Positions 1 through 64,000 of a DNA stretch of 64,000 nt are shown here, in pieces. The notes below the pieces were generated by a model. The model ran no database searches and was not told the DNA's origin. It was given only the letters and a program-made list of their open reading frames with translations. The stretch is from Lysobacteraceae bacterium NML93-0399 (GTDB lineage Bacteria > Pseudomonadota > Gammaproteobacteria > Xanthomonadales > Xanthomonadaceae), in the NCBI GenBank assembly GCA_002307375.1, contig NTJI01000001.1, positions 1,240,001 to 1,304,000 on the forward strand, in the 5' to 3' direction. The position numbers and the translations under genes were made by a program. The stretch's first letter is position 1. Every line of letters begins with the position of its first letter.

Positions 1-601
1 TCTGCACGAGCGTATCCGCCGCGCACTGCAGTCCGGTCGATACCTGCCCGGTCAGCGCATCGAGCCGCAGGCGGTGGCGCGCGAGTTCAAGACCAGCGTC
101 ACGCCTGTGCGCATGGCGCTTCATCGGCTCATCGGTGAGGGGATGATCGAGAACCATCCGCGGGGCGGGCTCTACGTGCCGCTTCTCGCCGAGGTGGACC
201 TGCGGGATCGATACGACTGGATGCACCAGATGCTGCGCGCGGCGTGCGAGATCGGCTGGAGCCCGCAGGTGCGAAAGCTTCGGGCACACCATGTGACTGC
301 CGATCCGGCTGATGTGCCCAAAAGCACATGGAAACTGTTCGACGCCATGGCGGAAGCCACCGAGCAGACCGCACTGCACCAGGCCGTGCGCCGCACTAAC
401 GATCAACTGGCGCCCGTGCGCCGTGCGAAGCAGACGTTGATCGAGGATGCCCATGCCGAAATCGCCGAGCTGTGCGCGCACTGGCAGTCGGGCGACATGG
501 CCGCGCTGAAGTCCGGCATCGATGCCTACTACGCACGCCGCATTCGCTTGGTCCCGAAGATTGTCTCCCTGCTCAACGCGAAGCGAGCGCGTCTGCACTG
601 A
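1..601 (+). CDS. GntR-family transcriptional regulator, 5' end cut by window
   Basis: The reading frame is open from the first base of the window (codons in phase from base 2), so the true start lies outside; the GTG at 74 is only an internal start. The first about 55 residues form a GntR-type winged helix: a LHERIRRAL helix, PGQRI, then a recognition helix in SVTPVRMALHRL and a wing with NHPRGGLYVP. The remaining about 145 residues are helical and carry no cofactor motif I can name; they could be a short FCD-like effector domain. Proteobacterial lasso peptide loci with isopeptidases often carry a regulator of this type, and the position directly upstream of the precursor genes in the same orientation suggests it controls the locus. 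That role is inference. No other gene separates it from the precursors. Confidence 0.8.
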   Translation, partial: LHERIRRALQSGRYLPGQRIEPQAVAREFKTSVTPVRMALHRLIGEGMIENHPRGGLYVPLLAEVDLRDRYDWMHQMLRAACEIGWSPQVRKLRAHHVTADPADVPKSTWKLFDAMAEATEQTALHQAVRRTNDQLAPVRRAKQTLIEDAHAEIAELCAHWQSGDMAALKSGIDAYYARRIRLVPKIVSLLNAKRARLH

Positions 602-675
602 GCAGCTGACTGCGCGGCTGTTGCCCGCAAGTCGAGATAATGGTCACAGCTCCGCAAGTATTCTCTGTGTATTAC

Positions 676-700
676 GCAAGAATTATTTGAAAATTCTTGC
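676..700. promoter_or_regulatory. 25-bp palindrome upstream of lasso precursor genes (candidate operator)
   Basis: Two perfect 9-base arms, GCAAGAATT (676-684) and AATTCTTGC (692-700), flank a 7-base spacer. It lies 61 bases before the first precursor start codon in an otherwise AT-rich patch unlike its surroundings. As DNA it could bind a dimeric regulator such as the GntR protein encoded just upstream; as RNA it would be a weak A/U stem. No clear sigma-70 boxes could be assigned around it. Confidence 0.55.
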
Positions 701-706
701 AGGCCA

Positions 707-754
707 CTCCTACGGTGGCTTCGTCATGGGACGTCCATGACGCAACCGTAGGAG
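707..754 (+). promoter_or_regulatory. Leader hairpin that sequesters the ribosome binding site of precursor 1
   Basis: Outer arms CTCCTACGGT (707-716) and ACCGTAGGAG (745-754) pair perfectly over 10 bases; inner arms CGTCATGG (722-729) and CCATGACG (735-742) pair perfectly over 8 bases around a 5-base loop. The 3' outer arm contains the GGAG (751-754) that is the only Shine-Dalgarno sequence for the ATG at 761 (6-base spacing). If transcribed from upstream, the RNA would therefore hide the ribosome site. A four-codon mini-ORF (ATG at 726, stop TGA 738-740) lies inside the inner stem-loop. What opens the hairpin is not visible. Confidence 0.7.
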
Positions 755-760
755 ACTGCA

Positions 761-901
761 ATGAGCATCAACGACAACATCCCCGCCGATGCGCGGGACG
801 AGGTGATCGAGCTCGGCGTGGCGAGCGTCGAGACGAAGGGTGGCGCCCTTGTCGGCGAAGACATCGGCGATCCCTTCATCCCCGGAATTTCCGAAGGCTG
901 A
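761..901 (+). CDS. Lasso peptide precursor 1, xanthomonin-like (46 aa)
   Basis: The product is a 46-residue RiPP precursor. The leader (residues 1-26) ends in VETK, with Thr at position -2, the hallmark of lasso leaders. The predicted 20-residue core is GGALVGEDIGDPFIPGISEG. Gly1 would form an isopeptide bond with Glu7, giving a seven-residue ring; residue 9 is Ile, the plug position known from xanthomonins, whose cores read GG(P)L(A)GEE(I/M)G and also end in a GISE-like tail. Asp8 is an alternative acceptor. The start codon ATG 761 follows GGAG at 751-754. The gene is too short to be recognised by size alone; identification rests on the Thr(-2), Gly1, Glu7 pattern, the second copy at 954 and the B and C genes downstream. 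Mature product may lose its last residues, as xanthomonins do. Confidence 0.9.
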   Translation: MSINDNIPADARDEVIELGVASVETKGGALVGEDIGDPFIPGISEG

Positions 902-908
902 CTCGATT

Positions 909-929
909 GGCAGAAAAAGACTTTCTGCC
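909..929 (+). other. Intercistronic stem-loop between precursor genes
   Basis: GGCAGAAA (909-916) and TTTCTGCC (922-929) pair perfectly around the loop AAGAC, eight bases after the stop of precursor 1. It is followed by CTTTCCG... rather than a long T tract, so it is more likely an RNA stabiliser or partial attenuator than a full terminator. Confidence 0.6.
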
Positions 930-953
930 TTTCCGCACATCGGAGATCTGATC

Positions 954-1103
954 ATGAAGACCAAAGAAGAGGCAACTCGGTTTGCTGGCGCGCCCAGCGA
1001 AGACGAGATCCTCCTTGGAGTCGCAAGTGTCGACACCAAGGGCGGCGCACTTCTCGGCGAGGACATGGGCAACACGACGCTGCCCGGAATCGCCGAGGAC
1101 TAG
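954..1103 (+). CDS. Lasso peptide precursor 2, xanthomonin-like (49 aa)
   Basis: A 49-residue precursor paralogous to the one at 761. Both leaders end in a (E/D)-rich stretch then LGVASV(E/D)TK, with Thr at -2. The core is GGALLGEDMGNTTLPGIAED: Gly1, Glu7 (ring of seven), Asp8, Met9 at the plug position, which matches the Ile/Met alternation seen at residue 9 in xanthomonins I and II. Ring residues GGAL(V/L)GED are nearly identical in the two peptides, whereas loop and tail residues 11-14 differ (DPFI against NTTL), so the pair would give two products with the same ring and different loops. ATG 954 has GGAG at 942-945. Same operon as precursor 1, 52 bases downstream. Confidence 0.9.
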   Translation: MKTKEEATRFAGAPSEDEILLGVASVDTKGGALLGEDMGNTTLPGIAED

Positions 1104-1109
1104 GAAGCA

Positions 1110-1136
1110 GGGGGCGCGCCACGAAGGCGCGCCCCC
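1110..1136 (+). other. Strong GC hairpin between precursor 2 and the B gene
   Basis: GGGGGCGCGCC (1110-1120) and GGCGCGCCCCC (1126-1136) form a perfect 11-bp stem with loop ACGAA, seven bases after the stop of precursor 2. No T tract follows. A stem-loop in this position is known from other proteobacterial lasso operons, where it raises precursor mRNA relative to the processing genes; that function is inferred here. Confidence 0.75.
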
Positions 1137-1161
1137 TCCGCTGACAGATGGAGAAACGCCC

Positions 1162-1833
1162 GTGGCTCAATACGCCCTCGCACACCAGATTTCGTACTGT
1201 CAGATTGGTAGTCGACTTGTATTCCTCGACGTCAGCCGGGATCGCTATTTCCGGCTCGGCAACGACCTTGAGACGGCACTTCTCGCTTACTTGTCTGGCG
1301 GAATACCCGAAGAAACCTGCGTTCAGAAATTGATCAAGAAAGGCGTGCTTGTAGACGAATCCGCCGCCATCGCCGAAAGGCAGCCTCTCGCGACGCTACC
1401 GTCAGAGAGCGCGATGGAGATGGCCGAGGTAGGCAGACGCAATCGCCTCACGGAAGTTCTGGAAGTGTTCCTGCTCGTGATCCACACGCGCATTCGGCTT
1501 CGGCTTAGCACGCTCGAGAGCATTCTCGATGACTATGCTCAACGCGAAGAAAGCCCCCACTCATCCTCTGGCTCGAGGGAAGACACACCTTACCTTCTGG
1601 CTGCATCCGCGGCTTTTCGGCGCGCCCGTCTATTCGTTCCGGTGAAGATGCGCTGCCTTGTCGACTCTATTGCACTTACCCGCTTCCTTCGGAGACGAGG
1701 TCTCCAGACCCGACTCGTGTTCGGCGTAGCGCTGGATCCGTTCTCTGCGCATTGCTGGGTGCAAGCAAGCGATCTCGTTCTGAACGACACTGTCGGGAAC
1801 GTCCGCTGTCATACAGCGATCAGGACGGTCTGA
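1162..1833 (+). CDS. Lasso peptide biosynthesis B protein (fused RRE and leader peptidase)
   Basis: The 223-residue product should bind the precursor leader and cut it off. Residues 1-about 70 look like the PqqD-like RiPP recognition element (QISYCQIGSRLVFLDVSRDRYFRL, then a helix ending in KKGVLVD). The C-terminal half is the transglutaminase-like cysteine protease fold: Cys165 in VKMRCLVDS, His197 in SAHCWVQ and Asp209 in LVLNDT give the expected Cys-His-Asp triad. Proteobacterial loci usually carry this fused form, unlike the split B1/B2 of Gram-positives. I chose GTG 1162 because GGAG lies at 1150-1153 and the RRE begins at once; an in-frame opening upstream runs through the hairpin and is not credible. 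It overlaps the C gene by one base (TGATG), so the two are translationally coupled. No odd features. Confidence 0.9.
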   Translation: MAQYALAHQISYCQIGSRLVFLDVSRDRYFRLGNDLETALLAYLSGGIPEETCVQKLIKKGVLVDESAAIAERQPLATLPSESAMEMAEVGRRNRLTEVLEVFLLVIHTRIRLRLSTLESILDDYAQREESPHSSSGSREDTPYLLAASAAFRRARLFVPVKMRCLVDSIALTRFLRRRGLQTRLVFGVALDPFSAHCWVQASDLVLNDTVGNVRCHTAIRTV

Positions 1834-3551
1834 TGTATCGTTTCACCGCACTGTTTGGCCAGCAAAGGGCTGCAAACGGAGGCCAGATTGGCGAGGCATT
1901 CCGCAACCTCGGCCTCAACCAAGTGTTGGACCATGAGCGCTTTGCTCTGTATGCCTCGGCCGACACGCCCGTCGTTCGAATTGATGCACGGTCAGTTCTG
2001 GTCGGCCACGCCTTCCGATGTGCTGATGGCAAACCACTAGCCGGCTCCAGCCGCCCCGAAATCCCTCTAAATACCGATCTCTCGCTCTACATGAGCGAGC
2101 AGTTCTGGGGTGACTACGTCCTGTTCGAATTCCCGAGCGCGGGCAGCTTCGACGTGACAAGAGACCCGTCGGGCGGCGTGGCCTGTGTGTTCTCCACAGC
2201 CTCGGGCTTCGTGACATCTGACATATCAACGATGGTCGACACAGGTTTGTATCACCGTGCGATCGACTGGAGCTTCATCCGGGAAAACCTGATTTACCCG
2301 CACATCAAAACCGGGTCAACCGGGCTTGCTGAGGTGATCGAGCTTCTCCCGGGCCATCGGTTGCGGGTCTCCGAGGACGGCGCCGACACAAGCGAAGTTT
2401 GGAGTCCTTGGCCGTTCGTATCCCCCGGCCGGCGTTATCGCAGCGCCTCCGAAGCTGCCGCGGCTGTTCGGTCGGCCGTCATCAAGGCCGTCGAGGCGTG
2501 GGCAGACACCGACCGCGACGTACTGCTCGAGCTGTCCGGCGGCCTGGATTCCTCAATTGTCGCGGCCTGCCTGCGGAACTCGAAAGCCCGGGTCACGTGC
2601 TGCAACCTGGTCACCGCGGTACCGGGCGCTGACGAGCGCGACTATGCGGTCGCCATGTCCGACCTGCTCGGCCAGGATCTCCATGTCAGAACATTGCGGG
2701 TTGAGGATGCAGAGTTCGACTTCCCGCCTCCATCGAACGCCGTCGCCCCCAGCACCTGGTTTCTTCAGAACGCCGCGAACAAGTTGAAAGAAGCCATCGG
2801 GCGAGAGCATGGCGTACGGAGCTTCTTCTCAGGCGGTGGCGGTGACACCGCGTTCGGCTACATCAAGACCGCTGCGCCTGCGGCTGACGCGTATCGGGAG
2901 CGCGGCCTGCTCGCGGCTGCACGTGCCGTTCGCGATCTTGCGGAGCTGCATCAATGCACTTTCTGGAAAGCGAGCAGGTTGACCGCGAGAAAGCTGCTTG
3001 CTCCTGCCAAGCCACCCCGCGTTCCTGACCTGTCATTTGTTCGCGACACCGCTCACCGCAGCGCGGCCAACCTCCACCCATGGTTCACCTCGCCTCCCGA
3101 TTCGCTTCCAGGAGACCGTGAGCGGATCTTTGATCTCGCGGGTGCTCAGATCTTCAGGGATGGCGTCGCGCGTTCCGCAACCTCCCACCTGCGCATGCCC
3201 CTGTTGTCCCAGCCCGTGGTCGAGGCCTGCCTTCGGGTGCCGAGTTGGATGTGGATTGAGGGGGGCCGTAACCGGTCCGTCGCTCGATCAGCGTTTGTGG
3301 ATGATTTGCCCGCGAAGATCCTGCACCGCCGGAGCAAGGGCACCTTTATGAACTACTCCGGCGCCGTCTATCGACGGAACAAGCACCTCTTGCGGGACTA
3401 CCTCCTGCGAGGATCGCTGGAGGGCCATGGTCTGCTGGATGCCCCTGCCCTGCAGCGCTTCTTCGATCGCCGCCACGATGACCTGGACGATGGGTTCATG
3501 CGCATCTTCGACCTGTGCTCCATTGAGAACTGGGTACGCCATCAGACTTGA
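1833..3551 (+). CDS. Lasso peptide cyclase (C protein, asparagine synthetase-like)
   Basis: This 572-residue enzyme is expected to adenylate the ring acidic side chain (Glu7 of the cores) and let the Gly1 amine attack it, closing the lasso. The N-terminal about 190 residues resemble the glutamine amidotransferase fold of asparagine synthetase B but lack its N-terminal Cys2, as in all lasso cyclases (it starts MYRFT). The ATP pyrophosphatase loop SGGLDSS is at residues 235-241, and a second synthetase-like segment, SGGGGDTAFGY, follows about 95 residues later. Length is typical for the family (about 550-600). ATG 1833 overlaps the B stop. The stop is only 12 bases from the convergent isopeptidase gene, with no obvious terminator in between. 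Confidence 0.92.
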   Translation: MYRFTALFGQQRAANGGQIGEAFRNLGLNQVLDHERFALYASADTPVVRIDARSVLVGHAFRCADGKPLAGSSRPEIPLNTDLSLYMSEQFWGDYVLFEFPSAGSFDVTRDPSGGVACVFSTASGFVTSDISTMVDTGLYHRAIDWSFIRENLIYPHIKTGSTGLAEVIELLPGHRLRVSEDGADTSEVWSPWPFVSPGRRYRSASEAAAAVRSAVIKAVEAWADTDRDVLLELSGGLDSSIVAACLRNSKARVTCCNLVTAVPGADERDYAVAMSDLLGQDLHVRTLRVEDAEFDFPPPSNAVAPSTWFLQNAANKLKEAIGREHGVRSFFSGGGGDTAFGYIKTAAPAADAYRERGLLAAARAVRDLAELHQCTFWKASRLTARKLLAPAKPPRVPDLSFVRDTAHRSAANLHPWFTSPPDSLPGDRERIFDLAGAQIFRDGVARSATSHLRMPLLSQPVVEACLRVPSWMWIEGGRNRSVARSAFVDDLPAKILHRRSKGTFMNYSGAVYRRNKHLLRDYLLRGSLEGHGLLDAPALQRFFDRRHDDLDDGFMRIFDLCSIENWVRHQT

Positions 3552-3563
3552 GGCGCCTGCGGT

Positions 3564-5645
3564 CTAGCGCGACCATGCCGCCGAGGCTTCGCGCATTTGT
3601 TGCCAGTGTTCGTACTGACTCTGCTTGCCGGGCCCTTCATCCTCGTGTCCCTGCAACCAGAACCGGAACCAATCCAGATTTCGCTCGTAGGCAGCGATCT
3701 TGTGCCGCGGCTGGAACTTCTGATGCGGCTCGTTGGGGAACACGTACAGATCTGCCTGATCCCGCCGCAGCAACGGGATCACGTAGTCCAGCGCGTACAG
3801 GTATTCCTGCTCGGAGTGCTGGAAGAGGATAGGCGCCTTCATCCTGTCGAGCTTGTAGGCGGGCGAGATCGCCTGCCAGCGTTCCGGCGTCTGTTCCGGA
3901 GATTCCAAACCCCACATGTCGCGAAGGCCATCAAAGAACATGTCGCCCTTCATGCTGCCGATCAGGTAGTACAGCGGCGAGACAACGGGGTTGGCGACCG
4001 AGGCCGCCGCGATCAAGTCAGATTCGGCGACGGTCCACAGTGTGACCGCGCCCCCCAGGCTCAGCCCGCCCATGCCCACGCGCGTCGGGTCGATCACGCC
4101 CTTGGCAGCCAGAAGATCAATGACGCTGCGCACGGCTTCCAGCCCCTCGCCGTGCCGCTCGACCGCGTCCATCGTGTAGTTGGGCAAGCGATTGATGCAG
4201 AGCGCGGAAATCCCGGCGGCGGCCAACGAGGCAAGCGGCCACTCGTCCCCTACTCCACCCCGCACGAAGCCTGGGCAGTTGTAGTAGGTCACGAACAATG
4301 GCGGCGGCGTGTCCGCCTCGTGGCGCGCCTGATACAGCAGGCCCGAAAATTCCCGACCTTCGTTGTCGGCCCATTGCAGACGACGCACGGCGGGCAGACG
4401 GGACATGTCCTGCGCCAGTGCTCGGTTGGGGTCGAACAGCACTTGGCGGTCACCGGTGTCGAGCTCGATCCACTCCAGTCGCGGCGGCTGCATCGGATCT
4501 GCCGTGACGCACGCCATGGCATCGGACGAGACGGCGCAGCCTGTCGCCGGGTCGCGGCCGCCACCGTTCACCAGGCCTCCAGACTGCACGACCGGATGCA
4601 CGTCGCCTGTCTCGATGTCCCAGCGATGGATCGACTGTGCCCAGCCCTCGGCGGGGTCGTGCGATGTGAACAGCACTTCCCGGTGTCGCGGGCGCCACTG
4701 GACGTCGGTGATCGAACGTCCGGTGCACGCATCGGCTACGCACTTGGCAACCGGCCCTCCACGCGCATCAGCCGTTGCCGACAGCAAGAGGTTTGGTGCC
4801 TGCTGTTGGCCCTCCGCCTCGCCGGTCCGGGTCAGCAGCGTGACGCCCATGCCGTCCGGCTGCGCAATCGACTTCCACAACTGGCCCTCCACGCCGTCCG
4901 GAACCGGTGGCGTGGCATGCCGTTCCGGGGAAGGCGCAGGTTGGAGCGGCGCAGAAATACCGGTCGCCAGATCGATTGCGTGCCAACGAAACGGCACATC
5001 CGACATCAAATTCCGGCGGCTGAACCAGATGTCCGCGAATCGCTGCGTCGCCATACGCCCTTCGACGTTGCCCGAACGGAACAAGCTCTGACCAATCGGC
5101 ACGTGCGGGTCGATACGAATGCCTCGGTCGTACTCGTCCGTCTCCGCCTTCGCGACAGTCTCGCGCGCAGCACCCACGCTGTAGTGCAGGAATCGACCGT
5201 CATCGCTGAGCTGGACCTCTTGCACATCGCCTGCTTCGGCAGTCATCGAGCCAGCACCTGTCCCGTCAGCCGCCGCGCGCCAGATGCCGATTCGCGCGTC
5301 GATCAACGCGCGGTAGTACAACCACCGCCCGTCGGGCGACCACACTGCGTTTACGGGTAGCGCCACGCCCGCGGAATCGCGCAGCGGAACGCCACCTTCG
5401 GCGATGCGGCGCGGCGCCGCGTCCTCACTCGTCTGCACGTACCAGACGGTGTCGTAGGTGTTGCGCTCGACCGACGCCTGCTCCGTCCGGAAGGCCACGC
5501 GACTGCCGTCTGGCGACATCACCGGATTCGCAATTTCCACGATTTCCAGCAGCTGCCGCGGTGCCACCGCGTGGGCGCTCGGCGAACCGGCGAGTACGCA
5601 GAGCAGGACGCCGGCCGCGAGGCCACGTGTTGAATCATTCGACAT
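3564..5645 (-). CDS. Atxe2-type lasso peptide isopeptidase (S9 family)
   Basis: The 693-residue protein has a signal peptide (hydrophobic LAAGVLLCVLAGSPSAHA, cleavage after about residue 26), a beta-propeller domain (repeated SPDG motifs at 44-47 and 103-106) and a C-terminal alpha/beta hydrolase domain. The nucleophile is Ser529 in GGLSLGG; His641 sits in NEPHQKF; the acid position carries Glu (612 or 614, in HSEQEYLY) instead of the Asp of ordinary prolyl oligopeptidases, as I recall for Atxe2. It should hydrolyse the isopeptide bond of the lasso, giving linear peptide, in the periplasm. Start at 5645 was chosen over an upstream in-frame ATG because a GGAGG-rich site lies just before it. 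It follows the TonB receptor gene by 41 bases in the same orientation, so they are probably one operon. Confidence 0.88.
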   Translation of the reverse strand: MSNDSTRGLAAGVLLCVLAGSPSAHAVAPRQLLEIVEIANPVMSPDGSRVAFRTEQASVERNTYDTVWYVQTSEDAAPRRIAEGGVPLRDSAGVALPVNAVWSPDGRWLYYRALIDARIGIWRAAADGTGAGSMTAEAGDVQEVQLSDDGRFLHYSVGAARETVAKAETDEYDRGIRIDPHVPIGQSLFRSGNVEGRMATQRFADIWFSRRNLMSDVPFRWHAIDLATGISAPLQPAPSPERHATPPVPDGVEGQLWKSIAQPDGMGVTLLTRTGEAEGQQQAPNLLLSATADARGGPVAKCVADACTGRSITDVQWRPRHREVLFTSHDPAEGWAQSIHRWDIETGDVHPVVQSGGLVNGGGRDPATGCAVSSDAMACVTADPMQPPRLEWIELDTGDRQVLFDPNRALAQDMSRLPAVRRLQWADNEGREFSGLLYQARHEADTPPPLFVTYYNCPGFVRGGVGDEWPLASLAAAGISALCINRLPNYTMDAVERHGEGLEAVRSVIDLLAAKGVIDPTRVGMGGLSLGGAVTLWTVAESDLIAAASVANPVVSPLYYLIGSMKGDMFFDGLRDMWGLESPEQTPERWQAISPAYKLDRMKAPILFQHSEQEYLYALDYVIPLLRRDQADLYVFPNEPHQKFQPRHKIAAYERNLDWFRFWLQGHEDEGPGKQSQYEHWQQMREASAAWSR

Positions 5646-5686
5646 TGGAACCTCCTCCACCTCGTCGCCGGATGCGCCGGCGCACG

Positions 5687-8332
5687 TCACCAGTGCTTGG
5701 AGACAGACAGGGACACAAACCGACCGACCGGCGAGTAGTTCGTCGAGTCGTAGGGCGCCACATAGAGCGGCGCCGTGACCTCGTAATGGGGCGGATCCCG
5801 ATCGAGCACGTTGTCGACCGAGAGCGCAATTTCCGTTCCCCCAAGGAAGCCGCGCTCCCGATCTGTCACGTAACGCAGCGACACATCCAGCGTGGTGAAG
5901 GACGCGGACTTCACCCCATCCAGGCGATTCGTCACGCCACTCGTGTGGTTGAAGAACGTGGACGTCGACAAGCCGCCCCGCTTCCAGACTCCGCCCAACC
6001 GGGCGTTGAGCTTGGCGGGATTGAACAACGTGCCCGACAGGTCATACGCCGCCTGACCGGGAATCGTCTGCTGGGTACTGTCCAGCCAGCTTGCCGAGCC
6101 GCGAAGCGTCAGCGAGCCAAGCGCCAGATCGGTGCGATAGGTGCCGGACACATCAATGCCGCGGATGTCCTGGCTGGCGACATTGACGTACTGCAGATAG
6201 ACGAGCGCTGCGACCTTGCTCGGGTCATACGGCGTAGCGATCGCGCTGCGAAACGTATCGGCCCGGTCGAGCAGCGCTTGTTGCGCTGCCAGAGACGGCG
6301 CCAGATCCACAAAAGGTGCGTACAGCGCATTGCTCAGCGCCTGAGGGGAGTTCGCGATGGGCTGGACGACCCGGTTGGTATACGCCACCTGGAACCATGT
6401 CAGCTCTGCCTCCAGTCCCGGCAAGGCGTCAGGATGCCACGCCAAAGACACGGACCTGGTGGTTGCGCGCTCCGGGTCGAGATCGCGGTTGCCGCCCGTC
6501 ACCGCAAGCAAGGTGGCATCGGGTGCATATCCCACGCCGCCGAAACTGCTGGGGTGGTACAGCCAGGCGTCGGCGGATGCATACCGCTCGAACAGCGTGG
6601 GTGCCTTGAATGACCTGCCCCATGACGCCTTCAACGTCATGTCGGGATTGGGGCCATAGATGAGCCCCAGCTTTGGCGTGGTGACCTGGCCAAAACTGCT
6701 GTAGTCCTCTGCGCGCGCAGCGGCGGTCACCGACAGGCGTTCAATGCCCGCCCTCCCCTGCTCCGGTGAGACCACCGGCACGTCGATCTCCGCGTAGGCG
6801 AACCGCGCGCGCTCGCTGCCATCCACGGTGTTCATGCCCGTGACGCGATTGGTGCTTCGAAATGTATTGCGGCGTTGGCCGATACCGGTTGCGATGCGTG
6901 CGTCCCCGGCGGGCAGCGCAAAGAGCGGGCCCTCTGCGCCGATCTCATAGCTGCGGCTTTCGTTGCAGTAGCACACGTCCGAAATGCTCGTGACGCCGGT
7001 GGCAGCGATCGTCTCGCGGCGCACCTGCTCATGCGTGCCCCGGCCGAATGCGCCGTTGACCGACAGGCTCCAGTCATTGGGCAGCCACACCTCGGCGCTC
7101 GGGGCTATCAGCGTTGTCATCGTGTAAGGCGTGACCACACTGTGTCGCCCCGCCCAGTTGTAGTGGTGCAGTTGATCGCGCTCGGTACGCAGGGCATCCA
7201 CCCGAAGCTCCACTGCATCGTCCAGCGACTGGTGGGCGCTCAAAAGACCGCTGCGCAAATCGCTGCCGGGGTACAGCGTCGAGGGGTCCACCAATTGCTC
7301 GGTGTAGGCACGCCTGTCGCTGTAGATCGGATCGACGGATGCATCCTTGTAGGTTGCGATCAGCCCGCCACCGGACCACGTTGCACCCGTGGTGACCGTG
7401 TACTCGCGCGTGGACAGCCCGCCCTGCGTGGCCGAGCCGAAGCGGGCACCAAGCCCCACGCCGTCATAGTCGCGCTTGAGCACCACGTTGCCTACGCCAC
7501 CCACAGCATCGGAGCCATAGATCGCCGACGCGCCGTCGGCGACGATTTCGATGCGCTCCACCGCCTCGACCGGAATCGCGCTGATGTCCACCGACTGCGT
7601 GAAACCGCCGTAGGCCATGCGCCGACCGTTGAGCAGCGTCAGCGTGGCGTCCGCACCCAGACCGCGCAGGTTGAGGCCCGAGCCGCCGGTCATGTTCTGG
7701 TTTGCGTTGCCCGCACCGGAGATGTTGCCGCTTAGCACGCCAGGATTCTGTCCACCGCTGAAGTTCTGCGGCACGCTGCGGATCACCTCGCCCAGATCGG
7801 CGAAGCCCTCTTCACGGATGCGTTCGCTGCCTAGCGTGATCACCGGCGATGGCGTGGTGCCGCCGCGGATGCGGGTGCCGGTGACGGTGATCGTTTCGAG
7901 GTCCGTCGCGTTCGTGCCTTGCGGTGCGCGTGCGGCAGCGGGTTCGGGCGCGGGGATGCGGTCGGCGGCTGCGAGAGCGGGCTCGATCACTACGGTGCCG
8001 TCGTCTGCCTCGCGGTAGTTCAGGCCACTTCCCTGCAGCAGCCTCGCAACGGCGTCGGTCCAATGCATGCGGCCTTGGACCGACCTCCCCTGTCGGTTCT
8101 CGACCACTTCTAGTGCGTACGTTATACGGCGGCCGCTCTGCGCGCCGAATGCATCCAGAGATGCCGCCAGCGCGCCTGGAGCCAAGTCGAACTGCTGCGC
8201 GTCCTGCGCCTCATTCGAGATCCGCGCCGTCTCGCGGCCATCCGAACTCCGTGCCACCGCCAGACTTGTCGTTCCGACTGCGGTGGCGAACAAGGCGATA
8301 GAGATCGCCCCACGTAGTGTGTGTGTCCTCAT
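5687..8332 (-). CDS. TonB-dependent receptor with N-terminal STN domain, probable lasso peptide importer
   Basis: An 881-residue outer membrane receptor. Residues 1-about 28 are a signal peptide; about 48-118 form an STN (secretin/TonB short N-terminal) domain (FDLAPGALAASLDAFGAQSG and later DDGTVVIEP); a TonB box-like ETITVTGTRI precedes a plug domain with LRGLGADATLTLLNGRR; the rest is a 22-strand-type barrel ending in Trp (SVSKHW). STN domains usually signal through FecR/FecI, but no fecIR pair is visible in the window, so either it lies to the left or signalling is lost. Position beside an isopeptidase is the arrangement known for lasso loci, suggesting uptake of the cognate peptide; uptake of a metal-free or metal-bound peptide cannot be judged. 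AAGGGA precedes the ATG at 8332. Confidence 0.85.
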   Translation of the reverse strand: MRTHTLRGAISIALFATAVGTTSLAVARSSDGRETARISNEAQDAQQFDLAPGALAASLDAFGAQSGRRITYALEVVENRQGRSVQGRMHWTDAVARLLQGSGLNYREADDGTVVIEPALAAADRIPAPEPAAARAPQGTNATDLETITVTGTRIRGGTTPSPVITLGSERIREEGFADLGEVIRSVPQNFSGGQNPGVLSGNISGAGNANQNMTGGSGLNLRGLGADATLTLLNGRRMAYGGFTQSVDISAIPVEAVERIEIVADGASAIYGSDAVGGVGNVVLKRDYDGVGLGARFGSATQGGLSTREYTVTTGATWSGGGLIATYKDASVDPIYSDRRAYTEQLVDPSTLYPGSDLRSGLLSAHQSLDDAVELRVDALRTERDQLHHYNWAGRHSVVTPYTMTTLIAPSAEVWLPNDWSLSVNGAFGRGTHEQVRRETIAATGVTSISDVCYCNESRSYEIGAEGPLFALPAGDARIATGIGQRRNTFRSTNRVTGMNTVDGSERARFAYAEIDVPVVSPEQGRAGIERLSVTAAARAEDYSSFGQVTTPKLGLIYGPNPDMTLKASWGRSFKAPTLFERYASADAWLYHPSSFGGVGYAPDATLLAVTGGNRDLDPERATTRSVSLAWHPDALPGLEAELTWFQVAYTNRVVQPIANSPQALSNALYAPFVDLAPSLAAQQALLDRADTFRSAIATPYDPSKVAALVYLQYVNVASQDIRGIDVSGTYRTDLALGSLTLRGSASWLDSTQQTIPGQAAYDLSGTLFNPAKLNARLGGVWKRGGLSTSTFFNHTSGVTNRLDGVKSASFTTLDVSLRYVTDRERGFLGGTEIALSVDNVLDRDPPHYEVTAPLYVAPYDSTNYSPVGRFVSLSVSKHW

Positions 8333-8540
8333 GGTGCGTCCCTTGCTCCCGCCTGTTGGCTATGTCGAAGTCTTTTTCAGCCACGCGATTGACTCGTCCG
8401 AAATAAGAGCGGGAGAACACCGTGCGTACTGAGTGCGTGACCACGCGGCTGCGCCCTGCCCCTAGTGCCTGGGGCGCTCGGCGCAACGCCTTTCGGCGCG
8501 CACCATGCGTCCAGCACTGGCAAGACCATACGCCATAATG

Positions 8541-8589
8541 AGAGTTATATCCAGTAGATTTATATGCTGTAGATCGAGAGCCGGTAGAG
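8541..8589 (+). promoter_or_regulatory. Triple direct repeat upstream of xre gene 1 (candidate operator)
   Basis: Three copies of (A/T/G)GTAGA start at 8553, 8568 and 8583, exactly 15 bases apart, preceded by AGAGTTATATCC. The same block, with the same spacing, occurs before the second xre gene at 8903. Presumably a binding array for one or both XRE proteins overlapping their promoters; the shared TTATAT could supply a -10 element. Confidence 0.6.
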
Positions 8590-8604
8590 GGACAGGCTGG
8601 GCAC

Positions 8605-8862
8605 ATGTCCTCGCCCCCTTCCGAAGCTGCCCTGAAGGTCCGCGCCCGAGTCGGCGCGAATGTGCGTCGCCTGCGCGAAGCCATGCCGGATGACGTGAGT
8701 CAGGAGGAACTTGGTGAGATGGCCGAGTGCCATCGCACTTATGTCTCTCAGCTAGAGCGTGCCAAGACCAACATCTCCATCGATCGCTTGGTTCGGTTTG
8801 CCGTGATCTTTGAAGTGGATATCGTTGATCTGCTCCTAGAGCACGAAGATGGAGACGCGTGA
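8605..8862 (+). CDS. XRE-family helix-turn-helix regulator 1 (85 aa)
   Basis: A small Cro/C1-type DNA-binding protein that is one HTH domain: VGANVRRLREAMPDDVSQEELGEMAECHRTYVSQLERAKTN are helices 1-4 (residues about 17-58), then the SIDRLVRFAVIFEVDIVDLL dimer region. There is no effector domain. It is about half identical by eye to the second XRE protein at 8968 and has the same repeat array in front, so the two arose by duplication of gene plus operator. The shape resembles controller proteins of restriction systems, and a nuclease gene follows at 9524; functional linkage is inference. The start ATG 8605 lacks a good Shine-Dalgarno sequence. Confidence 0.8.
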   Translation: MSSPPSEAALKVRARVGANVRRLREAMPDDVSQEELGEMAECHRTYVSQLERAKTNISIDRLVRFAVIFEVDIVDLLLEHEDGDA

Positions 8863-8902
8863 CCTCCTGCGGTGCGAGCGAGACCAATCGACACATTCAT
8901 GT

Positions 8903-8951
8903 AGAGTTATATCCAGTAGATTTATAGTCTGTAGATCGTAAGGCGGTAGAT
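8903..8951 (+). promoter_or_regulatory. Triple direct repeat upstream of xre gene 2 (candidate operator)
   Basis: AGTAGAT at 8915, TGTAGAT at 8930 and GGTAGAT at 8945 are spaced exactly 15 bases, preceded by AGAGTTATATCC as at 8541. Conservation extends over about 45 bases while the sequence between the block and the upstream gene does not match, so the block is under selection or recently duplicated. Confidence 0.6.
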
Positions 8952-8967
8952 GCTCAGGCTTGGAGCC

Positions 8968-9210
8968 ATGCCCTCCAAGCCCTCAAAGAAGCCGTCGCAA
9001 AGCGCGCGACAACGCGTTGCCGCGAACATTCGACGCTTGCGCAAGGGAGAGGGACTTAGCCAGGAGGAGCTCGCAGATGCGGCGGAGTTCCACCGGACCT
9101 ACATCTCGCAGCTCGAGCGTTGCGTCACCAACATCTCGATTGATGGACTCGAGCGTTTGGCGGAGGTTCTTGGCGTGGACATCCTTGACCTGCTGCAGCC
9201 CTCGGCGTAG
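8968..9210 (+). CDS. XRE-family helix-turn-helix regulator 2 (80 aa)
   Basis: A single HTH domain protein, paralogue of the one at 8605. It has ARQRVAANIRRLRKGEGLSQEELADAAEFHRTYISQLERCVTN followed by ISIDGLERLAEVLGVDILDLL, the classic XRE signature. ATG 8968 gives an 80-residue protein with a Lys/Ser-rich N-terminus; an upstream in-frame ATG at 8950 overlaps the last repeat of the candidate operator, so I prefer 8968, although TGGAG before it is rather close. Together with regulator 1 it may form a cross-regulating pair. 313 bases separate it from the nuclease gene, so co-transcription is uncertain. Confidence 0.8.
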   Translation: MPSKPSKKPSQSARQRVAANIRRLRKGEGLSQEELADAAEFHRTYISQLERCVTNISIDGLERLAEVLGVDILDLLQPSA

Positions 9211-9523
9211 CAACTGGCTCTAGTTGGCTGACTCAGCCGTCCGTCGAAGAACCGGATAGCCACTTCGACTGCAGATGCATCCAGTCGCACAACTCAGAAA
9301 GTCCTTACAAAGCGGTTGGGCACGCTCCGATGGATGCCACATGTCTTGCCAAGCAAAGTTGATTCGTCAGCAACGCGCGATCCCCAGTCCTCCTCGGGTA
9401 GCCAGACGCGCGGGCCGAGGAATGGAGCGCCTCGGCTGCTGCCCCTCAATCCTCTCTTCAACGGTCAACGGCGACTTGTAGGCCGCCAGTGATGTAGCCT
9501 GGCCGGCGGAGGGGATGCCGCTT
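9211..9523. other. Non-coding gap between xre 2 and the HNH nuclease gene
   Basis: No convincing reading frame, RNA gene or hairpin terminator was found. The last bases hold the GGAGGGG Shine-Dalgarno sequence (9508-9514) of the nuclease gene. It presumably contains that gene's promoter, which I could not place. Confidence 0.5.
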
Positions 9524-10486
9524 ATGGATGACACGCCAGTGCAGTCGCTGCGACGAGCAGGCGCCGATCTGCCTTATCAGATGGGCGGGCTCTACAGCCG
9601 GCGGCTAGACATCCACGACAAGTGGGGAGGCCAGCGGCAAGGCGGGATCTCGACTCCGAAGGATGGCCCGTTCGTCTTCATCTTCACCGGTGAAGCGGGC
9701 AAAGCGCACGGCTATACGGATTCGTGGGATGACGACGGCATCCTTCACTACTACGGCGAGGGCCAGCAAGGCGACATGACGATGCGCGGTGGCAACAAGG
9801 CCATCGCGCAGCACATTCAGAGTGGCAAGCGACTTCTCGTGTTCAAGTCGCTTGGTCACGGCAAGCCTTATCGGTTTGACGGCGAGTTTGTCTGCCTCTC
9901 GTCGTACGCCAAGCCTGATACGCCCGCAACGATCGGCGCAAACCGGACTGCCATCGTGTTCCGGCTTCAGCCCGTTGATGGCGCATCTTCACATGGCAAC
10001 TCGATTGAGTCGCCATCGGATGTGGAAATGCGACTGGGAAGCACAGTTGCCATGCGTTTAGGCGCCGTGCGTACCAAGCAGCAGCTCTTCCGCCGCAGGC
10101 TGATCGATATCGAGAAGAGCTGCCGCATTACCGGCGTCATGGATCTCCGATTTCTGCGCGCCAGCCACATAAAGCCCTGGTCGGGATCTTCCGCAGCCGA
10201 GCGCACGGACGGCAACAACGGCTTGTTACTAACGCCAACTGCCGATCACCTGTTCGATAAAGGCTGGATCTCCTTCGAAGCGCAGGGCCAGCTCCTTGTC
10301 TCGAATGAGATCCCTTCAAACGTACTAGAAAAGATTGGTTTGAAGCTCAAGAAAGGTTCGCGAGTCGGTGCATTCAATGAAATGCAAGGTAGGTTCCTCG
10401 AGTTCCATCGGAACAAGATCTTCGAGCATGCTTATCGAGGTGTGCGAGACCCCCTGGAAGAGCTTGTCGAAGTGCTCGGCTCGTGA
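9524..10486 (+). CDS. HNH endonuclease, McrA-like (possible modification-dependent restriction enzyme)
   Basis: A 320-residue protein. The C-terminal part has the HNH_2 pattern: CRITGVMDLRFLRASHIKPW, then ERTDGNNGLLLTPTADHLFDKGWISF, with a metal-binding His in SHI, Asn in NNG and His in DHLFD. The N-terminal half (YSRRLDIHDKWGGQRQGGI, then FIFTGEAGKAHGY, YYGEGQQGDM) resembles the SRA-like DNA-recognition part of ScoMcrA-type enzymes, with which modified bases are read. It would therefore cut modified foreign DNA (type IV restriction). ATG 9524 lies 9 bases after GGAGGGG; the in-frame ATG at 9515 touches that sequence and is less likely. No methyltransferase gene is nearby, consistent with type IV. 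The XRE pair upstream may control it. Specificity unknown. Confidence 0.75.
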   Translation: MDDTPVQSLRRAGADLPYQMGGLYSRRLDIHDKWGGQRQGGISTPKDGPFVFIFTGEAGKAHGYTDSWDDDGILHYYGEGQQGDMTMRGGNKAIAQHIQSGKRLLVFKSLGHGKPYRFDGEFVCLSSYAKPDTPATIGANRTAIVFRLQPVDGASSHGNSIESPSDVEMRLGSTVAMRLGAVRTKQQLFRRRLIDIEKSCRITGVMDLRFLRASHIKPWSGSSAAERTDGNNGLLLTPTADHLFDKGWISFEAQGQLLVSNEIPSNVLEKIGLKLKKGSRVGAFNEMQGRFLEFHRNKIFEHAYRGVRDPLEELVEVLGS

Positions 10487-10571
10487 ATTTAAATTGATCG
10501 ATTGGCCTCCGCCCCACATGACTCTGCCGCGCTTACCCCTTTAACAAACGTCGCCACACGGAGCTTTCAAG

Positions 10572-11171
10572 GTGATCAAGGATGTCATTGCCGCGGGTGG
10601 ACCAAGCCTGCTCATTCCTGCTGTGCTCTTCGTGTTGTTGTACTACGTCATACGCGGTCTATTCGGTCTACAGGGCCGCCATAGTCAGCATCGCAGCGAG
10701 TTTCTAGAGCGGTGGGACCCGCAGCGATCTGATGACGACCTTTGGTTGGAGGTGACCATCCGGCATCTCTACGGAACGGCTCTCCCCGCGCATGCCATCC
10801 GAACTGCATTCGAACACCCGCACACTAGCCAAGCTTTGGCACATCTCTCAGATCTTTGGCCGCTCCTTGACTACGAAGCCGACACAAAAAAGGTGCGCTG
10901 GAAGCACTGGTGGCACCGCAAGCAAACAGTGCGTAAAGCCCTACGCTATTGGCCTGTCATTCGATACTTTGCGTTTGCCGGCGCTGCGGCGATTGGCCTA
11001 TATCTTGCAACGAGCCATCAAGGCCTTCACCAATGGATCTTCTCTACTTTCACGATCGTCATGGCGGCCTGCGCCTTCCTAAGTCTCTGGTACGGAGAAC
11101 CGGAAAAGACGGCTGCTTTAGTCGGAGAGTCGTGGATCCAGCGAATCAACGCAGCGGCGCTCCCCACTTAG
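10572..11171 (+). CDS. Unknown membrane protein (199 aa)
   Basis: I do not recognise the family. It has an N-terminal membrane segment (about residues 9-30, GGPSLLIPAVLFVLLYYVIRGLF), a soluble helical middle region of about 90 residues rich in His and Trp (RWDPQRSDDDLWLEVTIRHLYG, KVRWKHWWHRKQ), and two further membrane segments (about 127-145 and 152-172) before a short tail. GTG 10572 is the first start in frame. It sits between the nuclease and the ABC-3C genes, 85 bases after the first and 123 before the second, in the same orientation. GC content is intermediate. It could be an effector that acts on membranes, but nothing in the sequence proves it. Confidence 0.6.
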   Translation: MIKDVIAAGGPSLLIPAVLFVLLYYVIRGLFGLQGRHSQHRSEFLERWDPQRSDDDLWLEVTIRHLYGTALPAHAIRTAFEHPHTSQALAHLSDLWPLLDYEADTKKVRWKHWWHRKQTVRKALRYWPVIRYFAFAGAAAIGLYLATSHQGLHQWIFSTFTIVMAACAFLSLWYGEPEKTAALVGESWIQRINAAALPT

Positions 11172-11294
11172 GGCTCAAGAGCATACGCAAGCCACTCTAG
11201 CACCGTTGAATATTTTAACTTAACACCGTTACTACTCGATGGGACCAAGTATATTCGGATTTTCACGCCACACCTTAATCAAGGAGCTTAATTG

Positions 11295-11474
11295 ATGGAA
11301 TTCTTTCTGACCCATGTGGCTGAGATCGTCTCTTTTTTAATAGGCGCAGCAAGCGGATCTTTGGCTACCGTGAGATTTAAAAAGATGAAGGCTGATAGAG
11401 AAGGAAATTCGGTAGACCAGAGCGGCAGCTCCGCGGGCGGCGACATTGTCGGGCGCGATAAATTCGGAAGCTAG
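11295..11474 (+). CDS. Small membrane protein with a C-terminal GGDIVGRDK motif (59 aa)
   Basis: Residues about 4-24 (FLTHVAEIVSFLIGAASGSL) form one membrane segment, followed by a basic stretch (RFKKMKADR) and then VDQSGSSAGGDIVGRDK at the C-terminus. The next gene starts with a matching stretch, INQKGAHAGGDVVGGNK, so the motif (V/I)(D/N)Q-x-G-x2-AGGD(I/V)VG-x-(D/N)K is shared by two proteins of different build. AAGGAG lies 8 bases before ATG 11295; the TTG at 11292 is too close. It opens the lower-GC ABC-3C gene block, 20 bases ahead of the effector-like gene. Likely role is to bring the complex to the membrane or to be a membrane-acting part; both are inference. Confidence 0.65.
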   Translation: MEFFLTHVAEIVSFLIGAASGSLATVRFKKMKADREGNSVDQSGSSAGGDIVGRDKFGS

Positions 11475-11494
11475 GTGGTGGAATAGAGAAATTT

Positions 11495-12055
11495 ATGTCT
11501 ATCAACCAGAAGGGTGCCCATGCAGGTGGCGATGTTGTTGGCGGAAATAAGACCGAAATCCATAAACATTCCGCACCTTCGGCTAGATCGTCAAAGCTTG
11601 AGCAGCTGAAGCTCCGCCTTCAAAATGAGGTTGCAGACGGCCGCTGCTCCTCCGCCGTTATCGAGCAGCTACAGCTTTTTCAGAAGAGAGTTCCGGCAGA
11701 CGGCGTCGAAGGGCTTGTCGCGAAGCTCGAAGTATCCGGAAGATCATCACAAATAATAACTGCGCTAGAAATGAAAGAGCAGTTTGCGAAGCTCCTTGAA
11801 CGCTGGTCGCTTTATGCATCTGCACAGGAAATATTTGTACACTTACTCGCCATGGCTGAGTACAAATACTCCCATCAAATTTCACCGCTAGTCCCGATGC
11901 TGGATCAAGTGTCCGTAGATGAGCTTATTGAAGAGAAAATAATAGTTCCCGCGATCGAGGAAGTTGGAATTGAGGTTTTTTCTCTTGACCATCGCACGGC
12001 CATGGGAATGATTTACTGGTTAGCTGAGCAGTGCAGAGTGAGGTGGCATCAATGA
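11495..12055 (+). CDS. ABC-3C system effector-like component with N-terminal GGDVVG motif (186 aa)
   Basis: Residues 3-18 carry the GGDVVGGNK motif shared with the small membrane protein upstream. Residues about 28-90 are helical and charged (KLEQLKLRLQNEVADGRCSSAVIEQLQLFQKRV). The rest is an all-helical domain (AKLLERWSLYASAQEIFVHLLAMAEYKYSHQISPLVPMLDQVSVDELIEEKIIVPAIEEVG, LDHRTAMGMIYWLAEQCRVRW) that I take for the C-terminal domain by which ABC-3C effectors join the other two components. No nuclease, TIR or protease motif is visible, so the toxic activity, if any, is not evident. Its stop overlaps the next start (ATGA at 12052), a strong sign of coupled translation. Base composition is clearly less GC-rich than the chromosome around it. 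Confidence 0.7.
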   Translation: MSINQKGAHAGGDVVGGNKTEIHKHSAPSARSSKLEQLKLRLQNEVADGRCSSAVIEQLQLFQKRVPADGVEGLVAKLEVSGRSSQIITALEMKEQFAKLLERWSLYASAQEIFVHLLAMAEYKYSHQISPLVPMLDQVSVDELIEEKIIVPAIEEVGIEVFSLDHRTAMGMIYWLAEQCRVRWHQ

Positions 12056-12570
12056 ACTACCTTTCTTACCAGCCTGCGTTTGACGTTTTCCATACCGAGT
12101 TTCGACTCCTTCGCTTGCGGCGCATCATGACATCGGACACGTCGTGGCATTACGACCAGCTAAGGATTGCCGACTTTTATCTTCTCTTCTTCTTCCGACT
12201 GGAGCGAGCGCGGCTACTTCGGAAGCATCGAAGCATCAAAGTTCTCGCTCGCGAGCTCTCGAAGAATAGATATGAAAACCAGCCAGACGATTACTTGCTT
12301 TTCAACCGGATGGAGAAGATCCAGCTGGCTGCAGCCGGCACGCTAGTCTCTCTAGGCTTCTTCGAGCCAACGATGCTTTCAAGCAAAAGAGTCGTCGAGA
12401 CCGGCTTAGGTGAACCAGAACCCCTCTCACAACGAATCGAAGCTGAGAATTCTCGAGACGATTCCGTAATGCAGGCACTGCAAACACTAATGACCGAATA
12501 TGAGCTTCTGGGCCCGGATGGGATAAAGGCTAGAACGGGATTATTGGAGTTTCGCTATGACGCGATTTGA
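12052..12570 (+). CDS. ABC-three-component system middle component (172 aa)
   Basis: The N-terminus MNYLSYQPAFDVFHTEFRLLRL and the following IADFYLLFFFRLERAR match my memory of ABC-3C middle components (MC5-like), small proteins of mostly helical winged-helix build that connect effector and ATPase. It contains FNRMEKIQLAAAGTLVSLGFF, the conserved wing region. ATG 12052 overlaps the previous stop (ATGA), and its own end overlaps the ATPase gene by 14 bases, so effector, middle component and ATPase are one translationally coupled unit. An upstream in-frame start at 12031 would lie within the preceding gene without a ribosome site. Family assignment is by motif recall; the subtype number is uncertain. 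Confidence 0.75.
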   Translation: MNYLSYQPAFDVFHTEFRLLRLRRIMTSDTSWHYDQLRIADFYLLFFFRLERARLLRKHRSIKVLARELSKNRYENQPDDYLLFNRMEKIQLAAAGTLVSLGFFEPTMLSSKRVVETGLGEPEPLSQRIEAENSRDDSVMQALQTLMTEYELLGPDGIKARTGLLEFRYDAI

Positions 12571-14458
12571 CCCCAGCATACAAGTCAGGCGAATGCTGAT
12601 TGAGCGTGAAGGACGCTCTGTATATGACGAGAAATTTCACAAGGGAGTCAATATAGTTCGCGGCGAAAACTCCTCAGGAAAGTCAACGATCTTAAACTTC
12701 ATCCATTACGGACTAGGCGGGGACGTAAGTGAATGGAGTGAGATGGCGCTGCTATGCGAGAGGGTGTTACTTGAAGTCGAGATGAGCGGAAAGATAGCAA
12801 CTCTATCGCGACTTATATCGGATACTTCAATGCAGCCGATGGACGTTTTCTTCGGCAGTATTGATGCGGGACTTTCCGCCGATCGATCACAATGGGAACG
12901 ATATCCGTATCGGCGCTCGCAGCAGAAAGAGAGTTTTTCTCAAGTTATTTTCAGGCTTCTAGATATTCCAGAAGCAGCGAACGAAGATAGCGGCAACATC
13001 ACCATGAATCAGGTGATGAGACTTCTGTACGCCGACCAGCTGAGTCCGGTGGATGAACTTTTTGCTCATGAGGGCTTTGACAATTCGAAGATCCGAGAAG
13101 CAGTGGGCAAGCTTCTATGCGGCGCGTTCGACAATGAGCTCTACGCAAACGAGCTTGAGATTCGCACAGTCGACAAGCGTTTTGACGCAGTCTCGGCAGA
13201 GCTCAGCAGCCTTCATAGGGCGCTCGGTCAAGCGGGCCATGACCTAACTCTCGCATGGGTCGCAGAACAGCGTGCGAGAACGGATCAGGAGCGCAAGTCC
13301 GTTGGCGAAGAGATTGGTCGAGTCCAGCTCGTATCGATCTCTGAAGCTCAGCGGCCCACCCTAGGAGCACTAGAAGAGGCTTATGCCAGCTTGGTGAAGC
13401 TCCAGGAGGCGCTGGCAGTTCAGCGCAACGAGCGGGATGCGCTTGAGATGGCATGGGCGGATTCCGCGTCCTTTATTCGAAGCTTGGAAGAGAAGCTTGG
13501 GGCACTCAAGGATGCCGCTTTGGTGGCTCAAGAACTTGGTCAAGCACATTTTTCAGCCTGCCCCGCGTGTTACTCAGAAGTTTCAATTTCTGAGCCTGGA
13601 AACTGTGCGCTTTGCAAGGAGCCCTTTGATATCGATATGGCTTCAGAGCGCATAGGCGGCCTTATCAATGAGACGACGCTTCAACTAAGGCAATCCAGAC
13701 TTCTACAAGAAGAGCGTAGTTCTAAGTTAATATCAGCGGAAGCTTCTCTGAGAGAAATCGAGTCCGAGTGGAGCTCTGCTGCACGGAGATACGCCGAGAT
13801 TCAGCGCAGACCAACGAATGAGCAAGAGCATGCACTAAGTGAGCTATATAAGCGCCTCGGTTATCTAGACCGACGCGAAGAAGATTTAAACGAGAAGGCG
13901 AAAATGATTTCCGTCATGGACTCGTTATCGTCACAGAAGTCAGAACTGAATGATCGCTTGAGCCGTCTTCGGGATCGGAATCAACAGCTTATTTACGCGC
14001 AGCAGGAGAGGCTGACCGAGGCCTACCTTGCCATCTCGAACAATACAAAAAGCCTACTAGCTAGAGATCTGAAAAGACAAGACTCTTTCGAGAACCCCCA
14101 AAAGGTGGATTTCAGCTTCTCTGACAATAAAATTAGTGTAGATGGGCACACCTATTTCTCGGCAAGTTCGCGCGCAATTCTTAAGAGCGCCTTCGTTCTA
14201 GGCTTCCACGCCGCGGCCACGCAAAAACCATTCTTTCGACATCCTCGATTCGTCATGCTTGACACCATCGAAGATAAGGGAATGGAGGCTGCAAGAAGCC
14301 AGAATTTCCAGAAGCTGATCGTCAATATTTCTGAAGAATCGGATACCGATAACCAGGTCATCTTTGGCACAGCCATGATTGCCGAAGAGTTAGATCGAGA
14401 AGAATACGTGGTCGGTCGCTTCTACACTCGCGATCACCCCTCACTGACCTTTAAATAG
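12557..14458 (+). CDS. ABC-3C system SMC/Rad50-like ATPase with zinc hook (633 aa)
   Basis: The P-loop GENSSGKST is at residues 36-44. A long coiled-coil (about 200-500) is interrupted by CPAC (335-338) and CALC (350-353), a CxxC-x11-CxxC zinc-binding turn at the tip of the coil. The C-terminal lobe has a signature-like YFSASSRAILKSAF (about 533-546) and the Walker B-like FVMLDTIEDKG (about 565-575), in which the residue after Asp is Thr rather than the usual Glu, with Glu two places on. This fits the ATPase of ABC-three-component conflict systems, thought to sense invading nucleic acid and release an effector. It overlaps the middle-component gene by 14 bases. Composition is AT-richer than the flanking chromosome, pointing to horizontal transfer. 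Confidence 0.82.
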   Translation: MTRFDPSIQVRRMLIEREGRSVYDEKFHKGVNIVRGENSSGKSTILNFIHYGLGGDVSEWSEMALLCERVLLEVEMSGKIATLSRLISDTSMQPMDVFFGSIDAGLSADRSQWERYPYRRSQQKESFSQVIFRLLDIPEAANEDSGNITMNQVMRLLYADQLSPVDELFAHEGFDNSKIREAVGKLLCGAFDNELYANELEIRTVDKRFDAVSAELSSLHRALGQAGHDLTLAWVAEQRARTDQERKSVGEEIGRVQLVSISEAQRPTLGALEEAYASLVKLQEALAVQRNERDALEMAWADSASFIRSLEEKLGALKDAALVAQELGQAHFSACPACYSEVSISEPGNCALCKEPFDIDMASERIGGLINETTLQLRQSRLLQEERSSKLISAEASLREIESEWSSAARRYAEIQRRPTNEQEHALSELYKRLGYLDRREEDLNEKAKMISVMDSLSSQKSELNDRLSRLRDRNQQLIYAQQERLTEAYLAISNNTKSLLARDLKRQDSFENPQKVDFSFSDNKISVDGHTYFSASSRAILKSAFVLGFHAAATQKPFFRHPRFVMLDTIEDKGMEAARSQNFQKLIVNISEESDTDNQVIFGTAMIAEELDREEYVVGRFYTRDHPSLTFK

Positions 14459-14496
14459 GTAGGCATCCCACCCCTCTCGCCCGAGTACCCGCAGAC

Positions 14497-14796
14497 ATGC
14501 CAGCCAAGCCTCTGACCATTGGAAATCGTGATTTTCCTCGACAGATGGATGCACTAAATTTCTTTAAGGAAATGCTAGGTCGATATCGAATAGGTGAGCG
14601 CGTTTCGCCCGCCGACAGCGCGGATCTAGAAGCGCTTCTAAATAGGCATCAAGACGTTGAGAGCAAGTTAGGCTGCGGCATATCCCATTTTAAAGTCGAC
14701 AAAGATGGCTACGCCGGAAGGTGTTTTTGGGTAGTCCGCACAGACGGTACTCAGGATGACTTTACGTATAAGCGCTGCGTAACTGGAATTTGGTAA
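14497..14796 (+). CDS. DCL/DUF3223-family protein (99 aa)
   Basis: The product matches the DCL/DUF3223 domain along its whole length: IGNRDFPRQMDALNFFKEML, then DSADLEALLNRHQDVESKLGCGISHFKV, then GRCFWVVRTDGTQDDFTYKRCV. In plants the domain occurs in DCL proteins linked to plastid rRNA processing; bacterial single-domain members are uncharacterised. It starts 38 bases after the ATPase gene, in the same orientation and with the same lower GC, and is closed by the terminator at 14816, so it is likely the last gene of the ABC-3C transcript. Whether it is a functional partner (for example a nucleic-acid binding sensor) or a passenger is open. Confidence 0.7.
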   Translation: MPAKPLTIGNRDFPRQMDALNFFKEMLGRYRIGERVSPADSADLEALLNRHQDVESKLGCGISHFKVDKDGYAGRCFWVVRTDGTQDDFTYKRCVTGIW

Positions 14797-14815
14797 CGCT
14801 CCGTCAGATGAAAAT

Positions 14816-14847
14816 AAAAAGGGCGGCTCTTGTGAGTCGCCCTTTTT
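14816..14847. terminator. Bidirectional rho-independent terminator
   Basis: A run of A, the stem GGGCGGCTC / GAGTCGCCC (one G-T wobble) with loop TTGT, and a run of T. It can stop both the rightward island transcript and leftward aceE transcription, whose stop codon is just 17 bases away. It marks the right edge of the island. Confidence 0.85.
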
Positions 14848-14863
14848 CATAACGCTTTTGCTA

Positions 14864-17554
<2,691 letters not shown>

Positions 17555-17747
17555 TCAGGTCTCCAGCGCGGCGCGCCGCCGCGGTGCATGGGGTTCTTTG
17601 GACCGTGAATTCTAACAGGCGTGACACCGGGTACCGGACGGGGGCGAACGGTGCGTTGCAGCGCTGTCGTCGCATCGGTCATGATCGCCGGTTCAGGGGA
17701 GGAAGCGGCATCATGCGCGACCACTCCGCCCGCTTGCCGATCTGCCG

Positions 17748-19562
17748 ATGCCGCCCACTGATGCCTCCCTGCTGAGCCGTTGGCGCCTGCCCGTTCTGGG
17801 CCTGGCCATCGTGGCCATCGTGGTGGGGCCGTTCCTGATCATGCGTTCGGCGATCGGCGAGGCCGACCGGGCGACACAGAAAGTGGTGCACACGCGCGAG
17901 GTGGAGTCGCTCATGCAGGCGGTCGCCGCCGACGCGCGCAGCCTCGAAGCTGCCGCCATGACGCGCGCCCGCGGCATCGACAGCCCGCTGCTGCGCCAGC
18001 GCATCGACGAGGCCAATGCGCGCATCCTGCCGAATGTCGATGCAGTGCTTGCGCTGACGCGCGACAACCCGGAACAGCAGGCCCGACTGGGCGCGCTGCG
18101 CAGCAATCTGGAACAACGCCTGGCGCGTATCGATGCAGTCACCAAGGCAGCCGAGACGGCGACCGACGTCCAGATCGACCAGATGGTGGTGCTCAACCCG
18201 ATCCAGCGCCTGGTCATGGACATCGTGGAGACAGAGCAGACGCTGCTCGACGACCGCGATGACCAGGCCGAGCGCGCCAGCCGCAATGCCGACCTCGCCA
18301 GCTGGACGGCGATGCTGGTGCAGCTGTTGCTGCTGCTGGCCGCCAGTTATTTCACCTTGCGCGCGCAGAGCGGGCGCCGCGAAGCCGAGAGTCTGGCGAC
18401 GCGGGCGAGCAATCGTTCTGCGGTGGTACTCGACAGCGTGCGCGAGCCGATCGTGCTGATCGACGGCGACCAGCGCGTGGTGATGCACAACGCCGCATTC
18501 GCCGAACTCTACGGCGTGGGCGAGGAAATCCGTGGACAGAAGCTCGACGCCGTCGGCGAAGGCGCCTGGGACGACGCCGAAACCCTGCGTCGCCTGCACG
18601 ACGTGCTCGCCCGCGACCGCGAGCTGTGGGACTACCGCCTCAGCCAGCCCACCGTTGACGGCATGGAGCGGACGATGCTGCTCAATGCGCGCCGGATGCC
18701 TTTGCCCGACCGCGACGACTCGGTTGTGCTGGTGACCGCATCCGACATCACCGCGCAGACGATCAGCGAACGCCAGATCCGCGAGCTCAACCAGCAGCTC
18801 GAAGGCAAGGTGGAGCAGGTGTCGGACGTCAACCGCGAGCTGGAAGCCTTCAGTTATTCGGTCTCCCACGATCTGCGTGCGCCGCTGCGCCACATTGCCG
18901 GCTTCGCTGACAAGCTCGGCCGCCACCTGGGCGAGGACGTCGACGAGAAGACCACGCATTACCTGGGCGTGATCGGCAGCTCGGCGCGGCGCATGTCGGC
19001 GCTGATCGACGATCTGCTGGTGTACTCGCGCCTGGGCCGCAGCGCGTTGCGCCTGCAAAGCGTGGATCTGCAGTCGATGGTGGCCGACACCCGCGCAATG
19101 CTCGATTCGAACGCGCACACCGAAAACCCCGCCCACCGCATCGAATGGACCATCGCGCCGCTGCCGATCGTGGTGGGCGACGAGAACATGCTGCGCCAGG
19201 TGTGGCTCAACCTGCTGGGCAATGCGGTCAAGTACAGCAGCGGTACCGAGCCGGCGCGTATCGACATCGAATGCCGCCGCGGCGCCGAGGGCGGCTATCA
19301 ATTCACCGTGCGCGACAATGGCGCCGGCTTCGACATGCAGTACGCGGGCAAGCTGTTCGGCGTGTTCCAGCGCCTGCACGCGGCCAGCGAGTTCCCCGGC
19401 ACCGGCGTGGGCCTGGCCAGCGTGCGCCGCGTCCTCGGACGCCACGGTGGCCGCATCTGGGCCGAGGCCGAGCCCGGCAAGGGCGCCGCGTTCCACTTCA
19501 CACTGCCCGCGTCCGCACACGACGCCGGCGTCACTTCCAACCCCGGACAAAGCCTGACATGA
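17748..19562 (+). CDS. CHASE3-like sensor histidine kinase with PAS domain
   Basis: A 604-residue membrane kinase. Membrane helix 1 (about 15-33), a helical periplasmic CHASE3-like region (about 34-185), membrane helix 2 (about 185-205), a PAS domain (about 222-335, VLDSVREPIVLIDGDQRVVMHNAAFAELYG), then HisKA with the phosphoacceptor His374 in FSYSVSHDLRAPLRH and a HATPase domain with NLLGNAVKY, VRDNGAGFDM and GTGVGLASV. The H-box type is that of phytochrome-related kinases, which are usually paired with single-domain regulators, and two such genes follow in the same transcript, the first overlapping the kinase stop (ATGA). The stimulus is unknown. Translation start ATG 17748 is the only good one before the first membrane helix. 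Confidence 0.9.
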   Translation: MPPTDASLLSRWRLPVLGLAIVAIVVGPFLIMRSAIGEADRATQKVVHTREVESLMQAVAADARSLEAAAMTRARGIDSPLLRQRIDEANARILPNVDAVLALTRDNPEQQARLGALRSNLEQRLARIDAVTKAAETATDVQIDQMVVLNPIQRLVMDIVETEQTLLDDRDDQAERASRNADLASWTAMLVQLLLLLAASYFTLRAQSGRREAESLATRASNRSAVVLDSVREPIVLIDGDQRVVMHNAAFAELYGVGEEIRGQKLDAVGEGAWDDAETLRRLHDVLARDRELWDYRLSQPTVDGMERTMLLNARRMPLPDRDDSVVLVTASDITAQTISERQIRELNQQLEGKVEQVSDVNRELEAFSYSVSHDLRAPLRHIAGFADKLGRHLGEDVDEKTTHYLGVIGSSARRMSALIDDLLVYSRLGRSALRLQSVDLQSMVADTRAMLDSNAHTENPAHRIEWTIAPLPIVVGDENMLRQVWLNLLGNAVKYSSGTEPARIDIECRRGAEGGYQFTVRDNGAGFDMQYAGKLFGVFQRLHAASEFPGTGVGLASVRRVLGRHGGRIWAEAEPGKGAAFHFTLPASAHDAGVTSNPGQSLT

Positions 19563-19999
19563 GTGAAATCCGCACCATCCTCCTTGCCGAGGACAGCCCG
19601 CACGATGCCGAGATGGCGATCGACGCCCTGCGCGAAGCGCATCTCGCCAATCCCATCGTGCATGTCGAGGACGGCGTGGAAGCGATGGACTACCTGCTGC
19701 AGCGGGGCAAGCATGCCGACCGCGCGGCCGGCGATCCGGCCGTGCTGCTGCTCGACATCAAGATGCCGCGCATGGACGGCCTGGAAGTGCTCAAGCAGCT
19801 GCGCGAGCACGAAACGCTCAAGCGCATGCCGGTCGTGATCCTGTCGTCCTCGCGCGAAGAGAGCGATCTGGCGCGCAGCTGGGATCTGGGCGTGAACGCC
19901 TACGTGGTCAAGCCGGTGGACGTGGACCAGTTCTTCGAAGCGGTGCGCACGCTCGGCAAGTTCTGGGCCGTGCTCAACGAAACCCCCGAAGAAGACTGA
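19559..19999 (+). CDS. Single-domain response regulator, Rcp1-like
   Basis: A 146-residue CheY-like receiver without output domain. Acidic residues Glu11-Asp12, phosphoacceptor Asp66 in LLLDIKMPRMDG, switch Ser in VILSSSREESD and Lys in YVVKPVD are all present. The insertion DYLLQRGKHADRAAGDPAV between helix 2 and strand 3 is typical of Rcp1-type partners of phytochrome-like kinases. It overlaps the kinase gene by four bases and the next regulator by one, so it is the likely direct phosphate acceptor of the kinase at 17748. Confidence 0.9.
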   Translation: MSEIRTILLAEDSPHDAEMAIDALREAHLANPIVHVEDGVEAMDYLLQRGKHADRAAGDPAVLLLDIKMPRMDGLEVLKQLREHETLKRMPVVILSSSREESDLARSWDLGVNAYVVKPVDVDQFFEAVRTLGKFWAVLNETPEED

Positions 20000-20370
20000 T
20001 GACCGACGCCGCGCCGCTGCGGGTGCTGATCGTCGACGATTCGCGCGACGACGCCGAGCTCACCGAGCTGGCGCTGCGTGATGCCGGCATCGCCGTCGAG
20101 TGTCGGCGCGCCTACGGCGAAGCCGGCCTGAGCGGCCTGCTGCGCGATTTCCGTCCGCAGCTGGTGCTGTCGGACGTGAACCTGCCGGGCTTTTCGGGCG
20201 CCGAGGCGATGGGCCTGTCCCGCGCCGTGCTGCCTGATGTGCCCGTGGTCTTTCTCACCGGTTCGCCGATCGGCGCGCCGGGCGAGGAACTCCCCAGCGG
20301 CGATGCGCTGGTGTTCAAGGACGAACTGGAGTTGCTGCCGGACGTCGTCCGGCGCCTGGCAGGCGCTTAG
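19999..20370 (+). CDS. Second single-domain response regulator
   Basis: A 123-residue receiver: Asp13-Asp14, phosphoacceptor Asp59 in LVLSDVNLPGFSG, Thr in VVFLTGSP, and Lys in LVFKDELELL. It is shorter than its neighbour and diverged from it. It overlaps the preceding stop (TGATG) and is the last gene of the kinase operon. It may act as a phosphate sink or a second output. A degraded partial copy of its 3' part lies about 310 bases downstream. Confidence 0.88.
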   Translation: MTDAAPLRVLIVDDSRDDAELTELALRDAGIAVECRRAYGEAGLSGLLRDFRPQLVLSDVNLPGFSGAEAMGLSRAVLPDVPVVFLTGSPIGAPGEELPSGDALVFKDELELLPDVVRRLAGA

Positions 20371-20451
20371 CCCTTCCGCAGGCGCGTAGCCCTTCCTGTC
20401 AGCGCCTGCGTTGGGCGCAGCTGCGCCCTGTCCTCCCGAGCGCGAACCCCC

Positions 20452-20521
20452 CTGTAGGAGCGCGCTTGCGCGCGATAGGCATCACCGGAAAAGCCCATCG
20501 CGCGCAAGCGCGCTCCTACAG
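20452..20521. repeat. REP-like inverted repeat
   Basis: Arms starting CTGTAGGAGCGCGCTTGCGC at 20452 and its complement ending at 20521 are perfect over 25 bases around a 20-base centre. The same element recurs at 20675, 34306, 34460, 40098 and 40264, with a decayed form at 37281, always between genes. Confidence 0.85.
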
Positions 20522-20539
20522 GAAGGCGGGTCTGGCAGG

Positions 20540-20607
20540 CTGCCCGAGGTGTCGGTGGTGTTTCTCAGCGGCTCGCCGAGCGGGCTGCCGGGCGAGCCAC
20601 TGCAGGG
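20540..20607 (+). pseudogene. Fragment of duplicated response regulator gene
   Basis: Translation gives LPEVSVVFLSGSPSGLPGEPL, matching LPDVPVVFLTGSPIGAPGEEL of the regulator at 19999; the DNA aligns at a constant offset of 310 bases (20230-20297 against 20540-20607). The start, the receiver core and the C-terminal about 80 bases are missing, so it cannot function. Confidence 0.75.
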
Positions 20608-20674
20608 CGTAACCTTTCTCGTCAGTGCCCGCGACCTGCGCAGCTGCGCCCTGCCCTTTCGAGCCCGAGATTCC

Positions 20675-20744
20675 CTGTAGGAGCGCGCTCGCGCGCGAGG
20701 GGTCAACGGGGAAAAGCCCATCGCGCGCAAGCGCGCTCCTACAG
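20675..20744. repeat. REP-like inverted repeat
   Basis: Second copy in this gap, arms CTGTAGGAGCGCGCTCGCGC (from 20675) and the complementary arm ending CTCCTACAG at 20744. The DNA just upstream (GTCAGTGCCCGCG, CAGCTGCGCCCTG) repeats that before the first copy, so it was duplicated with flanking DNA. Confidence 0.8.
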
Positions 20745-20985
20745 GACGGCGTGTCCAGAACCCCCGACGTGTCGCTTGATGCCCTCCCCCGCCCCGCGGG
20801 GGAGGGTTGGGTGGGGGCGAACGGCCAGATCGTCGAAGAAACAAACCCAGGCGAATGCGCTCGCCTGAATCAGCGCTCCAATACGAAAGGTTCGCCCCAT
20901 CCCAACCTTCGGCCCGTAAAGGGCGCAATCCCCCGCAGGCGGGGGAAGGGACAGAGTGCGCGCGATGGATTCGCGCGCGGTGTAA

Positions 20986-23271
20986 TCAGCCTTCAGCCAC
21001 CTGCGCCTTGCGGATCTGCGCGTCCACGGCGGCGATCGCGGTCATGTTGATCACGCGGCGCGGGGTGGCGGAGGGGGTCAGGATGTGGGCGGGCTTGTTG
21101 ACGCCCATCAGGATGGGCCCCAGGGCGGCGCCGCCGGTCATCACGCGGATCATGTTGTAGGTGATGTTGGCCGCGTCGATGTTCGGGAACACGAACAGGT
21201 TCGCGCGGCCGCTCAGCGTGGTGTCGGGCAGCATGCGGCGGCGCAGGGATTCGTCCCAGGCGGTGTCGCCCATCATTTCGCCGTCGAACTCGAGTTTGGG
21301 CGCGCGGCGCACGAGGATCTCGCGCACTTCGCGCATCTTGCGTGCGCTCGGGTCGTCGTGGCTGCCGAAGTTGGAATGCGACAGCAGCGCGATCTTCGGC
21401 TCGATGCCGAACAGCTTCAGGCGGTAGGCGGCCTGGATGGTGCTCTCGGCGATCTGCTCGGCGGTCGGGTCGGGCTGTACGTGCGTGTCGACGAAGAACC
21501 ACAGGCCCTGGTCGTTGACCACGCCGGTCATTGCCGAGGTGCTCTGCAGGCCCGGGTCGAGCGGCAGCACGCTGCGCACGTAGCCGAGCTTCTTGTGGAA
21601 GCGGCCGACGATGCCGGTGATCATCGCGTCGGCCTCGCCGCGGTCGACCATGATCGCGGCGATCAGCGAGGGTCGCGAACGCAGCAGGTTCTTGGCCGAA
21701 TCGGGCGTGACGCCGCGACGGCAGGCCAGGTTGTGATAGTGCTGCCAGTATTCGTTGAAGCGCGGATCGTCGTTGATGTTGGTCAGTTCGAAGTCGCGCC
21801 CGGCCACCAGGCGCAGGCCCAGGCGCTTGATGCGCATGTCGATGACATCCGGGCGGCCGATCAGGATCGGCGTCGCCAGGCCTTCGTCGACCACGGTCTG
21901 CACCGCGCGCAGCACCACTTCCTCTTCGCCCTCGGCGTAGACGATGCGCTGGCGGTCGCCACGCGCGCGGTCGTAGACCGGCTTCATGACCAGGCCCGTG
22001 CGGTGGATGAACTGGCCGAGCTTCTCGCGATAGGCGCGCATGTCCTCCATCGGACGCAGCGCGACACCCGAATCCATCGCGGCCTGGGCGACGGCCGGCG
22101 CGACGATGGTCAGCAGGCGCGGGTCGAAGGGGCGCGGAATGATGTAGTCGCGTCCGAAGCTCGGAATCTCCTCGCCGTACGCGCTGCCCAGATCACTGGC
22201 CTCGGCCTTGGCCATCAGCGCGATGGCGTGCACGCAGGCGAGCTTCATGGCTTCGTTGATGCCGGTCGCGCCGACATCGAGCGCGCCGCGGAAGATGTAG
22301 GGGAAGCAGACCGCGTTGTTGACCTGGTTGGGATAGTCCGAGCGGCCGGTGGCGATGATCGCGTCCGGGCGCACGCGCTTGGCGTCCTCGGGCATGATTT
22401 CCGGGTACGGGTTGGCCAGCGCGAGGATCACCGGGTTCGGCGCCATCGTCTCGACCATCTCCGGCTTGAGGATGCCGCCGGCCGACAGGCCCAGGAACAC
22501 GTCGGCGCCATTGACGATTTCGGCCAGCGAACGCGCGGGCGTGTCGCGTGCATAGCGGGCTTTGGCCGGGTCGAGATCGGTGCGGCCGCTGTGGATCACG
22601 CCTTCGCGGTCGAACGCCAGGATGTTCTCGGGCTTGAGGCCCAGCGCGACCAGCATGTCCAGACACGCGATGCCCGCAGCGCCGGCGCCGGTGGTGGCCA
22701 GGCGCACGTCTTCGATCTTCTTGCCGGCGATTTCCAGCGCGTTGACGATCGCCGCGCCGACGATGATCGCCGTGCCGTGCTGGTCGTCGTGGAACACCGG
22801 AATCTTCAGCCGCTCGCGCAGCTTCTGCTCGACGATGAAGCACTCGGGGGCCTTGATGTCCTCGAGATTGATGCCGCCGAAGGTGGGCTCCAGCGAGGCG
22901 ATGATCTCGACCAGCTTGTCGGGGTCGCGCTCGTCGACCTCGATGTCGAACACGTCGATGCCGGCGAACTTCTTGAACAGCACGCCCTTGCCTTCCATCA
23001 CCGGCTTGCCGGCCAGCGCGCCGATGTCGCCCAGGCCCAGCACCGCGGTGCCGTTGGAGATCACCGCCACCAGGTTGCCGCGCGCGGTGAGTTCGCTGGC
23101 GGCGTTGGGGTCCTTGACGATCTCCTCGCAGGCAAAGGCCACGCCCGGCGAATAGGCCAGGGCCAGGTCGCGCTGGGTCAGCATCGGCTTGGTCGCGCTG
23201 ACGGTGATCTTCCCCGGCGGCGAGGCACGGTGATAGTCGAGGGCGGCCTGGCGGAACTCGTCGTTGGACAT
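20986..23271 (-). CDS. maeB: NADP-dependent malic enzyme with phosphotransacetylase-like domain
   Basis: Decarboxylates malate to pyruvate with NADP, supplying NADPH and pyruvate. The 761 residues fit MaeB (about 759). The malic enzyme part (about 1-425) has [18 protein letters not shown], the metal and substrate region [13 protein letters not shown] and [11 protein letters not shown], and the dinucleotide loop [14 protein letters not shown]. The C-terminal part (about 430-761) resembles phosphate acetyltransferase but is regulatory (acetyl-CoA sensing) in studied MaeB proteins. I placed the start at 23271 ([15 protein letters not shown]), the conserved N-terminus; the frame stays open upstream for 240 bases without resemblance to the family. 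No clear Shine-Dalgarno sequence precedes it. Confidence 0.95.
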
Positions 23272-23727
23272 CGGTCTGGGTCTTGGGAGAGGAAAGCGTC
23301 GGGCTCGGGATTCTAACCCCCCACCCGCGCGCCGACCGGACGCGGGCGGATGGTGGTCGTGCGCGGTGCGATCCAATCGGGCGCGCGCAGCGCAATCGTT
23401 CGGCCAGCAAGGGCCGGGGTCGCCCGGCAGAGGCGCGCCGCCGTGGACGCTTTCGGCCGGGCACTGCGGGCGGTGCACGCGTCGGTGCCACACCTGCGTC
23501 GGGGGCGTCGACACCCCGGATCGAGGATGCGAGATGGGGCTGCGTCGGTGCGCGACACCGGGGCTGCCGTTGTACGCCGGTCGACGAGCGCCCCCGATAA
23601 CCCATTGGTGTTAGCGACGCGCCCCTTCCGACGCCGGACAATATGAACACCTCCGGCATCAGGACGCTGGCGCTACAGCCCCACCCCATTCGGCCGATAG
23701 GAGGGGCCCTGCCCCAGGTTCCGTCCC
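23272..23727. other. 456-bp divergent intergenic region
   Basis: Separates the divergent malic enzyme and chemoreceptor genes and must hold both promoters. I found no RNA gene, REP element or convincing small gene; long frames through it are GC-driven and lack ribosome sites. Confidence 0.5.
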
Positions 23728-25878
23728 ATGCACATGTTCGCCTCCCTCCGACGCCGACTGGCCGATCTGCCGGTCGCCCGCAAGTTCATCCTGCTCTGTG
23801 CCGTGACCGGGCTGGGCATCGTGATTCTGGCCGTGTCCGCCGCACGCCTGGAATATCTGGAACTGGTGGATGCCCGCAAGCAGAGCGTGCGCACCCAGAT
23901 CGACACCGCGCTGAGCATCGTCGAGCACTACGCCGACCAGGCACGCAGCGGCGGCATCACCGAGGCCCAAGCGCAGCGGCTGGCACTGAGTACGCTCGGC
24001 GCGGTGCGCACCAACGCGGGCACCGACTATTACTTCGTCGTCGATCCGCAGGCGCGCATCGTGCAGCATCCCACCCGAGAGGTGGGCACCGAGATGTACG
24101 ACTACCGCAGCGACGCGGGCGAGTACGTGTATCGCGACATCCTCGCCACTGCAAAGTCGGGCGATGGTTTCTCCTACTACAGCGCACCCAAGCCGGGGCT
24201 CGAGGGCCAGTTCGAGAAGATCAGCTATGCGCGCACGTTCGAGGACTGGAACTGGATCGTGGTCATGGGCGTCTACGCCGACGACATCCAGGCGCAGGCG
24301 ATCGGGTTCACCTGGCTGCTGACACTGATCGGCGGTCTGGTGCTGCTGTGCACCGCATTGCTGTCGTGGCTGATCGGCAGCGCCATCGTCACGCCGCTGC
24401 GTGCGGCCACGCGCACCGCCGAGGCCATCGCCTCGGGCCGCTTCGACACGCCGATCGAAATCGACGCGCGCGACGAGACCGGCCAGCTGCTGGCGAGCAT
24501 GCGCCAGATGCAGGAGCAGCTGCAGCGCTTCAACCGCGAGATGGGCACGCTGATCACGCTGCAGCAGGGCGAGAACATCGGCCATCGCATTCCCGAGGAT
24601 TTCCCGGGCGATTACGGCGCGCTGGCGCGCGGCGTCAACACGGTGGTGTTCGAGCATCTCGACGCGATCAACGATGCGATGGCGGTCATGGACGAGTACG
24701 GCCAAGGCGATCTGAGCCGCGACATGCGTCGCCTGCCCGGTCAGCGCGCGCGTCTGCACGAGGCACTGGACACGGTGAAGGCGAACATGGGCGCGGTGAA
24801 CCACGAGATCGCGCGCCTGGCCGAAGCCGCGGCGCGCGGCGATTTCAGCGCGCGCGGTGACCAGGCCCGCTACAGCTTCGCCTTCGCCGAGATGGTCGAA
24901 GCCCTGAACCGCCTGATGCAGCAGGCCGATGCCGGCCTGTCGGATGTGGGCCGGATCATGAGCGCGATCGCCGACGGCGACCTGTCGCAGCGTGTCGATG
25001 CCCGCTACCAGGGCGCGTTCGGCCGTCTGGCCGACGACGCCAACCGCACCGTCGCGCAGCTGACCGACATGGTGCGCGGCATCCAGCAGTCGGCAGTGTC
25101 GATCGACGGCGCCGCGGGCGAGATCGCGGCCGGCAACGATGACCTCTCGCGCCGCACCGAAAGCCAGGCGGCCAACCTGGAAGAAACCGCCGCCTCGATG
25201 GAGGAACTGACCTCCACCGTGCGCGCGAATGCCGACCATGCGCGCCAGGCCGACACGCTCGCGCGCAGCGCGGCCGACGTCGCTGGTCAGGGCGCGGAAG
25301 CGGTCGAGCAGGTCGTCGCGACGATGGGCTCGATCGACGCGGCCTCCGCGCGCATCGGCGCGATCATCGGCGTCATTGACGGCATCGCCTTCCAGACCAA
25401 CATCCTCGCGCTCAACGCCGCGGTCGAGGCCGCGCGCGCCGGCGAGCAGGGCCGCGGGTTCGCGGTCGTCGCCAGCGAAGTGCGCACCCTGGCCCAGCGT
25501 TCGGCCGAAGCCGCGCGCGAGATCAAGCAGCTGATCGGCGAATCGGTGGCACGCGTGCGCGAAGGTTCGAGCCAGGTCGACGTGGCCGGGCGTACGATGG
25601 CCGAGGTGCTGGGCGCGGTCGAACGCGTGACCGCGATCATGGCCGAGATCAGCGCCGCCTCTCAGGAACAGTCCTCGGGCATCGACCAGGTCAACCAGAC
25701 GGTCATCCAGCTCGACGAAACCACCCAGCAGAACGCGGCCCTGGTCGAGGAAGCCACGGCCGCCGCACGCAGCCTGGCCGACCAGGCGCAACAGCTCACC
25801 CGCGCGGTGTCCACGTTCCGGCTCGCGCCGGCGCGGGCGACATCGCCCCTTACGCACAACACGATGGTACCTGCATGA
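23728..25878 (+). CDS. Methyl-accepting chemotaxis protein with sCache-type sensor
   Basis: A 716-residue chemoreceptor. Membrane helix 1 (about 18-40), periplasmic sCache_2-like domain (about 45-190; [43 protein letters not shown]), membrane helix 2 (about 195-220), HAMP, a long region with a second HAMP-like stretch, and the cytoplasmic signalling domain with the hairpin tip [47 protein letters not shown]. It would bind a small ligand such as a carboxylate and signal to CheA. No other che genes are in the window. Its stop overlaps the start of a porin gene (ATGA), an unusual pairing that suggests they serve the same substrate. Confidence 0.93.
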
Positions 25879-27050
25879 GTTTTCGCTTCTCCCCCCTGTT
25901 CGCCGCCGGCCTGCTGCTCGCCGGTGCACACGCCACCGCCCATGCCCAAGCGCAGGCGTGGCCGCCGAAGTTCTCCTTCGCCGACGACACCGAGCTGGCG
26001 CTGACCGGCAACTTCGCCTGGGACAACAGTCATTTCAGTGGCACACCCGCCATCGACAACGAAAGCGGCGTACGTCGGCGCGAGTTCGGCGCGACGATCA
26101 AGAAGTCGGGCATCTGGGACGCGATGGTGTATTTCGACTTCGAGTCCAAGAACTGGCTCGACGTGTTCGTACGGTTCGACAGCCGGCACTTCTTCGGCCG
26201 CGACGTAGGCAAGCTGCGTCTGGGCTACATGAAGGTGCCCGTCGGCCTGGAAGGCGTGACCAGCTCGCGCGCAGGCACGTTCATGGAACTGGCCGCACCG
26301 ATCCAGGCGATCTATCAGGGCCGCCGCACCGGCGTGGAATGGACGCTCGAGCAGGACCACGCGCTGTTCCAGCTCGGCGGCTACGGCGGCCACGACCTGC
26401 AGGGCGACAACCCGGGCCAGACCTATGCCGCGCGCGCAGCATGGACCCCGCGCAAGGCCGCCGGCGACGTGCTGCACCTGGGCATTGCCGCCTCGCGCGA
26501 GAACCCGCAGGGCTGGACCGACGGCCGTGGCGTGCAGTTCGACCCGACCGCCCGCCTGCGCGCGCGCCCGGGCGCCGGCCTGACCGACGTGCGTCTGGTC
26601 GATTCGGGCAGCCTGGCGCCGGTCGGCCATATCCGCCGCACCGGTCTGGAAGGCATCTGGATCGACGGTCCGGTGTCGCTGCAGGGCGAACTGCTGCGCG
26701 CCGACATCAGCCGTGACGATGGTCTGGCCGATTACAGCGCCCAGGGCGGGTATCTGGCCGCCAGCTGGCTGCTGACCGGCGAAAGCCGCGTGTACTCGGC
26801 CGGCAATGTCGCCAATCCCAAACCGGCCAACGCCTATGGCGCGGTGGAGCTCGCGGCGCGCTACAGCCGGCTCGACCTCGACGACGGCCCGGTCGGCGGT
26901 GGCCGCCAGCATGACTGGACCTTCGGCGCGAACTGGTACCTCACGCCGTACGTGAAGCTGCAGACCAACTACGTGCGTCTCAACGCCACCCGCAATGGTG
27001 CGACGGTTCGGCCGGAAGTGGTCGAAGTCCGCGCCCAGGTCCAGTTCTGA
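25875..27050 (+). CDS. Porin of the OprO/OprP (phosphate-selective) family
   Basis: A 391-residue outer membrane porin with signal peptide (cleavage after AHAQA, about residue 25), [20 protein letters not shown] at the start of the mature protein, [14 protein letters not shown] and [20 protein letters not shown] in the barrel, and a C-terminal Phe (VRAQVQF) as needed for barrel assembly. The OprP family includes phosphate and polyphosphate channels and many members of unknown specificity; the arginine ladder cannot be judged by eye. The start overlaps the chemoreceptor stop by four bases, so expression is coupled. Confidence 0.85.
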
Positions 27051-27162
27051 GACAGGCGTGACACCCGGGCGCGGCGACTCGCCATCGCGCGGGCGTCGCG
27101 CCCGCACCGGCAGGGATGCGGCCTCGGGACCGCGTGCGTGGCGGCCTACACTGCAGGCCGCC

Positions 27163-29805
27163 ATGCGCCCCCTTGCCCGCTCCCGCCGCCTGTCCGTCAC
27201 CCTGGCCCTGGCAGTCGGCGGACTGGTACTGGCCGCACTCGCCGGCTGGCATCTGGGCGAACGCCGGGCACTGGAACTCCAGGCCGCGCATGCGTCGCGT
27301 CAGCTCGAACTCCATGTCCAGGCGCTGGCGCAGCGCATCGAGCGCTACCGTGCCTTGCCGCGTCTGCTGGCGCTCGACCCGGGCCTGCGCGCAGGGGTCG
27401 AGGGACCTGTCGATGACGCGACCCGGCTGGCCCTGAACCGGCGTTTGGAAACCATCAACCGCAGCGCCGGTGCCGGCACGCTGACCCTCATCGACCGTGA
27501 CGGTGTGGCGGTCGCAGCCAGCAACTGGCGGGATGCGGACAGCAACGTCGGCGAGGACTTCGGATTCCGCCCCTATGTGCAGCAGGCCCTGCGCGCGGGC
27601 AGTGGTCGCTTCTACGGCATCGGCGTGGTCACACGCGTGCCGGGGTATTTCCTGTCCGACGCGATCCGCGGCGGGGATGGCCGCACCGTCGGTCTGGTGT
27701 CGATGAAGGTCAGCCTGGCACCCGTGGAGCGCAGCTGGCCGGCCACGGGCGATGTGGTGTTGGTCAGCGATGCGCACGGCGTCGCGTTCCTGGCCAGCCG
27801 CCCGCAGTGGCGCTATCGCGTGCTCGCGCCGCTGGATACGACCGCGCGCGCCGAACTCGCCGCCACGCGCCAGTATCACGACCAGCCCCTGCGGCCCTAT
27901 CACGGGCAGCCTCTGGACCGGGCAGGCACTGCCGATCCGCGCATGCGCATCGAGACCCCGTCGATGCCCGGCACCTGGCTGTGGAAGAACGCGCCGGTGG
28001 CCGATACCGGCTGGCGCCTGCACCTGCTGCAAGATGCGGCGCCGATCGCTGCCGGCGCCCGCCGGGGCGCCCTCGCCGCCGGCATCGGCTGGATCGCATT
28101 CGTGCTGCTGGCGCTGGTCGTCCAGCAGCGTCTGCGCCTGTCGGCCCTGCGCCGGCGCAGCCGGGCCGAACTCGAAACCCTGGTGCGCCACCACGCCGAG
28201 GAATTGCGCAGCGCGCGCGACGGCCTGGTCGCCGCGGCGCAGGAGGCCGATACGGGGCTGAGCCGGCGCCTGGCGCATCTGCCGCAGGGCGTGGTGATCA
28301 TCGACGCGGACCTGCGCATCGTCGCGTGGAACGCGCGCTACATCGAACTGTTCCGGTTCCCACCGGATCTGGTGCAGGTGGGCACGCCGATCGAGGCGGT
28401 GTTCCGCTACAACGCAAGCCGCGGCCTGCTCGGACCAGGCCCCGTGGAAGAGGCCATCGAACGTCGCCTCGACCATCTGCGCAGCGGTAAGCCCCACATG
28501 CGCGAGAGCGAAAAGTCCGACGGCACGGTGCTGGAGATCCGCGGCAACCCGCTGCCCGACGGCGGCTTCGTGACCAGCTACGCCGACATCACCAGCTACA
28601 CGACCACCGCGCGCGAACTGCGCACGCTGGCCGATGCATTGGAACGGCGCATCGCCGAACGCACCGCCGATCTGGAGCAGGCCCGCGCGCAGGCCGAGGC
28701 CGCCAACCGTTACAAGGGGCGCTTCGTCGCGGCCGCCGTACACGACCTGCTGCAGCCACTCAACGCCGCGCGCATGTTCACCGCCGGCCTGCGCGCCCGC
28801 CTGCACGACGGCGAGACCCGGCGCCTGGCCGACCACATCGACGGCGCGCTGTCGGCGCAGGACGGCATCCTCGCCAGCCTGCTCGATCTCTCGCGCCTGG
28901 AAACGGGCACGCTGCGCACCGACGTGTGCGACGTGCCGCTGGGCCCGCTGCTCGAGAGTCTGGCGCGCGAAACCGGCGTGCTGGCCCAGGCGCGCGGCCT
29001 GCGCTTCGATCACGTGTCCACGCGTGTCTGGGTGCGCAGCGATGCCACGCTGCTGCGGCGGCTGGTGCAGAACTTCCTCTCCAACGCCGTGCGCTACACC
29101 GCGCGCGGACGCATCGTGCTGGGCGTGCGTCGCGACGGGGATGACGTGTGGATCGAAGTGCACGACACCGGCCCGGGCATTCCGCCCAACCGCCAGCGCG
29201 AGATCTTCGAGGAGTTCCGCCGCCTCGACGACGGAAATCCGGGTGGCCGTGGCGCCGGGCTGGGCCTGGCGATCGTCGAGCGCATCGCGCGCCTGCTGAG
29301 CCATCGCATCGACCTGCGCTCGCGCCCCGGCGCGGGCAGCGTGTTCCGTGTCTCGGTGCCGATCGCGTCGCCGCAGGCACCGGCGGTATCGACCGCCCCG
29401 CCGCCGACCATCACCGAGGACGATGCGCCGCTGCGCGGCTGCCGCGTGTGGGTGGTCGACGATGACCCGCAGGCCTGCGCCACAACGCGCCTGCTGCTCG
29501 AGCGCTGGCAGTGCGACGTGCTGTTCACCGGCGGACCACACGCCGCACTGGCGGCCGCCGCGCACGGCGCCGCGCCCGACCTCGTGCTGCTCGGCGTGCC
29601 CATGGGCGAGCCCCCGGGCCAGTCGCTGCTCGACACCCTGTGCGATCGCTGGGGCGCGGCGCCGCTGGTGATCGTGGTGACCGGCGAACCCGAACCCGCC
29701 CTGCGCACGCAGGCCCTCGACGCCGGCTACGGATTCCTGCGCAAACCCCTGCGTCCGCCGGCCTTGCGGGCGCTGATGATGCAGATGCGATTGCGGGGTC
29801 GGTAA
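27163..29805 (+). CDS. Hybrid sensor histidine kinase with degenerate receiver
   Basis: 880 residues: membrane helix (about 8-28), a double-Cache, DctB-like periplasmic domain (about 30-290; NRRLETINRSAGAGTLTLIDRDGVAVAASNW and FRPYVQQAL), a second membrane helix (about 300-325), PAS_7 domain (about 370-490), HisKA with His527 in AAVHDLLQPLNAAR, HATPase (NFLSNAVRYT, VHDTGPGIP, GAGLGLAIVERI) and a C-terminal receiver (about 762-880). In the receiver the acidic cluster (766-768) and Lys861 are kept, but the phosphoacceptor Asp is replaced by Gly811 (LVLLGVPMGEP). The receiver therefore cannot be phosphorylated in the normal way. The kinase may act on the LuxR-type regulator at 30399. Start ATG 27163 precedes the first membrane helix directly. 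Confidence 0.88.
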   Translation: MRPLARSRRLSVTLALAVGGLVLAALAGWHLGERRALELQAAHASRQLELHVQALAQRIERYRALPRLLALDPGLRAGVEGPVDDATRLALNRRLETINRSAGAGTLTLIDRDGVAVAASNWRDADSNVGEDFGFRPYVQQALRAGSGRFYGIGVVTRVPGYFLSDAIRGGDGRTVGLVSMKVSLAPVERSWPATGDVVLVSDAHGVAFLASRPQWRYRVLAPLDTTARAELAATRQYHDQPLRPYHGQPLDRAGTADPRMRIETPSMPGTWLWKNAPVADTGWRLHLLQDAAPIAAGARRGALAAGIGWIAFVLLALVVQQRLRLSALRRRSRAELETLVRHHAEELRSARDGLVAAAQEADTGLSRRLAHLPQGVVIIDADLRIVAWNARYIELFRFPPDLVQVGTPIEAVFRYNASRGLLGPGPVEEAIERRLDHLRSGKPHMRESEKSDGTVLEIRGNPLPDGGFVTSYADITSYTTTARELRTLADALERRIAERTADLEQARAQAEAANRYKGRFVAAAVHDLLQPLNAARMFTAGLRARLHDGETRRLADHIDGALSAQDGILASLLDLSRLETGTLRTDVCDVPLGPLLESLARETGVLAQARGLRFDHVSTRVWVRSDATLLRRLVQNFLSNAVRYTARGRIVLGVRRDGDDVWIEVHDTGPGIPPNRQREIFEEFRRLDDGNPGGRGAGLGLAIVERIARLLSHRIDLRSRPGAGSVFRVSVPIASPQAPAVSTAPPPTITEDDAPLRGCRVWVVDDDPQACATTRLLLERWQCDVLFTGGPHAALAAAAHGAAPDLVLLGVPMGEPPGQSLLDTLCDRWGAAPLVIVVTGEPEPALRTQALDAGYGFLRKPLRPPALRALMMQMRLRGR

Positions 29806-29881
29806 ACGCGCCACCTGCGCGTACCGGGTCAGTCGGGTCCGGTGCGCCCTATCGCTGCACTGATCGTTTGCCCCCACCCAA

Positions 29882-30123
29882 CCCTCCCCCGCGCGCGGGG
29901 GAGGGCGCTCATTCGCTGACCGGGCCTCGCTGCACGCGAATCACCAACGGTCGAAGCCCCAGACGAAAGACCTCTCGCGCGGCGGAGGCCGGCTCGGCCC
30001 CCTCCCCCGCATGCGGGGGAGGGTTGGGGTGGGGGCAAACCGTCCGATCCCGAAGCATTCCGGCACGTACGACGCGGCTTGCGCACGCAGCTCGTCATCC
30101 CGCGCACTCGCCGAAGCGCCGGC
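29882..30123. repeat. 242-bp tandem repeat, copy 1
   Basis: Begins CCCTCCCCCGCGCGCGGGGG and contains GAAAGACCTCTCGCG at 29965 and ACGTACGACGCGGC at 30065. Each marker recurs exactly 242 bases downstream. Two GC-rich inverted repeats lie within the unit. Confidence 0.85.
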
Positions 30124-30365
30124 CCCTCCCCCGCGCGCGGGGGCGGGCGGTCATTCGCTGAGCGGCCCTCGCTGCACGCGAATCACCATCACTCGAAGCA
30201 CCAGGCGAAAGACCTCTCGCGTAGCGTAGGCCGGCTCGGCTCCCTCCCCCGCGTGCGGGGGAGGGTTGGGGTGGGGGCAAACCGCCCGCTCACGACACAT
30301 TCCGACACGTACGACGCGGCATGCGCACACAGCTCGTCATCCCGCGCACTTGCCGAATCCCCGCC
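30124..30365. repeat. 242-bp tandem repeat, copy 2
   Basis: Markers GAAAGACCTCTCGCG (30207) and ACGTACGACGCGGC (30307) match copy 1 at a 242-base offset, with scattered substitutions. A short third start (GGGCCCTCCCGC, near 30366) follows, just before the regulator's stop codon. Confidence 0.85.
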
Positions 30366-30398
30366 GGGCCCTCCCGCAAGCGGAGGCAGGCCAAACCC

Positions 30399-31040
30399 TC
30401 ACGCCTCGTCTTCGCGCTCCAGCGCCTTCACCAGCACCGCGGCCTGCGTGCGGCTGTTGCAGTCGAGCTTGCGCAGGATCGCGGTCACGTGGACCTTGAC
30501 CGTGTTCTCGGCCAGGCCCAGCTGGTAGGCGATCTGCTTGTTGAGCAGGCCGTCGGCGATGGCCAGCAGCACGCGGAACTGTTGCGGGGTCAGCTGGGCC
30601 AGGCGTGCGGCGAGCTGCGCGTCTTCTTCCGAACGCTCGGCGGTCAGCGGTGGAAACCAACTACCGCCGTCAAGCACGGTGGCGACCGCCTCGCCGATCG
30701 ACTCGGCCGGCGCGGACTTGGAAATGAAGCCGGCCGCGCCGAACTGCTGCACGCGGCGCACGGTGCGCGGGTGGTCGTTGGAGGAGATGACCACCACCGG
30801 CAGTTCCGGACGCTCACCGCGCAACCAGACCAGCGACGACAGGCCGCGTGCCCCGGGCATGGCCAGGTCCAGCAACACCAGCTCGATGCCCGGATGCGCC
30901 TCGAGCGCGGGCGCCAGGGCCGAGGCGCTCGCCGCCTCGACCACATCGATCGCGCCCAGGCCATCGCGCAGCGTATGCAGCACGGCGGCCCGCAGCAGCG
31001 GGTGGTCGTCGGCGACCAGGATGGTGGGCGCGGTGTCCAT
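30399..31040 (-). CDS. LuxR/NarL-type response regulator
   Basis: 213 residues: receiver domain (1-about 125) with Asp11-Asp12, phosphoacceptor Asp58 in LVLLDLAMPG, Ser and Lys switch residues in VVISSN and FISKSAP, followed by a LuxR HTH (about 145-210; LTPQQFRVLLAIADGLLNKQIAYQLGLAENTVKVHVTAILRKL). It is a DNA-binding output for a histidine kinase. Candidate partners are the hybrid kinase next door (convergent, 593 bases apart) and the kinase-like genes elsewhere in the window. Start taken at 31040 (MDTAPTILVADDH); an upstream in-frame ATG adds an unlikely Arg/Gly-rich extension. It is divergent from the beta-propeller diguanylate cyclase 125 bases away. Confidence 0.9.
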   Translation of the reverse strand: MDTAPTILVADDHPLLRAAVLHTLRDGLGAIDVVEAASASALAPALEAHPGIELVLLDLAMPGARGLSSLVWLRGERPELPVVVISSNDHPRTVRRVQQFGAAGFISKSAPAESIGEAVATVLDGGSWFPPLTAERSEEDAQLAARLAQLTPQQFRVLLAIADGLLNKQIAYQLGLAENTVKVHVTAILRKLDCNSRTQAAVLVKALEREDEA

Positions 31041-31165
31041 GGCCGCCAGTCTGGCATGGGCGCCCATGTGAAGGCCGCCACGAAGGCCGCCACGCTGGCA
31101 CGGGATTCGCAGGCACACTGTCGGAAGGGGGACACCAGTCTGTGCGCAGCGAAGTCGCCATCAGC

Positions 31166-34100
31166 ATGCGTTTCGATCGCCAGTCCGTGCGCCGACGGGC
31201 CGCGCGGTGCGTGGCCTGCGTTGTGCTGGCCTGCGCGGCGGCCGTGGCGCAGGCCCAGGACGCCGCGCCGTCCGCGCCGGGGCCGCTGAGCCTGGAGATG
31301 TACGGGCTCGATGAGGGCCTGTCGCAGCTGACGGTCTCGGCGATGACCGATGACGACCAGGGCTTTCTGTGGGTCGCCACGCAGGACGGGCTCAACCGCT
31401 TCGACGGGCACCGCTTCCGCGCCTATCGCAATGCGCCCGACCTGGCGCCCGGCGGCGCCAATCTGGTCAGCAGCAGCATCGACAGCCTGGCCTTCGAGCC
31501 CCGGCGCACGCGCCTGTGGCTGGGCACCAACGACAACGGCCTGGAAGTGGTGCACCTGCCCAATTGGACGCAGCGCCGGCTCGACGTCGCCGACGGGCTG
31601 TCGCACACGCGCGTGACCGCGGTCCTGCTCGACCCGGCGGGCGGTGCGTGGGTGGCCACCGAGGCCGGCGTCGACCACGTCGATGCCGAGGTGTCCCGGG
31701 TGCGCCGGCTCGGCGCCACGGCTGAACTCGTCGGCCTCGAATGGTCCGGCGCGCGCGGCCAGCCGATCGCCCTCGATGTGGACTGCGCGCTGTGGGCGGT
31801 CGGGTCCGACGCGCTGGTCGCGCTGCCGCCGCTGCGCGGCGCGCACCGCTGTACCGCCCTGCAGACAGGCCGCGACGGTCTGTGGGTGCTGGCCGGGGAC
31901 ACCGGCCTGTTCCGGCTCGATGCCGATGGCCGGATGCAGCGGCACTGGCCGCTCGCCGAACTGCGGAGCGGTCGCGCCGAGGCGAGCGCGATGATCCGGC
32001 TCGAGGACGGCCGGGTGCTGGTGGGATTCGGCGACGGTGGCGTGGTGCAGCTGGCGCCGGGCAGTGACCGCCCGCACCGGCTGCGGTTCGACCGGCCCCC
32101 GCGCAGCGCGATCACCGGCTTCCACCAGGGCGCATCGGGCGCCTGGTGGATCGGCACCTACACCTCGGGCCTGTACCGGGTGCGACCGCTGGCTGCGGTG
32201 ATCCGCAACGACGGCGCCGGCGTCGGCGACATGACGGACTGGCCGAGCCAGAGCATCCGCGCGATGCGCCGCGCCGGCAGCGCGATGATGATCGGCACCG
32301 ACAGCGGCCTGCAGCTGCGCGACGGCCCGCGCGCGCCCTGGCGGGCACGGCCCGAGCTGGCCGGGCTGTCGATCCGCGCGATCGAGCCGGCGGCGTCCGA
32401 CGGCTGGTGGATCGGCACGCTGTCGGGGTTGTGGCGTCTGCATGGCGACGGCCGTCTGGTCGAGGTGGACGGACTGGGCGATCCACGCATCGACGCCCTC
32501 CTGATGGACGGCGCGACGCTGCTCATCGGCACCCGCAGCGGCGTGCAGCGGCTGGCCGATGGCAGGGTCGAGGCCGACCCCCGGTTCGCCCCGCTCGAAG
32601 GCGACATGGTGACCACGTTCCACCCCGACACGGCCGGCGACGGCGCGCTGTGGGTGGGCACCAACACGCGCGGCCTGTGGCGCCTGCAGGGCGACACACT
32701 GCAGGCGGTGACACCGGCCGGCGCCGGCATGCACCGCTCGGTATGGGCGGTCTACGGCTCAAAAGACGCGATCTGGGTGGGTGCGTTCACTGCCGGCCTG
32801 TACCGCATCGACCGCGCCAGCGGCGTATCGACCGTGCTGACCGAACGCGACGGCCTCACCAACAACGTGGTCTACCGCATCCTGCCCGACGCCGGCGGCC
32901 GGCTGTGGCTGAGCACCAACAACGGCCTGAGCGTGCTGGACCCCGACAGCGGCATCGTGCAGAACCTCGGCCGCCGCGACGGCCTGCACAACCAGGAATA
33001 CAACAGCGGGTCGGGGTTCCAGGACGCGGACGGGCTGCTGTATTTCGGCGGCACCCAGGGCGTGGACGTGGTCGCGCCGATGCAGTTGCCGCGACGCAGC
33101 GCGCCCGCCCATCCGGTGCTGACAAGCCTGCAGCTGCTGAGCCGGCAGACCGACGAGGACGCGCGCAACGGTGCGGAAACCGACATCGTCTACACGCCCG
33201 GCATCACCCTGCGCGACGAGGACAGCGTGTTCACGATCGGCATGACCGCGATCGATTTCCTGGCCCCCGCCGCCGCCCAGCTGCGCTACCGCGTCGACGG
33301 CCTGCACACCGGCTGGATCTACCCGCACCAGGCGCGCACGGAGTTCTCGATCAACCACCTGCCGGCCGGGCATTACCGCCTCGAAGTGCAGGCGGCCGGC
33401 CGCGATGGCGAGTTCGGCGAGTCGCGCGTGCTCACGATCGACATGCCGCCGCCTCCGTGGCGGCATCCGCTGGCGTGGGTCGCCTACGCGTTGCTGGGTC
33501 TGGTCGTACTGGCCCTGTACCTGCGCCGCACGCGCCAGGCGGTAAGGCGCGAGCGCGAACGCGTCGAGCTGCTCAACCGCACCGTCGCCGAGCGCACCGC
33601 CCAGCTCGAACAGGCCAACCGGCAGCTGCAGCACAGCAACGCCCGGCTCGATGCCGCCACGCGTCTGGACCCGCTGACCCAGGTGCCCAACCGTCGCGAA
33701 CTGCAGACCTGGCTCGCCCGCGAGGCTGCGCGCGCACCGGGCAGGCGCGGCGCGGACACGCTGTTCTTCTTCATGCTCGACATCGATGCGTTCAAGCGCA
33801 TCAACGACAGCCATGGCCACCAGGCCGGCGACACAGCCCTGGTGCAGTTCGCCGCACGCATGCGCGGACTCACGCGCGAAGGCGATCTGCTGCTGCGCTG
33901 GGGCGGCGAGGAATTCATGCTGGTCGCGCGCCTCGACGACGGCGACGCCGCGGCGGAACTGGCCGAGCGCATCCGCAGTGCCATCGCCGACACGCCCGTG
34001 CCCCTGGCCCATGGCGCAACGCTGCGCATGACCTGCTCGATCGGCTTTGCGCCCTGGCCGTTCGCAACGGCCTGGCCGACGCTCGGTGACTGGCAGCAGA

Positions 34101-34294
34101 CCACCGCCATCGCCGACCGCTGCCTGTACGCCGCCAAGGACGCCGGACGCAACGCCTGGGTGGGTCTGGTCCCCGGTTTCGACGCCGACCGCCCACGTCT
34201 GCAGGCGCTGCTGTCGGGCGCCGACCTGACGACACTGGGCGATGCGGTCCGCGTGCTGCACTCGACCACCACACCGCCGCACTTCGCACGCTGA
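31166..34294 (+). CDS. Beta-propeller sensor diguanylate cyclase (Reg_prop, Y_Y_Y, GGDEF)
   Basis: A 1042-residue protein: signal peptide (RRRAARCVACVVLACAAAVAQAQ), two-component-regulator propeller repeats over about 30-700 (for example DDQGFLWVATQDGLNRFDG, WWIGTLSGLWRL, LWVGTNTRGLWRL, DAGGRLWLSTNNGLSVLD), a Y_Y_Y domain (about 700-765, LRYRVDGL ending HLPAGHYRLEVQA), one membrane helix (about 775-795), coiled-coil, and a GGDEF domain with GGEEF at 913-917 and an RxxD inhibitory site (REGD) five residues before it. It should sense a periplasmic ligand, perhaps a glycan, and make cyclic di-GMP. GTG 31142, eight codons upstream, follows a purine-rich GGAAGGGGGA and is an equally possible start. 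Confidence 0.9.
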   Translation: MRFDRQSVRRRAARCVACVVLACAAAVAQAQDAAPSAPGPLSLEMYGLDEGLSQLTVSAMTDDDQGFLWVATQDGLNRFDGHRFRAYRNAPDLAPGGANLVSSSIDSLAFEPRRTRLWLGTNDNGLEVVHLPNWTQRRLDVADGLSHTRVTAVLLDPAGGAWVATEAGVDHVDAEVSRVRRLGATAELVGLEWSGARGQPIALDVDCALWAVGSDALVALPPLRGAHRCTALQTGRDGLWVLAGDTGLFRLDADGRMQRHWPLAELRSGRAEASAMIRLEDGRVLVGFGDGGVVQLAPGSDRPHRLRFDRPPRSAITGFHQGASGAWWIGTYTSGLYRVRPLAAVIRNDGAGVGDMTDWPSQSIRAMRRAGSAMMIGTDSGLQLRDGPRAPWRARPELAGLSIRAIEPAASDGWWIGTLSGLWRLHGDGRLVEVDGLGDPRIDALLMDGATLLIGTRSGVQRLADGRVEADPRFAPLEGDMVTTFHPDTAGDGALWVGTNTRGLWRLQGDTLQAVTPAGAGMHRSVWAVYGSKDAIWVGAFTAGLYRIDRASGVSTVLTERDGLTNNVVYRILPDAGGRLWLSTNNGLSVLDPDSGIVQNLGRRDGLHNQEYNSGSGFQDADGLLYFGGTQGVDVVAPMQLPRRSAPAHPVLTSLQLLSRQTDEDARNGAETDIVYTPGITLRDEDSVFTIGMTAIDFLAPAAAQLRYRVDGLHTGWIYPHQARTEFSINHLPAGHYRLEVQAAGRDGEFGESRVLTIDMPPPPWRHPLAWVAYALLGLVVLALYLRRTRQAVRRERERVELLNRTVAERTAQLEQANRQLQHSNARLDAATRLDPLTQVPNRRELQTWLAREAARAPGRRGADTLFFFMLDIDAFKRINDSHGHQAGDTALVQFAARMRGLTREGDLLLRWGGEEFMLVARLDDGDAAAELAERIRSAIADTPVPLAHGATLRMTCSIGFAPWPFATAWPTLGDWQQTTAIADRCLYAAKDAGRNAWVGLVPGFDADRPRLQALLSGADLTTLGDAVRVLHSTTTPPHFAR

Positions 34295-34305
34295 CGAACG
34301 CCCCC

Positions 34306-34375
34306 CTGTAGGAGCGCGCTGGCGCGCGATGGGCTTCACCGGCAATGCCCCTTCGCGCGCAAGCGCGCTCCTACA
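34306..34375. repeat. REP-like inverted repeat
   Basis: Arms CTGTAGGAGCGCGCTGGCGC (from 34306) and the complementary arm ending CGCTCCTACA at 34375, a few bases after the diguanylate cyclase stop. Same family as at 20452; the left arm has one substitution. Confidence 0.8.
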
Positions 34376-34459
34376 CGTGCTTCGCACCTGCCTCGCTCGG
34401 TCACGACACCCCGCGTCTCGCGCGAAGCGCACTGCAATGCATCGGGCGTGCACCGCCCC

Positions 34460-34530
34460 CTGTAGGAGCGCGCTTGCGCGCGATGGGGCTCTGCCGGCAA
34501 CGCCCTTCGCGCGCAAGCGCGCTCCTGCAG
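34460..34530. repeat. REP-like inverted repeat
   Basis: Arms CTGTAGGAGCGCGCTTGCGC (from 34460) and a right arm ending CTCCTGCAG at 34530. Second copy between the convergent genes ending at 34294 and 34569. Confidence 0.8.
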
Positions 34531-34568
34531 GAGGGCGGTTCGGTTCGGGCGACTGAAGACCGCTGCGG

Positions 34569-35795
34569 TTACAGCGTGTCCAGGCGGATGCGGTTGGCGA
34601 ACAGCGAGAACGCAAGCATGCCGGCCAGACCGCCGGCGCGGTCGAGCCATGGCGGCAGCCAGCGTGGCGCGGCCAGCGTGCCGGCCTCGAACAGCGGCGC
34701 GAAGCGCTGCACGTCGGCGAGCGTCATCTTGCCGGCGAACAGATGCCTGCACAGCGGCAGTTGCCGGTGCGCCAGCGCCTGGCGGAAGAACGTGTGCACG
34801 TCGATCAGCCCGCGCAGGTACACCGCGTCCTTGGTGAAGGCGTATCCACCACGCAGGGGCACGCCGCGGAACACGCGCTGGGCGGACGCGAAGCTTTCGG
34901 CAGCCGGCTGGCCGGCGCCGTGGAAATAATCGAACACCTCGAGGAAGTCCGCGCCGTCGAGCGCCAGCGCGATTGCCTCGATGCGCAGGCTCACCCGCTT
35001 CATGCGGCCGATGTCGATGCTGCCGGTGATCTGCTCGGCGAACACCGCAAGCCCTTCCTGCGTGCACGTGGTGCGCGGCGAGGACATCGCCAGACTCGGC
35101 AGCACGGCCTGCTCGCGTCCGTTGAGTGCGGTCAGCGAATGCACGAACGCTTCGTGCTGCAGCAGCTGTTGGCGGTCGTGCACCGAATAGCGCGCATCGC
35201 GGCGCAGGCGCAGCCGGTACGCGCCCGCCGCGGCCTTGGCGATCATCGTCGGATCGAGCTCGACCGCCACCACCCGCGTGCCGAAATACGCGTCGAGGTC
35301 GGCCTGCAACTGCGCCTGCAGCGTCAGGGCATCGATCGTCGGATGCTCGATGTCGGCCAGCAGCCCCGGATCGAGTGCGTCGGCGATTTCGATGAAGTGC
35401 CGCGCCGCGTCACAGGTGTTCAATGCGCCACCCGGCAGCGTGGCATCTGGGCGGCCGTAGAGCGTGATCGCATGCGTGCACGCGGCCGCGGTGCCCAATG
35501 ATTCCAGCAGCTGCGCGGTGGTGCCCCAGGCCTGCGCGGATTCGGCGATGTAGGCGCCGAGCGGATGATCGGGATCCGCGGCGCGGGCGATCGCATCGAG
35601 TGCGCGGCGTGCATCGCCGAAGTCGTGGCGCGGATACGTGACCTCGGGCATCACCCGGCGGCCGGCCGCAAAGGCCGACAGGAACGTCTGCTGGATCGTC
35701 GAGGGCCAGCTCGCGAGCGTCAGGAGACGCAATCCGCGCGCGGCAGCGACCATGCGGGCATCAAGCGCCGCGTGGTGGGCGATGGCGTCGGGCAT
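34569..35795 (-). CDS. DUF1704 (MATCAP-like) putative metallopeptidase, QEGLA-motif protein
   Basis: 408 residues of the family annotated flavohemoglobin expression-modulating QEGLA motif protein (DUF1704). The putative zinc site is HEAFVH (HExxxH, in LLQHEAFVHSLTALNGRE) followed by CTQEGLAVFAEQ, whose Glu would be the third ligand, the layout known from the eukaryotic MATCAP tubulin carboxypeptidases. The family name comes from an effect on flavohemoglobin expression in another bacterium; the bacterial substrate is unknown. No signal peptide, so cytoplasmic. It stands alone between repeat-containing gaps. Confidence 0.82.
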   Translation of the reverse strand: MPDAIAHHAALDARMVAAARGLRLLTLASWPSTIQQTFLSAFAAGRRVMPEVTYPRHDFGDARRALDAIARAADPDHPLGAYIAESAQAWGTTAQLLESLGTAAACTHAITLYGRPDATLPGGALNTCDAARHFIEIADALDPGLLADIEHPTIDALTLQAQLQADLDAYFGTRVVAVELDPTMIAKAAAGAYRLRLRRDARYSVHDRQQLLQHEAFVHSLTALNGREQAVLPSLAMSSPRTTCTQEGLAVFAEQITGSIDIGRMKRVSLRIEAIALALDGADFLEVFDYFHGAGQPAAESFASAQRVFRGVPLRGGYAFTKDAVYLRGLIDVHTFFRQALAHRQLPLCRHLFAGKMTLADVQRFAPLFEAGTLAAPRWLPPWLDRAGGLAGMLAFSLFANRIRLDTL

Positions 35796-35898
35796 GTGCG
35801 ACTCCGTCGGACGATGGGGTCACGCTAGCGGATAGATCGCGCTTGCGCATTCGCGCGTTCTCGCGCGCAGGCTGTTTGGAACTCGCGGTGCGCTGAAG

Positions 35899-35935
35899 CC
35901 CTCCCCGCACGCGGGAGAGGGGTTGGGAGGGGCGA
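35899..35935. repeat. GC-rich CCCTCCCC-type hairpin repeat
   Basis: CCCTCCCCGCACGCGGGAGAGGGGTTGGGAGGGGCGAA-like element between the divergently placed repeat partner at 36021 and the DUF1704 gene; same family as in the 242-bp tandem repeat but decayed. Confidence 0.6.
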
Positions 35936-36020
35936 AACGTCAGGCGGCGGCGATGTGGAGTTGCGCGCGGCGCCCGAACGGTCGCCAGCCACTCCCGGCA
36001 ACATCCCGATGTCGGAGCGT

Positions 36021-36060
36021 TCGCCCCCACCCAACCCTCCCCCGCGCGCGGGGGAGGGCT
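36021..36060. repeat. GC-rich CCCTCCCCC-type hairpin repeat
   Basis: TCGCCCCCACCCAACCCTCC leads into CCCGCGCGCGGGGGAGGG, the inverted orientation of the copy at 35899. The two copies face each other across about 85 bases of unique DNA upstream of the rsgA stop. Copies of this family also lie at 20782 and throughout 29871-30290. Confidence 0.75.
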
Positions 36061-36094
36061 TCGGATCCTGGCGGCGCTCAGGCCACCCGCGCGC

Positions 36095-37234
36095 TCAGCG
36101 CTCCCGCGTCCAGTCCGATCCGCGCTTGGCCGGCTTCACGCCAGGTCGCCCGCCACTCTTCGGCGCAGGCTTGCCTGTCGGCCGGCTCTCGGTCTTCTGC
36201 GCCATGCGGCTGGCAAGCTGCCCGGCCGCGCCGCTGAGTTCGTCGCGCAATTTCAGATAGCTGCCCAGGCGAGCGGCCGACAGCGTGCCGGCCTCGACCG
36301 CCGCACGCACCGCGCAGCCCGGTTCGCTGCCGTGCGTGCAGTCGCGGAAACGGCAATCGGCGGCCAGAGCCTCGATGTCGGCGAAACCGCCTTCCGACAA
36401 GTCTTCCTCGCCGGTCGGCTTGAGTTCGCGCATGCCGGGCGTGTCGATCAGGCAGGCGCCCGAAGGCAGCGGGATCAACGCGCGGTGCGTGGTGGTGTGG
36501 CGCCCGCGATCGTCGGTGGCGCGCACTTCGGCGGTCTTCATGCGCTCGGTGCCGAGCAGGCGGTTGGTCAGCGTGGACTTGCCGGCGCCCGAACTGCCGA
36601 CCAGCACCGCGGTGACGCCGGGGCCCAGCCAGCGGTGCAGGCCGGCGACACTGTCGACATCGCGCGCGTTGACCGGCACCACCGGCACGCCAAGCCCGAT
36701 CACGTCGGCCAGCGCGGCGGTGGCGGCGGCGATGTCGGCCTCGGGCTTGTCGGCCTTGGTCAGCACGATCACCGGCGTGCCCCCGCCCTGCACCAGCAGC
36801 AGGTAGCGCTCGATGCGGCGCGGATTGAAGTCGGCGTCCAGGCCGCAGACCACCAGCACGATGTCGATGTTCGCCGCGATCAGCTGCTGCCTGTAATGCT
36901 CGCCGGCGGCGGCGCGCTTGATCGCGCTGCGCCGCGGCAGCATCGCGACGATGCGCTGACCGTCCTCGACCAGTACCCAGTCGCCGACCGCGCCGCGGTC
37001 TTCGGGCGCGATGGTGCCCTTGCGATAGCCACTGCGGCGCAGCCAGTCGGGCAGCGACTCGACCGCGATCGCCTCGCCCGGTGCGCCGGCCACCAGATAG
37101 CCGGAGCGGTGCTGCTCGACGATGCGCATCGGTCGGGCCTGCGGATGCGCGGCCATGACCTCGGCCCAGGGACCCGACGGCGCACCGTCGAACGGCCAGC
37201 CGATCGCGCGCAGCGCGGGGTCGGCGGAGGTCAA
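36095..37234 (-). CDS. rsgA: Ribosome small subunit-dependent GTPase RsgA
   Basis: A 379-residue circularly permuted GTPase that assists late maturation of the 30S subunit. After an OB-fold region (about 45-125) the G motifs appear in the permuted order: TKAD (G4), then GSSGAGKSTLTN (G1), RHTTTHRAL (G2), DTPGMREL (G3). The zinc-binding region CRFRDCTHGSEPGCAVR (Cys, Cys, His, Cys) follows near residue 300. A Lys/Arg-rich tail of about 40 residues is longer than in E. coli and may bind rRNA. Confidence 0.95.
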   Translation of the reverse strand: MTSADPALRAIGWPFDGAPSGPWAEVMAAHPQARPMRIVEQHRSGYLVAGAPGEAIAVESLPDWLRRSGYRKGTIAPEDRGAVGDWVLVEDGQRIVAMLPRRSAIKRAAAGEHYRQQLIAANIDIVLVVCGLDADFNPRRIERYLLLVQGGGTPVIVLTKADKPEADIAAATAALADVIGLGVPVVPVNARDVDSVAGLHRWLGPGVTAVLVGSSGAGKSTLTNRLLGTERMKTAEVRATDDRGRHTTTHRALIPLPSGACLIDTPGMRELKPTGEEDLSEGGFADIEALAADCRFRDCTHGSEPGCAVRAAVEAGTLSAARLGSYLKLRDELSGAAGQLASRMAQKTESRPTGKPAPKSGGRPGVKPAKRGSDWTRER

Positions 37235-37280
37235 GCGATGCGAGGGGCGATCTTCATGGCGCGGATTCTAAGGGGAACCC

Positions 37281-37364
37281 CTGCAGGAGCGCGCTCGCGC
37301 GCGATTTCCGGGCATCCATCAGGCGGAGCTATCGCCGGAATCGCGACCAGGGTCGCTCCCGCAG
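37281..37364. repeat. Decayed REP-like inverted repeat
   Basis: Left arm CTGCAGGAGCGCGCTCGCGC is well kept, the right arm (GGTCGCTCCCGCAG) has many changes and the centre is longer than in intact copies. It lies in the divergent promoter region of rsgA and the aminotransferase gene. Confidence 0.6.
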
Positions 37365-37450
37365 GTGGCATGCAGCCCCGAGCAGGCCGGCCGCATGAAC
37401 GCGGGTTTTCCGCTAGCATCGGGCGACATTCCCCGCGCCGAGCGCTGCCG

Positions 37451-38719
37451 ATGTCCGCCCCTTTGAAAATCCGCGAACGCCTGTCCGAAGTCCGCTACGA
37501 AATCCGCGGCGAACTGGCGCGACGCGCGCGCGAACTCGAGGCGCAGGGGCGCACGCTGATCAAGCTCAACATCGGCAATCCGGGGGCCTTCGGTTTCCGT
37601 GCGCCGGAGCATCTGCAGCGCGCGATCGCCGAGCGCATCCACGACACCGATCCCTACACCCACCAGCAGGGCCTGCCGGTCGCACGCGAAACCATCGCCG
37701 CGTACCACGTCGCGCGCGGCGCGCAGGGTGTGACCGCCGAGCGCGTGTTCGTCGGCAACGGCGTCAGCGAACTGATCGACATCTCGCTGCGTGCGCTGCT
37801 CAACCCCGGCGACGAGGTGCTGGTGCCTTCGCCGGACTATCCGCTGTGGTCGGCGGCGACGATCCTCAACGACGGCCGCCCGGTGTTCTACCAGTGCAAG
37901 GCCGAGAACGGTTTCCTGCCCGATCCCGACGCACTCGAAGCGCTGGTCTCGGCGCGCACGCGCGCGATCGTACTGATCAACCCGAACAACCCGACCGGTG
38001 CGGTCTACCCGCGCGCGCTGCTCGAACGCATCGTCGCGATCGCCGCACGTCACGACCTGCTGCTGTTGTGCGACGAGATCTACGACGGCATCACCTATGA
38101 CGGTGCGGCGTTCGAGCCCATCGCGCCGATCGCCGGCGACGTACCGTGCATCTCGTTCGGAGGCCTGTCGAAAGTGCACCGCGCCTGCGGTTGGCGCGTC
38201 GGCTGGGCGGTGCTGTCGGGCGACGAGCCGCGCAGCCGCGATTTTCGCAACGCCATGGACCTGCTCGGCGCGCTGCGCCTGTGCGCCAACGTGCCGGGAC
38301 AGTTCGCGATCGAGGCTGCCCTCACGGGCGCCGACACCATCACGCCCCTGTGCGCGCCCGGCGGCCGCCTGCACGAAGCGCGGCGCGCGGTGATCGAGGC
38401 CTGCGAGGCCAGTCCGTATCTGTCGCTGGTCGCCCCGGCCGGCGCGCTGTACGCCTTTCCCGGCATCGCCGAAGCATTCGCGCGCGGCTTCGACGACCAT
38501 GCGTTCGCGCTCGAACTGATGGACGCCGAAGGCGTGCTCGTCGTGCCGGGCAACAGCTTCAACGTGCCCTACCGCAATCATTTCCGCGTCACCCTGCTGC
38601 CCGAACCCGAGCAGCTGCGCGAAGTGTTCGCGCGCATCCATCGCGTGCTCGAACGCCAGATCACCGATGCGCACAAGGTCGTGCCGCTGGCCCGGCGCCA
38701 GGCACGCGCGGCGCGATGA
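37451..38719 (+). CDS. PLP-dependent aminotransferase, AlaA-like
   Basis: A 422-residue fold-type I aminotransferase, closest by motifs to AlaA-type alanine aminotransferases (pyruvate plus glutamate to alanine plus 2-oxoglutarate). Visible are NIGNPGAFGF, YTHQQGLPVARE, GNGVSELI (PLP phosphate contact), PDYPLW, NPNNPTGAVY, DEIYDGITYD and the Schiff-base lysine in SFGGLSKVHRACGWRVGW, then NHFRVTLLP with the substrate carboxylate-binding Arg. ATG 37451 starts the conserved N-terminus. It is the first gene of a tightly packed operon; the SGNH hydrolase start overlaps its stop (ATGA). Substrate is inferred. Confidence 0.9.
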   Translation: MSAPLKIRERLSEVRYEIRGELARRARELEAQGRTLIKLNIGNPGAFGFRAPEHLQRAIAERIHDTDPYTHQQGLPVARETIAAYHVARGAQGVTAERVFVGNGVSELIDISLRALLNPGDEVLVPSPDYPLWSAATILNDGRPVFYQCKAENGFLPDPDALEALVSARTRAIVLINPNNPTGAVYPRALLERIVAIAARHDLLLLCDEIYDGITYDGAAFEPIAPIAGDVPCISFGGLSKVHRACGWRVGWAVLSGDEPRSRDFRNAMDLLGALRLCANVPGQFAIEAALTGADTITPLCAPGGRLHEARRAVIEACEASPYLSLVAPAGALYAFPGIAEAFARGFDDHAFALELMDAEGVLVVPGNSFNVPYRNHFRVTLLPEPEQLREVFARIHRVLERQITDAHKVVPLARRQARAAR

Positions 38720-39336
38720 CCACACCGGCCCGCTATCTCGCACTCGGCGACAGCTACACCATCGGCGAAGGCATCGACGCGGAGGATCGCTGGCCGGTCC
38801 GCCTGGCCGACACATTGCGCAGCGAAGGGCTGGCCATCGACGCGCCGCAGGTCGTCGCGACCACTGGCTGGACCACGGACGAACTCGATGCCGGCATCGA
38901 CGCCGCCGCCCCCGTCGGCCCGTTCGACCTGGTGAGCCTGCTGGTCGGCGTCAACGACCAGTACCGCGGTCGCGAGGTCGCAGCGTATGCGCCCGCATTC
39001 TTGGCCCTGCTGGAACGGGCGATCGGCTTCGCCGGCGGCGATGCGGCCAAGGTGTTCGTGCTCGCGATCCCGGACTGGGGCGTGACGCCGTTCGGCGCGC
39101 ATTCGGGGCGCGACACCGGCGCGATCGCACGCGAGCTCGACGCCTACAACGCGCGTGCGGCCTCGATCTGCGCCGCGCGGAATGTCGCCTTCGTCGATAT
39201 CGCGCCGGTCAGCCGTGCGCGTGGCGGCGAGTCGGACATGCTCGCCGACGATGGCCTGCATCCCTCGGCCATGCTGCACGCGCTGTGGACGGCGCTGGCG
39301 CTGCCGGTCGCGCGACGCGTATTGTCGCGGCCATGA
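38716..39336 (+). CDS. SGNH-family esterase/lipase-like hydrolase
   Basis: 206 residues, with all four SGNH blocks: GDSYTIGEG (nucleophile Ser), a Gly in block II, VGVNDQYRG (Asn) and DGLHPS (Asp and His near the C-terminus). No signal peptide, so it probably acts in the cytoplasm on an ester or acyl group. It overlaps both neighbours by four bases (ATGA at each end), within an aminotransferase-hydrolase-methyltransferase operon whose joint purpose I cannot name. Confidence 0.88.
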   Translation: MTTPARYLALGDSYTIGEGIDAEDRWPVRLADTLRSEGLAIDAPQVVATTGWTTDELDAGIDAAAPVGPFDLVSLLVGVNDQYRGREVAAYAPAFLALLERAIGFAGGDAAKVFVLAIPDWGVTPFGAHSGRDTGAIARELDAYNARAASICAARNVAFVDIAPVSRARGGESDMLADDGLHPSAMLHALWTALALPVARRVLSRP

Positions 39337-40049
39337 CTGCGACCTCCACCGACACCGCGCCGCTGTCCACCGCGCCCTATCCACGCGAAGACGCGCGCAA
39401 CATCGCGCGCGCTTTCCTGCCCCGGCACGTGCTCGGCAACCGCTACGACTATTACTACACGCTGACCAAGCTGCGCACCGACCCGCTGTATCCGGGTGTG
39501 CTGCAGGCGTTGCGTCCGACCACCGCGCCGGTGCTGGATCTGGGCTGCGGGCTGGGGCTGCTTGCACATGCGCTGCGTGCCGACGGCCAGTCGCTGCCGT
39601 TCACCGGGGTCGACATCGACGCGGCCAAGATCCGCCGCGGCCGCGAGGTCGCCGCGCGCGCCGGGCTGGCCGACGTGCAGCTCGACGTACTCGATCTCGG
39701 TGTCGGCCTGCCCGCGCACCAGGGCAGCGTCGCCATCCTCGACGTGCTGCAGTACCTCTCGTTTGATCGCCAGCGCGAACTGCTCGACAACGTGATCGCG
39801 ATGCTGGTGCCGGGCGCGCGCCTGGTGATCCGCAGCGGCCTGGCCGACGACACCTCGCGCAGCCGCACCACGCGCATCACCGATCGCCTCGCCAACTTCG
39901 CCGGCTGGATGCAGGAACGCGCCAAGAGCTATCCCACCGCCGATGGCTTGCGCGGCCAGCTCGAAGGCGCGGGCCTGACGACCACCCTGCGTCCGCTGTA
40001 CGGCGATACGCCGTTCAACAACTGGCTGATCGTCGGAATCCGCGCGTAG
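39333..40049 (+). CDS. Class I SAM-dependent methyltransferase
   Basis: 238 residues. The SAM-binding motif I is VLDLGCGLGLLAHAL, followed by GVDIDAAKIRRG (motif with acidic ribose ligand) and SVAILDVLQYLSFDRQRELLDNV. The N-terminal EDARNIARAFLPRHVLGNRYDYYYTLTKLRTDPLYPGVL is found in xanthomonad homologues that I know only as hypothetical methyltransferases. The substrate is unknown. Last gene of the operon; the start overlaps the hydrolase stop. Confidence 0.88.
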   Translation: MTATSTDTAPLSTAPYPREDARNIARAFLPRHVLGNRYDYYYTLTKLRTDPLYPGVLQALRPTTAPVLDLGCGLGLLAHALRADGQSLPFTGVDIDAAKIRRGREVAARAGLADVQLDVLDLGVGLPAHQGSVAILDVLQYLSFDRQRELLDNVIAMLVPGARLVIRSGLADDTSRSRTTRITDRLANFAGWMQERAKSYPTADGLRGQLEGAGLTTTLRPLYGDTPFNNWLIVGIRA

Positions 40050-40097
40050 TTCGGCGCGGGTTCCGCCGCGCCCGACCCGTGATGCGATCGCGCCCCG

Positions 40098-40168
40098 TGT
40101 AGGAGCGCGCTTGCGCGCGATTGGGCTTTCCCGGCAACGCCTCATCGCGCGCAAGCGCGCTCCTACAG
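40098..40168. repeat. REP-like inverted repeat
   Basis: Arms TGTAGGAGCGCGCTTGCGCG (from 40098) and the complement ending CTCCTACA/G at 40168. Confidence 0.85.
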
Positions 40169-40263
40169 GGGAGCCTCGCAACACGATGCGCATGCGGAGG
40201 GGCGCAGCCAACTGCGGGACGACAGATTCCGCCGCACCTGACCCGTGATGCGGCCTCGCCCCG

Positions 40264-40333
40264 TGTAGGAGCGCGCTTGCGCGCGATTGGCTTTCCCGGG
40301 AACGCCTCTTCGCGCGCAAGCGCGCTCCTACAG
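40264..40333. repeat. REP-like inverted repeat
   Basis: Arms TGTAGGAGCGCGCTTGCGCG (from 40264) and the complement ending near 40333; copy of the element at 40098 with 166-base period including upstream flank. Confidence 0.85.
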
Positions 40334-40364
40334 GTGGACTTGCCCCGACGTGCGTGACGCGCGT

Positions 40365-41129
40365 TTACGGGTGTTCGGGCAATACCGTGAGCAGGCCTTT
40401 CGCCTGCATCCGCGCGAGCACGCCTTCGATCATCGCGACGTTGCGGCCGTGCTTGGCGCCTTCGTGCAGCAGCACGATCGCGCCCGGCGCGAGATCGCCA
40501 TCGATCGCGTCGACCACTGTGTCCACATCCGCCTTCACCGCATCGAAGCCGCGCGCGGTCCAACCAACGCGCGCCAGCCCCGCCTCGCGCAGTGGTGCAT
40601 GCACGAACGGATTGGTGTGGCCGACGACCGAACGGAACCAGACCGGCGCCTGGCCGGTGATCGCGGTCAGCGTGCGTTGGCAATCGAGAATCTCGCGTCG
40701 CATCCGCGCCGCCCCCAGCGCCCAGAACATCGCCTGGGGATGGGTCTGGCTGTGATTGGCGATGCCATGGCCACGTGCGGCAATCTCGCGCACGAGATCC
40801 GGCCGGGCAGCGGCACGCTCGCCGACGAGGAAGAACGTAGCCTTGGCGCCGTGCACATCGAGCACGTCGAGCAGCGGCCGGGTGTCGTCCGACGGCCCGT
40901 CGTCGATGGTCAGCCACACACCCTCGCCCGGCAGCCGCGTCAGCACCGGGCCGTAGAGCCGCGACGCCGGCGCCAGCACGCCCCAGAGGCACAGCGCGTG
41001 GCTGGTCAGCAGCAGCGGCAGGCCGATCGCCCAACCCGCGCGCCACCACACCAGCACGATGATCAGCTGCGAGGCCAGCAGCAGCGGCAGCCACAGATGC
41101 GGGCGACGGGGCGGGCGGTGCGCGGACAT
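40365..41129 (-). CDS. Polysaccharide deacetylase (NodB/CE4) family protein
   Basis: 254 residues. Two N-terminal membrane helices (about 15-50) are followed by a NodB domain: VWLTIDDGPSDDTRPLLDVL (motif 1, catalytic Asp and metal Asp), GHGIANHSQTHP (motif 2, H-x3-H metal ligands), WFRSVVGHTNP (motif 3, where the usual RPPxG is changed to RSVVG) and VLLHEGAKHG (motif 5 His). It should remove acetyl groups from a cell-envelope sugar at the membrane. Start at 41129 is preferred; ATG 41138 would add three residues. It is divergent from the glutaredoxin gene by 104 bases. Confidence 0.85.
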   Translation of the reverse strand: MSAHRPPRRPHLWLPLLLASQLIIVLVWWRAGWAIGLPLLLTSHALCLWGVLAPASRLYGPVLTRLPGEGVWLTIDDGPSDDTRPLLDVLDVHGAKATFFLVGERAAARPDLVREIAARGHGIANHSQTHPQAMFWALGAARMRREILDCQRTLTAITGQAPVWFRSVVGHTNPFVHAPLREAGLARVGWTARGFDAVKADVDTVVDAIDGDLAPGAIVLLHEGAKHGRNVAMIEGVLARMQAKGLLTVLPEHP

Positions 41130-41233
41130 GGCGCGCATGATGCCATCGACAACCCGGCGTTCGGCCCGCAGCGGGGTTGCATCGCAGGGCCCGCGGTACC
41201 ATGTCGGTCGTTCCCGCACACCAGGTCCCCACC

Positions 41234-42163
41234 ATGTCCCTCGACCCCGCCCTCCGCACCCGCATCGACACCCTGCTGCAGGGCAACCGGGCCGTGCTGT
41301 TCATGAAGGGCTCGCCGATGACGCCGCAGTGCGGCTTCTCGGCCAAGGCCGTGTCGGCGCTCGAATCGCTGGGCATCGATTACGCCACCGTCAACGTGCT
41401 CGAGGACGGCGAGATCCGCGAAGGCATCAAGGTCTACGGCGACTGGCCGACGATTCCGCAGCTCTATGTCGACGGCGAACTGGTCGGCGGCAGCGACATC
41501 ATCGAGCAGATGGTCGGCAGCGGCGAACTGCACGGCCTGTTCGGCGTAGCCCCGCCCGACCGCACGCCGCCGACGATCTCGATCACCCCGGCCGCGCGCG
41601 AGATGATCGTCAAGGCCGTGACCGACGCCGGCGGCGACTACGTGCTGCAGGTCGACATCGACAAGCAGTTCCGCACGCGCCTGCAGCTGGCCCCGCGCAA
41701 CCCGGGCGCGATCATCGCCCAGGCCGACGGCATCGACGTGCAGTTCGACCTGGGCGCGGCGCGTCGCGCCGAGGGCATGACGATCGATTTCGCCGACGAC
41801 ATCCGCGGCCGCGGTCTGGTCATCGACAACCCCAATGCGCCCAAGCCGGTGCAGGACATCAGCCCGGCCGAGGCCAACGATCGCCTCGCCGCCGGCACGC
41901 TCACCCTCATCGACGTGCGCCCGCCCGAAGAGCGCGCGATCGCCCAGGTCGGGCGTCCGTTCGAGACCCTCGACGGCGACGCCATCGCGCGTCTGCAGCA
42001 GCTGCCCAAGGACACGCCGCTGGCGTTCCTGTGCCACCACGGTGGCCGCAGCCAGCAGGCGGCCGAGCACTTCCGCAACCAGGGATTCACCCAGGTCTAC
42101 AACGTCGCCGGCGGCATCGATGCCTGGAGCGACAGCGTGGGCGGCGCCGTGCCGAAGTACTGA
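41234..42163 (+). CDS. Monothiol glutaredoxin - HesB-like - rhodanese fusion
   Basis: 309 residues in three parts. Residues 1-about 105 are a Grx4/GrxD-type monothiol glutaredoxin with the CGFS motif (MTPQCGFSAKAV), WPTIPQLYVDGELVGGSDI and the C-terminal glutathione-binding elements. About 115-205 resemble the A-type iron-sulfur carrier (HesB/IscA) fold (ITPAAREMIVKAVTDAGGDYVLQVDID) but without its three cysteines. About 210-309 are a rhodanese domain with the active Cys in FLCHHGGRSQQAAEHF. The order suggests a role in iron-sulfur cluster or sulfur handling; the fusion is common in the Xanthomonadaceae as far as I recall. A strong terminator follows at 42190. Confidence 0.9.
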   Translation: MSLDPALRTRIDTLLQGNRAVLFMKGSPMTPQCGFSAKAVSALESLGIDYATVNVLEDGEIREGIKVYGDWPTIPQLYVDGELVGGSDIIEQMVGSGELHGLFGVAPPDRTPPTISITPAAREMIVKAVTDAGGDYVLQVDIDKQFRTRLQLAPRNPGAIIAQADGIDVQFDLGAARRAEGMTIDFADDIRGRGLVIDNPNAPKPVQDISPAEANDRLAAGTLTLIDVRPPEERAIAQVGRPFETLDGDAIARLQQLPKDTPLAFLCHHGGRSQQAAEHFRNQGFTQVYNVAGGIDAWSDSVGGAVPKY

Positions 42164-42186
42164 GCACGCGCAACCGGGTGCATCGG

Positions 42187-42214
42187 AAAGGCGGCCGCTC
42201 GGCCGCCTTTTTTT
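42187..42214 (+). terminator. Rho-independent terminator after the glutaredoxin-rhodanese gene
   Basis: Stem GGCGGCC (42190-42196) and GGCCGCC (42201-42207), loop GCTC, then seven T. Ends the upstream transcript. Confidence 0.9.
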
Positions 42215-42323
42215 CTGGCCCGTCGGACAGCGCCTCAAGTCTTGCCCGACACGGCCGATAGACTGGCGCGCCCTTCCGGGTGCCGGCCCCGCGTCCGCGC
42301 CGCCCGCCCGACGACCGACTCAC

Positions 42324-43811
42324 ATGCCCAAGCCGCCCGACCCCAATGCCAAGCGTGCGCCCGAGGCGGCGAGCCGGGCGGGCGATGCGATTTCCAGTCA
42401 GGCCCTGGTCGCGCTGTTCGCGCACGTCGAGGCGCCGGCCGAGTTGCTGTCGGCGTTCGCCGACGGCGTGGCCGGCCTGCACGACGAACTCGGCAGCCTG
42501 GGCACCTATCTGCAGTCGGCGGTCAGGTCGGGCGACTGGCTGGCCTACGGCCGCGCCATGCGCCAGCTGATCGACAAGTACGTGCGGCACGTGCCGCTGG
42601 AAACGACGGCCGCGGGTGACACCGACGCCGAGCGGCTGCGCGACCTGTTGCGCCACACGCTGGCGGCCCTGCCGTGCAAGGACGATGCCCTGGTCGAGGA
42701 GCGGGTCGTGCTGGCGGCCGCGTTCCGCAGCTGGACGCCGGGCCGGGACCTGTCGGCGCTGACGAGCCGCCTGGCCGACCTGTGCCATCGCATCGGCCTG
42801 CACACCCAGGACGCGGAGGAACAGATCACCCTGCTGGTGAGCCTGTTCGATCTGCTGCTTGAAAACGTGTCCGAACTGCTCGAGGAGAAGAGCTGGCTGC
42901 ACGGGCAGATCCTGCAGGTGCGCAGCCTGCTGGCCGGTCCACTGGACCGGACCGTGCTCGAGACCACGCGCGCAGGGCTGCGCGAAGTGCTCTATCGCCA
43001 GACCCTGCTCAAGCACGGCATCGACGAATCGCGCACCGCCATGCGCTCGATGATGGGCACCTTCGTCGAGCGCCTGGACGGCATGGTCGACGAGACCTGC
43101 GAATACCAGGACCGCCTGAGCGGTCATGCGAGCCGGATCCGCCAGTCGCGCAGCATCGCCGAGTTCAACGGCGTGCTCGATGCGGTGCTCGAGGACACCG
43201 GTCGCATCCAGGCCCGCGCCATCCGCGCACGCGACGACCTGGTCGCCGCGCGCCTGGAACTCGAAGAGAGCGAGCGGCGGATGCGCCAGCTCGAACAGAA
43301 GCTGCGCGATGCCTCGGGCCTGATCCGCGAGGACGAACTCACCGGCTGCCTCAACCGCCGCGGCTTCGACGAAGCCTTCGAACGCGAGGCGCCGACGGCG
43401 TGCCTGGACCGGCCGCTGTGCCTGGCCCTGGTCGACCTCGACGATTTCGGCCAGCTCAATGCCGTCCACGGGCATCTGGGCGGTGACGCGGCGCTGCGCC
43501 ACTTCGTCGAGATCACCCGGTTGACGCTGCGCGACCGCGATGCGCTGGGCCGGTTCGGCGGCGAGGAATTCGTGATCCTGATGCCGGCCACGCCCCTGCC
43601 CCATGCAATGGCGGCGCTGGCACGACTGCGCACGGTGCTGGCGCACCGGCCGGTGCTCCACGACGACAAGCGCATCACCATGACCTTCAGCGCCGGCATC
43701 GCCATGCGCCGCGCGGGCGAAACCTTCGAATCGCTGCTCAAGCGCGCCGACCTGGCCATGTACAGCGCCAAACGCGACGGCAAGGACCGGATCATGGCCG
43801 CGCCGGCCTGA
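42324..43811 (+). CDS. Diguanylate cyclase (GGDEF) with helical N-terminal region
   Basis: 495 residues. The first about 320 are helical with no membrane segment and no known sensor domain, ending in a coiled-coil (ARLELEESERRMRQLEQKLRDASGLI). The GGDEF domain has ELTGCLNRRGFDEAF, VDLDDFGQLNAVHGHLGGDAALR, GGEEF at residues 412-416 and an RDRD inhibitory site five residues ahead, so it is likely active and product-inhibited. It makes cyclic di-GMP in the cytoplasm. Independent transcript between the terminator at 42214 and the kinase gene. Confidence 0.92.
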   Translation: MPKPPDPNAKRAPEAASRAGDAISSQALVALFAHVEAPAELLSAFADGVAGLHDELGSLGTYLQSAVRSGDWLAYGRAMRQLIDKYVRHVPLETTAAGDTDAERLRDLLRHTLAALPCKDDALVEERVVLAAAFRSWTPGRDLSALTSRLADLCHRIGLHTQDAEEQITLLVSLFDLLLENVSELLEEKSWLHGQILQVRSLLAGPLDRTVLETTRAGLREVLYRQTLLKHGIDESRTAMRSMMGTFVERLDGMVDETCEYQDRLSGHASRIRQSRSIAEFNGVLDAVLEDTGRIQARAIRARDDLVAARLELEESERRMRQLEQKLRDASGLIREDELTGCLNRRGFDEAFEREAPTACLDRPLCLALVDLDDFGQLNAVHGHLGGDAALRHFVEITRLTLRDRDALGRFGGEEFVILMPATPLPHAMAALARLRTVLAHRPVLHDDKRITMTFSAGIAMRRAGETFESLLKRADLAMYSAKRDGKDRIMAAPA

Positions 43812-43900
43812 CCGCCGGCATCCGCGCCTGAGCACCTGGCTGCGGTGGGACGCCACGCAGGCGCCACGTACACTGCGCCGATCGCAACGCGGGATACGGA

Positions 43901-46900
43901 ATGCTGTCGGGCTGGGTTCTCCTTCTGGTGTCGGTGGGCTATGCCGCGCTGCTGTTCGCGGTGGCCTGGTACGGCGACCGGCGCCCGTTGTCCCCCGACC
44001 GTCCGTGGCTGCGGACGGTGGTCTACAGCCTCGGCCTGGCGGTGTACTGCTCGTCGTGGACGTTCTACGGCGCCGTCGGCACCGCCGCGCGTCAGGGCCT
44101 GGGCTATCTGCCGATCTACATCGGCCCGCTGCTGTTGCTGCTGTTCGGCTGGCGCATCCTCGAGCGGCTGGCGCTGATCGCGCAGTCGCAGAACACCGTT
44201 TCGATCGCCGACTTCATCGCCTCGCGCTACGGGCGCTCGCAGCGGCTGGCGGCGATGGTGGCGCTGATCGCGCTGGTGGCCGCGGTGCCGTACCTGGCGC
44301 TGCAGTACAAGGCGGTGGCGATCAGCCTGGGCGTGCTCGGCGGGCCGGACGATCCGGTCACGCCGTTCGGCGATCCGGCGTTCTATGTCGCCGCGCTGAT
44401 GGCGCTGTTCGCGATCCTGTTCGGCACCCGCCAGGTCGATGCCACCGAACACCGTCCGGGCCTGATGCTCGCGGTCGCGCTCGAATCGCTGATCAAGCTG
44501 GTGGCACTGGTCGCGGTGGGCCTGTTCGCGATCATCTGGTTCGGCAGCCACGACCTGCCGCTGGGCGAGGCGACGCGCGCACTGGTCGAGAACGCGCCGC
44601 CGAGCAGCTTCGTCGCCCAGTGTCTGCTGGCGTTCGCGGCGATCATCTGCCTGCCGCGGCAATTCCACGTGGCGGTGGTCGAGTGCGGCGACGTGCGCGA
44701 CATCCGCCGCGCGCGCTGGCTGTTCGGCGGGTATCTCGTGATCATCTGTCTGATGGTGCTGCCGATCGCCGCCGCCGGCGTGTCGCTGTTCGGCCGCACC
44801 GGGCCGGTGGCGCCCGACAGCTTCGTGCTGGCGCTGCCAATGGCGGTGGACGCCGACGCACTGGCGCTGTTCGCCTACATCGGCGGGTTCTCGGCGGCCA
44901 CCGGCATGGTGATCGTCTCGTCGGTGGCACTGGCGACGATGGTCAGCAACGACCTGGTCATGCCGATGCTGCTGCGCCGCGGCTATGCCGAACGCCACGG
45001 CGGCAACGTGGCACGCACGGTACTGTGGATCCGCCGCGTGGCGATCGTCGGCCTGGCCGCGCTGGCCTACGGCTACTACCGCGCCAGCGGGACGGACACC
45101 ACGCTGGCCGCGTTCGGGCTGATGGCATTCGCGGCGGTCGCGCAGTTCGCCCCGGCCCTGATCGGCGGCCTGTACTGGCGCGGCGCGAGCCGGCGCGGTG
45201 TCGAGGTCGGCCTGCTGATCGGCTTCGCCGTGTGGACCTACACCCTGCTGCTGCCGACGCTGACCCAGTCGGGCTGGTTCGACACGCACTGGCTGGATGT
45301 CGGCCCTTTCGGCATGCACTGGCTGCGCCCGCACGCGCTGTTCGGCCTGGCCGGCTGGGACCCGCTGACCCACGGCACGTTCTGGTCGCTGCTGCTCAAT
45401 GTCGGTGCACTGCTGCTGGTGTCGGCGCGCTGGCGGCCCACGCTCGACGAACGCCTGCGCGCGGCCCCGTTCCTGGACCCGTATGCCGAACGCCGCACGT
45501 TCGCGTCCGAGGACTGGAGCGGCAACGTCCGCATCGCCGATCTGCTGACCCTGACCGGGCGCATCGTCGGCGAGCGCACCGCACTTGCGGCGTTCGACGA
45601 ACACGCGTTGTGGCTGGGCCGGCCGCTGACGGCCAATGCGCCGGCCGACCGCACCTGGCTGCAGTACACCGAACGTCAGCTCGCCGCGGCGGTGGGAGCG
45701 TCCTCGGCGCGCCTGTTGATGACCAGCGCGCTCAAGGGCTCGGGGATGGAGGTCGATGAGGTCGTCGCCATGCTCGACGAGGCCGGCCAGGAGCTGCGCT
45801 TCAACCGCGAGGTGCTGTCCTCGACGCTGGAGAACATCGACCACGGCGTCAGCGTCGTCGACCGCACGATGCGGCTGGTGGCGTGGAACCGCAGCTACCA
45901 GCGCCTGTTCGGATATCCAGACAACATGCTCTATGTCGGCAGGCCGGTGGCCGACCTGATCCGCTACAACGCCGAGCGCGGCGAACTCGGCCCGCGCGAC
46001 GTCATCGACATCGACACCGAGATCGACAAGCGCATCGGCTACATGCGCGCCGGCTCGCCGCACGTGTCCGAACGCGTTCTGGGCAACGGACAGGTCATCG
46101 AACTGCGCGGCCAACCGCTGCCCGGCGGCGGCTATGCGACCAGCTACAGCGACGTCACCGACTACAAGCGCGCCGAACGCGAACTGCGCGAAATCAATGA
46201 AACCCTGGAGCAGCGCGTCGCCGAACGGACCCGCGAAGCCGAGGCCGCGCAGGAGTCGCGTTCGCGCTTCCTCACCGCCGTCAGCCACGACGTGCTGCAG
46301 CCGCTCAATGCCGCGCGACTGTTCACCTCCGCGCTGCGCGAAACCCAGGACGGCAACGAACAGAAGCACCTGGCCGAACGCGTCGACACCTCGCTGCGCG
46401 CAGCCGAGGAACTGCTCGACGGCCTGCTCGACGTGTCGCGCCTGGATGCGGGCGCGCTCAAGCCCGACATCGTCGATTTCGACGTGTCCGAACTGCTGCG
46501 CCAGCTCGCCGGCCAGTACGCGCCGATGGCCAAGGCGCGCAAGCTCGAGATCCGCCTGCATGCGCGGCCGATCGCGGTGCGCAGTGACCGCCGCCTGCTG
46601 CGGCGCGTGCTGCAGAACTTCCTGGCCAATGCACTGCGCTACACCCGCAGCGGACGCATCGTGCTGGCCGCGCGCCGGCGCGGCGACTCGGTGGCGTTGC
46701 AGGTCTGGGACACCGGCCCGGGCATTCCCGAGCACCACATGAGCCAGATCTACGACGAGTTCCACCGCTACGAGCAGCACTTCGACTGGGACGGTCGCGG
46801 CCTGGGGCTGGGCCTGTCGATCTGCCAGCGCATCTCGCGCCTGCTCGGGCACACGCTCGATGCACGCTCGCATGTCGGCCGCGGCAGCATGTTCGCGATC

Positions 46901-47353
46901 ACCGTGCCGCGCAGCACCGTCGCCTCCCTGCCGCCGACCGCCGCGCCGGCGCCGCTGCACGACGAATCCCTGCGCGGCCTGCGCGTGCTGTGCGTGGACA
47001 ACGACGACGACATCCTCGCCGGCATGCGTGCGCTGCTGCGGCGCTGGGGCGTGGAGCCGCTGTGCGCCAAGACCATCGACGAGGCGATCGCCTGCATGGA
47101 CGAATCGCCCGACGTGCTGTTGGTCGATTACCACCTGCACGACCGCCTCGACGGACTGGACACGCTCGATACCCTGCGCGGCATCGCGCCGCATGTCCCC
47201 GGTGCGCTGCTCACCGCCGACGGCAGCGACACGCTCAAGCAGACCGCGCGCATCCGTGGCTACCGCGTGCTGACCAAGCCGGTGAAGCCGGCCTCGATGC
47301 GCGCCTTCCTCGGCGCACAGCGCATGGTCGCCGGCAGGCGCACGGACGTCTGA
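43901..47353 (+). CDS. CbrA-like sodium/solute symporter-hybrid histidine kinase
   Basis: 1150 residues. About 1-500 form a sodium:solute symporter (SSSF-like) with about 13 membrane helices (VYCSSWTFYGAVG, QNTVSIADFIASRYGRS, ALESLIKLVALVAVG). Then a linker with coiled-coil, PAS_7 (about 640-760, ENIDHGVSVVDRTMRLVAWNRSYQRLFGY), HisKA with His796 in AVSHDVLQPLNAARLF, HATPase (NFLANALRYT, WDTGPGIP, GLGLGLSICQRI) and a receiver with Asp1076 in LLVDYHLHD. This is the domain order of CbrA/NahK-type regulators of carbon-nitrogen balance. No cbrB-like regulator follows; the cognate may be the LuxR-type protein at 30399. PAS to receiver is a paralogue of the kinase at 27163, here with the phosphoacceptor kept. 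Confidence 0.92.
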   Translation: MLSGWVLLLVSVGYAALLFAVAWYGDRRPLSPDRPWLRTVVYSLGLAVYCSSWTFYGAVGTAARQGLGYLPIYIGPLLLLLFGWRILERLALIAQSQNTVSIADFIASRYGRSQRLAAMVALIALVAAVPYLALQYKAVAISLGVLGGPDDPVTPFGDPAFYVAALMALFAILFGTRQVDATEHRPGLMLAVALESLIKLVALVAVGLFAIIWFGSHDLPLGEATRALVENAPPSSFVAQCLLAFAAIICLPRQFHVAVVECGDVRDIRRARWLFGGYLVIICLMVLPIAAAGVSLFGRTGPVAPDSFVLALPMAVDADALALFAYIGGFSAATGMVIVSSVALATMVSNDLVMPMLLRRGYAERHGGNVARTVLWIRRVAIVGLAALAYGYYRASGTDTTLAAFGLMAFAAVAQFAPALIGGLYWRGASRRGVEVGLLIGFAVWTYTLLLPTLTQSGWFDTHWLDVGPFGMHWLRPHALFGLAGWDPLTHGTFWSLLLNVGALLLVSARWRPTLDERLRAAPFLDPYAERRTFASEDWSGNVRIADLLTLTGRIVGERTALAAFDEHALWLGRPLTANAPADRTWLQYTERQLAAAVGASSARLLMTSALKGSGMEVDEVVAMLDEAGQELRFNREVLSSTLENIDHGVSVVDRTMRLVAWNRSYQRLFGYPDNMLYVGRPVADLIRYNAERGELGPRDVIDIDTEIDKRIGYMRAGSPHVSERVLGNGQVIELRGQPLPGGGYATSYSDVTDYKRAERELREINETLEQRVAERTREAEAAQESRSRFLTAVSHDVLQPLNAARLFTSALRETQDGNEQKHLAERVDTSLRAAEELLDGLLDVSRLDAGALKPDIVDFDVSELLRQLAGQYAPMAKARKLEIRLHARPIAVRSDRRLLRRVLQNFLANALRYTRSGRIVLAARRRGDSVALQVWDTGPGIPEHHMSQIYDEFHRYEQHFDWDGRGLGLGLSICQRISRLLGHTLDARSHVGRGSMFAITVPRSTVASLPPTAAPAPLHDESLRGLRVLCVDNDDDILAGMRALLRRWGVEPLCAKTIDEAIACMDESPDVLLVDYHLHDRLDGLDTLDTLRGIAPHVPGALLTADGSDTLKQTARIRGYRVLTKPVKPASMRAFLGAQRMVAGRRTDV

Positions 47354-47474
47354 CACGCGCCGGACCTGGGCTTCTGTCCGACCTTGCATGCCCGGACCGC
47401 GGGTCCCGGGGCGGTCGCCGGGACATCACGTCTCCGGGCCTAGGATGGGCCACCTGACGAGCGGGACACCTCCC

Positions 47475-47615
47475 ATGAGTTCCAACGAAAAGACCCCCAA
47501 GCCGCCGATGACCCGGCGTCGGCGCGTGTTCCTGTTCGGTGCCGTGGTCGCCATCGTGCTGCTGCCGATCGTCATCTACATGGTCGCCGTCGGCATCGGC
47601 GGTGGCGTGGAATAG
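47475..47615 (+). CDS. Small single-pass membrane protein (46 aa)
   Basis: A 46-residue protein: charged N-terminus (EKTPKPPMTRRRR), then one membrane helix (VFLFGAVVAIVLLPIVIYMVAVGI). By the positive-inside rule the N-terminus is cytoplasmic. ACCTCCC precedes the ATG, no strong Shine-Dalgarno. I do not recognise it; coding status rests on the clean topology. Confidence 0.5.
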   Translation: MSSNEKTPKPPMTRRRRVFLFGAVVAIVLLPIVIYMVAVGIGGGVE

Positions 47616-47777
47616 CCCGCGCCCGACGGCGCCTGCCGGGATGCGCGCGCCCGTTCGACGGCATCGCCGCGGGTGCTGCGCCTCCAGCGTTCGCGTAGAG
47701 TGCGACCGGGCGTCGCATGCGCCCGCTTCGCGACCCGCCGGCACAGGCGGGCGCCGACACTGGAAAGGGAGGATCCC

Positions 47778-48716
47778 ATGCGCATCGGAATCGTCGTCGA
47801 CTCGGCCTGCGACCTGCCGCCGGACTGGCTCGCCGCCCACGACATCAGGCTGCTGCCGGTGACGGTGCGGATCGGCCAGTCGGCATTCGTCGACCTGCGC
47901 GACGAGCGCGCCACGCTCGACTTCATCGACAGCCACGTCAGCGAGCGCCACACCGCCGAGACGTCCGCGTTTCCGGTCGAGCAGATCAAGGCGCTGTTTC
48001 TCGAACAGCTGGTCATCGACTACGACTACGTGTTCTGCCTGACGGTGACCCGCCACCGCAGCCAGATCCACGAGAACGCCACGCACGCGAGCTTCGCGAT
48101 CCTCAACGAATACAAGGCCGTGCGCGCCGACGCCGGGCACACCACGCCATTCGCGCTGCGCATCGTCGATTCGCAGCAGGTGTTCGCCGGCCAGGGAATT
48201 CTTCCGGTCGAGGCGGTGCGCCTGCGCGAAGCGGGCGCGAGCGCGCCGGAAATCCGCAGCCGGCTGGAGTTCCTCGCCGAACGCAGCTACGCCTACATGG
48301 TGCCGCGCGATCTGGCCTACCTGCGCGCGCGCATCAAGCATCGTGGCGACCGCAGCGTCAGCCTGCTCGCGGCATTGATCGGCGGCGCGCTCGACATCAA
48401 GCCCATCCTGCACTGTCACCGCGGCGAGACCGGCCCGGTCGACAAGGTGCGCGGCTTCGAGCCGGCAGCGCAGAAGCTGTTCGCATTCGCGGTCGATCGC
48501 ATGCGCGCGGGCCTGCTGACCCCGACGTTGTGCCTGAGTTACGGCGGCGAGCTGGAACAGATGCGCGCCCTGCCCGGCTACGACGCGCTGGTCGCCGCCT
48601 GCGACGAACACCACGTCGAGCGCTTCGAGACGGTGATGAGCCTGACGGGCATGGTCAACGTGGGCGCCGGTTCGCTGACCCTGGGTTTCGCCGCGCCGTC
48701 GCACGGCTTCGCCTGA
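47778..48716 (+). CDS. DegV-family fatty acid-binding protein
   Basis: 312 residues. Starts MRIGIVVDSACDLPPDWL, the DegV signature, with a lipid-binding Thr/Ser region ETSAFPVEQ and the later ALDIKPILHCHRGETGPVDKVRG. DegV/FakB proteins bind fatty acids, in Gram-positives to present them to FakA kinase; no fakA-like gene is present here and the role in Gram-negatives is unclear. AAGGGAGG lies 7 bases before ATG 47778, which fixes the start. Confidence 0.88.
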   Translation: MRIGIVVDSACDLPPDWLAAHDIRLLPVTVRIGQSAFVDLRDERATLDFIDSHVSERHTAETSAFPVEQIKALFLEQLVIDYDYVFCLTVTRHRSQIHENATHASFAILNEYKAVRADAGHTTPFALRIVDSQQVFAGQGILPVEAVRLREAGASAPEIRSRLEFLAERSYAYMVPRDLAYLRARIKHRGDRSVSLLAALIGGALDIKPILHCHRGETGPVDKVRGFEPAAQKLFAFAVDRMRAGLLTPTLCLSYGGELEQMRALPGYDALVAACDEHHVERFETVMSLTGMVNVGAGSLTLGFAAPSHGFA

Positions 48717-48905
48717 GGCGACGGCCCGCACGCGGCGCCGGACAGCGGCGATGCCGCGATCGGAAACCGAGCGGCGACACCGCGCGCGGACGCACCGAGC
48801 ATCGGCGCAGGTCGCCCGCATCCGGCGTGACCTGCGCTTTTGCATGACGGATTTCTAACGCACCCGGTTGCTAGGCTGCGGGATCGATTCCATGGACGCC
48901 CTCGA

Positions 48906-49247
48906 ATGAGCACCCGTTATCTGATCCGCCTGCCCGAACCCGAGAAGGCCCGCGCCGCGGGCGAACATGCGCTGCGCGCGCAGGGTGCGGCGGGCATCGC
49001 GTCCGAAGTCGAAGATGCGCTGCGTGGCGACACGCTGTTCACCCGCTGGCGTGCGCTGCAGCCCGATCCGGACGAAGTCGATCCCGCGCTGGGCATCACC
49101 GACCCGTCCGCCCGGGTGACCGGCGAAGACCGCGATCTGGGCGTGGACCTGGTGGTCAGCACCTCGATCTCGAGCACCGTTCTCAAGCACCGCCTGCACC
49201 TGCTGGCCGGCAGCGCCTGGGAACTGCGCGACGTGCGCGCGGGCTGA
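48906..49247 (+). CDS. Conserved hypothetical protein (113 aa)
   Basis: I do not recognise the family. MSTRYLIRLPEPEKARAAGEHALRAQGAAGIASEVEDALRGDTLFTRW is predicted helical; the C-terminus VDLVVSTSISSTVLKHRLHLLAGSAWELRDV may form a small alpha/beta fold. It has no signal peptide or membrane segment. It stands alone between degV and the convergent fghA. Confidence 0.6.
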   Translation: MSTRYLIRLPEPEKARAAGEHALRAQGAAGIASEVEDALRGDTLFTRWRALQPDPDEVDPALGITDPSARVTGEDRDLGVDLVVSTSISSTVLKHRLHLLAGSAWELRDVRAG

Positions 49248-49310
49248 GCATGAAGCGCCGCGCGCATCGCGCGGCATCCGGGCGCCGGCCGCAGCCGGGC
49301 CCGGCCTGGA

Positions 49311-50156
49311 TCAGCCCTTCAGCGCGCGCGCGTGATGGGCGATGTGTTCGCCGATGAAGCTGGCGATGAAATAGTAGCTGTGGTCGTAACCGGGCTGCAT
49401 GCGCAGGGTCAGCGGATGTCCCGCCGCCTCGCACGCGGCCTGCAGCACCTGCGGCCGGAGCTGCGCTTCGAGGAACTCGTCGGCGTCGCCCTGGTCGACC
49501 AGCAGCGGCAGGCGCTCGCGCGCATCGGCCACCAGTGCACTCGCGTCGTATGCAGCCCACGCGGCACGGTCGTCACCGAGATACGCACCGAAGGCTTTCT
49601 CGCCCCACGGCACCTGGCTGGGGGCGACGATCGGCGAGAACGCCGACACGCTGCGGTAGCGACCGGGATTGCGCAGCGCGATCACCAGCGCGCCGTGGCC
49701 GCCCATCGAATGGCCGCTGATCGAACGCGCATCCGACACCGGGAAATGCGCTTCCACCAGCGCCGGCAGCTCGTTCACCACGTAGTCGTACATGCGGTAG
49801 TGCGCCGCCCACGGCTGCTGCGTCGCGTCGACGTAGAAGCCCGCGCCCTTGCCGAGGTCGTAGCCCTCGGCATCGGCCACGTCGTCGCCGCGCGGGCTGG
49901 TGTCGGGCGCGACGATCACCACGCCGTGCTCGGCCGCATACCGCTGCGCGCCGGCCTTGGTGATGAAGTTCTGCTCGTTGCAGGTCAGGCCGCTCAGCCA
50001 GTACAGCACCGGCAGGGCGGCGTCGGCCTGCGCCTGTGCCTGAGGCGGCAGGTAGACGGCGAACCGCATCGTGCAGCCCAGCGTGGTCGATGCGTGTTCG
50101 TAGACGTCCTGCCAGCCACCGGCGCTGGCGCGATGTTCGATGCGTTCGATGCTCAT
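49311..50156 (-). CDS. fghA: S-formylglutathione hydrolase
   Basis: 281-residue esterase D-type alpha/beta hydrolase that releases formate and glutathione from S-formylglutathione, the last step of glutathione-dependent formaldehyde oxidation. [25 protein letters not shown] is the family signature; the nucleophile Ser lies in [13 protein letters not shown], with Asp in [11 protein letters not shown] and His in [13 protein letters not shown]. Start at 50156 ([11 protein letters not shown]). It is last of the frmR-adhC-unknown-fghA gene run, one base after the unknown gene's stop. Confidence 0.95.
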
Positions 50157-50157
50157 C

Positions 50158-51940
<1,783 letters not shown>

Positions 51941-51990
51941 ACGGCACACGCGAAGCCGGCGCCACCGGCGGGGCCGGGGACGCGCCCGGA

Positions 51991-52215
51991 TCAGCCGGTC
52001 GGCGACTCGTCGGGCAGCAGTCCGGCATCGACCAGCATGCGGTGCACACGGTCCTGCACGTCGGCGTCGAACTCGGCCGGCACCTGCTCCACCAGCGGTT
52101 TGGCCTCGTCGGCGAACAGGTCGAGAACGGCGTCGTGCGGATGGGCGTCCAGCAGCGCCTGCAGGCGCGCGCGCAGCTGGTCGATCAGGGCGTCGATGTC
52201 GGATCGGGACTTCAT
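51991..52215 (-). CDS. Small acidic hypothetical protein (74 aa)
   Basis: A 74-residue helical acidic protein ([46 protein letters not shown], ending LPDESPTG). I do not recognise it. Start at 52215 has weak support (a GG-rich stretch upstream). It lies between frmR and exonuclease III, opposite to nothing, and is coded on the same strand as both. Confidence 0.5.
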
Positions 52216-52291
52216 ATGTTCCAGCCTGCGCGCCGGTGTGTGGTGTCCATGTGGAATCGGCGGCATTGCCCGACCGCCGGCGAAGGCCCGC

Positions 52292-53104
52292 TCAGGCGCG
52301 GCGGCGCGTGGTGGGCAGACGCACGCGCGCCCAGGTCGGCGCGTGGTCGCTGGCCTTGTCCTGCAGGCGCACCCAGCGGTCGACGCCGACTTCCTGCAGG
52401 CCTTCGGCCAGTACGGGGTTGAGCAGCAGATGGTCGAGGCGCAGGCCACGGTCGCGTTCGGCGTGGCGCCGGAAGTAGTCCCAGAACGTGTAGACCACCT
52501 CGTCCTCGAATACCTCGCGCAGTGCATCCGTCCAGCCCTGCGCCAGGAGTTCTTCCCAGGCGGCACGCACCTCGGGCTGGATCAGCGCATCGCGCTTCCA
52601 TGCCTTGGGGTCGTAGACGTCGCGATCTTCTGGAATCACGTTGAAGTCGCCGATCAGCGCCACCGGATGCGGCAGATCGACCAGGCTGCGCGCATGCCGG
52701 GCCAGGCGGGCCATCCAGCGCAGTTTGTAGTCGAACTTCGGACCGGGCTGCGGATTGCCGTTGGGCAGATACAGCGCGCCGACGACGAGGCCGTGCGCCG
52801 CCGCTTCCAGGTAGCGTGCCTGCGTGTCCTTCGGTTCGCCCGGCAGGCCGCGCCGGCTCTCGACCGGTACCGCGTCGCGGGCGAGCAAGGCCACGCCGTT
52901 CCACGAGGCCTGGCCGTGCCACAGCGCGCCATAGCCGGCGGCCTCGATCGCTGCGGCCGGAAACGCGGCATCGGCGGCCTTGAGCTCCTGCAGCGCGACG
53001 ATGTCGGGCTGCGCCTCCGCCAGCCAGTCGAGCAGATGCGGCAGACGGCTGTTGATGCCGTTGACGTTGAAGGTGGCGAGGGTCAGCGACCGCGCGCGGG
53101 CCAT
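52292..53104 (-). CDS. xthA: Exodeoxyribonuclease III
   Basis: 270 residues of the endonuclease/exonuclease/phosphatase fold. FNVNGINSRLPHLLDWL (Asn7-type), ALQELKAADAAFP (metal Glu), GALYLPNGNPQPGPKFDYK (Tyr), LIGDFNVIPEDRDVYDP (Asp and Asn), LRLDHLLLNP and ASDHAPTWA (Asp-His pair). Cleaves at abasic sites and removes 3' blocking groups in base excision repair. Typical length. Start at 53104. Confidence 0.95.
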   Translation of the reverse strand: MARARSLTLATFNVNGINSRLPHLLDWLAEAQPDIVALQELKAADAAFPAAAIEAAGYGALWHGQASWNGVALLARDAVPVESRRGLPGEPKDTQARYLEAAAHGLVVGALYLPNGNPQPGPKFDYKLRWMARLARHARSLVDLPHPVALIGDFNVIPEDRDVYDPKAWKRDALIQPEVRAAWEELLAQGWTDALREVFEDEVVYTFWDYFRRHAERDRGLRLDHLLLNPVLAEGLQEVGVDRWVRLQDKASDHAPTWARVRLPTTRRRA

Positions 53105-53122
53105 GGCAGTGCGCCGGTGGCG

Positions 53123-53350
53123 TCAGAACGGCCAGCGGCGCTGCGGCAACCGGCGCGTGGCGGTCAGCACGATCACCGACGTCGCCAGCAGGATGCCCGA
53201 GACGAGCGCGCCGACGGCGAGCAGGCCCCTGGTGGAGATGGTCAGCGAAGCGTCGAGCGACGCATCGCCGATGCGTGCGCGGACCGCCGCGGTGTGCATG
53301 GGCGCGCTGTCGGTCACCTGGCCGGGGGCGGGCGTGAGGTCGTAGGGCAT
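53123..53350 (-). CDS. Small single-pass membrane protein (75 aa)
   Basis: A 75-residue protein with a polar first half and one membrane helix (about 43-65, LLAVGALVSGILLATSVIVLTA), then a basic tail RRLPQRRWPF. Same strand as xthA, 18 bases upstream, so possibly co-transcribed. Not recognised; coding status moderate. Confidence 0.5.
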   Translation of the reverse strand: MPYDLTPAPGQVTDSAPMHTAAVRARIGDASLDASLTISTRGLLAVGALVSGILLATSVIVLTATRRLPQRRWPF

Positions 53351-53423
53351 CGTCGGGCGCTCCTGGGCGGGAGGCGTCGATGCTGTCAGGGCACTCGTGA
53401 ACGAGCCGGCGTGGCTGGCGCGT

Positions 53424-55175
53424 TCAGGTCTCCAGCAGATGCACCGACAGCCCGCGCCGCTTGGCCTCGCGCTTGGCCCGCGCGGCGCTGGAGGCGATGT
53501 CTTCGGCGCCGCTGCGTTCGCCCGGCGCCACCCGCACCACGCCGATCGTCAATGTGGTCAGCGGAAAGGTCGCGTAACGGCCGCTGCGGTCTTCGCCTTC
53601 GAGCACGCCGCGCGCGCGGTCATCGTCGTCGAACAGCGCCAGCGCGCCGGCGTTGAACTCGGCGACGATGCGCTCGCAGCGGTTCGCCCAGTCGTCGCTC
53701 TGCATCAGCATCACGAAGTCATCGCCGCCGACATGACCGACGAAATCCCAGCGCGGGTCGGCATGACGCAGCAGGGTGCTGGCGACTAGCTGGATCATGC
53801 GGTCGCCGAGGAAATAGCCGTACTGGTCGTTGTAGGGCTTGAAGTGGTTGAGGTCGCAATAGCAGGCCACAAAACCCTGGCCCGTCTCGACCAGCCGCCG
53901 CACGTGCTCGGTGATCGGGATGTTGCCCGGCAGCTGGGTCAGCGGATTGGCGTAGCGCGCCGCGTCGATGCGCAATTCGGTCACGCGACGCACCAGCGCT
54001 TCGCCGGTGCCGACGCCGCGGTCGCGTCCGTTGTCGGTGATCACGAAGCCGTCGTAGAGATAGCGCTGGTCTTCTCCGAGCAGGATCTGCGACATCTCGT
54101 CCACGCTCTGGCGGATGTCGCACAGCACCGGCGAGGCGTTCATGTGCGTGATGCAGGGCTTGCGGCCGAGCAGTTCGCGCGCGAACGGCATCGCCATGTG
54201 TTCGTTGAACGCGCGCCGGTTGATCAGGCCCACCGGCACGTCGTCGCCATCGACGACCGGGATCGCGCTCAGCTGCGGGTTCTGCCGGAAGAGGATTTCG
54301 GCCTCGTGGTTGGTCGCGGTGTCGCGGATGCTCGGCGCCTCGATCAGCATGTGCTCGGCCAGGATGCGCCGGAACGCGCTGGGCCGATCATCGCGCGGCC
54401 ACACCTGCACCTTGTCGCCGGCGCTGGCACGCACGCGCTCGGACACGCTGCGCGAGATGCCCGCAGCCGGCCGACCGAGCAGATAGCCCTGCACCAGCGG
54501 GATGCCCAGATCACGCAGCACGCGCAGGTCCTCGACGCGCTCGACCCCTTCGGCGATCAGTTCGGTGCCGAAGCCGTCGGCCACCTGCACCAGCGCCTTG
54601 AGGATGTTCAAGCGCCCGGCACTGTCGGCGACGTCGTGCACCAGGAAGCGGTCGATCTTGACGAACTCGGGCGACAGCTCGTGCCACAGCTCGAAGTTGG
54701 AATGGCCGTTGCCGAAATCGTCCAGCGCGATGCGCACGCCGGCCGCGCGCAGGTAGCCGATGGCGTGCGCGAGCTGCTGGCAGTCCTCGACGATGTCGCG
54801 CTCGGTGATCTCGACGACGAAATTGCGCAGGTCGCGCCCGCCCGCCTGCAGCGCGTCGAGCACATCGTGCGGACGCGCACCGCCGCCGAGGATCGCGTGC
54901 GCGCTGAGGTTGACCAGCAGCAAGCCGCCGCCGGCGAAGTCGTAGCCGGCCGCCGCGCTGCGCACCGCGCGCGTTTCCAGTTCGCCCAGCGTGCCCTCGC
55001 CGCGCGCGCGATCGAGCAGCTGCAGCGGCGAAGCGCCATCGGCCGGACGCATCAGCGCCTCGTGCGCGACCACGCGGTGGTCGTGCAGACGCACGATGGG
55101 TTGATAGACCATGCCGAACGCTGCGGCGACCGCGGGAACGGTTGCATCGGCGCCGGCAACGGCGATGGCACTCAT
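53424..55175 (-). CDS. EAL - CBS-pair - GGDEF protein (cyclic di-GMP turnover)
   Basis: 583 residues. The EAL domain (about 15-255) keeps catalytic motifs: VAHEALMRP, NLSAHAIL, EITERDI, DDFGNGHSN, KIDRFLV, EGVE, QGYLLGRP. About 270-400 are like a CBS pair. The GGDEF domain (about 415-575) has NPLTQLPGNIPI, CDLNHFKPYNDQYGYFLGDRMI and GGDDF, with Asp where Glu is usual, and no RxxD inhibitory site. It is therefore probably a phosphodiesterase, with the GGDEF part perhaps GTP-binding. Start at 55175 chosen as the first ATG that fits the domain; the frame remains open upstream. Confidence 0.88.
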   Translation of the reverse strand: MSAIAVAGADATVPAVAAAFGMVYQPIVRLHDHRVVAHEALMRPADGASPLQLLDRARGEGTLGELETRAVRSAAAGYDFAGGGLLLVNLSAHAILGGGARPHDVLDALQAGGRDLRNFVVEITERDIVEDCQQLAHAIGYLRAAGVRIALDDFGNGHSNFELWHELSPEFVKIDRFLVHDVADSAGRLNILKALVQVADGFGTELIAEGVERVEDLRVLRDLGIPLVQGYLLGRPAAGISRSVSERVRASAGDKVQVWPRDDRPSAFRRILAEHMLIEAPSIRDTATNHEAEILFRQNPQLSAIPVVDGDDVPVGLINRRAFNEHMAMPFARELLGRKPCITHMNASPVLCDIRQSVDEMSQILLGEDQRYLYDGFVITDNGRDRGVGTGEALVRRVTELRIDAARYANPLTQLPGNIPITEHVRRLVETGQGFVACYCDLNHFKPYNDQYGYFLGDRMIQLVASTLLRHADPRWDFVGHVGGDDFVMLMQSDDWANRCERIVAEFNAGALALFDDDDRARGVLEGEDRSGRYATFPLTTLTIGVVRVAPGERSGAEDIASSAARAKREAKRRGLSVHLLET

Positions 55176-55361
55176 GCCGGCACCTGCCGGCACGTGGATG
55201 TGGACGATGACATGGGACGTCCCGGGTCGTGGGGAAGCAGGCGCTGACTGACCGGGAGCGACAGTGCAGGAACGGGCTGTGGGAGCGGCCCGCGCCGTCC
55301 ATGGCGGCGTGCATTGCAACGGGAGAATGTGACACCGGCATGTCCAGTGCCACGCGGGGCG

Positions 55362-55994
55362 TCAGCCCTGTGCAGGCATCGCCGCGTCGTCGAGCGCGCT
55401 CGCGCGTTGCCAGGCCGGCCGCGCCTGCAGGCGCGCAACGTAATCCACGAACGCCGGTCGCGCAGGCAGCGACTTGAACATCAGGCCCCAGCTCACCTGC
55501 GCGCCGACGTAGACGTCGGCGGCCGTGAAGCGCTCGCCGGTCAGCCAGGGCGCCGCGGAGGCGATCGCGTACTCGAGTCCGTCGACCATGCGCTCGAAAC
55601 TGCCATAGCCCACCATGCCGGCGCGCTCGGGTGGCGCGAGCAGGTCGAGCGCCTTGGCCGATACCGCGGCCTCGACGGGACCGGCAGCGAAGAACATCCA
55701 GCGGTGGTAGGCGGCGCGCGAAGAGGGCGTGGCCGCCGGCAACAGGCCGGCATCAGGGAAAGCCTCGGCGAGATAGGCGCAGATCGCGGCGGTTTCGGTG
55801 ACCACCACACCGCCATGGATCAGGGTGGGCACCTTGCCCATCGGATTGACCGCAAGGAACTCGGGCGATCGGGTGGCGCCGTCGAAACCGACGGGTTCGA
55901 CGCGATAGGGCTGGCCGACTTCCTCCAGCATCCAGCGCGCGATGCGACCGCGCGACATGGGGTTGGTGTACAGCAGCAGCTCGTCTGCGGTCAT
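55362..55994 (-). CDS. Glutathione S-transferase family protein
   Basis: 210 residues. Thioredoxin-like N-terminal part: LLLYTNPMSRGRIARWMLEEVGQPYRVEPV, with Ser of NPMSRG in the place of the catalytic Ser of beta-class-like GSTs, NPMGKVPTLIHGG (cis-Pro) and ETAAICAYLAEAFPDAGL (glutathione-binding Glu-Thr). The helical C-terminal part has WLTGERFTAADVYVGAQVSWGL. Substrate not known. Single gene. Confidence 0.9.
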   Translation of the reverse strand: MTADELLLYTNPMSRGRIARWMLEEVGQPYRVEPVGFDGATRSPEFLAVNPMGKVPTLIHGGVVVTETAAICAYLAEAFPDAGLLPAATPSSRAAYHRWMFFAAGPVEAAVSAKALDLLAPPERAGMVGYGSFERMVDGLEYAIASAAPWLTGERFTAADVYVGAQVSWGLMFKSLPARPAFVDYVARLQARPAWQRASALDDAAMPAQG

Positions 55995-56053
55995 CGCATG
56001 CGCTCGGTCGGGGACTGCGCGAGTCTACGCCCGGCCGAAGACCGCGGGCGGTG

Positions 56054-56524
56054 TCAGCTTTGCAGGCTCATCGGCTTGTCGCCGCCCGGCGGCAGGCCGA
56101 AGAGCCGGCGGATCCAGTTGAGGAAGGCGCCATAGGGACGCCCCGACACCAGCATGATGCAGGCCGCGCCGAGGATGCCCATCCACAGGCCGCGTCCCGA
56201 TGCGCCACTGATCGCGATGATGGCCGCATAGATGGGCACCTGGAAACTCATCAGCGCCATCGAGTCCCAGAAGATCTGCGACCACCGGCCCGGGCCCGCG
56301 CGCCGCATCAACAGGTCGCGCCACAGCCCGTAGGGGCGCCCCACTGGAATCATCAGCGCTGCGCCGAGCAGGCGCGCCTGCAGCACCTCGTTCCATTCCA
56401 TGCCCGAGACGAAGCGCTCGTTGAGGATGCCGGTGGCGGTGAAGAACAGCACCAGCGCGGTCGTGTCGGCCAGGAAGGCGCGGCGGCGCGAAAGCGTCCG
56501 CTCCGGTTGCGTGCGGCCGCTCAT
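56054..56524 (-). CDS. alaE: L-alanine exporter AlaE
   Basis: 156 residues, four membrane helices. FLADTTALVLFFTATGILNERFVSGMEW, RPYGLWRDLLM, FWDSMALMSFQVPIYAAIIAISGASG and VSGRPYGAFLNWIRRLFGL are family features, including the repeated (G)RPYG. AlaE exports excess L-alanine at the inner membrane. Start at 56524. 60 bases from the GST start, reading in the same direction. Confidence 0.88.
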   Translation of the reverse strand: MSGRTQPERTLSRRRAFLADTTALVLFFTATGILNERFVSGMEWNEVLQARLLGAALMIPVGRPYGLWRDLLMRRAGPGRWSQIFWDSMALMSFQVPIYAAIIAISGASGRGLWMGILGAACIMLVSGRPYGAFLNWIRRLFGLPPGGDKPMSLQS

Positions 56525-56648
56525 CGATCTGCCCCGTGTCGACGCATCGGTGTCGCTGCAGCGCGGATGCGCCGCCTTGCCGCGACGAGTGCGGCGCCCC
56601 CTGCGTGCCGGAGGTTCCGTAAAGAGGGCGCGGCAGCCGGCACCATCC

Positions 56649-59372
56649 TCAACCCGTGTTCTGGATGCCGGCTGCGATGCCGTTGACCGTCGACACCAGC
56701 GCACGCAGCAGCGCTTCGTCCTCGCGATCACCCGCGCGCCAGCGACGCAGCAGTTCCACCTGCAGCAGGCTGATCGGATCGACATACGGATTGCGCAGGC
56801 GGATCGACAACTGCAGGCGGTAGTCGTCGGCCAGCAGCACGTCCTGCTGCTTGAGCAACAGGATGGCGTCGCGCGTGCGCAGGCATTCGTCGAGGATGCC
56901 GGGGAAGAAGGCCTCGTGCGCCTCGCCCGCCAGCTGCGAATAGCGCTCGAAGATGGCGATGTCGGTCTTGGCCAGCAGCATCTCCACGTCATCGAGCGCG
57001 GCGCGGAAGAACGGCCAGTCGCGCGCCATCTCGGTCATGGTCTGCTGGCCGTGCACACGGATGCCGTGCTGCAGGGCCGTGCCCAGGCCGTACCAGCCGG
57101 TCAGGCCGGAGCGGTTCTGCGCCCAGGCGAACACCCATGGAATCGCCCGCAGGTTGCCGATGCCGCCATCGCGACGACGCGAGGGACGCGAGCCGATCTG
57201 CAGACGCTCGATGACATCGATCGGTGTCGCGGCGCGGAAGTAGTCGGGAAAGTCGGCGCGCTCGTGCACCAGCGCGCGGTAGTGGGTGCGCGAGACCTCG
57301 GCCAGTTCGGCGGCGATGTTCCGCCAGGCGTCCTCGCGCGCGTCGGGCGCGCGCGGGCGCAAGGTGGCCTGCAGGACGGCGGCGGTCGACTGTTCGAGAT
57401 TGCGCAGCGCCAGCGCGCGGATGCCGTACTTGCGATGGATGACTTCGCCCTGCTCAGTCACACGCAGAGCGCCGTCGACCGAACCGCGTGGCGCGGCATT
57501 GATCGCACGTCCGGTCTTGCCGCCGCCACGGCTCACCGAACCGCCGCGACCGTGGAAGAACACGATGCGCACGCCGGCCTCGCGGGCCAGTGCGGTCAGT
57601 TCGACCTGGGTGCGTTGCAGCGCCCAGCGCGAAGCGAGCAGGCCGCCATCCTTTGCGCTGTCCGAATATCCCAGCATCACCGTCTGCCGGTCACCGCGTG
57701 CGGCCAGGTGCGCGCGGTAACGCGGATCGTCGAACAGCGCACGCATCACGCCCGGTGCGGCCTGCAGATCGTCGACGGTCTCGAACAGCGGCGACACGTC
57801 CAGCGGCACCTGGCCGTCCTCGACGCAGCCGGCGATGCGCGCCAGCGCCAGCACCGCCAGCGCATCGGCCGCACTGCGCGCCATCGAGATGATGTACAGG
57901 CCGGTCGCCGATGCACCGTGGCTGCGGCGCAGGTCGGTGACCGCGCCGAACACGCCGAGCGTCGATGCGACCGTCTGATGCGAGGCCGCGCCATTGGCCT
58001 TCGGCGGCGTGTCGAGCATCGCGTGCAGGCGCTCGATGCGTGCGTCGACGTCGAGCGCCGTCCAGTCGCAACCGTCGAGATGACCCAGCACCTCGTCGTG
58101 CACGGCCGAGTCCTGGCGCAGGTCCAGCGCAGCGAGGTGAAAGCCGAACGTGCGCGCGCGCCACAGCAGCCGTTCGAGCGCGAACAGGCCGGCGTGCGCA
58201 CCGCGGTTGCTGCGAAGGCTCGCGTCCATCCGTTCCAGATCGGCGAGGAAGCCGGCCGCATCGGCGTAGCCGGCGCGGTGGTCGGCATCGGTCAGGCGCA
58301 GCCGCAGCTGCATCAGATCGAGCAGGCGCCGGTAGGGCATGTCGGCGTGGCGCGGATTGAGCGCGGCATCGGCATCGGGCAGACGTCGGCGGTAGTCGTC
58401 GACGCGCGCATGGATGGCCTCGTCGATGGTCGCGCGGTTCGACGTCTGGGTCAGCACGTTGCCCAGGCTGCGAAGATCGCGCCGGTACTGCGCCAGTGCC
58501 TGGCTGCGCTGCGCGCCCAGGGCCGCGCGCATGGTGTCGGCGTTGACGTTGGGATTGCCGTCCATGTCGCCGCCCACCCAGGTGCCGAAACGCAGCACCT
58601 GGGGCAGCGACGGACGCGCGCCGTAGACCGATTCGATCGCATCGCCGAGCGCTTCGTAGAACACCGGCAGCACGCGGTAGAGCACGTTCGACAGGTAGTA
58701 GCCGACATGCTCGACCTCGTCGGCGACGGTGGGCTTGCGCGCCGGTGATTCGGATGTCTGCCAGGCCGAGGTCAGTGCCAGGACGATGCGCGCGTGGTCG
58801 GCGCGGCGCTCGGTGGGCGTACGCTCGCGGTCGATGTCGGCGATCAGCCGCTCGACGATCGTGCGCTCCTTCTCCAGCAGCACGCGGCGCACCGCTTCGG
58901 TGGGATGGGCGGTGAACACCGGTTCGATGTGCAGGCGCGCGAGGGCGGCCTCGAGCTGCGGCAGATCGATGCCGGCGTCTTTGAGTTCGCACAGCGCCGC
59001 TTCGAGTCCACCCGGCTGCGGTGCATCGCCATTGCGCTGGTAATCGCGGCGCCGGCGGATGCGATGCACGCGCTCGGCCAGGTTGATCGCACCGAAGTAA
59101 GCGGCGAACGCACGCACCAGCGCGTCGGCATCATCGAGCGAGATGTCGGCCAGGCCTCTGGCAAGGGCATCGACCGGCGCGCCCGTTTCACGACGTGCGA
59201 TCGCCGCGCGTCGGACCTGTTCGACCTGCTCGAGCAACGCAGGCGACACCTGCTCGGACAACATGTCGCCGACCATCGCGCCCAGGCGGCGGACGTCGTC
59301 GCGCAGCAGCGCATCGGTACTGGCGAAGTCGATTTCGCGCAGCGGTGTGGGCAGATCGTCGTGGGCGCTCAT
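56649..59372 (-). CDS. ppc: Phosphoenolpyruvate carboxylase
   Basis: 907 residues, the usual length. Carboxylates phosphoenolpyruvate to oxaloacetate to refill the TCA cycle. VFTAHPTEAVRR has the catalytic His, GYSDSAKDGG and FHGRGGSVSRGGGKT form the active site, and the conserved C-terminal QNTG closes the chain. Together with maeB and aceE it places the PEP-pyruvate-oxaloacetate node in this window, though not in one operon. Start at 59372. Confidence 0.97.
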   Translation of the reverse strand: MSAHDDLPTPLREIDFASTDALLRDDVRRLGAMVGDMLSEQVSPALLEQVEQVRRAAIARRETGAPVDALARGLADISLDDADALVRAFAAYFGAINLAERVHRIRRRRDYQRNGDAPQPGGLEAALCELKDAGIDLPQLEAALARLHIEPVFTAHPTEAVRRVLLEKERTIVERLIADIDRERTPTERRADHARIVLALTSAWQTSESPARKPTVADEVEHVGYYLSNVLYRVLPVFYEALGDAIESVYGARPSLPQVLRFGTWVGGDMDGNPNVNADTMRAALGAQRSQALAQYRRDLRSLGNVLTQTSNRATIDEAIHARVDDYRRRLPDADAALNPRHADMPYRRLLDLMQLRLRLTDADHRAGYADAAGFLADLERMDASLRSNRGAHAGLFALERLLWRARTFGFHLAALDLRQDSAVHDEVLGHLDGCDWTALDVDARIERLHAMLDTPPKANGAASHQTVASTLGVFGAVTDLRRSHGASATGLYIISMARSAADALAVLALARIAGCVEDGQVPLDVSPLFETVDDLQAAPGVMRALFDDPRYRAHLAARGDRQTVMLGYSDSAKDGGLLASRWALQRTQVELTALAREAGVRIVFFHGRGGSVSRGGGKTGRAINAAPRGSVDGALRVTEQGEVIHRKYGIRALALRNLEQSTAAVLQATLRPRAPDAREDAWRNIAAELAEVSRTHYRALVHERADFPDYFRAATPIDVIERLQIGSRPSRRRDGGIGNLRAIPWVFAWAQNRSGLTGWYGLGTALQHGIRVHGQQTMTEMARDWPFFRAALDDVEMLLAKTDIAIFERYSQLAGEAHEAFFPGILDECLRTRDAILLLKQQDVLLADDYRLQLSIRLRNPYVDPISLLQVELLRRWRAGDREDEALLRALVSTVNGIAAGIQNTG

Positions 59373-59419
59373 GCGTCCACGTTATACGAGCGCGGCGTGA
59401 CCGTGGCGCAGCGACGCGC

Positions 59420-60784
59420 TCAGTAGGCGAACTCGCGGAACACGCGGTCGATCTCGCCCTGCCACGGGCCGTGATACAGCGCGAGCTTGCGCTCGGCCGG
59501 TGTTTCGCCCGACTCGGCGATCTCGATCAGCGTTTCCAGGAACACGCGCTCGTCCTGTCCGCGCGCATTGGTGCATGCACGCCGCGCCAGGCCGGCGGCG
59601 GAAATCTTCAACGCCTCGACCGCCAGATCGCGCAGCGTACCGCCGCGGAACGGCGTCTTGAGCGCGTGGCGCGGCACACCGTCGCGCAGGGCGTTGCGCT
59701 CTTCCATCGTGAAGTCGCGCACCAGGTCCCAGGCGGCGTCGAGCGCGGCGTCGTCGTACAGCAGCCCCACCCAGAACGCCGGCAGCGCGCACAAGCGGTT
59801 CCACGGGCCGCCATCGGCGCCGCGCATCTCCAGATACTTCTTCAGACGCACTTCCGGAAACGCGGTGGTCATGTGGTCGTTCCAGTCGCGCATCGTCGGC
59901 AGCTGGCCGGGCAGCACCGGCAGTTCGCCGCGCATGAAGTCGCGGAAGCTCTGGCCGCTGGCATCGTGATAGGCGCCGTCGCGGTAGGAGAAGTACATCG
60001 GCACATCGAGCAGATAGTCGACGTAGCGTTCGTAACCGAAGCCGTCCTCGAACACGAAATCGAGCATGCCGGTGCGGTCGGCATCGGTATCGGTCCAGAT
60101 GTGCGAGCGGTAGCTCAGGTAGCCGTTGGGCCGGCCCTCGGTAAACGGCGAATCGGCGAACAGCGCCGTGGCCACCGGCTGCAGCGCCAGCGACACGCGG
60201 AACTTCTTCACCATGTCGGCTTCGGTCGCGTAATCGAGGTTGACCTGCACGGTGCAGGTGCGGGTCATCATGTCCAGACCCAGATCGCCGACCTTGGGCA
60301 TGTAGGCGCGCATGATCTTGTAGCGACCCTTGGGCATCCACGGCATGTCGGCGCGCGACCACTTGGGCTGGAAACCCATGCCGAGGAAGCCAAGCCCCAG
60401 ACCATCGGCGACGCTGCGCACTTCGCGCAGGTGGCTCTCGACCTCGCTGCAGGTCTGGTGGATGTGCTCGAGCGGCGCGCCCGACAGTTCCAGCTGGCCG
60501 GCCGGTTCCAGCGTCACCGAAGCGCCGTCCTTGAGCAGGGCGACGGTGTGGCCGTGCTCGTCCACCGGCGCCCAGCCGAAGCGGGTCAGGCCGGTCAGCA
60601 GGGCCTCGATTCCGCGCGGGCCGTCGAAGGTCGGCGGACGCAGGTCGTCGAGACGGAAGCCGAACTTCTCGTGCTCGGTGCCGATGCGCCAGGCGTCGAC
60701 GGGCTTCTCGCCCGAGGCCAGCACCTCGACCAGCTGCGCGCGGTCGGTGATGGGCGTCTCGGCGACGTGGCTGGGGCTGGACAT
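59420..60784 (-). CDS. gshA: Glutamate-cysteine ligase, plant-type-like class
   Basis: 454 residues. First step of glutathione synthesis (ATP, glutamate and cysteine to gamma-glutamylcysteine). [49 protein letters not shown] and [32 protein letters not shown] are marks of the GCS2/plant-type class found in alpha- and some gammaproteobacteria, unlike E. coli GshA. ATG at 60784. It lies 47 bases before the ppc start and after engB on the same strand. Confidence 0.95.
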
Positions 60785-60906
60785 GCGCGAACGGCTCTGC
60801 AGGAAAAAGGGCGCGAACGGGGCGCCCGTTCGCGAAGCGCGCACTATAAGCGTGCGGCCGCCCTCCGGGCGTCGCACCTGTGCAGTGCCAGCGTTCCAAC
60901 CGGGGG

Positions 60907-61539
60907 TCAGGAGGCGCGGGCCGGCGCGGGCCGGTCGATCTCCATCCAGCGCGCGATCACCGCCCGGGCCTCGTCGACGCCGACCTTCGATTCGCCCGAG
61001 AACGTCTGCACGCTGACCTTGTCGCCGTGCTCGGCCTGCAGCTCCTTGCGCACCGCCTGCAGCGTATTGCCCGCCGCGCCGCGGCCGAGCTTGTCGGCCT
61101 TGGTCAGCAGCGCATGCGCCGGCATGCCGTGCTCGACCGCGAAGGCGATCATCTGCCGGTCGTAGTCCTTGAGCGGATGGCGGATGTCCATCACCACCAC
61201 CAGCCCCTTGAGCGCCTCGCGTTCGCGGAAATAGCGCGCCAGGAACGCCTGCCAGTGCGCCTGCAGGTCGCGCGGCACCTTGGCGTAGCCGTAGCCCGGC
61301 AGGTCGACCAGGTAGCGGTTGTCGTGCGGCGGCAATGCGAAGAAGACCAGCTGCTGGGTGCGGCCGGGCGTCTTGGACACCCGCGCGAGCGCGTTCTGGT
61401 GGCACAGCGCATTGAGTGCGCTGGACTTGCCGGCGTTGGAGCGGCCGGCGAACGCGACCTCGAAGCCGCCGTCGGCGGGGAGCTGCTGCGGGGTGTGTGC
61501 GGCCAACAGATAGTTGGCGCGGGCAAAGGGATTCGACAT
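60907..61539 (-). CDS. engB: Ribosome biogenesis GTP-binding protein EngB (YihA/YsxC)
   Basis: 210 residues. GTPase for 50S subunit maturation. [16 protein letters not shown] (G1), [11 protein letters not shown] (G2), [10 protein letters not shown] (G3), TKADKLGR (G4) and FSGESKVG (G5) are in canonical order. Start at 61539 ([15 protein letters not shown]). Divergent from the cytochrome c4 gene, 129 bases between; a pairing typical of many gammaproteobacteria. Confidence 0.96.
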
Positions 61540-61668
61540 CGCGATAGCTTGGCACGACGGGCGCCGGCTGTCCGCGCGGTTTGACCGCCCTCCGGCGGGC
61601 CAACATAATCCGGTGACCTGTCGCCGGCGACCCGCCGGACGCGGCGTCGAAGATCTCGGAGCCCAGCA

Positions 61669-62571
61669 ATGCGCCACGCTCGCGCCTTTGGTATCGCCGG
61701 TCTTGTCGTAGCAGCCGTGGGCGCCGTCGCGTTCGCGCAGTCCACCGTGCAGCCCCTGCCCGACGCGCCGGCAGTGGAGACGCGCGAACTCGGTGACAAC
61801 GCGGTGGCCGAACTGGCCGACGCCACTCACGGCGATCCGCAGCGGGGCGCCCAGCTGGCCGGTACCTGCGCGGCCTGTCATGGCCTGGACGGCAATGCCG
61901 AGGCCGATCCCACCCTGTACCCGCGCATTGCCGGGCAGAGCGAGCGCTACGTGGCCCGCCAGCTGGCGCTGTTCAAGAGCGGCGAGCGGCTCAGCCCGCT
62001 GATGCAGCCCTATGCGCAGCCGCTCAGCGCACAGGACATGCGCGATCTGGGCGCGCATTACGCGCAGCAGAGCAGCGGCGCGGGCATCGCCGACGATGCG
62101 CTCGTCGAAGCCGGTCCCTACGAGGGCATGAAGTTCTACGAGGTCGGCCAGAAGCTGTTCCGCAGTGGTGACGCCGAACGCGGCATTCCCGCCTGCATGG
62201 CCTGCCACGGCCCGGCCGGCAGCGGCAATCCGGGCCCGGCGTACCCGCACGTCGGCGGCCAGCAGGCCTGGTACAGCTCGGCGCGCCTGTACACCTATCG
62301 CGAGGGCGAGACGGGCGAGGACGATCGCCACCTGTTCGACGTCATGGCCGCAGTGGCCCAGTCGCTGACCGACGAGGAGATCGAAGCGCTCGCCAGCTAT
62401 ATGCAGGGCCTGCATCCGCGTCCCGACCCGGCGATGCTGGCCGCGATCGAGGCCCAGGCCGCTGCGGCACCGGCGCCGGCGGTCGCGCCCGACGACCAAG
62501 CCGTGCCGGCGACGGACCCCACCGCCGACGAGGCCCTCGAATCGGCCGAACCCCCGCCCGCCACGCAGTGA
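61669..62571 (+). CDS. Diheme cytochrome c4-type protein
   Basis: 300 residues with signal peptide ([20 protein letters not shown]). Two class I heme-binding motifs: CAACH (in [21 protein letters not shown]) and CMACH (in [13 protein letters not shown]), each followed by a Met-ligand region ([19 protein letters not shown]). It carries electrons in the periplasm to a terminal oxidase. The last about 55 residues are an Ala/Pro-rich extension ([19 protein letters not shown]) that ordinary cytochrome c4 lacks. Followed by a DsbA-like gene after 135 bases, possibly for its maturation. Confidence 0.93.
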
Positions 62572-62706
62572 CGCGACATCTCCCACCGGCGTGCGGCACC
62601 ATGCCGCCCTGATCGACCTGTTCACCGACGCCGCGCCGTCGGCGACCGCCGCGCTTTTTGCGCCGGCCGTCCCGGGCGCGGCGTCCGCTTTCCGGAGCTC
62701 TCCCCG

Positions 62707-63363
62707 ATGAAGTCGCTGTCCGCATCTCCCTGGCATCGCCTGCTTGCTGTCGCCGCGCTCGCCATCTCGGCCTGGTTGCCGGCCGCCGCGCGTGACCATG
62801 CGCCGGTCGAAGGCCTCGACTACGCGGTCATCGCCGATGGCCAGCCCTGGCAGCCGCTGGATGGGCAGATCGAGGTGGTCGAGGTGTTCTCATACGGCTG
62901 CGTGCACTGCTTCCACTTCCAGACGCTGGTCGATGCCTGGCGCGCACAGGCGCCTCGCGACGTGCGCTTCACCTATCTGCCGGCCGCGTTCGCGGCCAAC
63001 GACAACTTCGCCCGCGGGTTCTTCGCCGCCCAGGCGCAGAAGCTCGGCGAGCGCAGCCACCACGCCGTGTTCTCGGCTGTCCACGAGACGTCGGTATTGC
63101 CGCGCAGTGGCGCCAGCGTCGACGCGATCGCCGCGTTCTATGCCCAGCATGGCGCGCGCTCCAAGGCGCGCTTCGCCGCGGCGATGACAAGCCCGGAGAC
63201 CGACGAGAAACTGAACGCCGCGCGCGCGTTCGCCATGCGCAGTGGCGTGGAAGGGACCCCCACGCTCATCATCAACGGCCGCTACCGGGTGATGGGCCGG
63301 CGGCTGGAAGACCTGCTCACCGTGGCCGACCAGCTGATCGCACGCGAACGCGCCGCGCGCTGA
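62707..63363 (+). CDS. DsbA-family thiol:disulfide interchange protein 1
   Basis: 218 residues. Signal peptide (LLAVAALAISAWLPAAA), then VEGLDYAVIADGQPW and the thioredoxin-like fold with the CVHC active site in VEVFSYGCVHCFHFQTLVDAW, ending in the cis-Pro strand GVEGTPTLIINGRYRVM. Forms disulfides in periplasmic proteins. The CxxC dipeptide Val-His differs from E. coli DsbA (Pro-His). The partner gene downstream is a lipoprotein version with CGHC, 38 bases away in the same direction. Confidence 0.92.
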   Translation: MKSLSASPWHRLLAVAALAISAWLPAAARDHAPVEGLDYAVIADGQPWQPLDGQIEVVEVFSYGCVHCFHFQTLVDAWRAQAPRDVRFTYLPAAFAANDNFARGFFAAQAQKLGERSHHAVFSAVHETSVLPRSGASVDAIAAFYAQHGARSKARFAAAMTSPETDEKLNAARAFAMRSGVEGTPTLIINGRYRVMGRRLEDLLTVADQLIARERAAR

Positions 63364-63401
63364 CATCACCCATCGCACGCATTCCTTCGAGAGACCGAAC
63401 C

Positions 63402-64000
63402 ATGAAGATCCGCCGCACCCTGCTCCTGCTGCTCGCGCCCGTCCTGCTCGCGGCCTGCGGCCAGCAGCCCGACCCCGCCGCATCGCCCGCCTCGCCTGCG
63501 CCGAGTGCCGAGGCAAGCCCTGCCGCCGCCCCGGCTGCTGCCGCGCCCGCGCGCGCCGACACCGGCGACGCTGCGGCTGCCGACGCCACTGCAGCCGCTC
63601 CGGCGAGCACGGCATCGCCGGCCGCGCCCGAAGGCCCGGCGCCGGTCGAAGGCACCGACTACGCCGTGATCCAGGGCGGCCAGCGTTTCTCCAACGGCCC
63701 GGGCATCGAAGTGGCCGAGGTGTTCGCCTACTGGTGCGGCCACTGCGCGGCCTTCGAGCCGCTGGTCAAGGCCTGGAAGGCGCGCCTGCCGGCCGACGTG
63801 GATTTCGTCGCGGTGCCGGTGGTGTTCGACCCGAACGACAACTACCCGCGCGCGTTCTTCGCCTCCGAGGCGATGGGCACGCTGGAGCGGACCCACGAAG
63901 CGACCTTCAACGCCATCCACATCCAGCGCGCGCTGCGCCCCAACGCCGATGCCGACAGCATCGCCGCGTTCTACGGCGGACTGGGCATCGACCAGAAGCG
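63402..64000 (+). CDS. DsbA-family lipoprotein, 3' end cut by window
   Basis: The ATG at 63402 begins MKIRRTLLLLLAPVLLAACGQ, a lipoprotein signal with lipobox LAAC (Cys19). A long low-complexity Ala/Pro/Ser linker follows (about residues 20-80), then VEGTDYAVIQGGQRF and the active site in VAEVFAYWCGHCAAFEPLVKAWK (CGHC, like thioredoxin-type but in a DsbA frame). The sequence runs off the window at IDQK; the cis-Pro loop is not seen. It should be a membrane-anchored paralogue of the DsbA-like protein just upstream, the linker letting it reach into the periplasm. Confidence 0.9.
   Translation, partial: MKIRRTLLLLLAPVLLAACGQQPDPAASPASPAPSAEASPAAAPAAAAPARADTGDAAAADATAAAPASTASPAAPEGPAPVEGTDYAVIQGGQRFSNGPGIEVAEVFAYWCGHCAAFEPLVKAWKARLPADVDFVAVPVVFDPNDNYPRAFFASEAMGTLERTHEATFNAIHIQRALRPNADADSIAAFYGGLGIDQK

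Follow-up and report, generated by a model that had tools for sequence, protein, structure and literature searches.

A xanthomonin-clade lasso peptide locus with two predicted Gly1-Glu7 rings and a conserved promoter-like leader in Lysobacteraceae bacterium NML93-0399

To our knowledge, seven residues is the smallest ring size among lasso peptides. Xanthomonins I and II, the described peptides closest to those treated here, come from Xanthomonas and were reportedly introduced by Hegemann in 2014. Both xanthomonins are reported from X. hortorum (PMC9062649, PMC11639067). An E7D variant of xanthomonin II reportedly gave no product, and Thr(-2) is reported to be required (PMC4960549); four tail residues are missing from the crystal form of xanthomonin I (PMC13352647). 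Outside Xanthomonas, a 7-residue ring was predicted in print in 2015 for StcA of Stenotrophomonas acidaminiphila (PMC4675943). In AtxE2-type clusters, an isopeptidase and a TonB receptor adjoin the A-B-C genes. A siderophore-like role for isopeptidase clusters has been proposed (PMC11006600).

Here, we analysed a window of 64,000 nucleotides from Lysobacteraceae bacterium NML93-0399 (contig NTJI01000001.1). The original prediction had placed two lasso precursor genes within 761..1103, and both open reading frames were found there (761-901 and 954-1103). The genes run in the order A1-A2-B-C on the + strand, followed by a convergent AtxE2-type isopeptidase and a TonB receptor on the - strand:

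1..601, + strand: GntR-type regulator gene, starting slightly upstream of the window (PF00392, 48.9 bits for the part in the window)
761..901, + strand: A1, lasso precursor of 46 aa, predicted core GGALVGEDIGDPFIPGISEG, core codons 839-898
909..929, + strand: weak small hairpin in the A1-A2 intergenic stretch (z -1.74 when 900-960 is folded)
954..1103, + strand: A2, lasso precursor of 49 aa, predicted core GGALLGEDMGNTTLPGIAED, core codons 1041-1100
1110..1136, + strand: strong hairpin, rich in G+C and lacking a T run, in the gap from A2 to B (1100-1160, -34 kcal/mol, z -4.42)
1162..1833, + strand: B protein, leader peptidase domain (NF033537, 84.4 bits, cut-off 33; PF13471, 76 bits)
1833..3551, + strand: C protein, asparagine-synthetase-like lasso cyclase (PF00733, 109 bits)
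3564..5690, - strand: AtxE2-family lasso peptide isopeptidase (NF033523, 621.8 bits, cut-off 400; limits are those of the open reading frame)
5687..8332, - strand: TonB-dependent receptor with an STN domain (PF00593, PF07715, PF07660)

A1 consists of MSINDNIPADARDEVIELGVASVETK and then its core, and A2 of MKTKEEATRFAGAPSEDEILLGVASVDTK and then its core. A1 scores above the cut-offs of both the Pfam model PF24178 (43.8 bits, curated cut-off 27) and the NCBIfam model NF033522 of the benenodin family (44.3 bits, cut-off 33), and A2 lies above the latter (35.4 bits) and slightly under the former (25.8 bits). Both leaders end in SV(E/D)TK with Thr at -2, and both cores contain Gly1, Glu7, Asp8 and either Ile9 (A1) or Met9 (A2), with no Cys. 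The neutral monoisotopic masses after loss of water were recomputed as 1880.916 for core 1 and 1911.888 for core 2, in agreement with the values of about 1880.9 and 1911.9 calculated earlier by hand. The [M+H]+ values of the full-length forms are calculated as 1881.923 and 1912.896, and 16-residue trimmed forms would lie at 1495.743 and 1484.705. Since genes for B, C, an isopeptidase and a TonB receptor follow, and near-identical precursors recur elsewhere, these open reading frames are not products of chance, and sequence comparison confirms A1 and A2 as genuine lasso precursors.

The genes adjoining A are those of an AtxE2-type lasso cluster. A leader peptidase B and an asparagine-synthetase-like cyclase C lie next to A, the isopeptidase scores above its cut-off, and the TonB receptor is present; no ABC exporter is found among 10 proteins scanned from positions 1-10483 of the window. 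The N-terminal part of B presumably recognizes the precursor, and the match of B to the PqqD-type model reaches an E-value of only 0.055. The start of C overlaps the stop of B, and C exceeds the cut-off of none of the NCBIfam models, including those for lasso cyclases. The best solved relatives of the isopeptidase are the AtxE2 structures 5txc and 5txe, and the full-length GntR-type protein, taken from the genome, scores 50.1 bits against PF00392. The hairpin at 1110-1136 may uncouple the expression of B and C from that of A. In heterologous lasso expression, the segment between the precursor and B genes is reported to be replaced (PMC7549694). Beyond the receptor, two small helix-turn-helix genes adjoin each other (8605-8862 and 8950-9210), with a near-identical stretch (GAGTTATATCCAGTAGATTTATA...) in front of each, an arrangement that resembles a tandem duplication with repeated regulator sites.

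The genome holds a second lasso cluster on contig 4 (G000:C4, about 78462-84600; L008). This cluster comprises a GntR gene, a leader element, an A gene with the core GPAGINEFVGTLMGSGISDE (Glu7), B, C, an isopeptidase and a receptor, with C split by an inner stop over two frames; the same core lies at locus L052 of genome G276 beside a C homolog free of an inner stop. The broken C homolog indicates that decay or assembly error does occur, and one might ask if the window cluster is likewise a relic that is poorly or not expressed. However, A1, A2, B, C, the isopeptidase and the receptor each occupy one open frame, and a sister genome and other collections retain nearly the same cores. We therefore consider a relic extremely improbable.

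To place the locus among its relatives, 395 genomes of its own family were searched for cyclases, and 45 of them hold a C homolog at E <= 1e-60. In a tree of 57 cyclases, the window falls into an 18-row xanthomonin clade with support of 100/99, together with L013-L023, the G186 locus, two Rhodanobacter loci and Luteimonas terricola, among others; within it, three 'GED' loci including the window form a sub-branch with support of 98/91. L013-L023 are 11 loci of another genus whose C proteins are 56-58% identical to that of the window. All 11 carry the core GGPLAGEEIGGFNVPGISEE, and the second core is GGPLAGEEMGGITTLGISQD in 7 of the 11 and a near copy in the remainder. We take these cores to be xanthomonins I and II; a literature text search did not find published xanthomonin strings matching them. 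A1 and A2 occupy the positions of the precursors taken as those of xanthomonin I and II, keeping Ile9 and Met9, respectively. The earlier description of the peptides as xanthomonin-like is thus borne out by the same two-precursor order, by the positions of Ile9 and Met9 and by the grouping of the cyclase (100/99, 18 rows) with loci taken to encode xanthomonins.

Similar to xanthomonins I and II, the locus has an A1 with Ile9 and an A2 with Met9, B and C after them, the core pattern G-G-x-L-x-G-E7 and an adjoining isopeptidase. In contrast, the window cores have Ala3 instead of Pro3, Val or Leu5 instead of Ala5 and Asp8 instead of Glu8, their loops and tails differ (DPFIP, NTTLP), and the cyclases diverge to the extent given above. 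StcA, which is predicted only, resembles the window peptides in its 7-residue ring, its leader end (SVETQ) and its tail (PGISEE), whereas its core is GILQGNEPMGGEPVPGISEE and a single precursor was named. The closest relative is G276, probably Luteimonas fraxinea (L010, L060; P0005, P0071), with a cyclase 80% identical to that of the window. Each of its cores is one residue apart from its counterpart (SES for SEG; TTM for TTL), the loop of its leader hairpin differs in length, and its A2 (P0071) is already listed in UniRef as a benenodin family lasso peptide. At the L119 locus (Luteimonas terricola) and the L118 and L120 loci (Rhodanobacter), clade cores carry Val or Phe at position 8 (GGPLTNEVIGG, GGPLMNEVIGG, GGPLSGEFIGG and GQPGMGEVVGE), natural variants that are useful for tests of ring closure.

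The original prediction regarded the two peptides as undescribed members of this group. The core strings had no printed match in the literature text search, which is a weak test of novelty, as the same search also missed the xanthomonin strings. In protein databases, however, identical cores do exist. Core 1 is letter-identical in four of the top five of 54 proteins found (P0001-P0004), with P0005 differing in the last residue, and core 2 is letter-identical in one of four proteins found (P0070, on a contig of 6,166 bases). Core 1 has no match among solved structures in a set limited to chains of at least 20 residues, in which the shorter xanthomonin chains could therefore not appear. The peptides thus look uncharacterised rather than unseen, and are new members of an already known lasso type. 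Among the clade cores with Asp8, four of six come from the window and G276, and G312 supplies the other two, one with Ala3 and one with Asn3; judged by these cores, the combination of Ala3 and Asp8 is a trait of a small Luteimonas subclade.

The ring of both peptides could close on Glu7 or on its neighbour Asp8. Clade cores were collected by asking for the leader motif followed by a core of 14-28 residues, with no other demand on the core, and two spurious frame matches were dropped. Gly1 and Glu7 are present in 18 of 18 distinct true cores from the 18 clade loci, whereas residue 8 is E in 8, D in 6, V in 3 and F in 1; residue 9 is M in 9, I in 7 and V in 2. As Glu7 is invariant and residue 8 varies, residue 8 cannot be the general acceptor in the clade. 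Across the order, we gathered 72 distinct cores by a leader motif including Thr -2 together with Gly1, the multi-core precursors lying beyond the length limit, and position 7 holds Glu in 60 of them, Asp in 3 and some other residue in 9. Closure on Asp8 would give a ring of eight residues, a size shared by many other lasso peptides, and leave Glu7 a mere neighbour. Asp8 does occur in the two window cores as well as in 6 of the 18 clade cores, and the first acid stands at position 8 in 9 of the 72 cores, so 8-residue rings probably occur in relatives; in principle, Asp8 could act as the acceptor in the GED subclade. Nevertheless, four of the 18 clade cores have Val or Phe at this position while all keep Glu7, and Glu7 prevails across the order, which makes an Asp8 ring very unlikely. 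Consistent with this, the E7D result for xanthomonin II agrees with Gly1-Glu7 as the likely ring. Both window cores have the Glu7 of the xanthomonin type, and the seven-residue Gly1-Glu7 ring favoured in the original prediction is the best-supported and likely one for both peptides. Such a ring is likely not exceptional in this lineage and would be the usual one in the 72-core set.

Precursors with more than one core were also observed in relatives. At L061:4516-4800 (G054), a lasso precursor contains three tandem cores (GIPVGTTEPLG.., GIPGKLDEPLG.. and GFPVGADEPLG..), each preceded by a leader-like motif GxASxET(R/Q); the Pfam Subterisin model matches three stretches, and the leader model R1, described below, also matches upstream. 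Fourteen relatives of this precursor (P0056-P0069) comprise 6 three-core and 8 two-core proteins as judged by eye, the search being restricted to proteins of 0.55 to 1.75 times the query length, so that single-core precursors were left out. Descriptions of multi-core lasso precursors were not found among the papers listed in a literature search that covered mainly freely available articles.

Upstream of A1, we found an element that the original prediction had not mentioned, consisting of TTGAAA, a spacing of 18 nt, a -10-like box, a covarying hairpin and a Shine-Dalgarno sequence:

658..674, + strand: weak candidate dyad, possible regulator site, at -65 to -49 from the hairpin
687..692, + strand: TTGAAA, -35-like hexamer (T, T, G, A in 60, 60, 59 and 58 of 62 leaders)
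707..713, + strand: CTCCTAC, candidate anti-Shine-Dalgarno arm, complementary to 748-754 and overlapping the -10-like box (suggestive only)
711..716, + strand: TACGGT (TACGCT-like), -10-like hexamer separated by 18 nt from its -35-like partner (among 62 leaders, T is kept in 55, A in 60 and the final T in 61)
722..742, + strand: conserved 8-bp hairpin, GTCATGG / CCATGAC with loop GACGT; relatives retain the outermost pair only weakly
748..754, + strand: GTAGGAG with the A1 Shine-Dalgarno sequence, kept in relatives

The 62 leaders comprise 44 of the window's own family and 18 of another family (f12), anchored at the start of the hairpin. Relative to this point, the T, T, G, A positions lie at -36 to -33 and the T, A, T positions at -12, -11 and -7. 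When the leaders are aligned freely, a single gap appears between the boxes in L045 and in L059, and L055 has one additional base ahead of the hairpin. The start codon follows 17-23 nt after the second hairpin arm. The dyad at 658..674 is the best-scoring one in this set, yet it is only 47% complementary, against 38.5% expected, and is held with low confidence. The second lasso cluster of the genome shows the same leader architecture with partly different letters.

For the hairpin itself, we built an alignment of 83-nt segments that end at the start codon, using 44 of the 51 leaders from the family and leaving out seven near-copies; the GTG start of L012 was chosen by eye, and the L062 leader was matched by the covariance model though absent from the alignment. 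The consensus fold of the 44 leaders contains one 8-bp hairpin with 95.7% of cells paired, and sliding the partner by 1-3 columns lowers pairing to 17-52%. Cells changed on both sides number 24, compared with 10.0 in shuffles (0/500 as high), four of the eight pairs show compensatory changes (10/500 as high), and further pair types number 8, compared with 6.4 (27/500). In 12 of 44 leaders the outermost bases do not pair, the four invariant pairs are uninformative, and the shuffles ignore kinship. In the 18 f12 leaders, the arms GTCATGG and CCATGAC are wholly invariant and thus add no covariation, which points to a constraint on the sequence as well. None of the Rfam 15 models matches the hairpin at E-values up to 5.

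This constraint raises the question of whether the hairpin is instead a DNA operator, in which the neighbouring GntR-type regulator, or some other protein, would recognize GTCATGG and CCATGAC as half-sites. The hairpin is palindromic, and a GntR gene usually adjoins: a homolog lies 5' of A in 20 of 21 loci in L039-L059 (the exception being L056) and in 7 of 7 loci in L060-L066, and no match was obtained in L014, L015, L017, L019, L023, L027 and L028, which hold little upstream sequence. Moreover, the four pairs that never vary in the 44 leaders and the invariant f12 arms are not explained by pairing alone. However, the spacing between the 6-nt arms ranges from 3 to 9 nt over the 62 leaders (3 nt in 1, 5 in 5, 6 in 12, 7 in 40, 8 in 3 and 9 in 1), so that the half-sites would turn around the helix relative to each other, and arm changes are compensated on the opposite side far more often than in shuffles, as given above. 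We regard an operator as unlikely.

To trace the element across genomes, the covariance model R1 was built from the 44 family leaders. In its own family, which is the training group, R1 matches 52 places in 44 of 395 genomes, and these are the 45 genomes with a C homolog minus G314, whose C is only 32% identical. In the order, there are 39 places in 35 of 398 genomes, 20 of which, with 22 places, belong to f12, a family outside the training. Altogether, R1 marks 74 distinct places in the family and the order, and all 49 that were examined (31 from its own family and 18 from f12) precede a lasso precursor. In a draw from the phylum, R1 matches 2 of 398 genomes, the window genome and one of f12, and the isopeptidase model 7 of 398, the two draws being taken as one set of genomes from their matching identifiers and size. 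The five isopeptidase genomes from a more distant family outside the order gave no R1 match under strict scan filters, which may lose weak matches. The window genome contains the exact hairpin once and the TTGAAAAT-TCCTA pair once, the second cluster differing in letters, and a 14-nt box around the -35-like hexamer occurs, at no more than one mismatch, only before the two lasso clusters.

The conserved T, T, G, A and T, A, T positions are the best-kept ones of sigma-70 promoters. If the boxes are a promoter, the transcript would be expected to start at or near the hairpin. A strict scan of 560-1200 for sigma-70 promoters and terminators returned neither, so the argument for a promoter comes entirely from comparison between leaders. 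The fold of 640-800 reaches -59.6 kcal/mol, compared with -42.4 kcal/mol for shuffles (z -4.27). A Shine-Dalgarno switch read at face value from this full fold was rejected, since the consensus fold of the 44 leaders keeps only the inner hairpin.

The position of the transcript start would matter for the ribosome site. For a message beginning at the hairpin, over half of the Shine-Dalgarno sequence is predicted to be unpaired in 50 of 62 leaders, and for one beginning 32 nt upstream, in 8 of 62. For the outer arm, co-change with the Shine-Dalgarno region was assessed in 42 dereplicated leaders, and permuted partners gave a value as low as the real one in 7 of 1000 and 27 of 5000 trials. The latter count rises to 62/5000 without L009, to 257/5000 without four strong leaders and to 158/5000 with swaps between equal-length partners only. 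The mean rank of native arm partners is 0.37, hardly better than that of two control segments (0.40 and 0.44), which show no co-change. Since kinship is uncontrolled in the permutations, the pairing between the outer arm and the Shine-Dalgarno sequence is suggestive. As pairing is possible between the -10-like box and the Shine-Dalgarno sequence, transcripts started upstream may be silent. In phage T4 genes e and soc, only transcripts from their own promoters are translated. There, the promoter lies inside the arm covering the ribosome site; the leader here is a candidate likeness, with no relationship claimed, and unlike e and soc it belongs to a chromosomal lasso operon. We tentatively propose, as a possibility short of an even chance, a two-layer leader in Xanthomonadales, in which transcripts from the own promoter would open with a short protective hairpin and have a free ribosome site, read-through from GntR would bear the full double hairpin and be translationally silent, and the GntR-type protein would be the likely switch.

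Collectively, we are confident that the window holds a complete xanthomonin-clade lasso locus of a Luteimonas-like bacterium, with a predicted Gly1-Glu7 ring, putative receptor uptake and isopeptidase opening, and a conserved promoter-like leader next to GntR. By analogy with known lasso biology, B would bind the leader and cut after Lys(-1), and C would activate Glu7 and join it to the amino group of Gly1, forming a seven-residue ring around the tail. Residue 9 (Ile/Met) would sit near the plug, and the tail is probably trimmed. The TonB receptor may re-import the peptide, free or with cargo, and the isopeptidase would open the ring, as known for AtxE2 clusters. The conserved promoter-like element would set precursor expression, with the transcript beginning at or near the 5' hairpin, beside the GntR-type regulator.

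With these two peptides, the lasso peptides with seven-residue rings gain a small Luteimonas subclade. Moreover, the 72 cores suggest that isopeptidase-type lasso clusters of the order normally carry Glu7, so that ring size can be studied as a trait of lineages. No description of the leader element was found among the papers listed in the literature search, which covered mainly freely available articles. If confirmed, the leader would provide a sequence signature that locates such clusters from DNA alone and a handle on switching them on, a step that commonly stands in the way of identifying what isopeptidase-type lasso peptides are made and what they do. If the two-layer reading is true, peptide production depends on where transcription starts.
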